A DNA stretch of 35,574 nt, from positions 1-35,574 of the forward strand of contig JAFGMS010000139.1 of assembly GCA_016927375.1 (NCBI GenBank), read 5' to 3'. Source of the DNA: Anaerolineae bacterium. Lineage in GTDB: Bacteria > Chloroflexota > Anaerolineae > Aggregatilineales > UBA3940. The position numbers were made by a program, and so were the translations under genes. Shown one piece after another: positions 1 to 35,574 of this stretch. The notes under the pieces were generated by a model that was not told where the DNA came from, did not search any database, and saw only the letters and a list, made by a program, of their open reading frames with translations. Every line of letters begins with the position of its first letter. Positions within the stretch are counted from its first letter, which is position 1.

Positions 1-140
1 ACATCGAAGATGTAACGCATAACATCGTGAGTGCTGCGACAACCGTGAACTGGACATTGATTAACTGCTCACTGACACCTGAGCACTAATAACTCAAGAT
101 CGACTTTTACTCTTTTGAGATACCAAGGACAATCATAACC

Positions 141-536
141 ATGGCAAAAATCCTGGTCGTTGACGACGATCCCGATATGGTTCTGGCGGCCCGCCTGTGC
201 CTGGAGCGTGCCGGGCACCAGGTCGTTGAAGCCAAGAACGGAGATGAAGGGCTGGCGAAGGTCAAAAGCGACGAGCCCGATCTGATCATCCTTGACGTCA
301 TGATGAACACCACGACTGAAGGATTTCAGGTTGCGCACAAGCTGCGCAGCCCGGACCCCAAGTCGGAGTATGCGGTCTACAAAGACATCCCCATTGTTCT
401 ATTGACGGCAATCCACTCCACGTCGCCGGTTCGTCTTGCCCCTGAAAAGGATTACCTGCCGGTCGATGCTTTCATTGACAAGCCCATCGATCCGGATAAG
501 CTGGTAGAAGAGGTTGAGAAGCTCATCAAGAAATAG
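141..536 (+). CDS. Response regulator receiver-domain protein
   Basis: MAKILVVDDDPDMVLAARLCLERAGHQVVEA...DLIILDVMM with a late K (FIDKPIDPDKL): CheY-like receiver only, no output domain. Confidence 0.95.
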   Translation: MAKILVVDDDPDMVLAARLCLERAGHQVVEAKNGDEGLAKVKSDEPDLIILDVMMNTTTEGFQVAHKLRSPDPKSEYAVYKDIPIVLLTAIHSTSPVRLAPEKDYLPVDAFIDKPIDPDKLVEEVEKLIKK

Positions 537-581
537 GTGGGCCGGTGACGTTGGCCCACCCGACCCCGGAATGAGGTCTGT

Positions 582-2468
582 ATGACCGGAAGTCCCAACC
601 CGGCCAGTCTCTTCGAGACAGCTCAGCGCTTCTTCGATGCGGCCTACTGGGCATCGCTGCTCAAGAGCGATATCGTAGGCAACAGTCTCCGGCTGATCCT
701 GACTCGTTGGGTAGCCGGGATTATGGTTTTGGCTGCCACAGCGGTTTGCATTCACATCCTGATGCTGCCACTGCCGGCTTCCCAGCTTTACATCATCGGC
801 GTCGTCATCCTGATCTATAACATCCCCCTCACCTGGTCGGTGCTGCGAATCCGGGAACTCGATGAGCCCGAGCGAGAGGTGCGGATACGCCGTTTGGTTA
901 CCATCCAGGTGGTCCTGGACTGGGTAAGCATGTCTTTCTTCGTCCACCTGACAGGCGGCATCTCCAGCCCGGCTATCCCCTTCTTTCTGATCCATATGTT
1001 GATGGTCACCATCTTGCTGCCGGGCCAATCGCCCTATATCTACCTGGCATCGGGCATTGGAGCCTTGGGCCTCGTTGCCGTATTGGAGCAAACCGGCATT
1101 CTGCCGCACTATACCGTCATTCCCGGCTTACCGTCCTCGCTCCACACCAATCTTCTGTATATTGCTGCGCAGATGGTTTTTATCTCTACCGCCGCCTTTG
1201 CGACGGTCTACCTGGTATCAAACATTGTCAGCCGGCTTCGCATAAGAGAGCGGCAGATAGCGACATTGTTGCAAACATCCCAGGCAGTTTCTTCGACTCT
1301 CAGCTTGCAGGAGGTGATGGACCGCCTGGCTCACAATGCTGCCGGGGCGCTTTCGATGCCCGGCGCGTCCATTCGCCTGCTTGACGAGAGCGGCCGGCAG
1401 CTGCGAATGGCCGCATCCTACGGCCTCAGCCGGAGCTACATGGACAAGGGTGTAGTAGACCTTTCACGCAGCCGGGTAGATCAGGAAGCGCTGGAAGGCC
1501 ATTGGGTGATTATCGATGACGTGACAGCCGATTTGCGTCTTCAATATCCCCAACAGGTGCTCGAAGAGGGTATTCGCAGCATGATGGTGGCTCCCATCAT
1601 TGGGCAGAGCGGCGCGCTGGGCATCCTGCGGGTCTATTCCCATCAACCAGGTGCCTTCGATGATGAAGAGGCTGCCTTCGTTATGGCGATTGCGCAGCAA
1701 GGGGCATCTGCATTGGAAAATGCCCTGGCTCATGACGCTCTTCGCAAAGCCGATCAGGAACGTGCCGAGTTCGTCAGGATCGTCACGCATGAGCTTCGCT
1801 CGCCGGTTACCGGTGCCCAGAGCCTGCTCAGAACCCTGATCCGGGGCATGGCCGGCGATCTCAGCGAGACACAGCAAGACATCCTTTCACGGATCGAGCG
1901 GCGGCTCGATGTGCTGATCAATCTGATCAACGATCTGCTCGATCTGGCAGCCAGCAAAACCACCATGATCAAGGAGGTGGTCGAGCCTCTTCCGCTCCAA
2001 CCGGTCGTCCGGCAAGTGATCGAGACGCTGTCAACCCAGGCAGATGAAAAGCACATCGATGTGCAATACGATGCGCCTGATGAGGAGCTAATCGTCACCG
2101 CAGGCCCAGATGGGCTGGCACGCATCTTCGAGAACTTGATCGGCAATGCCATCAAATATACGCCCAATGGTGGCAGCGTGAGGGTCACGGTGGAAAAAGC
2201 ATCTGCCGGGGTCATCATCACGATAGCCGATACCGGGATTGGCATCCCACAAGACGATCTTCCTAACCTGTGGAATGAATTTTTCCGCGCGCGCAACGCC
2301 CGCGAGTCGCAGATCATGGGCACCGGACTGGGTTTGAGCATTGTCAAGCGGCTGGTCGAACGTTACAAGGGAACCATCAGTGTATGTAGTGATGAGGGGA
2401 AAGGCACAGAGTTCAGCGTCAGGCTGCCGGCAAATCACCCTGCCGAGCCACATAAGCATGAAGAATAG
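582..2468 (+). CDS. Membrane sensor histidine kinase with GAF domain
   Basis: N-terminal TM helices, GAF region, H-box EFVRIVTHELRSPVTG, N-box ENLIGNAIKYTPNGG, G-boxes ADTGIGI and GTGLGLSIVK. Confidence 0.95.
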   Translation: MTGSPNPASLFETAQRFFDAAYWASLLKSDIVGNSLRLILTRWVAGIMVLAATAVCIHILMLPLPASQLYIIGVVILIYNIPLTWSVLRIRELDEPEREVRIRRLVTIQVVLDWVSMSFFVHLTGGISSPAIPFFLIHMLMVTILLPGQSPYIYLASGIGALGLVAVLEQTGILPHYTVIPGLPSSLHTNLLYIAAQMVFISTAAFATVYLVSNIVSRLRIRERQIATLLQTSQAVSSTLSLQEVMDRLAHNAAGALSMPGASIRLLDESGRQLRMAASYGLSRSYMDKGVVDLSRSRVDQEALEGHWVIIDDVTADLRLQYPQQVLEEGIRSMMVAPIIGQSGALGILRVYSHQPGAFDDEEAAFVMAIAQQGASALENALAHDALRKADQERAEFVRIVTHELRSPVTGAQSLLRTLIRGMAGDLSETQQDILSRIERRLDVLINLINDLLDLAASKTTMIKEVVEPLPLQPVVRQVIETLSTQADEKHIDVQYDAPDEELIVTAGPDGLARIFENLIGNAIKYTPNGGSVRVTVEKASAGVIITIADTGIGIPQDDLPNLWNEFFRARNARESQIMGTGLGLSIVKRLVERYKGTISVCSDEGKGTEFSVRLPANHPAEPHKHEE

Positions 2469-2818
2469 CCTCAGTAGCGGTCAGGTTGGTAAGGCGGCGG
2501 CGTGGGCTGCCGGCTCGATCCATTTTGCGCGGCTTGGCCATCGAGACGATGCAGGTGGAGGGTATTTAATATTTGGCGTAACTACTCAGCTATCAGTGGG
2601 TAGGTTGGGTCGAGGATGCGACCGGTCTCATGATGCCGTCGCCGCCCTTGCCATTTATCCGCATCTTACCAATCGACTGTCTTACCGCTGGTGATCGCTT
2701 GTTGATCCGCAACTCTCGCCGGGGGGTAGGGTTATCCTCCGCCGAGCAATCGCCCGGTAGCTTCAATAGAGGATAGCAATGCCATTGTCCTGCTGATCAA
2801 GATGCAAATCTGCAGTGC

Positions 2819-3155
2819 TCAGGGGTGGTTGTTGGGATTATCGGTTGCCAACCCCTCGGAGGACGCCATGGCTGACAGCCGATTGTCGGCACAGACGAAG
2901 ACCAACCAGGGCAGATAATCCCCCGGCAATAAGCACAGTGTTGCTTTCGAGTGCTGATGCAAGCTGCACCGAGTCGTATGCGCGGAGAGAATGCTTCTCT
3001 AACAGGTCCTTGGCGCGTGCTGCGATCTGGTGGCTGAAACCAATCCCTATATAGTGGATATCGGCATAACGATCCAATACCTGGCGTATGGCATGGGCAT
3101 GGGCTGCAGAGAGATGTCCTTCACGAGCCCTGCGATTCAAACCACAGATTTCAGT
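2819..3155 (-). pseudogene. PIN-domain (VapC-like) toxin remnant, N-terminally truncated and frameshifted
   Basis: Minus strand: LTEICGLNRRAREGHLS...RAKDLLEKHSLRAYDSVQLASALE, then in another frame WLVFVCADNRLSAMASSEGLATDNPNNHP* (typical PIN C-terminus). The N-terminal DTSALVK-type part is absent and replaced by a repeat copy. Confidence 0.75.
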
Positions 3156-3366
3156 TAGCACCCGGAAATAACATGGACAAGCCGGCCAAGCCCGGTTGGC
3201 GCTCACAACCTTGCCCCTGAGAAACGTGGCAGCTCGATACGCGATCTGCGGCCCCTCTCCGCCCGGCGGCACAGAGGGGGACGTCGCCGGCATAGCTATC
3301 GGCCACCGTTGCAGGGGGTGAGGTTCAGTGCCTCTCATCTATCAACCACGCTATTCTCACGTGCTG
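3156..3366 (-). repeat. Copy A of a ~208-bp structured dispersed repeat
   Basis: Reverse complement aligns over its whole length with 27839-28046, about 87% identity by hand with small indels. Confidence 0.88.
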
Positions 3367-3620
3367 CCCCACATTTATCTCAATTGTTAAGGTACACCAC
3401 CCAGATTACCATTACCTCGCTTGCTCCCGACATCAGCTACTGACCTTCAATCGTCATCACTAGCATCGAAAATGAGGTACATTGGGTGTGAGATGTCGTT
3501 TGTGATGAAGATCTCTCCGTGTTACGCGTGGGACCGTGCCGTTACTCTTGTTACCCGGCCTTTGTTTGTTGGAGAATGATAAAACCCTTCCCAACATGCT
3601 GGACCACAACAAATACCTGG

Positions 3621-3626
3621 TATAAT
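3621..3626 (+). promoter_or_regulatory. Extended -10 promoter element (TGGTATAAT)
   Basis: TATAAT preceded by TGG, 25 nt upstream of the metallophosphoesterase ATG at 3651. Confidence 0.5.
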
Positions 3627-3650
3627 CGTCACCCTGGAAAGGCACCTGAC

Positions 3651-4148
3651 ATGAAACTGGGCATCCTATCCGACACCCATGACAACCTGGAGAACACGCG
3701 CCGCGCGCTCGATGTCTTCAGGCAGCACGATGTCGAGCAGATCATCCACTGCGGCGATATCACTATCCCCCCCATTGTGGCGCTTTTTGGAGAGTGGCCG
3801 GTTGTCTTTGTCTTCGGCAACCTGGATCGAGGACATGCAGAGCTGGCAGCTGCCGTCAAGCGGTTATCGGGAACGTGCAGTATTGGTTTCGAATACGCGG
3901 GCAACCTTGGAGGATCATCGATAGCCGTCTATCACGGCAACGATGATGAGTATCTTGCCTCATTGATTTCAAGCAGCCGCTACGACTATGTCTTCCATGG
4001 GCATACCCATCGACGGCGCGATGATACAGTTGGGCGGACACGAGTGATCAACCCTGGAGCGCTGGGCGGGCGAGGAAGGGCACGCTCTGTGTGCGTGCTC
4101 ACCCTACCCAATGGGCCGGCCAGGTTCATCGACATCGATGAGATATAG
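3651..4148 (+). CDS. YfcE/MJ0936-family metallophosphoesterase
   Basis: MKLGILSDTHDN...IHCGDI...VFGNLD...VFHGHTH...INPGALGGRGRARS motifs; the ORF-track start at 3519 is too far upstream. Confidence 0.93.
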   Translation: MKLGILSDTHDNLENTRRALDVFRQHDVEQIIHCGDITIPPIVALFGEWPVVFVFGNLDRGHAELAAAVKRLSGTCSIGFEYAGNLGGSSIAVYHGNDDEYLASLISSSRYDYVFHGHTHRRRDDTVGRTRVINPGALGGRGRARSVCVLTLPNGPARFIDIDEI

Positions 4149-4152
4149 AGAG

Positions 4153-4183
4153 CACCAAGAGAAGAGAACCTCTTGGTGATTTT
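4153..4183 (+). terminator. Rho-independent terminator-like hairpin
   Basis: CACCAAGAG...CTCTTGGTG perfect 9-bp stem followed by ATTTT, just after the stop codon at 4148. Confidence 0.6.
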
Positions 4184-4250
4184 CGACGCTCCTTCTATAC
4201 TCTACATGGTCTTGAGTTCTCGATCCATGTTGTAGCGTAAAGAGGCTAAA

Positions 4251-5210
4251 ATGCGTACTTTTCTTAACCGTCGACAAGGTACGTCTGTCCTGATTATCAC
4301 ACTGCTGGCTTTCACACTAGCCTGCAATACACCCATCGGTGCTGCTCCGACTGCAACCGAGACCCCCATGCCGTCATCCACGCCGACCGAGGTTCTCCCT
4401 TCGGCTACGCCGACGATCACCCTGACCGTCGAGCCAACTGCCACTACAGCGCCGGAGGAGCCTACATCTACCCCCGAGCCCACCAGTACATTTGTCCCGC
4501 CGGTTGTGCCTGCTCCTAACGCAGAGTATGAGGGCATTAGTTTCTATCGGGACAATAAGCTGGCCGCCACCTGGTCAGTTGAAATTATACCCGCCGATAT
4601 CCCCGACACCGGCGTGCCGGAGGCCTGGCTGGTACCTTCACATTATTACTTTGTACTGGATGGCTACCCTTTAGCCAGCACACTCTACAAGCCACAGATT
4701 TACGTTTTCCCTGTCCGCAATTTTGAAGACTATAACACAGCCGGGATGGAGATAATTGCTCAGATGCAGGCCTTTCTCAAGGAACCCCCTACCAGCGTCT
4801 CTGGTGAGATTCCTTTCTTTCCGATTTTCAACGCCGCCCAGACCATGCAGACACAAATTGCCCTTCTTAACTTCCAAAACGGCAGTGGTGTGCGCTTCCT
4901 GACGCAATATGCCCAGGCCGCCATTCCGATCAACAGCCACGAGATGTTCTATACCTTTCAGGGCATCACCAATGATGGTCAATATTACGTTTCGGTGATT
5001 ATGCCTGCCGCACACGCCAGCCTTCCGGCCAACCCGCCAGCCAATGCCTCAGAATACCCTGGCGGGGACCCGGATGCATTTGCCAACAACTTCTCTAACT
5101 ATATCGATGATATTGAGTTGCAGCTGAACAATGCCAGCCTATCGAGCTTCACCCCTGATTTGGAGATGCTCGATGTGTTGGTGCAGTCACTAACCATCCG
5201 GCCGCAGTGA
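4251..5210 (+). CDS. Hypothetical lipoprotein with Thr/Pro-rich linker
   Basis: Signal peptide with lipobox-like LAFTLAC, then TPTATETPMPSSTPTE linker and a globular region. Confidence 0.8.
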   Translation: MRTFLNRRQGTSVLIITLLAFTLACNTPIGAAPTATETPMPSSTPTEVLPSATPTITLTVEPTATTAPEEPTSTPEPTSTFVPPVVPAPNAEYEGISFYRDNKLAATWSVEIIPADIPDTGVPEAWLVPSHYYFVLDGYPLASTLYKPQIYVFPVRNFEDYNTAGMEIIAQMQAFLKEPPTSVSGEIPFFPIFNAAQTMQTQIALLNFQNGSGVRFLTQYAQAAIPINSHEMFYTFQGITNDGQYYVSVIMPAAHASLPANPPANASEYPGGDPDAFANNFSNYIDDIELQLNNASLSSFTPDLEMLDVLVQSLTIRPQ

Positions 5211-5428
5211 CCAAACCTTGGGGAGAAAGTTAGAAGAGGTCAAACTCAGCGTCGCTAAATCTGACTGTCAAAACGCAAATACATACTTGGACTTTAGACA
5301 AACGGATATAACTCACCAAAAGGAAGGCAAGAGCAAAACTGACAAAAATAGGATTTAGAAGCGAGAGGAAAGCGTCAGGCAGCCTTTTTGATAACCGGAC
5401 GACGTTCCAGAGGCTTCAAACGAGCGCC

Positions 5429-5633
5429 TTTAGAGCATGTTTTAGAAGTCTGGGTTGGTCTTGACAAAGGCAGAAATAGTATTCCATGCCTGAAGGTGTT
5501 GATGAAGAGATTGATGGGTGATGGGCCTTTCTGTCTGCCCCATCACCCAAATGATTTGCTTTTAATCGTCCATCACCCATTGCTCAAAACTATGCGATGA
5601 CCGCAACATCAAACTTCTAAAAAACGCTCTAAA
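5429..5633. mobile_element. MITE-like element, ~205 bp
   Basis: Left TTTAGAGCATGTTTTAGAAGTCTG and reverse complement of right TTTAGAGCGTTTTTTAGAAGTTTG match at 21/24 positions; ends read TA-GAGC...GCTC-TA. Confidence 0.75.
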
Positions 5634-6046
5634 TGTGACCAATCACCGGTATCTGCTAACGAGGAGTTTCCTGCTATCAGGCCTGGTTGTCATTGGTCAT
5701 TTTATTTGCTGCCCATCGCTCATGAGCTCATCTGTATCGAGATCGGCTAAGCGGTTATGCCTTTCGCTGACTGTTGATAGCTGAGTAACTGCTTTGCAAA
5801 TAGCAAGTTAGACGGTACTGCACCATCAGTGATGGCGAGGCTCGCTGGGCAGCCCAAAGCCTTGCGGCGTAAGCAAGAGTGGGACGGGAAAGCGGGCCGC
5901 AAGAAGCTTCCTTGAAAAAACATAGGGAGGGGCTAATCAGAGAGAAACATTATGGCTCTAACTCATAATTACCCGAATCCCCCTAAAATGCAATACAATA
6001 GAGGGGATACTTCACAGAATACACGGAACCATGAAGGAACAACCCG

Positions 6047-7843
6047 ATGGCGGATTCTCCCCTCTCAGGCAAAAAGATCGTAGCTTTACTGGCTAACGCC
6101 CGTCAAACCATCGATCTTCTCAAGAGCCAGCTGCGTGCCGGGATGGTAGAGCAAGATTACTGGATGGAACGGTTGGACGATCTGGGTGCCCTGATGAATA
6201 CAGTGACTCAGGAGCATGCTACCAGTGATGAGCAAAGCCGGTTAGCAGCGTTGTATGACGTTAGTAGGCTGATTGGCTCCTCGTTGGACCTGGAAGAAGT
6301 GCTGAACCAGGTTATGGACGCCATCATCCAGCTTACAGGTGCAGAGCGCGGCTTTCTCATGTTGTTTGACGAAAAAGGCGAGTTAGAGGTCAAAGCCGCA
6401 CGCAACCTTGCCAAAGAAACCTTAGAAGAAGAGGAATTCGCTATCAGCCGCAGCGTCATCCGCATTGTAGCCGAGACCGGTGAACAAGTCGTTACAACTG
6501 ACGCTACTGAAGACCCTCGCTTTGCAAGTCAGGCCAGTGTAGTGGCACACAGTCTCCGCTCCATTCAGTGCGTCCCTCTGCGCGTGCGGGGCAAAATTAT
6601 TGGTGTGGTTTATGTCGATAACCGCGTCCGTACGGGGGTCTTCGATGAAGCTGACCTGGAGATGCTTAGTGCCTTTGCATCCCAGGCGGCCGTGGCCATT
6701 GAGAATGCCCGGCTGTTTACGCGGACAGATGAGGCGCTGGCTGCTCGTGTCGGCGAGCTGTCCATCATGCAAGAAATTGACCGGCAACTCAATGAGACGC
6801 TTGACTTTAGCAAGGTCATGAATCTCACACTCGATTGGGCAGCACGTGTGACCCATTCTGATAACGGTGCAATCGGTCTGATAGACATCGAGCAGGAGGG
6901 AATGCATATTATAGCTCAACATGGGAGCGCTCCTTCTGCTGCGGTCGCGTTGCTGGATGGTACTGAGAAAGCAAATGGCACAAGTGGGCTGACAATACCT
7001 ATCCAGCGTGAAGGCCGGATGATCGGAATGATCGCTCTGGAACATGGGGGAGAGCGCGAATACACCTCAGAACACTGTGACTTCTTAGCCCGTTTGGCGG
7101 ATCATGCTGCAATATCAATCGAGAACGCCCGGCTCTATGATGCGGTCCAGCAGGCAAACACAGCCAAGACCGAATTCATCTCCACCGTCACACATGAGTT
7201 GCGTATCCCGATGACATCTATCAAGGGATATACAGAGATGATCGGCATGATGGGGCAGCTTTCTGAGCAGCAAAAGAGCTTCCTCTCGATCATCCGCAAC
7301 AACATTGACCGGATGACTGTGCTGGTGAGCGACTTGAGCGACATTTCTCGGATTGAGAGTGGCCGCCTTAAGTTGGAGATCGAAGACAATGTCAATTTGG
7401 AGCATGTCGTAAGTGAATTGCTTCCATCCATGCGCAGCGAGATCGATCAGCGACGACACAACGTAAAGATCGACATCCCCCGCAATCTCCCCGCAGTGCG
7501 TACCGATCCACAGCGTCTGACACAGATTCTGGTCAATCTGATCAGCAATGCTTATAAGTACACCCCCAACGGCGGTAAGATCATCGTACGGGCAAGAAAA
7601 GAAAGCGATCAAGTGCGTTGTGAGGTCACCGACACAGGAGTTGGTATGACATCTGAGGAGGTAGGAAAGCTGTTTACCAAGTTCTGGCGTGCCGACGACC
7701 CACATGTACGCGAACAGCCAGGCACGGGGCTGGGGTTGACAATCGCTAAGAATCTGATCGAGCTACAGGGCGGAGAGCTGGCTGTCAAGAGCCAAAAAGG
7801 CTCTGGTACAACTTTCTCGTTTACCCTTCCGTTAAGTGGGTAG
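6047..7843 (+). CDS. GAF-domain sensor histidine kinase
   Basis: GAF region(s), EFISTVTHELRIPMTSIKGY H-box, NLISNAYKYTPNGG N-box, GTGLGLTIAKNL G-box. Confidence 0.95.
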   Translation: MADSPLSGKKIVALLANARQTIDLLKSQLRAGMVEQDYWMERLDDLGALMNTVTQEHATSDEQSRLAALYDVSRLIGSSLDLEEVLNQVMDAIIQLTGAERGFLMLFDEKGELEVKAARNLAKETLEEEEFAISRSVIRIVAETGEQVVTTDATEDPRFASQASVVAHSLRSIQCVPLRVRGKIIGVVYVDNRVRTGVFDEADLEMLSAFASQAAVAIENARLFTRTDEALAARVGELSIMQEIDRQLNETLDFSKVMNLTLDWAARVTHSDNGAIGLIDIEQEGMHIIAQHGSAPSAAVALLDGTEKANGTSGLTIPIQREGRMIGMIALEHGGEREYTSEHCDFLARLADHAAISIENARLYDAVQQANTAKTEFISTVTHELRIPMTSIKGYTEMIGMMGQLSEQQKSFLSIIRNNIDRMTVLVSDLSDISRIESGRLKLEIEDNVNLEHVVSELLPSMRSEIDQRRHNVKIDIPRNLPAVRTDPQRLTQILVNLISNAYKYTPNGGKIIVRARKESDQVRCEVTDTGVGMTSEEVGKLFTKFWRADDPHVREQPGTGLGLTIAKNLIELQGGELAVKSQKGSGTTFSFTLPLSG

Positions 7844-7891
7844 CATCGGCGATCTTGTGGTTAGAGGCAAGGGTTTCCTGCGGAGAGTCCG

Positions 7892-8569
7892 ATGAAAAAG
7901 AAGAGATCAACACGTCACAATCTTTTAGTCTATTCTCGCCTTGGTCAGCGTCTGCGAACAGCCCCTTTCCTGATCGTAATCTTCGGGTCGATTTTGCTGT
8001 TTATGGGATGGCTGCCAAATCACTCAAGTGTCCAGGGAATCAACGTTGAGCTGCTGAAGACACTATGGGAAGGGCGGATACTTCTCATTGTTGTCATTTT
8101 GTGCAGCCTGGCGCTCTTTGTGTTGACGATCATCATTGGACGCGGCAGCTATGTTCAGGTACGCGCGGTAACACTACACATCCGGGCCGGGCTATTGGCG
8201 GTCAATATTTCTTATAAGCGGATCCGGCAGATCAGATTGGGCCAGCTTGCAGCACAGCACCCTGAAGAAACCCTGCGCGGAAGTGATTGGGCACTGATCG
8301 AGCCTCTCCTTGGACAGCCTTGCACTGTGGTTGATATCAGCTCGTGGCCCTGGCCAGGAAAAAAGTGGCTTCACAAACTGTGGAGCAAATTTATGTTCAC
8401 CCACGATGGTAACAGCCTGCTGTTTGTTGTCAAGGATGCTATGGTTCTCAACCAGCAGATCGATGGCCGGCTTGCGGCTCTTCAGTCAAGCGCCAAAAAA
8501 GGCAGATATGTCGATCCCCTTGCAAGGGCCATCCAGGCAGAGCGTAAACAAAGAGGACAGCGGCGCTAG
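7892..8569 (+). CDS. Hypothetical membrane protein
   Basis: Two N-terminal hydrophobic segments in a 225-aa ORF between two well-supported genes on the same strand. Confidence 0.7.
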   Translation: MKKKRSTRHNLLVYSRLGQRLRTAPFLIVIFGSILLFMGWLPNHSSVQGINVELLKTLWEGRILLIVVILCSLALFVLTIIIGRGSYVQVRAVTLHIRAGLLAVNISYKRIRQIRLGQLAAQHPEETLRGSDWALIEPLLGQPCTVVDISSWPWPGKKWLHKLWSKFMFTHDGNSLLFVVKDAMVLNQQIDGRLAALQSSAKKGRYVDPLARAIQAERKQRGQRR

Positions 8570-8638
8570 TACTTTGCAGCGGAAATCTGTATCCAGTCGA
8601 GAAGTGCAGCGCAAAGTACTTTCGATTGAAGTTTTTAT

Positions 8639-8663
8639 AGGGTGGGTTAAGCCACCCTTTTTT
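8639..8663 (+). terminator. Rho-independent terminator
   Basis: AGGGTGG-gttaag-CCACCCT followed by TTTTTT. Confidence 0.8.
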
Positions 8664-8682
8664 GTGATGAATAGGGGCGCGG

Positions 8683-9717
8683 ATGAAACGGTGGAGACGC
8701 TGGCTTCTGCTGGCGCTGGGGCTTGCAATCAGTGCGTTCTTTGTCTACAGGATAGTGCAAAGGCTTGATCTCCAAGGTGTTTGGCTGATTTTGCAAAGGG
8801 CTGACTATTGGTGGCTGCTCCCTGGTGTAGCCATCTACTTTGTTGGCCTATGGGCGCGAACCTGGCGCTGGCATTACCTTCTGCGGCCTATTCAAAAAGT
8901 ATCCCTACGCGATTTGTTCCCCGTTATGGTAATCGGATATATGGGCAACAATGTATACCCCTATCGAGCGGGTGAGGTTATACGCGCCTGGGTGCTCAAG
9001 CGCAATACCGGTATCAGCATCAGCGCCACACTAGCAACGGTCATCGTCGAGCGCATCTTCGATGGGTTGGTGATGCTCATTTTCGTCTTTGTCACCTTAC
9101 CCTTTGCACCCATCCCAGCCCCCTACGACCAGGTGGTGATCTGGATGACGGTGTTGTTTTTTGGTGGGCTGGCTGCCTTTATTGGTCTGGCACTGCGCCC
9201 AGAGCTGACACGTAGACTTTACACCTGGATATTTGCGAAGATTATCCCTGTCGAGCAGCTCCGAACACGCGCCTTGGGCCTGGCCGATCGCTTCATGGAT
9301 GGTCTATCCCCGCTGCGCAGCCCGGCAGACATGACGATGACACTGGTAACGTCCATTGTGGTTTGGCTGGCTGAGACAACCAAGTATTGGTTTGTGATGC
9401 ATGCCTTCGATTTCCAGGTCAGCTTCTTCGTGCTGATGCTGATGACCGCTGTCGTCAATCTGGCAACCACACTGCCCAGTGCGCCGGGCTATGTAGGCAC
9501 GTTCGATGAACCCGGTATCGCGATTTTGACTATCTTTGGCGTAGAGGAAAACCTGGCCGGGGCTTACACATTGGTGCTGCATGCTGCTCTATGGCTCGCC
9601 CCCACCCTTCTGGGGGCGTACTATATGATTCGCCAGGGTGTGAAATGGGGTGACTTCGCCAGGGCGAGACAGGCAGTACAGACGTCTGAACCGGAGATGG
9701 TTCAACCTGAGAATTAA
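8683..9717 (+). CDS. LPG synthase TM-domain/UPF0104 (flippase-like) membrane protein
   Basis: WLLPGVAIYFVGLWARTWRWHYLLRP...GYMGNNVYPYRAGEVIRAWVLKR...ATVIVERIFDGL...LPSAPGYVGTFD. Confidence 0.88.
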   Translation: MKRWRRWLLLALGLAISAFFVYRIVQRLDLQGVWLILQRADYWWLLPGVAIYFVGLWARTWRWHYLLRPIQKVSLRDLFPVMVIGYMGNNVYPYRAGEVIRAWVLKRNTGISISATLATVIVERIFDGLVMLIFVFVTLPFAPIPAPYDQVVIWMTVLFFGGLAAFIGLALRPELTRRLYTWIFAKIIPVEQLRTRALGLADRFMDGLSPLRSPADMTMTLVTSIVVWLAETTKYWFVMHAFDFQVSFFVLMLMTAVVNLATTLPSAPGYVGTFDEPGIAILTIFGVEENLAGAYTLVLHAALWLAPTLLGAYYMIRQGVKWGDFARARQAVQTSEPEMVQPEN

Positions 9718-9765
9718 GCTGGGTACATAGAATATTTGGAGCATCTTTTGTCTCAAGGAAACTCA

Positions 9766-11199
9766 ATGCGAATTGCCATTATTGGGGCAGGGGCAGCCGG
9801 GCTGGCAGCCGCCTACGATCTGGCAAAGGCCGGGCACAGCGTCACTGTTTTTGAGAGCGGGCCGGAGGTTGGCGGTTTGGCGGCCGGTTTCAAGGATATA
9901 CGGTGGGACTGGACGCTAGAGAAGTTCTACCATCACTGGTTTGCCACCGACCACGATATCTTGCAGCTGCTTAGCGAGATCGGCTGCGCTGACAGGGTGC
10001 GCTTTTATTCACCCACCACGAGTTACTGGCACGAAAGTGGCAATTTCGCGCTCGATAAACCGGTTCTGCCCAGTGGCTTACTGTCTCGCATTGTCAACGT
10101 GCTACGTATTCCCAGCATGTCATTGATCGACCGGCTGCGGATGGGGCTGGTTAGTGGTGTGGTGGCATTCATCCCTAATGGCCTCTTTCTGGAAAAGTAC
10201 ACAGCTAATGACTGGGCATACCGCTGGATGGGCAGGGCTGCCCATGAGCGCTTCTGGAAGCCGATGCTGATCGGCAAGTTCGGCCCCCTCTACGATCAGG
10301 TCAATATGGCCTGGTTCTGGGCACGGATGAACAAACGCACGGCAAAGCTGGGGACCTATGTCGGCGGGTTTCAAGAAGCACTCAATGATATTGCAGCAGC
10401 GGCCTGGAAGCTGGGTGTGACCATCAACCTGAATGCCTACATCGGGCAGATTACTTCTGTTGAAGGAAGCGAGCTCAGGGTAGCCACTAAGAAGGTCGGC
10501 GGTTACTTTGACCAGGTGCTCAGCACCACAAGTCCGGCTGCAATGCTTAAGCTGACCCCCGATCTGCCCGATCCGTATGCCTCTAAGTTGCGTAACTTGC
10601 ACAGCATCGGCGCACAATGCCTGATCCTGGCACTCGACCGGCAGCTGATGACCGATGGTACCTACTGGCTCAATCTGCCCGCCGCCGGCCCGGATAAAGA
10701 TGAGAACACCTTCCCCTTCCTGGCGCTGGTGGAGCACACCAATTACTTATCGAAGGAATATTATGGAGGGGATCACCTGGTCTATCTGGGGGATTACCTG
10801 TCTCCTGAACATGCCTATTTTCGCATGAGCGAGGAGGAACTGGCTGCTCGCTACTTGCCTGCGCTCAAACGAGTCAATCCGGGTTTCTCTCCGGAGTGGA
10901 TACGCAAACGCTGGCTGTTCCGATCTCCATATGCGCAGCCGGTGCCGTTTGTCAATCATTCACAACATCTACCGGACATCCGTACTCCGATGGAGGGATT
11001 GTACTTCGCTTCTATGAGCCAGGTGTACCCGTGGGACAGGGGGACGAATTATGCTGTTGAGATGGGGCGTCGTGCAGCGCGTATGATGCTCGAAGATGCC
11101 GCAAAAACAGCCGAGCCGCATGAGGTAAAACAAAACCCGGGGCGGTCGATCTGTCGCCCCGGGAGAGCGGGTAAGGAGATTCGAACTCCTGACATTTAG
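9766..11199 (+). CDS. NAD(P)/FAD-dependent oxidoreductase (amine oxidase-like)
   Basis: MRIAIIGAGAAGLAAAYDLAKAGHSVTVFES dinucleotide-binding motif with AAGGA upstream; the tail GRAGKEIRTPDI is read antisense through a tRNA gene. Confidence 0.9.
   Translation: MRIAIIGAGAAGLAAAYDLAKAGHSVTVFESGPEVGGLAAGFKDIRWDWTLEKFYHHWFATDHDILQLLSEIGCADRVRFYSPTTSYWHESGNFALDKPVLPSGLLSRIVNVLRIPSMSLIDRLRMGLVSGVVAFIPNGLFLEKYTANDWAYRWMGRAAHERFWKPMLIGKFGPLYDQVNMAWFWARMNKRTAKLGTYVGGFQEALNDIAAAAWKLGVTINLNAYIGQITSVEGSELRVATKKVGGYFDQVLSTTSPAAMLKLTPDLPDPYASKLRNLHSIGAQCLILALDRQLMTDGTYWLNLPAAGPDKDENTFPFLALVEHTNYLSKEYYGGDHLVYLGDYLSPEHAYFRMSEEELAARYLPALKRVNPGFSPEWIRKRWLFRSPYAQPVPFVNHSQHLPDIRTPMEGLYFASMSQVYPWDRGTNYAVEMGRRAARMMLEDAAKTAEPHEVKQNPGRSICRPGRAGKEIRTPDI
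11126..11163 (-). terminator. Rho-independent terminator of the tRNA-Gly gene
   Basis: Minus strand CCCGGGGCG...CGCCCCGGG perfect 9-bp stem followed by TTTTGTTTT. Confidence 0.8.
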
Positions 11200-11237
11200 C
11201 TTGGGAAGCTAACGTTCTACCACTGAACTATACCCGC
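11166..11237 (-). tRNA. tRNA-Gly (anticodon CCC)
   Basis: Minus strand GCGGGTATAGTTCAGTGGTAGAACGTTAGCTTCCCAAGCTAAATGTCAGGAGTTCGAATCTCCTTACCCGCT; 7-bp acceptor stem, TTCCCAA anticodon loop, GTTCGAATC T-loop. Confidence 0.96.
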
Positions 11238-11299
11238 ATCGCCCCTCATTATACACCGCAGATCGGTGAGATTGCAACGACAATTCGTGAGCGCTCACT

Positions 11300-11797
11300 C
11301 TACACGAGCACCATCAACGTCTGATATTGCTCGACACTGCTGCCCACCTCGACGCTAATGCGCTCTATCCGCCCATCACGCGGGGCTTTGAGCTCATTCT
11401 CCATCTTCATCGACTCGAGGATGATGAGATTATCACCCTTGGCTACCTCCTGACCGATCTCGACCGGGATATTGATCACCAGGCCCGGTATAGGCGCCTT
11501 GATCGGAAGCTCACCACTGTCCGGCACAGACATGTGGGCACGTGCCCGCATTAGCTGTGCACGCTCATCATTAACCTGAACTTCGTAGAGATCGCCCCGG
11601 AAGACCACCTGCCAGAGGTCTTCGTGCTTTTCAACCAACCCCTCGAATGACTCATTATTGACCAGCAGTAAATACAAACCCGAATCGCCAATGCGAGAAA
11701 ACTCAACCAGGGTATCTTGCCCATCAACGGCGATTTTGCCGTCCTGGTTGACCTCAATCATGTATGTCTGGTCATTTACCGTAACTTCATATCTCAT
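11300..11797 (-). CDS. Biotin carboxyl carrier protein of acyl-CoA carboxylase
   Basis: C-terminal biotinyl domain PIKAPIPGLVINIPVEIGQEVAKGDNLIILESMKMENELKAP; start set at MRYEVTVND. Confidence 0.92.
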   Translation of the reverse strand: MRYEVTVNDQTYMIEVNQDGKIAVDGQDTLVEFSRIGDSGLYLLLVNNESFEGLVEKHEDLWQVVFRGDLYEVQVNDERAQLMRARAHMSVPDSGELPIKAPIPGLVINIPVEIGQEVAKGDNLIILESMKMENELKAPRDGRIERISVEVGSSVEQYQTLMVLV

Positions 11798-11893
11798 AAA
11801 TACATTCCCGGCTTGTGGCGTATGGCTAATAGCGTATGGCATACAGCATAAGCTAAGAGCCGTAAACTAAGAACCAACAACTACGAGCTGTCC

Positions 11894-13411
11894 TTACTGG
11901 CGCCCCATGCGCTCCCAGCGCCCAACCCACTTCCAGTTGCTTATGTCGCGTTGATTGCGCCCTACGACCTGTGAGGCCTTGCGATGCGCTTCATGCGCGA
12001 CCAGTGTCGCAAAGATGGCCGCGATCTCCGGCCTATTGTCATTGTCTTCGCTCATTGAGAAGCGCTCTTCGACAAATGCGGTATCGTATTGCCCCGCAAT
12101 GAAGCGAGCACTATCGAGGAGATGCTGGTGAAATGGAATGTTAGTCTTGAGCCCTAGAATACGATACTCAGCCAGGGCCCGGCGCATCCGCAGCAGGGCC
12201 TCGCCGCGAGTCTCTCCCCAACAGACCAGCTTGGCGATCATGGGATCGTAGTAAGGTGTGATCAAATCTCCGGTTGTCACACCGGCATCCACGCGTACGC
12301 CCGGCCCGGTAGGCAGGGTTTGTGCTCTGATCGTCCCTGTTGCAGGCAAGAAGTTGTTGTAAGGGTCTTCTGCATTGATCCGGCACTCAATAGCATGGCC
12401 GTTGAACTGAATTTCATCTTGCGTCCGGCTCAGCTTACGACCACGCGCAACACGGATTTGCTCCTTGACGATATCGACATTGGTGACCAGCTCAGTCACC
12501 GGGTGCTCAACCTGGAGGCGCGTGTTCATTTCCAGGAAATAGAAATTGTGATCCTTGTCGACCAGGAACTCGATGGTACCTGCGTTGACGTAATTGACCG
12601 CGCGGGCGGCGGCTACAGCTACCGCGCCCATCCTCTCGCGCAAATCGTGGTCAATATATACCGAGGGAGACTCTTCCAGCAGCTTCTGATGACGGCGCTG
12701 GATCGAGCATTCACGATCGCCAAGATGGACGACGTTGCCATGGGCATCAGCCATGATTTGAATCTCGACGTGGCGGGCGCCTTCAATGAGCTTCTCCAGA
12801 TACACAGCTCCGTCGCCAAAAGCGGCCTCTGCCTCGCGGCGGGCACTCTGCAAGGCGCCCTCGAAGTCCTCCGGGCGATCCACCCGCCGCATTCCCTTGC
12901 CTCCTCCGCCGGCCGTGGCCTTAATCAGGAGGGGGAAACCGACAAACGCCGCCGCTGCTCCCAGCTCTTCGTCGCGCAGGTCCAGCTCAGTGCCGGGGAC
13001 GATGGGCACACCAGCCGCCTCGACCGTTTTGCGTGCAACAACTTTATCACCCATTGCCCCAATTGCCGAAGCAGGTGGCCCGATGAAAGCGATGTCCTCA
13101 TCATCACAAGCCTGGGCAAACTCAGGGCGCTCGGCCAGGAAGCCATAACCGGGATGAATGGCATCGGCGCCGCATTTCTTGGCGGTCTCGATGATCTTGC
13201 CGATGCGCAGGTAGCTGTCACGCGCGGGCGGTGGGCCGATGTGATAGGCCTCGATGGCATAGCGAACATGCATGGCATTCCGGTCTACATCGGAGTAAAT
13301 CGCCACGTTGGAGAGTCCTAGCTCACGGCAGGCGCGGATGATGCGAACGGCAATCTCGCCCCGGTTGGCAATCAGCACTTTCTTGAAAAGGGTTGGTGGT
13401 GAGCCAGCCAT
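11894..13411 (-). CDS. accC: Biotin carboxylase subunit of acetyl/propionyl-CoA carboxylase
   Basis: FKKVLIANRGEIAVRIIRACRELG, KATAGGGGKGMR, FLEMNTRLQVEHPVTE, ECRINAEDP. Confidence 0.96.
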   Translation of the reverse strand: MAGSPPTLFKKVLIANRGEIAVRIIRACRELGLSNVAIYSDVDRNAMHVRYAIEAYHIGPPPARDSYLRIGKIIETAKKCGADAIHPGYGFLAERPEFAQACDDEDIAFIGPPASAIGAMGDKVVARKTVEAAGVPIVPGTELDLRDEELGAAAAFVGFPLLIKATAGGGGKGMRRVDRPEDFEGALQSARREAEAAFGDGAVYLEKLIEGARHVEIQIMADAHGNVVHLGDRECSIQRRHQKLLEESPSVYIDHDLRERMGAVAVAAARAVNYVNAGTIEFLVDKDHNFYFLEMNTRLQVEHPVTELVTNVDIVKEQIRVARGRKLSRTQDEIQFNGHAIECRINAEDPYNNFLPATGTIRAQTLPTGPGVRVDAGVTTGDLITPYYDPMIAKLVCWGETRGEALLRMRRALAEYRILGLKTNIPFHQHLLDSARFIAGQYDTAFVEERFSMSEDNDNRPEIAAIFATLVAHEAHRKASQVVGRNQRDISNWKWVGRWERMGRQ

Positions 13412-13487
13412 AAGTCACCTCGGTAAGCTGTCAGCTCTTAGCTTTTAGCTGTTAGTCTTTAAGCTGTGAACGGTAAACTCACCGTTT

Positions 13488-15176
13488 TCACAGCGGAATA
13501 TTGCCATGTTTCTTCGGCGGGTTGGTGTCGCGCTTGTTGCGCAGCACCTCTAACGCATTGATCAGGCGTGGGCGCGTCTCGCGCGGCTCAATGACATCAT
13601 CGATGTAGCCGCGACCTGCCGCCACGTATGGGTTGGCAAAACGCTCACGGTAATCGGCAACCAACTCGGCCCGGCGAGCATTCGGATCATCGGCCTCGGC
13701 CAGTTCCTTACGGAAGATGATGTTGACCGCGGCGTCCGGCCCCATCACGGCGATCTCGGCTGTTGGCCAGGCCAGGTTCAGGTCGCCCCGGACATGTTTG
13801 CTGTTCATAACACAGTAGGCCCCGCCATACGCCTTACGAGTGATGACCGTAATCTTGGGCACGGTTGCCTCACAGTAAGCATAGATCAGCTTGGCCCCGT
13901 GCCGGATGATCCCTCCATGCTCCTGGTCGACGCCGGGCAGGAAGCCGGGCACATCTTCGAATGTGACAATGGGGATATTGAAACAATCGCAGAAGCGAAT
14001 AAAACGTGCCCCCTTGATTGCTGCGCTGATATCAAGCACGCCTGCCAGCTCGACGGGTTGGTTGGCAACGATCCCCACGCTGTGCCCGCCAAGCCGCGCA
14101 AAACCGACTACGATATTCCTGGCATGGTGCTCCTGGATTTCATAGAACTGCCCGCTGTCTACGATCATCCGGATCACATCTTTGGCATCGTAGGGTTTGT
14201 TGGGGTTCTCCGGGATGATGGTATTCAGCCGGTCATCCATGCGCAGCGGATCGTCGCTGGTTGCCTCAAAGGGCGGGTCCTCCAGGTTATTCTGCGGCAG
14301 GTAGGTCAGCAGCTCGCGGATCAGAGCCAGGCAGTCTGCCTCGCTCTCGGCGGCCATGTGGCTCACACCGGAGACAGCATTGTGGGTCATCGCACCACCC
14401 AGGTCTTCGAAGGTTACTTCTTCATGCATGACGGCCTTGATCACATCCGGCCCGGTGACAAACATGTTGCTGGTGTTCTTGACCATAAAGATGAAATCGG
14501 TCAGCGCGGGGGAATAGACCGCGCCGCCTGCACACGGCCCCATGATGGCCGAAATCTGGGGAACCACCCCTGATGCTAATGTGTTACGGAGGAAAATCTC
14601 AGCATACCCGCCCAGCGATTTTACGCCTTCCTGGATGCGGGCCCCCCCCGAATCGTTGATGCCGATTACCGGGGCGCCGGTCTTCATTGCCATATCCAGG
14701 ATTTTGCAGATCTTCTCGGCGTGGACTTCGGAGAGGCTGCCCCCAAGAACGGTGAAATCCTGTGAGTAGACGTAGACCAAACGCCCATTGATGGTGCCCC
14801 AGCCGGTGATGACGCCATCGCCCAGAAACTGCTTATCAGGTTTGTCCATGCCAAAGTTGCGCTCGCGATGGAGAACAAAGGCATCTTGTTCCCGGAAGCT
14901 GCCGGTGTCGAGCAGCAGCTCAAGCCGCTCACGGGCTGTCATCTTGCCCTGCTTATGCTGCTTGGCGATGCGCTCTTCGCCGCCTCCCTGCCTGGCCTGA
15001 TATCTGAGGTCGTTGAGATGCTCAAGCCTGGGGTCTGCTTCTCGCCGGGCCGCTTGATGGGAAGACGAACGCTTGCTTCCGTCTGGGGCCGGCTGCTGCG
15101 GTTCCGGCATCTCACGAAGTGCGACGTTGGACTGTTCAACATCGTTTTTCTTTGGCTTTCGATTATTCTTCGGCAT
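13488..15176 (-). CDS. Acyl-CoA (propionyl-CoA-type) carboxylase carboxyltransferase subunit
   Basis: [83 protein letters not shown]. Confidence 0.95.
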
Positions 15177-15236
15177 AGACCTTCGACTTTCTGTAAGCTT
15201 CCGGCATCAGCCCGCAGCCAACAACCGGAGGAGCCA

Positions 15237-15698
15237 TCACTCAGTGCCCATTACATTGCTGCTTGCTTCAAATGCCTGTTGCACGCGTGGACGCGTCAAA
15301 CCGAATATCACCAGGGCGCTTAACAGCACTGCTGCGCCGATGACGAAAGGGAGCCGGGCACGTTCGTATTCGCCCTGTGCAAACAGGCCTTGCTGCCCAA
15401 TGAACATGATCTGGTACATGATGAAACATACAATGGCTGCCCGGCGCGACCAGGATAATAATCGCCATAACCCCCAGGCGACTCCCAGCCAGATGATACC
15501 CCATATGCCGCCGGATGTCAGGAGCAGCCAGAACGGCAGAGCCAGGTTCAGCTCGGTAAAGATGTGCCGGCGCGCCAGGCCAACAGCGAGGCCGGTAAAG
15601 CCGGCAACCGATAAGATAAACACCGCGACTGCCAGCAAGGTTACGAAAAGAGGGCGTTTGGGCTTAGCATTCATCAGACCAGGATATCCATTCGTCAT
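15237..15698 (-). CDS. Hypothetical small membrane protein
   Basis: Several hydrophobic segments (FVTLLAVAVFILSVAGFTGLAVGL, LLLTSGGIWGIIWLGVAWGLW). Confidence 0.6.
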   Translation of the reverse strand: MTNGYPGLMNAKPKRPLFVTLLAVAVFILSVAGFTGLAVGLARRHIFTELNLALPFWLLLTSGGIWGIIWLGVAWGLWRLLSWSRRAAIVCFIMYQIMFIGQQGLFAQGEYERARLPFVIGAAVLLSALVIFGLTRPRVQQAFEASSNVMGTE

Positions 15699-15840
15699 AA
15701 GAGACGCTTCGGTTGAGCCAGCTTAACACGGGGATGCTCTCAATTACTCGCAGGTTTCCTTCTTTAGCCATGGATTGATAGCCCTGTCTGGACACAGAAC
15801 GTCCACCTGGGCATTCCTACGCAGAGCGTAGGAACGAGGA

Positions 15841-16113
15841 AAGACATCGCGATGTTCTTTTAAGACGCCGCGATGTTTCTTTAGGACATCACCATGTTCC
15901 TCTATAACATCACGATGTTTCTTCATAACATGGCAATGTTTCTTCATAACATGGCAATGTTTCTTCATAACATGGCAATGTTTCTTCATAACATGGCAAT
16001 GTTTCTTTAAGACATCACCATGTTCCTCTATAACATGGCAATGTTTCTCCATAACATCGTGATGTTTCTTTGAGACACCGCCATGTTCCTTCAGGAGGCC
16101 ACGATGTTTCTCT
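15841..16113. repeat. 13-unit, 21-bp tandem array of short dyads
   Basis: Consensus ATAACATSRCRATGTTTCTTC with AACAT-N4-ATGTT dyad core; 13 contiguous 21-bp units without indels, four of them (15925-16008) nearly identical. Confidence 0.92.
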
Positions 16114-16229
16114 GGGGCGCCGGTTCAGTCGAGGATTGTGACCGGTCTCCTGATGCCATCACCGCCCTCGTTCCTTGACCCAACATGCCTTTTTATCCCA
16201 ACCAGCCGCTCAGTGCGCCTATCAGCCCC

Positions 16230-16440
16230 GCCCGGCAATAGAATTGGCCGGGCTATAGTTGTGATGTCCACTGAAAGTGGACTTTTTGGCAGGTGGTAGG
16301 GTTTCCTGTCCACATAAGGAGAAGGCCTGGGCCTCTGTAAGGAAGTTCGCCCCCTTACACAGGAGGTCGAGTCCACTTCAGTGGACATTACATTTGTAGC
16401 TGGGGAATTCTATTCCTCAGCGGGGGCGCATAGCCCGGCC
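16230..16440. repeat. Composite hairpin element, MITE-like
   Basis: CCCGGCAATAGAATTGGCCGGG, GTCCACTGAAAGTGGAC, CCTCTGTAAGG/CCTTACACAGG, GTCCACTTCAGTGGAC, CTGGGGAATTCTATTCCTCAG, plus GGCCGGGCTAT (16246) versus ATAGCCCGGCC (16430). Confidence 0.75.
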
Positions 16441-16531
16441 AAGCCGCTCTTGCATAGTCACGCACCTTTATCGTCAGGCGACACGGAAGCATTATCATGC
16501 ACCGCAATGGCGTTGTCATGCGTCGCGATAG

Positions 16532-18598
16532 CTATGTTTGCTTGGGCACACAGTACTTGTCAAACCAATCGAGCATCTGCTGCAGGCGGCTGGCGCGGTG
16601 GGCGGGCTCGCCGCTGCGTGACAGCTCGTGGCCGTCACGCGGGTAGCGCAGGAACTCGACCGTCCCGCCGCTGCGGCGAACCATGGCAAATAGCTGCTCC
16701 GACTGCTCGATGGGAACCCGGAAATCGTTCTCGCTCGCCAGGATCACCAGCGGTGTCTTGATGTGGTGGGCATAAGCTGCCGGAGAGTACTTCCACAACA
16801 ACTCCGGCTCTTCCCATGGCTCCACATCGAACTCGTCACTGATCAGGGTGGGGATATCGGATGTACCGTAGAAGCTGGTCAGGTTGTAGACGCCGCGCTG
16901 GGCAAAGGCGCAGGCAAAGCGATCGGTGTGGCCGGCTACCCAGGCGGTCATGAACCCGCCATAGGAACCACCGGTGACGGCCATCCGGTCCGGGTCGACG
17001 AAGCCTTTAGACAACAAGGCATCGATGCCCGCCATCAGGTCGGGGAAATCGGCTTCACCCCAGCCGCGGTACAGGGCGCGCCGGAAAGCCTCACCGTAGC
17101 CTTCACCGCCGCGCGGATTGCAGTAGAAGACCACGTACCCTCGCGCTGCATGGAGCTGCCACTCGTGCCACATGGTGCGGGAGCCGGGTCCCCACATGAC
17201 GTGTGGTCCGCCGTGGATGTTGAAGGCCAGAGGATATGACTGACCTTCTTCGTAGCCGGGCGGCAGGATGTACCAGCCTTGTATCTCGGTCCCGTCGTGG
17301 GATTGGAAACGCATCTCCTGCGTGGGCTGGACGATGACCTCGTCGAGCAAGGCTGTGTTAGCCTCGGTGAGCTGCTGCGGGCTATCGGCATCGACGGGCT
17401 GCCAGAACAGCTCCGACGGGTTCTCCGGCGTGCCGGCGCTGAAGGCGATCCCGCCCCCGGCCGATATATCGACATCTTCAACCTGCATGCAGCCGGGAAT
17501 GACCTTCTCGACCACGCCGGTGGCGACATCGGCCTGATAAACCTCGGTATTTCCCTGGTCCCCGGCTAAAAAGATGATCGCCCGGCTGTCAGCCGTCCAG
17601 CGGAAGCCCGACCAGGGCCGGTTGGCGGTCATGGCCAGCGAGCGATCCAGCGCCAGGGTCAAGTCGCGGGGGGCGCCTCCATCAGAAGGGATCAACGCCA
17701 GCCGCGTTATGTGCGTGTACATGTTCTGATGGGGGATGCGATTGTAGGCAATCCACCGGCCATCCGGTGAGGGAAGAGGATTGCCGCCGGCATACTCATC
17801 ATCGGTCAGACGCTCCTCAGCGCCGTCGGCTAAACGTATCCGGTACAGACACCTGGAGCGCGACGGCTCGTCGCTTTCCGGCTCCGAAGCCCGCGCCGTG
17901 AGGATGTATTGGCCGTCCGGCGTCCACCGGGGCTCATCGTGGTGGGCATCGATGCCCGTCAGGCGGCGCGGCCTGGCCTCTTCCTTGCTCAGCCCGGCGG
18001 CAGCGGGCATCACATAAATCTGGTCAAAACGGTCATCGAGGAAAGAGGTGCCCTGGCGGTAGGGAATGCGCCATACCGGGCGCGGGTCCCAGCGCTCGGC
18101 CTCTTCATGCTCCTTGCGCTCGACCTGCTGTGTAGCCTCGAATTTGTCTGCCGGAGGCGGATCTTCCTCACCCCGATCTTCTCCGGCGCGCTCTTCGGCG
18201 TTCACCTTCGATAGAAAGGCTATCTGTGTCCCGTCGGGCGACCAGGCAGCGCGGCCGGCGCCGTTGGGCATGGCAGTCAGCGCGCGGGCCTCGCCACCCG
18301 GCCCATCGATGGGCAGCAGGTAGATTTGAGGCTTCTCGCCCCGGCCCGAGGTAAAAGCCAGCACTCTGCCGTCCGGTGACCAGCGCGGCTGCGAATCCTT
18401 GCCGCTGTAAGTAAGCCGGACGGGTTTCTCCCCATCTGTTGGAGCCAACCACAGGTTGCGCTGATAGGCGTCCTCGATCTTATCGATGGTCACCTGGACA
18501 TAGGCGATATAGCGACCGTCCGGGCTGATGGATGGGTCTTCGATAGCAACGAGCTTGTAGAGATCGTCGATGGTTATGGGACGTTTGTCGTTGGACAA
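16532..18598 (-). CDS. S9 family prolyl oligopeptidase / acylaminoacyl peptidase-like
   Basis: WD40-like TolB repeats (RWSPDGRVLAF, AAWSPDGTQIAFLS), FNIHGGPH, AVTGGSYGGFMTAWVAGHTDRF, DGHELSRSGEP. Confidence 0.95.
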   Translation of the reverse strand: MSNDKRPITIDDLYKLVAIEDPSISPDGRYIAYVQVTIDKIEDAYQRNLWLAPTDGEKPVRLTYSGKDSQPRWSPDGRVLAFTSGRGEKPQIYLLPIDGPGGEARALTAMPNGAGRAAWSPDGTQIAFLSKVNAEERAGEDRGEEDPPPADKFEATQQVERKEHEEAERWDPRPVWRIPYRQGTSFLDDRFDQIYVMPAAAGLSKEEARPRRLTGIDAHHDEPRWTPDGQYILTARASEPESDEPSRSRCLYRIRLADGAEERLTDDEYAGGNPLPSPDGRWIAYNRIPHQNMYTHITRLALIPSDGGAPRDLTLALDRSLAMTANRPWSGFRWTADSRAIIFLAGDQGNTEVYQADVATGVVEKVIPGCMQVEDVDISAGGGIAFSAGTPENPSELFWQPVDADSPQQLTEANTALLDEVIVQPTQEMRFQSHDGTEIQGWYILPPGYEEGQSYPLAFNIHGGPHVMWGPGSRTMWHEWQLHAARGYVVFYCNPRGGEGYGEAFRRALYRGWGEADFPDLMAGIDALLSKGFVDPDRMAVTGGSYGGFMTAWVAGHTDRFACAFAQRGVYNLTSFYGTSDIPTLISDEFDVEPWEEPELLWKYSPAAYAHHIKTPLVILASENDFRVPIEQSEQLFAMVRRSGGTVEFLRYPRDGHELSRSGEPAHRASRLQQMLDWFDKYCVPKQT

Positions 18599-18609
18599 GG
18601 CAACCTCCG

Positions 18610-18641
18610 GATTGACGATTGACGATTGATGATTGACGATT
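18610..18641. repeat. Heptanucleotide tandem repeat (GATTGAC)n
   Basis: GATTGAC GATTGAC GATTGAT GATTGAC GATT. Confidence 0.85.
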
Positions 18642-18664
18642 AAAAGACAGCCCTGAGTTACGGA

Positions 18665-19366
18665 TTACGTTTGACGTTTTTTCTCTTCACGTTTTATGGC
18701 TTGCAAGTAATCACAGTCCTGCCGGAGCACACATCGATCACATTCCGGACCGCGCGCGTGGCACACCTGCCGGCCGTGTTGGATGACCTGCAGGTGGAAG
18801 GCGTAATAATCCTCAGGAGGGACGATCTCCTCCAGCACAGTGTGAGCCTTCTCGGCGCTTGTTTTCTTGTCGATCAGTCCCAGCCGCCCGGTCACTCTGT
18901 GGACATGGGTGTCGACAGGGAAAGCAGGCAGCCCAAAGGCGAAGCACAGGATGATGGCAGCCGTCTTGGGCCCAATGCCATCGATGCCGGTCAGCCAGGC
19001 TTTGGCTTCCTCGACGGGCATATCCGCCAGATGATCGAGGGTGATGCTGCCCTGGGTCTCGGTGAGGTGGCTCAGCGCGGCCTGGATGCGCGGCCCTTTC
19101 CGGTTCGACAGCCCGGCCGGGCGGATGGCCTCGATGATGTCATCGACCGGGGCATCGCGTACCGCTTCCCAGGCCGGGAAGCGCTCTTTGAGCGCATCGA
19201 AGGCCTTGTCGCGGTTGGTATCGGATGTGTTTTGCGAGAGAATGGTGCTCACCAGCTCATCGACGGGGGGCAGATGCTGCCGCCAGGTGGGATGACCGTA
19301 CTCCTGGGATAGGGCTTCGGCCAGTCGTTTGTACCTTGCTTTGAGGTTTTGCAGGTTGTCGCTCAT
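18665..19366 (-). CDS. nth: Endonuclease III-like HhH-GPD DNA glycosylase
   Basis: LVSTILSQNTSDTNRDKAF, LTGIDGIGPKTAAIILCF, FPVDTHVHRV, Fe-S cluster CHARGPECDRCVLRQDC. Confidence 0.92.
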   Translation of the reverse strand: MSDNLQNLKARYKRLAEALSQEYGHPTWRQHLPPVDELVSTILSQNTSDTNRDKAFDALKERFPAWEAVRDAPVDDIIEAIRPAGLSNRKGPRIQAALSHLTETQGSITLDHLADMPVEEAKAWLTGIDGIGPKTAAIILCFAFGLPAFPVDTHVHRVTGRLGLIDKKTSAEKAHTVLEEIVPPEDYYAFHLQVIQHGRQVCHARGPECDRCVLRQDCDYLQAIKREEKKRQT

Positions 19367-19449
19367 CAGTCTCTATTTCCCGAGCATCAGGCAATGGGCG
19401 TCATGATACCACGTATGGTCGATGTAATACCAGAAGCTCATGGCGCATC

Positions 19450-19496
19450 TAGGTAATGTGGCATATGGCTGATGGCTTATGGCATATGGCTGATGT
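19450..19496. repeat. Heptanucleotide tandem repeat (ATATGGC/TGATGGC)n
   Basis: ATATGGC TGATGGC TTATGGC ATATGGC TGATG. Confidence 0.75.
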
Positions 19497-19627
19497 TGGT
19501 GAACGGTAAGCTGTGTACTCATCACTACTTTGAGAGATATAGAATAGATACAAATAGCAGCAACGGGTGATTTGATTGCTCAAGACCATCATTTTTTGGC
19601 TCAACGTGAAAGGTAGGGACTGCCCCA

Positions 19628-19656
19628 ACCCTAAGGGTTTTCAAAACCCTTAGGGT
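19628..19656. repeat. Perfect inverted repeat, 14-bp arms with 1-nt centre
   Basis: ACCCTAAGGGTTTT-C-AAAACCCTTAGGGT. Confidence 0.9.
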
Positions 19657-19693
19657 CTTCCGAGGATCGCGAACGGGTCCAGAGAGGGTCAGA

Positions 19694-19711
19694 AACGAGT
19701 CTAGACTCGTT
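19694..19711. repeat. Perfect 18-bp palindrome
   Basis: AACGAGTCTAGACTCGTT. Confidence 0.9.
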
Positions 19712-19746
19712 CCCGGGTTGCTCAGCACTCAGCACTTGCCACTTCG

Positions 19747-20010
19747 GTGACACAGCTCGGCAACCTGGATGTAGGCCAGATCAAAAAAGGAAATTCCTAT
19801 AAGATCGAGTTAGCAAATGAAGCAATGGTGCTCCGGCTGGATGAACACAGCGATGTTGGCTTGGAGGCCGTCAAGCGTTATGGCATCCGAGGGCTGCCCA
19901 CCCTGATCGTGGTGAATGGGTGTGGAAAGGCAGTTGCCAGTTATGGTGGTGTGCCGGATGCGGACAGAATAGCCGAGGTCGTGCGCGGCATACCTGCCTG
20001 TAATCCGTAA
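19747..20010 (+). pseudogene. Thioredoxin-family fragment lacking the CxxC half
   Basis: VLRLDEHSDVGLEAVKRYGIRGLPTLIVVNGCGKAVASYGGVPDADRIAEVV matches the Trx C-terminal half including the cis-Pro (GLPT); no WCxxC upstream in frame. Confidence 0.7.
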
Positions 20011-20041
20011 TCTGCATGCAGTTGAGGAGGTCAGGCCATAG

Positions 20042-20659
20042 ATGTCCATATCGATCAGCGCTGCAATACTGGCGGGTGGGCAAAGCTCCCGTATGGGAGC
20101 TAACAAGGCTTTTGCTCTGGTTGGCGGGCGGTCCATCATCGAGCGGGTCATCGAGCGGGTGGCCTCTCTTACTGATGAGTTGGTGATTATTGCCAATAAA
20201 CCTTCTGAGTATGTCCGGCTGGGTTTGCCTGTCTTCACCGATCTACTTCCCGGTAAAGGACCTCTAGGCGGATTATACACGGCTATTACTCGGACTCGCG
20301 CGGAACACACGCTGGTGGTAAGCTGCGATCAGCCCTTTCTCAACCCGGAGCTGCTGCGCTACCTGATCAATCTCAGAGAAGGTTACGATGTCGTTGTACC
20401 TCTTAGCGGGGACGATTATCCCCAGAGCATGCATGCTGTCTATGGCAAAGGCTGTCTGGAACCGATCCGCCGCTGTATTGATGCTAAAGAGCTTAAAGCA
20501 ATCGGTTTTTTGGACAAGGTGCTTGTTCGCCGTGTCGGCAGTGCAGAGATCGAGCGCTTCGACCCGGACCGTTTGAGCTTCTTCAACGTCAATACCCCCG
20601 ACGATCTCAAGCAGGCTGAGCGGTTGGCTTGCTCATCACATCCTACAAAGATGGAATAA
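20042..20659 (+). CDS. mobA: Molybdenum cofactor guanylyltransferase
   Basis: ISAAILAGGQSSRMGANKAFALVGGRSIIERV, FTDLLPGKGPLGGLYTAI, VVSCDQPFLNPELL, NVNTPDDLKQAE. Confidence 0.93.
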   Translation: MSISISAAILAGGQSSRMGANKAFALVGGRSIIERVIERVASLTDELVIIANKPSEYVRLGLPVFTDLLPGKGPLGGLYTAITRTRAEHTLVVSCDQPFLNPELLRYLINLREGYDVVVPLSGDDYPQSMHAVYGKGCLEPIRRCIDAKELKAIGFLDKVLVRRVGSAEIERFDPDRLSFFNVNTPDDLKQAERLACSSHPTKME

Positions 20660-21827
20660 GGCTGATGGCAAAGAAAAGACAGCCTACCACCATGCTCATC
20701 ACTGTCCCGGCAATAATTACCGTCCCCATAGACACCAGGATATTCAGCTTATGCGCGGCTTTGACGGCATTGGCCATCTGCAAGAATTGGTAGATGCTTG
20801 CAACCAACGAACCCACAGCCAGGATCGCCGGAGAGAAAGGCGCAAGCAGCCACACGGGAATTTGCACGATGCTGGTAGCAACCAGGCCAATGGTCAGAGC
20901 TAGGGTCAATTGAATGATATCCCCTTTGCCGCCCAGCCGCTCGGCTACAGCGTTGACAGCAATGGCCAGGAACATCTGACCGACAAACGTTAACAGCACC
21001 GTCAGGATCAGGTACACCGCAAAAATCGTGCCAAACGCGGCTGCTACCTCAGGCGAGATGCGGGGAATCGAACCGCCGCCTGTGGCAGCCACCAAATAGT
21101 TATAAGCAGGCCTGAGTGCCGGATAGATCCAATTGGCGCTATTGAATTCCTCAATAGCCGCCAGCATTTCATTGAGCGATTGGATCGCGGGCGAAAGCAG
21201 AGAGTCGGGATTGCGCCCGACAGCAAGCAGCAGTACAAAAAAGAGGAGAGCCGCCAACACCTGCAAGAACACCGCAACGTTAATATTGATCAGGATGTGG
21301 GGCACCGAGCCATACTGCACCTCTTCATCGTAAGGGCCGATGATCTTGAAGATCAGGGCGTTTGCCCAGGCACTGGTCAGATCGAGTAAGGTGCGTGGCG
21401 CCGGCTCTCTGCAACTGGGAATCAGGATAGCATCGGAGACATACTCTCCATCGCCGGCAGGCTTTTCAAGCAGGCCGGCACGCCATTGCTCCTCGGGAGG
21501 GAGCTCGCTGCCAGGAGAGGGTGAGGCTTGGATTTGTGAGGATGGCGGCTCCGGCCCAGTATCATCTCCTGGAAGCGAAGCGCCCAGTTTGCTCAAGCCC
21601 TTGAGGGCAGCCTCACTACGAGGATTGATCGTCAGGACATTCTGAAGACAGATGATGCGTTCTTCATCGGTGTCCACGCAGGTGCTGAGCCACAACCAGG
21701 CCTGCTCGTGAAGCTGATCCTGCTCGACCACCTTCATCAGCTTCTCTCTGCCTGTCGCCTTATCGCCGGCCCGGATAGCGGCCACGCCCTCCCGGTAAAG
21801 ACGATCTGTTTCACTTGAGTCTGCCAT
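20643..21827 (-). CDS. YIP1-family-like membrane protein with N-terminal TPR-like region
   Basis: N-terminal REGVAAIRAGDKATGREKLMKVVEQDQLHEQAWLWLSTCVDT, then five or so TM segments. Confidence 0.75.
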   Translation of the reverse strand: MADSSETDRLYREGVAAIRAGDKATGREKLMKVVEQDQLHEQAWLWLSTCVDTDEERIICLQNVLTINPRSEAALKGLSKLGASLPGDDTGPEPPSSQIQASPSPGSELPPEEQWRAGLLEKPAGDGEYVSDAILIPSCREPAPRTLLDLTSAWANALIFKIIGPYDEEVQYGSVPHILININVAVFLQVLAALLFFVLLLAVGRNPDSLLSPAIQSLNEMLAAIEEFNSANWIYPALRPAYNYLVAATGGGSIPRISPEVAAAFGTIFAVYLILTVLLTFVGQMFLAIAVNAVAERLGGKGDIIQLTLALTIGLVATSIVQIPVWLLAPFSPAILAVGSLVASIYQFLQMANAVKAAHKLNILVSMGTVIIAGTVMSMVVGCLFFAISLIPSL

Positions 21828-21878
21828 AACATTCCCCCCTCAATAGAGTGGTCGTCACAATACAAAAGTAACATCTGC

Positions 21879-22052
21879 CGTAACTACTCAGTCTTAGCTG
21901 TTGGCTCTTAGCTTTTAGCTTTTAGCTTTTCAAGCTTCGATCTGTGCTTGTAAACTCAGGCTGGATACTCGTCACGTCTCACGTTTTACATATTTACCTT
22001 TTGTGCATCGCTTATGGCCACAGTAGAGAGCACCAGATAGCTGAGTAGTTAC
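21879..22052. repeat. Segment bounded by inverted CGTAACTACTCAG / CTGAGTAGTTAC ends, containing TTAGCTT heptamer repeats
   Basis: CGTAACTACTCAG at 21879-21891, GATAGCTGAGTAGTTAC at 22036-22052; TTAGCTT x3 at 21908-21928. Confidence 0.55.
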
Positions 22053-22103
22053 CATCTGCCTATATCCCGATTGTACTCAGAAGACAGCATGGTGAAAGTA
22101 TCA

Positions 22104-22128
22104 GGGCATAGCAAATTCTGCTATGCCC
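22104..22128. terminator. Terminator-like hairpin downstream of fhs
   Basis: GGGCATAGCA-AATTC-TGCTATGCCC perfect 10-bp stem; weak T-tract. Confidence 0.5.
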
Positions 22129-22156
22129 CGGCTGCGTTCGGTGAAGTGCCAAGCTT

Positions 22157-23929
22157 TTAGAACAGTCCTTTGATCCTCCCCGTCTCCACATCGATATCGA
22201 TATCCATGTAGGCTGCATGCGTCGCCATGCCGGGCATGGTGCTCATCTGCCCCAACAGTGGGTAGATGAAGCCGGCCCCCGCACTGGCACGCACCTCGCG
22301 CACGGGGATGGTAAAGCCGGTCGGCGCCCCCTTGATCGTTGGGTCAGCAGTGAAGCTCAGATGCGTCTTGGCCATGCAGATCGGCAGATTGCCAAAACCA
22401 ATACGCTCGTAATTGGCAATCTGCTCTTCAGCTATCGGTTCATAGCTCACGCCATCGGCGCCATAAATCTCTTTGGCAATATGCTCGATCTTCTGTTTGA
22501 TGGGCCACTCCAATGGGTAGAGGAACTTGAAATTGCTGGGCTTATCGCAAGCTGCCACAACGGCCTCGGCCAGTTTAGCCGCGCCTTTGCCGCCATCAGC
22601 CCAGTGGGTGCTCTTGACAGAGTCCTCGGCGCCCTGAGATGCAGCATACTCGCGCACCATCTCTAATTCGGCATCCGTATCATCCTTGAAACCGTTAACG
22701 GCAACTACTACCGGGACGCCATACTTAAGCGCGTTCCGGATATGCCGCCCCAGGTTTGGCAGGCCCGCTTCGAGAAGTGGGAGGTTCTCTTTAGTGTAAG
22801 CCTCATCAAGCGGTTTGCCGGGGGAAACCTTGGGGCCCCCGCCGTGCATCTTGAGAGCGCGAACCGTCGCTACCAGCACGACACAGTTGGGGATCAACCC
22901 CGAGTAGCGGCACTTGATACCGAAGAATTTCTCCATGCCGATATCCGCGCCGAAGCCGCTTTCCGTCACGACGTAATCGGCCACCTTGAGCGCGATCTGG
23001 TCAGCGATGATGGACGACTGGCCATGTGCGATGTTGGCAAATGGCCCGGCATGAACGAAAGCAGGCTGTCCTTCGAGTGTCTGCATCAGGTTGGGCATCA
23101 GCGCGTCCCGCATGAGGACCGTCACTGCGCCTGCCACGCCCAGCTGCTCCAGGTTAACCGGGTTGCCTTTCTTGTCGAGGGCAACCACGATCTTGCCGAA
23201 ACGCTCGCGCATATCCTTAAGACTGGTAGCTAGTGCCAGGATGGCCATGATCTCGCTGGCAACGGTGATATCGTAGCCGGTCCTGCGAGGGAAGATGGGG
23301 CTGGGCGAGCCGTCCTTCATCAGCCGCTCAGCATCGCCAAGCCCAACATCGATCTGGCGCAGCATGCGATCGCATACATCCACCACGCGGTTCCAGGTGA
23401 TGGTGTCAGGGTCGATGTCCAGCCGTGTAATGCCGGCCTTCCCCAAGCCCACATCTGACTGGCGGCTTTCGTGGTACATGCGTGTATCGAGCGCGGCGGC
23501 GACCAGGTTATGCGCGACGGTGATGGCATGAATGTCACCGGTCAGGTGCAGGTTAAAGTCCTCCATCGGGATGATCTGGCTGTAGCCGCCGCCCGCAGCG
23601 CCGCCTTTGATGTTGAAGGTTGGGCCCATACTGGGCTGGCGAATGCAGCACATGACATTCTTACCCAGCTCTGAACCGAGCGCCTGGGTCAGCCCGACCA
23701 TGGTCGTCGATTTTCCCTCACCTAGAGGTGTGGGTGTAATAGCGGTTACATCAATGTATTTGCCCTGTGGGCGATCTTTCAACCTATCGAGCACATCCAA
23801 ATGTACCTTGGCTTTGTATTTACCATAGAGTTCGAGATCGTCTTCTGTAAGGCCTAATTGACTGGCGATCTCAACGATGGGTATCAGGGGGGTTGCTTGG
23901 GCGATCTCAATGTCACTGGGTACAGGCAT
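22157..23929 (-). CDS. fhs: Formate--tetrahydrofolate ligase
   Basis: [66 protein letters not shown] 7 nt upstream of [11 protein letters not shown]. Confidence 0.97.
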
Positions 23930-24074
23930 TTGATTTCCTCCTATTTGGCAATTGAACATAACAGGCAAGAAAGTCTGGGGTAGGCGTATAATTGCGTCAA
24001 GATGATTATATTGCCCTTCACTATGATACTCACTTAGCCGCTTTACACTAAATGCAGCATCGATGTGCCGGGCG

Positions 24075-24102
24075 CGTCAACGCGCGCGTACGCGCGTTGA
24101 CG
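24075..24102. repeat. Perfect inverted repeat, 12-bp arms
   Basis: CGTCAACGCGCG-CGTA-CGCGCGTTGACG. Confidence 0.9.
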
Positions 24103-24375
24103 GCTGACCAAGCACCGTGTTATACTTCGATCAGGATTTCCCTTGTCTCCTAATAACTTGGTAAGATTCCTGCTCGCTCGCCTTCACAAGGTATAGCGCA
24201 TCCACAGTGAGTTGCCCAACCTAGCATGAGGTTTGCTGGCAGCAATAGCCCTAAAGGTCAATCTGCAGGGTATTCTATCAAAGCAATTATTACTTGAATC
24301 AAGCAGAGCCAACGGTTCGGCATGCATAAGCCCTTGAAGTATGTATCTTAAAGCCTATATAAGATCGGTCAACCA

Positions 24376-25314
24376 ATGACTGGACAACCAATACCCCCCA
24401 TGGTGTCACTGGGCGCAAGTGATGTGCGTGTCAGTCCTTTAGGTATTGGAGCCTGGGCCTGGGGCGCACGCTCCTTTTGGGGTGACTATTCGGTCCCGGA
24501 TCTACAAGCTGCCTTCGACACCAGCCTGGGCGGAGGCGTCAACTTCCTGGACACTGCCGAAATCTATGGATCTGGGCGTTCCGAGACTCTAATAGGAACA
24601 TTCCTGCAGGCCACCGACAAAAAGCCTTTTGTCGCTACAAAATTCTTTCCTCTTCCCTGGCGCTTAACGAAAGGTAGTTTTAAGAAGGCTCTCCAGGGCA
24701 GCTTAAAACGTCTGGGTTTACAGAAGATTGATCTCTATCAGATTCACTGGCCAAGCCCTCCTATGCCCATCGATGTATGGGTTTCGGCTCTAGGAGACGT
24801 CATCGAGGCTGGACTAGTGCGTTTGGGAGGTATATCGAACTACAATGTCGAGCAGACCAGACAGGCCCATGCGCTTCTTGCAGATCGAGGGATCCATTTG
24901 ACTTCTAACCAGGTGCATTATAGTTTATTGCACCGCAATCCGGAACACAGTGGTTTATTAGACCTGTGCCGAGAGCTTAACATTACACTCATCGCCTACA
25001 GCCCCTTGGAGCAGGGTGTGTTGACCGGAAAATATACACCGAACACACCGCTGCCCGGCGTACGCGGGCGACGCTATGACCGTGACTTCTTGCTCCGGGT
25101 ACAGCCGCTCATCGGCCTGATGCGAGAGATCGGACAGGCATATGGAGGAAAGACCCCAGTGCAAGTTGCGGTCAATTGGGTTATCAGTAAAGGGGCATTC
25201 CCCATTCCTGGTGCTCGTAACGCACGCCAGGCCCAGGAAATCTTAGGATCGTTGGGTTGGAAGTTAACCCATGACGAAGTATTTGCCCTGGAACAAGCAG
25301 CCGAGAAATCATGA
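24376..25314 (+). CDS. Aldo/keto reductase
   Basis: SPLGIGAWAWG, FLDTAEIYGSGRSE, KIDLYQIHWP, GGISNY, NWVISKGAFPIPGAR. Confidence 0.95.
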   Translation: MTGQPIPPMVSLGASDVRVSPLGIGAWAWGARSFWGDYSVPDLQAAFDTSLGGGVNFLDTAEIYGSGRSETLIGTFLQATDKKPFVATKFFPLPWRLTKGSFKKALQGSLKRLGLQKIDLYQIHWPSPPMPIDVWVSALGDVIEAGLVRLGGISNYNVEQTRQAHALLADRGIHLTSNQVHYSLLHRNPEHSGLLDLCRELNITLIAYSPLEQGVLTGKYTPNTPLPGVRGRRYDRDFLLRVQPLIGLMREIGQAYGGKTPVQVAVNWVISKGAFPIPGARNARQAQEILGSLGWKLTHDEVFALEQAAEKS

Positions 25315-25374
25315 GAGCAAATCCTCTCTCAAATACATCCCGTTGGAGACAGGAAGGAAACAGGATACAAGCAA

Positions 25375-26652
25375 ATGAATATAGCAGAACTTGAAGTGAT
25401 GACGTTGTCTGAACTGCGTGAGATAGCACGTGAAGCTGAGATTGCCGGACTCAGTCGCATGAAGAAACAAGACCTGATCCTGGCTTTGCTACGTCACAAA
25501 GCCGAGCAACAAGGTTTCCAATTGCGCGGCGGCGTCCTGGAGATCATCGAAGAAGGGATTGGCTTTCTTCGTTCCGATCACTATGTGCCTGGGCCAGATG
25601 ATATTTACGTCAGCCAAACGCAGATCAAACGCTTTGACTTACGAACCGGCGATCTTGTTGTTGGGCAGGTGAGACCTCCCAAGGATACCGAGAAGTACTA
25701 TGGTCTGCTGCGCGTCGAGGCAGTCAATGGCCTCGATCCGGAACAGGCCAAGAAGCGCCCACATTTCGAGCAGCTCACTCCTATCTTCCCGGAAAGACGT
25801 TTCGATCTGGAGACCAATGGGCGCATTCTTTCTACCCGCCTGCTCAACCTGGTGGCACCGATCGGACGTGGGCAGCGTGGGCTGATTGTCTCCCCACCCA
25901 AAGCCGGCAAGACAACTGTCCTCAAAGAGATTGCCAACGGCATTAGCCACAATTATCCGGAAGTCCATCTCATGGTCCTGCTGATCGGTGAGCGCCCAGA
26001 AGAGGTCACTGACATGGATCGCTCAGTCGAGGCAGAGGTGATTGCCTCAACCTTCGATGAAGCATGGACCAGCCAGGTGCATGTCAGCGAGATGGCCATG
26101 GAAAGGGCCAAACGCCTGGTAGAAAGCGGAAAAGACGTGGTGATCCTGATGGACAGCATCACCCGGCTGGCAAGAGCTTACAACCTGGTTGTGCCTCCCA
26201 GTGGACGTACACTCTCCGGCGGTCTTGACCCCAGCGCACTTTATCCTCCCAAAAGGTTCTTTGGTGCAGCCCGTAATATCGAGGAAGGTGGCTCGCTCAC
26301 CATCATCGCCACCTGCTTGGTCGATACCGGTTCCCGCATGGATGATGTCATTTACGAAGAGTTCAAGGGCACCGGTAATATGGAGCTGCATCTTTCCCGC
26401 AAGCTGCAAGAGCGCCGCACCTTCCCGGCATTCGATATCGAGCGTTCCAGCACACGGCGTGAAGAGCTGCTGCTTGGTGCAGACATCCTCCAGCGCGTTT
26501 GGTTAATGCGCCGTATGCTCAGCCAGATGATGGCTCCACTGCCTAACGGTGCAGGCATGGAAATGACCGCCGCTACAGAGGCTGTCATCGATCAGCTGCG
26601 CCGCACCGAAAGCAACGAGGAATTCCTGCAGTTCCTGACTGACAATAGTTAA
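25375..26652 (+). CDS. rho: Transcription termination factor Rho
   Basis: N-terminal MTLSELREIAREAEI, GFLRSDHYVPGPDDIYVSQTQIKRFDLRTGD, SPPKAGKTTVLKEIA, VILMDSITRLARAYN. Confidence 0.97.
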   Translation: MNIAELEVMTLSELREIAREAEIAGLSRMKKQDLILALLRHKAEQQGFQLRGGVLEIIEEGIGFLRSDHYVPGPDDIYVSQTQIKRFDLRTGDLVVGQVRPPKDTEKYYGLLRVEAVNGLDPEQAKKRPHFEQLTPIFPERRFDLETNGRILSTRLLNLVAPIGRGQRGLIVSPPKAGKTTVLKEIANGISHNYPEVHLMVLLIGERPEEVTDMDRSVEAEVIASTFDEAWTSQVHVSEMAMERAKRLVESGKDVVILMDSITRLARAYNLVVPPSGRTLSGGLDPSALYPPKRFFGAARNIEEGGSLTIIATCLVDTGSRMDDVIYEEFKGTGNMELHLSRKLQERRTFPAFDIERSSTRREELLLGADILQRVWLMRRMLSQMMAPLPNGAGMEMTAATEAVIDQLRRTESNEEFLQFLTDNS

Positions 26653-26725
26653 TGATATGTAGCCGAGGATCATACTGTGATGGTTGTACTGTCATAAAAA
26701 ATATCAACCATATGTTTCGAGTTGC

Positions 26726-26754
26726 TTGACAGTTGGCTGCGATTCGGCTACAGT
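26726..26754 (+). promoter_or_regulatory. Sigma70-type promoter
   Basis: TTGACA, 17-bp spacer, TACAGT upstream of the nitrilase-family CDS. Confidence 0.6.
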
Positions 26755-26791
26755 TCTGCCCATTCTGTAATGTGACTGATAAGGAGTATTC

Positions 26792-27694
26792 ATGCGTGAG
26801 ATCACTGTTGCTACCGTGCAGATGAAGCCCGAGCTGGGCGAGCTTGAGAACAACCTGGTCAAGATGTCTGATATTGTTTCCAAGATCGCCAACCAGCAAA
26901 AGGTCGATCTGATTCTCTTCCCCGAGCTCGTGACCAGTGGTTACGAGCTGGGTGTCAAGTTCACCAATCTTGCCCAGCTTGTCCCTGGCCCAACCGTCAA
27001 TTTGATGGCTCAACGTGCCCAACAGCTCGGTGTCCATATCGCCTTTGGTATGGTTGCCAAGGAGCGTGTTGAAAGCATTCTGTATGATGCAGCAGTGTTG
27101 ATCGGCCCGGATGGCGAATTCATCGGTGATTACCGCAAGGCTCACCTCAAAGGCGAAGAGCGAATGGCCTTCCGCGAGGGATATCGGCTGCCCGTCTTCG
27201 AGACCCAGATTGGCAATATTGGGATGGTGTTGGGCTGGGACCTGGCTTTTCCGGAGGTGGCGCGCAGCCTGGTACTTGATGGCGCCGAATTGCTGTGTGT
27301 GTTGGCAAGTTGGGAAAAAGACGACATTGAGGAATGGAAAACCTATCTGAAAGCACGCGCTTACGAGAATGCCGTCTTTGTGGCGGGCTCAAATCGCGTT
27401 GGAGAAGATGTCACATTGACCTTTGGCGGAGAGAGCATGATCGTCGGGCCGCGCGGCAAGGTCCATGCCTCTTTATCCAACAACACGTCGGGAGAGGCCA
27501 AAAAAGACGACGACAAGAAGGATGAGGGGCAAAAAGACGAAAAAGCTGCCCCTAAAGAGAAAAAGGGAAAGTTCGTCGAGGGGTACTGCGTGGCACGCAT
27601 CGATCTTGATGAAGTCAAGCGTCACCGCGAAGAGCGGTTGACACTCCAGGCCCGGCAGCCGACTGTGTACCGGAACATCGTCAGGAAATACTGA
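26792..27694 (+). CDS. Carbon-nitrogen hydrolase (nitrilase) superfamily protein, probably catalytically altered
   Basis: LFPELVTSGYELG (Glu) and YRKAHLKGEE (Lys) conserved; nucleophile motif reads GMVLGWDLAFPE instead of xxxICYDxRFPE; Lys/Asp-rich insertion near the C-terminus. Confidence 0.88.
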   Translation: MREITVATVQMKPELGELENNLVKMSDIVSKIANQQKVDLILFPELVTSGYELGVKFTNLAQLVPGPTVNLMAQRAQQLGVHIAFGMVAKERVESILYDAAVLIGPDGEFIGDYRKAHLKGEERMAFREGYRLPVFETQIGNIGMVLGWDLAFPEVARSLVLDGAELLCVLASWEKDDIEEWKTYLKARAYENAVFVAGSNRVGEDVTLTFGGESMIVGPRGKVHASLSNNTSGEAKKDDDKKDEGQKDEKAAPKEKKGKFVEGYCVARIDLDEVKRHREERLTLQARQPTVYRNIVRKY

Positions 27695-27733
27695 TCGGAC
27701 AGCAGCCTTCCAGCTGTATATCCTATATGCAAG

Positions 27734-27762
27734 AAACGGCGGCCTCGGCAGGTCGCCGTTTT
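27734..27762 (+). terminator. Rho-independent terminator-like hairpin
   Basis: AAACGGCG...CGCCGTTTT after the nitrilase-family CDS. Confidence 0.55.
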
Positions 27763-27838
27763 GGTAAACCCATGAGACAGTCCGCTCAACAGGGATAAAG
27801 GGCTGTCGCAGTCTATTTGCTTGTGCTAAGATCGGCTG

Positions 27839-28046
27839 TAGCATGCGAGGATAGCGTGGTTGATAGGTGAGCGGCGCTGAACCTCGCCCCCTGCAGCGGT
27901 GGCTGATAGCTATGTCGGCGATGTCCTCCTCTCCGCCGGGCGGAGAGGAGACGCAGATCGTGTATCGAGCTGCTACGCTCCTCAGGGTGAGGTTGTGAGA
28001 GCCAAACCGGACTTGGCCGGCTTGTCCCCGTTATTTCCGGGTGCTA
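27839..28046 (+). repeat. Copy B of a ~208-bp structured dispersed repeat
   Basis: Aligns end to end with the reverse complement of 3156-3366; bounded by TAGCA...TGCTA. Confidence 0.88.
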
Positions 28047-28082
28047 GGTTACCAGCATGTATCCATTTTTGTGGAGAAACCG

Positions 28083-29132
28083 ATGGACTCCATAGATTTA
28101 CGCAGCGATACTGTCACCTGGCCGACGCCTGAGATGCGCGAAGCCATGTATCAAGCCGAGGTCGGTGATGATGTCTACGGGGAAGACCCGACCATCAACC
28201 GCTTAGAGGAGCTGGCTGCCAGGCGTTTGGGCAAGGAGGCAGCCCTGTTTGTCTCAAGCGGCACACAGGGCAACCTGATCGCCGTCCTGGCTCACTGCAA
28301 CCGCGGTGATGAGATGATCGTCGGTCAGAGTTCCCACACCTTCATCAACGAGGTCGCAGGAGCATCGGCATTAGGAGGCGTCTCATCCTATACCATCCCG
28401 ATACAGCAGGAAGGCACCCTTTCCCTCGCTGACATCCGCGCAGCCATCCGCGACCCGCGCGACATCCATTATCCTACGACCAGGCTGGTTTGCCTTGAGA
28501 ATACCAATGGCGCGGTCGGTGGCATCCCGCTCAGCATCCAATACACACGCTCGGTAGGAGAGCTATGCAGCGAGTGCGACCTGAAACTACACATCGATGG
28601 CGCGCGTATCTGGAACGCGGCAGCCGCATTTGGCTGTGATGTTAAGGATTTGGCCGCCCCGGCAGACAGCATCAGCTTCTGCTTATCGAAGGGATTGTGC
28701 GCACCTGCGGGGGCAATCCTGTGCGGGTCATGTGATTTCATCGAGCGCAGCCGCCGTCTTCGCAAGATGCTGGGAGGCGGCATGCGCCAGATCGGTATCC
28801 TGGCCGCGGCCGGGATTATCGCCATAGAGAAAATGACCAAGAGGCTGCAAACAGATCACAGCAATGCCAAACGTCTGGCCGAGGGTCTAAGCGACATCCC
28901 AGGTATTCACCTCAACATGCAGCAGGTACAAACCAACATGATCTTCTTCCGGCTCGACGAGTCAAGATCCATCGATGCAGCACAGATGACCGCAGTCCTG
29001 GCGCGAGAACACAACGTCAGGCTGGACGTCACCGGGCCACGCAGCTTCCGCGCTGTAACACATTACTGGATTACCGCAGAGCGCATAGAGACGGCTCTCG
29101 CAGCTATCCGGCAAGTCTGGGAACATGCCTGA
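28083..29132 (+). CDS. ltaE: Low-specificity L-threonine aldolase
   Basis: MDSIDLRSDTVTWPTPEMREAMYQAEVGDDVYGEDPTINRLEE, LHIDGARIWNAAAAFG, SFCLSKGLCAPAGAILCG. Confidence 0.95.
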   Translation: MDSIDLRSDTVTWPTPEMREAMYQAEVGDDVYGEDPTINRLEELAARRLGKEAALFVSSGTQGNLIAVLAHCNRGDEMIVGQSSHTFINEVAGASALGGVSSYTIPIQQEGTLSLADIRAAIRDPRDIHYPTTRLVCLENTNGAVGGIPLSIQYTRSVGELCSECDLKLHIDGARIWNAAAAFGCDVKDLAAPADSISFCLSKGLCAPAGAILCGSCDFIERSRRLRKMLGGGMRQIGILAAAGIIAIEKMTKRLQTDHSNAKRLAEGLSDIPGIHLNMQQVQTNMIFFRLDESRSIDAAQMTAVLAREHNVRLDVTGPRSFRAVTHYWITAERIETALAAIRQVWEHA

Positions 29133-30226
29133 TGACAATCCCTCCTATACCAGAACCAGAAGAAGATGTATTTTCTTACGCCGGAATACATCATACTGTT
29201 CCGCTGAAGCACGGGGGTCAGGACACAACCTTATTCGATCCCCCTGTCCTGCCGGAGGTCGATGTCGAGGCCGCACGCCGGCCGCTCTCTCCGGGAATAC
29301 CTCCTCTCAAGCATATTCCCCTGCCGCCGCCAGAGGCTTACCAATTGATTGTCCTTCCCCTGGAAGGAGGCAGAGTCGCCGATCAACCTTCCCATTCCAT
29401 AGGAGCGTCATCGGTCCATCCGGTTATCTCGCCAACAGAGCGAGTCCGGTTCCCGGTAGCTGAGCCACCGGCCTTCAAGCATCTTAAACCCGCCCCGACA
29501 GTTGTCGGGCAGCCGTCCAAACCTGCTGTACAAGAACCTGTTGTTGTGCCTGCTCCTGTTCTCACACCTACGCCAGCTGTCGAGTCAACATCCAGCCGCG
29601 CCGAAGCGCAGATATCCCAGCGCTTCGATCCCGTTTTCGCGCTGCTCGTCTACCTGGCGCTCGGTCTGGGCACCTGGGTGCTCAGCGATCTGGAAAGCCG
29701 CTACACAATCATGTGGATTGCCTTGATAGTTATCGGGGGAAGTCTGGTGCTGCTAGGGGGTGGCGAGCCGCGCGGCCAGATCTCGCTGGGCAGCTTGAGC
29801 TGGGGATTGATATTTGGTCTGCCGATTGGACTAATGCTGATTGTATTCGCCCCCCAGGCCCTGGCGACAACTTCCTCACTGCTCTTTCCCGGCATTAGCC
29901 TGCCCGCATTGTTCCAGATGCTGGCGATTACCGGTCCGCTCGGCGAGACGCTCTTCTTCCGTGGGGGACTTCAGGAACGGCATGGAATAGTAGCCGGAAT
30001 CATTGGGGCGGGTCTGGGAACGCTGGTTTTGTTTCTGCCTGCCGCTGCCGGGATACCTGAGCAGCTGACCGCGGTGGCCTTCGTTGCGCTGTTCCTGACT
30101 CTGCTGGCAGGGGCTTACAGTTATATTCGCGAGAGGTATGGGTTGGCTGCGGCCTATGCTTGCCAGGTGACGGTTAATGTCATGCTGCTCTTCCTACCCC
30201 GGTTGCTGGTGCCACCCGTGCCATAG
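29132..30226 (+). CDS. CPBP-type (Rce1/CAAX protease-like) membrane protein with Pro-rich N-terminus
   Basis: Pro-rich soluble N-terminus, several TM segments, GPLGETLFFRGGLQ resembling EExxxR motif 1. Confidence 0.65.
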   Translation: MTIPPIPEPEEDVFSYAGIHHTVPLKHGGQDTTLFDPPVLPEVDVEAARRPLSPGIPPLKHIPLPPPEAYQLIVLPLEGGRVADQPSHSIGASSVHPVISPTERVRFPVAEPPAFKHLKPAPTVVGQPSKPAVQEPVVVPAPVLTPTPAVESTSSRAEAQISQRFDPVFALLVYLALGLGTWVLSDLESRYTIMWIALIVIGGSLVLLGGGEPRGQISLGSLSWGLIFGLPIGLMLIVFAPQALATTSSLLFPGISLPALFQMLAITGPLGETLFFRGGLQERHGIVAGIIGAGLGTLVLFLPAAAGIPEQLTAVAFVALFLTLLAGAYSYIRERYGLAAAYACQVTVNVMLLFLPRLLVPPVP

Positions 30227-30336
30227 AGAGCGACGAGTTTTCGGTCTTTCATTCCTACATGGAGCATACACCTGCCATTCACTGCATGGCTTCAATCAAC
30301 ATTGGTGCGAAGCTAAAGCCGACACCTATGATCTGG

Positions 30337-31722
30337 CTACCTTCCTCGCCGATCCTCCTTGCCGGCGCGGAAGCTCATCAGGATTGGTGTGCCGGTGAAG
30401 GGGTAGACCGCCCGGATCTGGTTTTCCAGATAGCGTGCGTAGGTGAAATGCACCAGGTCGACATCGTTGACATGAAAGAGGAACTTGGGCGGATCGACCG
30501 CCACCTGGCTGCCATAGCGGAGCTTGAGCCGCTTACCGGCCTTGAAGGGCGGAGCCTGCCTGGCGACGGCTGCTCGTAGAATACGGTTGATGTCGGCGGT
30601 AGGGATGCGCACAAAACGCTCTTCATGCACTTGCAACGCCAGGGGGATGATCTCGCTCACGCGCTGCCCGGTCTTGGCCGAGATAAAGATGATGGGCACA
30701 TAAGGTAGGAACTTCAGCGCGTCGCGGACCTTTTCCTCCTCCTGCAGCATGGTATAGCTGTCTTTCTCGACAGCATCCCACTTATTGACCAGGACGATCA
30801 CGCTTAACTTCTCCTCAAGGACAAAGCTGGCGATGTGAGCATCCTGCGATGTGATGCCTTCGATGGCATCGATCAACAGCAGGGCGACATCGGCCCGCTT
30901 GAGTGCCTTGAGAGCGCGCAGGACGCTGTATTGCTCCACGCCGCCATGGTCGATTTTCCCTCGACGGCGGATGCCCGCTGTATCGATCAGGGTGATGAGC
31001 TGGTCATGCCAGACGACTTGTGTATCGATGGCATCGCGAGTGGTGCCGGGGACCGGGCTGACGATTACACGCTCTTTGCCCAACAGACGGTTGAGCAGCG
31101 ATGACTTGCCGACGTTCGGCCGCCCGACGATGGCGATCTTGAGTGAGTCGTCATCCTCTTCGCTCTCCGGTGGCTTCTGAGGCAATGCCTCGACCACCGC
31201 GTCGAGCAGGTCACCGACCCCCGTCCCATGCATCCCTGACACAGGGTAGATCTCGCTGAGGCCCAGGTTGTAGAACTCGACCGCACCATCGCGGCGTTCT
31301 TGGTTATCGCCCTTGCTGGCTGCGACCAGCACCGGCTTATTGGCCCGTCGCAGGATGTCGGCGACTTCTTCATCGGCGGCGGTTACCCCGCTAATCAGGT
31401 CAACCACCATAACGATCACATCGGCATCGGCAATGGCCAGCTCGGCCTGAGCCCGGATCTCGGCAATGAACTGGGCCGAGTCTTCGGCGACAGGATCGGC
31501 CGCTCCAACCAGGACGCGGTTGAGAGCTTCGATGCCGCCTGTATCGACCAGCGTGAAAGCCACGCCGCGCCAATCGGCCTCTGCCTGTTGGCGGTCGCGG
31601 GTTGTGCCGGGACGGTCGTGAATGACCGCCAGACGCCTGCCGACAATGCGGTTAAATAAGGTGGACTTGCCCACGTTGGGCCGCCCTACCAGTGCTACCA
31701 GAGGTATGTTTTTCATGCCCAT
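30337..31722 (-). CDS. der: Ribosome-associated GTPase Der
   Basis: Two G domains: LVALVGRPNVGKSTLFN and KIAIVGRPNVGKSSLLNRLLG; C-terminal KH-like domain. Confidence 0.97.
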   Translation of the reverse strand: MGMKNIPLVALVGRPNVGKSTLFNRIVGRRLAVIHDRPGTTRDRQQAEADWRGVAFTLVDTGGIEALNRVLVGAADPVAEDSAQFIAEIRAQAELAIADADVIVMVVDLISGVTAADEEVADILRRANKPVLVAASKGDNQERRDGAVEFYNLGLSEIYPVSGMHGTGVGDLLDAVVEALPQKPPESEEDDDSLKIAIVGRPNVGKSSLLNRLLGKERVIVSPVPGTTRDAIDTQVVWHDQLITLIDTAGIRRRGKIDHGGVEQYSVLRALKALKRADVALLLIDAIEGITSQDAHIASFVLEEKLSVIVLVNKWDAVEKDSYTMLQEEEKVRDALKFLPYVPIIFISAKTGQRVSEIIPLALQVHEERFVRIPTADINRILRAAVARQAPPFKAGKRLKLRYGSQVAVDPPKFLFHVNDVDLVHFTYARYLENQIRAVYPFTGTPILMSFRAGKEDRRGR

Positions 31723-32011
31723 AGTTTAACAGGTGATGGGACATTGGGCGATTGACGACCGGTTGATTGACGATTGGTAGCGATGAGGCATGGAGAATGA
31801 GACCAGGAGGGATGAGTAAAGCTGCGTGAGCAGGGGATTGTCGACGCGTAGCAAGCACTGGTTAACGCTGAGCGGACATTTGTCACCATTGAGGTTTCTC
31901 TTGCTAGTATCACCCGATTTGTGAAACACTCCAATAATTTTGACTAAAAGCAGGCCATCGTCTAGAATATCGCAGCTATGACGGTAACCAGAAACAGTAA
32001 TGGTATGCACC

Positions 32012-33346
32012 ATGGCGATGTTTGAAAGCCTCAGTGAGAAACTGCAAGACGTTTTCAAAGAACTGCGCAAGCGGGGCAAGCTGAATGAAGCTGATGTCGA
32101 TGCAGCCATGCGTGAAATCCGGCTTGTGCTGCTTGAGGCTGATGTTCATTACAGCGTGGTCAAGACTTTCGTCGCCCGCGTGCGTGAAAGAGCGGTTGGC
32201 ATCGAGGTTGCCAAAAGCCTGACGCCTGGGCAGCAAGTGATCAAGATTGTTCACGAGGAGCTTGTTCAGACTCTGGGGCAGGCCGGCCATCTGGAGCTGA
32301 GTGGAAACACGCCTCACGTGATTTTGTTAGTCGGTTTGCAAGGTTCCGGCAAGACAACCACAGCTGCCAAGCTGGCTCTACATCTGCGGCGTCAAAAGCA
32401 GGTGCCTTTTATGATAGCGGCAGATACCTACCGTCCAGCCGCTGTCGACCAGCTTGTTGCGCTGGGGCGTCAGATCGACATCTCGGTTTATTCCGAGAGT
32501 GGTTCGGCACCACCGCCGCAGATTGCCACCAATGGCGTACAGGCGGCTGCTCGCGCCAATGCCAGCGTGGCCATCATAGACAGTGCCGGCCGGCTGCAAA
32601 TCGACCAGGAAATGATGGGAGAGCTGGCTACCATCAGGGATCGTGTTCATCCCCAGGAAATACTGCTGGTGGCCGACTCAATGACCGGCCAAGAAGCTGT
32701 CAATATCGCGGAGGGTTTTAACAAACAGGTTGGCATCACCGGCTTGATACTTACCAAGGTAGACGGCGATGCGCGCGGTGGCGCAGCCATCTCGATGCGA
32801 GAAGTTACCGGTGTCCCGATTAAGTTTCTGGGCACCAGCGAGAAACTAGACGGGCTCGAGACCTTCGACCCGGATCGGCTTGCCCGGCGTATACTACAAA
32901 TGGGCGATATTCTAGGACTGATCGAGCGGGCTGAAGCGTTGGAGATGCAAGAGGAAGAGGCCTTTGAGCTGGCGGGCAAACTCCGCACTGCCAACTTCAA
33001 CCTCGAAGATCTATATAAACAGCTTCAGCAGGCAAAACGGCTAGGTCCCCTCACTCAGCTCATAGAGATGATCCCTGGGCTGAGCCAGAGTGTCAAACAA
33101 GTATCGCAGGAAGACGTAGATAGACAACTTAAGGTAGTAGAGGCTATAATCAGCTCGATGACGCCAGAGGAAAAAAGGCATCCTAAAGTATTGAATGCCA
33201 GCCGCCGCAAGCGGATTGCAGCAGGGAGTGGAACCTCTGTTCAGGATATCAATCAATTAATGAAGCAGTTTCAGCAGTCGCAAAAGCTGATGAAACAATT
33301 ATCGCGTCAGAAAATACCTGACATCAGAGGACTTTTCGGTCAATAG
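32012..33346 (+). CDS. ffh: Signal recognition particle protein Ffh
   Basis: MFESLSEKLQDVFKELRKRGKLNEADVDAAMREIRLVLLEADVHY, GLQGSGKTTTAAKLA, DSAGRLQID, Met-rich M domain. Confidence 0.97.
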   Translation: MAMFESLSEKLQDVFKELRKRGKLNEADVDAAMREIRLVLLEADVHYSVVKTFVARVRERAVGIEVAKSLTPGQQVIKIVHEELVQTLGQAGHLELSGNTPHVILLVGLQGSGKTTTAAKLALHLRRQKQVPFMIAADTYRPAAVDQLVALGRQIDISVYSESGSAPPPQIATNGVQAAARANASVAIIDSAGRLQIDQEMMGELATIRDRVHPQEILLVADSMTGQEAVNIAEGFNKQVGITGLILTKVDGDARGGAAISMREVTGVPIKFLGTSEKLDGLETFDPDRLARRILQMGDILGLIERAEALEMQEEEAFELAGKLRTANFNLEDLYKQLQQAKRLGPLTQLIEMIPGLSQSVKQVSQEDVDRQLKVVEAIISSMTPEEKRHPKVLNASRRKRIAAGSGTSVQDINQLMKQFQQSQKLMKQLSRQKIPDIRGLFGQ

Positions 33347-33403
33347 AGCGGTTTGACTATTTGCCGCTTTGTCAAATAAAGAATTAAGGAGTAAGGTGCT
33401 AGC

Positions 33404-33967
33404 ATGGTGCGAATCAGACTGCGTCGTGTTGGGTCAAAAAAGCAGCCGAGCTACCGTATTGTGGTCGCCGACAGCCAAAGCCCCCGCGATGGTCGTTTTA
33501 TTGAAAAGATAGGCTTCTATAATCCGCGTACTGAGCCTGCAACAATGGAGCTGGATGAAGCTCGTGCGCTCTATTGGTTGTCGACTGGGGCACAACCGAG
33601 TGATGCGGTACGCCGTATCATGGACAAACTAGGGACCACTGATCGTCTTGAGCGTTTGCGTAGAGGGGAAGCCATGGAAGCTCTGTTGGCAGAGGCTGAG
33701 GCCATCGAGCGTCCGGCAGTTGACCCACGCACTCGGCGCGATGACCTGCGAGGGCAAGCCAAGGCAAAGAAGAGCAGCCCTGATGTTGAGGTGGAAAGCG
33801 AGGCAGAACCAACTGCTGAGGCCGAGGTGGAAGTCGAAGCTGAAGTCGAAACCGAGGTTGCAGCAGAGGCCGAAACGCAGGTGGACGCTGAGGAAGAAGT
33901 CGAAGCTGAAGCCGAAGTTGAGTCTGAGGCCGAAACCGAGACTGAAGAAGAAGCCGAGTCAGAGTAA
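33404..33967 (+). CDS. rpsP: 30S ribosomal protein S16 with acidic C-terminal extension
   Basis: [41 protein letters not shown]; ~60-aa Glu/Ala/Val tail. Confidence 0.96.
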
Positions 33968-34049
33968 TCTCTCATCGCCCGGATGCGCCACCCACTTGTG
34001 TTCACCGTCATCTACCTCAGCTAACCCGTCAACCTACTAGGAGGGGCCG

Positions 34050-34277
34050 ATGAAGGAACTAATCGAGTACATAGCAAAGGCATTGGTGGACAACCCGTCA
34101 CAGGTAGAAGTGACGGAAATTGAAGGAGCTACTTCTGTCATCCTCGAACTGCGGGTGGCGCAAGAAGATATGGGCCGAGTTATCGGCCGGAGTGGGCGTG
34201 TAGCAAATGCTATGCGCACCTTGTTGCGCGTTGTAGCGGCCAAACAAGGCAAGCGCGTGACACTCGAGATCGTGTGA
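34050..34277 (+). CDS. khpA: KH-domain RNA-binding protein (KhpA/YlqC)
   Basis: MKELIEYIAKALVDNPSQVEVTE...EDMGRVIGRSGRVANAMRTLLRV. Confidence 0.93.
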   Translation: MKELIEYIAKALVDNPSQVEVTEIEGATSVILELRVAQEDMGRVIGRSGRVANAMRTLLRVVAAKQGKRVTLEIV

Positions 34278-34281
34278 GAAA

Positions 34282-34860
34282 GTGCGAGCGAAGCAACCAA
34301 AAGTCCGGCTTAGCCGCCCTACCACAAATGCCGATTCGGGCTCAGGGGGCAGGACCTCTGAGCCTGAATTTTTAGTGGTTGGACAGATCGTGCGGCCGCA
34401 TGGTGTGCGTGGTGAGGTTGGAATGAAGCTCATGACTGCCTACCCGGAGCGGTTGTCACAAATTGGCACATTGTATGTAGGGCCAGAGTATAAACCTCAC
34501 TCAGTTAAGCGTATGCGTCGCCATTCGGCAGGGATGATCGTGCATTTAGAAGGCATGCTTGATCGCAATGACGCAGAGACGCTGCGAGGGATGTTTGTCC
34601 ATATTCATATTGACGATGCTATTCCGCTTGAAGAAGGAGAATATTATCTATTCCAGATCGAGGGGATACAGGTTGTTACTGATACCGGGCAGATACTTGG
34701 CCATCTAACCGATCTGATCGAAACGGGCGCCAACGACGTTTATGTGATCACTACTCCAGAGCAGCAGCAGATCTTGCTCCCAGCTATTCCAGAGGTGATT
34801 CAAACGGTTGATGTCGTCGCTGGCGTAATGACTGTACATCTTCTGGAAGGTTTGTTGTAA
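34282..34860 (+). CDS. rimM: Ribosome maturation factor RimM (GTG start)
   Basis: FLVVGQIVRPHGVRGEVGMK..., EGEYYLFQIEGIQVVTDTGQILGHLTDLIETGANDVYVI, LLPAIPEVI. Confidence 0.94.
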   Translation: MRAKQPKVRLSRPTTNADSGSGGRTSEPEFLVVGQIVRPHGVRGEVGMKLMTAYPERLSQIGTLYVGPEYKPHSVKRMRRHSAGMIVHLEGMLDRNDAETLRGMFVHIHIDDAIPLEEGEYYLFQIEGIQVVTDTGQILGHLTDLIETGANDVYVITTPEQQQILLPAIPEVIQTVDVVAGVMTVHLLEGLL

Positions 34861-34862
34861 TT

Positions 34863-35339
34863 ATGGCAAATGGCACATACCCTATGACTAAAGGCATGCT
34901 CGAGGAACTGCGTGCCGAGCTTGAACATAAGATAGAGGTTGAACGCCCAGCTATGGCAGCTCGTCTCAAAACTGCTATAGAGATGGGGGATTTATCTGAA
35001 AATGCCGAGTACCTGTCGGCCAAGGAAGATCAAGGCTTTCTTGAAGGCCGCATACAGGAATTACAACGCACAATCAGAGGCGCAGAGATCATAGATGAGA
35101 GCAAGACAAATGACACACATACTGTCCGGCTGGGCAGCCGGGTGACGGTAGTTGAAGACGGTGAGGGTGAAGCCGAAACTTTTCGGATCGTTGGGCAGGT
35201 TGAAGCCAATCCGTTAGAGGGTAGGATCTCACAGGATTCGCCTGTTGGGCAGGCGCTGGTGGGATGTAAAGTTGGTGATGTCGTGCAAGTTCAGGCGCCT
35301 GCGGGTAAAATGACATTCAAGATTGTTGAGATTGCCTGA
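34863..35339 (+). CDS. greA: Transcription elongation factor GreA
   Basis: MTKGMLEELRAELEHKIEVERPAMAARLKTAIEMGDLSENAEYLSAKEDQGFLEGRIQEL. Confidence 0.96.
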   Translation: MANGTYPMTKGMLEELRAELEHKIEVERPAMAARLKTAIEMGDLSENAEYLSAKEDQGFLEGRIQELQRTIRGAEIIDESKTNDTHTVRLGSRVTVVEDGEGEAETFRIVGQVEANPLEGRISQDSPVGQALVGCKVGDVVQVQAPAGKMTFKIVEIA

Positions 35340-35436
35340 TGATTTTGATATGGGTGTGTTTCATTTGAGTTGAGCATAAGCTCCCCGGGCCCAGAGCAAT
35401 TGGTATCTGTTCCCGTCAAGAATGTACCCTGCCCGA

Positions 35437-35574
35437 TTTCCTACAAAGGACTTCTCGGTTTCCAGTAAGGAATGAGCTGGTTTCCTATAAGGATTGGATC
35501 GGCTTCCTATGAGGATTTACTCCAGATCCTATGGGATTTGTGCCGTTTCCTATCAGGATTCGAAGCGTTTCCTA
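35437..35574. repeat. 22-bp tandem array of short dyads, truncated by the window end
   Basis: Six units plus a partial one; consensus TTTCCTATNAGGATTNNNNNCGG with TCCT-N3-AGGA core and variable linkers. Confidence 0.88.

Follow-up and report, generated by a model that had tools for sequence, protein, structure and literature searches.

A palindromic repeat upstream of ltaE in an Anaerolineae bacterium is very probably a worn copy of a non-coding MITE family that shares its ends with an IS1-like insertion sequence

Bacterial MITEs have been reviewed (PMC10969869), with MITEAba12 as one example (PMC6382973), and the small palindromic repeats of prokaryotes are likewise well described (PMC3733652). 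We analysed a structured repeat in a 35,574-nucleotide stretch of DNA from an Anaerolineae bacterium (the whole stretch is called the window hereafter), where it lies upstream of a threonine aldolase gene, ltaE. The repeat resembles bacterial MITEs in being short, non-coding, multi-copy, mostly intergenic and foldable, as well as in sharing its terminal inverted repeats (TIRs) with an insertion sequence (IS) and in having a target-site duplication of fixed length. We conclude with high confidence that this 208-base block is a worn copy of a non-coding MITE without a transposase of its own, probably moved by an IS1-like IS.

A sequence-only reading of the window had aligned positions 27839-28046 end to end with the reverse complement of 3156-3366, and this match was confirmed (86% over 211 nt, E 1.6e-64; complementarity by arm of 86%, 89% and 93%). 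All the structural features that it described are present, from the hairpin and the long-range arms around it to the TAGCA...TGCTA ends: the inner palindrome CTCCTCTCCGCC-G-GGCGGAGAGGAG occupies 27926..27950, and the enclosing pairing, visible in both sequence and fold, is formed by a 5' arm, AACCTCGCCCCCTG, at 27880..27893 and a 3' arm, CAGGGTGAGGTT, at 27983..27994, all on the + strand. Alignment of 38-40 copies, each with 60 nt of flank, placed the true boundaries 2 nt further out on both sides (27837-28048), and yielded a family consensus of 213 bp with the ends GGTAGCA...TGCTACC. The ltaE copy (MITE copy 1, ~212 bp, 27837..28048, + strand), delimited as a whole element by the aligned copies and by 8-bp target-site duplications in sister copies, has eroded ends, TGTAGCA...TGCTAGG, in which the outer two bases are off consensus on both sides. 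Its left TIR, TGTAGCATGCGAGGATAGCGTGG (27837..27859, + strand), matches the TIR pattern with 2 mismatches, and its right TIR, eroded at the outer end, was placed by copy alignment at 28026..28048 on the - strand.

MITE copy 2 (3154..3368, - strand) was identified through its match to copy 1, and both of its TIRs were detected. A 166-aa ORF at 2838-3338 (-) starts within this second copy and has a weak, sub-cut-off PIN-domain match (profile 44-108 of 120); at this position a PIN gene may have lost its original start or had it replaced. Elsewhere in the window, we observed a tandem array of 21-nt units with 68-84% identity (15823-16116), together with 7-nt-periodic AGCTTTT/AGCTGTT short repeats (13426-13460 and 21882-21944).

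Only two copies had been counted from the window; the host genome, a draft of 5.04 Mb in 547 contigs that is 87% complete, holds about 50 of the same family in addition to shorter families with the same ends. With one copy as a BLAST query, 40 copies were scored at 83-89% identity to the query, and an internal 30-nt pattern gave 47 matches. In all, the draft contains at least 49 related copies, and the 49 that were analysed each match the consensus at 160 positions or more. The element is too short for a transposase gene, and its copies vary by indels. Neighbouring ORFs, which were called mechanically, are unrelated to one another and show no orientation bias (++ 11, -- 12, -+ 9, +- 2).

The TIRs of the family are ~23 bp long and imperfect (GGTAGCAYSCGRRAATARCGTGG), with a left end of GGTAGCACGCGAGAATAGCGTGG and a right end that reads GGTAGCACCCGGAAATAACGTGG as its reverse complement; the TIR pattern gave 62+62 = 124 matches in the host genome, while a reversed-pattern control gave 0. 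Target-site duplications of exactly 8 bp with at most one mismatch, for example GGCTATTT, CATATTAA, GCCATATG and CAGATTTC, flank 12 of 38 copies, compared to 0.9% in controls that paired the flanks of different copies, and the same 38 copies showed no excess of flank identity at lengths of 3-7 and 9-12. Around unrelated cores of 83-200 bp in the host genome, the same TIRs are also present, several with perfect 8-bp duplications, and two further genomes of the order have elements with unrelated cores and perfect 8-bp duplications too. Relatives of ~294 bp carry two hairpins of the inner-palindrome type and ~81 extra bases, and the 213-bp form may have been derived from this longer form by the loss of one hairpin.

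These ends and duplications bear on a different origin, in which the repeat would be a REP- or BIME-like palindrome that owes its mobility not to a DDE enzyme but to a tyrosine transposase associated with REP sequences or to a single-stranded DNA mechanism of the IS200/605 type. The copies are small, palindromic, mostly intergenic and numerous, as such a repeat would be; however, those mechanisms are not known to leave an 8-bp target-site duplication or to use matched terminal inverted repeats, and both are present here, as is an IS of the DDE type whose ends are the same, making this origin highly improbable.

Several copies of the MITE lie inside another dispersed repeat (GAAATCTGTGGTTTGAATCC...GATATATCCCAGCGCTTTGGC, beside GGATTACACGGATAAAGCC), seen in the right flanks of L013, L017, L023, L038, L039 and L040 and, as its reverse complement, in the left flanks of L028 and L029; this repeat is perhaps a preferred target. 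A second palindromic repeat, like TGTCATTCCCGCGAAAGCGGGAATCCATACGCC, occurs near MITE-family copies at L050, L058, L051 and L080. No copy of the element was found in phages or plasmids, and viral contigs gave no exact match to the ends. Within the genome collection, exact TIR matches were confined to the Anaerolineae MAG Zod_Metabat.387, which is probably the same as G001, a genome of the same genus (5998-6020 in L081 and G001:C214).

A search for the TIRs covered 154 genomes of the order, and in G001 two TIRs lie 1216 bp apart around a single ORF for a 369-aa DDE transposase (locus L103; IS termini GGTAGGACCCGGAAATAACGTGG/...AGCGTGG). The best curated match of this ORF is NCBIfam transpos_IS1 at 34.6 bits (cut-off 100), followed by transpos_IS6 at 29.5 bits (cut-off 125), and ten relatives of the transposase scored 27-55 bits against transpos_IS1, likewise short of the family cut-off. 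In an alignment of 13 transposases, Cys residues of the N-terminal part are invariant, as are D120 and D179, and E259 is nearly so; D120, D179 and E259 probably represent the expected DDE catalytic positions.

Relatives of the IS are present in 22 of 396 genomes of the class, with termini that also read GGTAGCAC... and, in intact copies, for example, GGTAGCACTCCAGTAAAGCGTGG. Perfect 8-bp duplications were observed at the relatives L137, L139, L143, L159, L160 and L163, those of intact IS copies being CTATGGCA, ATAGAGGG, ATCCTTGT, ATTTTTGT, GACAAAGT and AGGTGCGT; the L103 copy has no visible duplication. Since intact IS copies have ends of the GGTAGCACTCCAGTAAAGCGTGG type and perfect 8-bp duplications, the IS and the MITE agree in both their ends and the length of their duplications. 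In the 87%-complete draft of the host genome, no intact IS was found, and the draft contains a decayed IS remnant with 83-87% identity at C138:159-601 as well as, at C440:14-81, the left end of an IS (87%) that is truncated where the contig stops; directly beside lone TIRs of the host genome, where the IS was also sought, there are other genes only. A 386-bp element in G072, which retains both IS ends, has lost most of the middle and is flanked by an 8-bp duplication with one mismatch, is likely an intermediate between IS and MITE. G006 has a family with ends of this kind around a different core (L105, L113; contigs C7, C96, C186, C285, C427), and five contigs there break ~100 nt from a TIR, suggesting that a multi-copy IS was lost in the assembly of that genome.

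A further possibility is that the repeat is a cis-regulatory structured RNA under selection as RNA, whether as a riboswitch-like leader for ltaE or as a whole family of leaders, and its position in a 5' leader, a fold predicted to be strong on the + strand (z -3.9) and a two-sided T-A to C-G difference between the window copies all point that way. The consensus folds strongly on both strands (-119 and -108 kcal/mol), as a palindromic element should. When computed from all copies, the consensus structure had poor energies (alifold -11 with 42 copies and -24 with 36), so covariation was tested on a fixed consensus fold: 36 copies contained 9 compensated cells versus 9.56 in shuffles (318 of 500 shuffles had at least as many), the excess of G.T expected under selection for a + strand RNA was absent (122 G.T cells versus 157 A.C), and paired and unpaired columns had diverged alike (0.081 and 0.089), the mean divergence from the consensus being 8.3%. 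The T-A/C-G change, which the sequence-only reading called compensatory, is real; as one event in a background of copies without excess covariation, it means little, and the further copies show no compensation above that of shuffled alignments. The reading had recognised no matching family, in agreement with our Rfam search, which returned nothing at the gathering threshold and, when relaxed, gave SAH as the best sub-threshold match (E 0.52, on the opposite strand). Together with the unbiased orientation of flanking genes (++ 11, -- 12) and a G001 copy of the same gene that lacks the element, these data largely refute the structured-RNA explanation at the level of the family; a conserved RNA is not supported, and we consider it extremely unlikely.

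The gene downstream of copy 1 is an ltaE-like threonine aldolase gene (28083..29132, + strand; Beta_elim_lyase, Pfam PF01212, E 7.9e-109), whose orthologue in G001 is 83% identical. The G001 site is empty, with joined flanks that align over 1010 nt without the element (alignment with L130), and both genomes have a terminator-like palindrome and the motif GCTTGTGCTAAGAT upstream of ltaE. In the window, TGCTAAGAT (27824..27832, + strand), conserved in the L130 alignment, is the probable extended -10 of ltaE; a scan for consensus promoters at ltaE found nothing. The element starts 4 nt past TAAGAT (27827-27832) and stops 34 nt short of the ATG at 28083, close to the spacing reported earlier, leaving the ribosome-binding site GGAG (28073-28076) outside. 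Should TGCTAAGAT act as an extended -10, the transcript would begin near the first bases of the element, which would make up most of the 5'UTR; because the insertion directly follows this conserved putative promoter motif, the ltaE mRNA probably carries the element as its 5'UTR. No target-site duplication is recognisable around this copy (4/8 mismatches), which, in a family whose copies are ~8% from the consensus, is old and eroded.

Its location invites an extension of the MITE explanation, adding to it and not replacing it, in which the ltaE copy, having inserted at the transcription start, was co-opted as a 5'UTR that now alters mRNA stability or translation, with the family as a whole not selected as RNA. 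The expected presence of the element in the mRNA and its stable fold are consistent with this, whereas the copy shows no sign of special constraint, the ribosome-binding site lies beyond it, ltaE of G001 is without it and the promoter is itself putative, the consensus scan having found none. We regard co-option as unlikely; if true, it would mean that a mobile palindrome had turned leader and brought new post-transcriptional control to ltaE.

Three origins had been proposed from the sequence. The TIRs, the 8-bp target-site duplications, the high copy number, the empty site in G001 and the same-ended IS, whose own family makes 8-bp duplications, bear out the first, a mobile element; the second, a cis-regulatory RNA, is not supported by copies that lie beside unrelated genes in either orientation and do not covary beyond shuffles; and of the third, a co-opted leader, a weak form may stand, in which the element lies between a promoter-like motif and the ribosome-binding site and is probably transcribed. 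Under the MITE explanation, the DDE transposase of an IS1-like 1.2-kb IS with the same ends would have recognised the terminal repeats and moved the MITE, duplicating 8 bp of target. The ltaE copy would have inserted downstream of the conserved promoter-like motif and upstream of the ribosome-binding site, where it probably forms most of the 5'UTR, and its hairpins would be DNA palindromes handed down from the founder element. Matching ends and duplication length suggest that the MITE was moved in trans by a transposase of this IS lineage. A striking structured repeat is in this way explained as a transposon family, and the case illustrates how a 'compensatory' change between two copies can mimic a conserved RNA, though 36 copies lack covariation.

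Compared with known systems, the family is ordinary in kind and appears to be undescribed: literature searches on the TIR sequence and on MITEs of this bacterial class found nothing relevant, and, unlike those of described MITEs, the ends, cores and partner IS are absent from the literature searched. It also differs from bacterial MITEs in having several unrelated cores, 83-295 bp long in the host genome, under one set of ends. The partner resembles the IS1 family in its transposase, with an N-terminal, zinc-binding-like Cys pattern, an HTH region and putative DDE residues, in ends that begin with GGT and in 8-bp duplications (the family criterion is 8-9 bp), and its distant plasmid relatives are annotated as 'IS1 transposase' or 'IS1 family transposase'. 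Classical IS1 has a two-frame insA/insB arrangement; in contrast, intact copies of the partner have a single ORF of ~350-386 aa, with no overlapping insA/insB frames and frameshift, and their transposases score 27-55 bits against a cut-off of 100, the IS6 family model also being a weak match. The likely mobiliser is a divergent IS1-like group of this class that curated models miss at their cut-offs.
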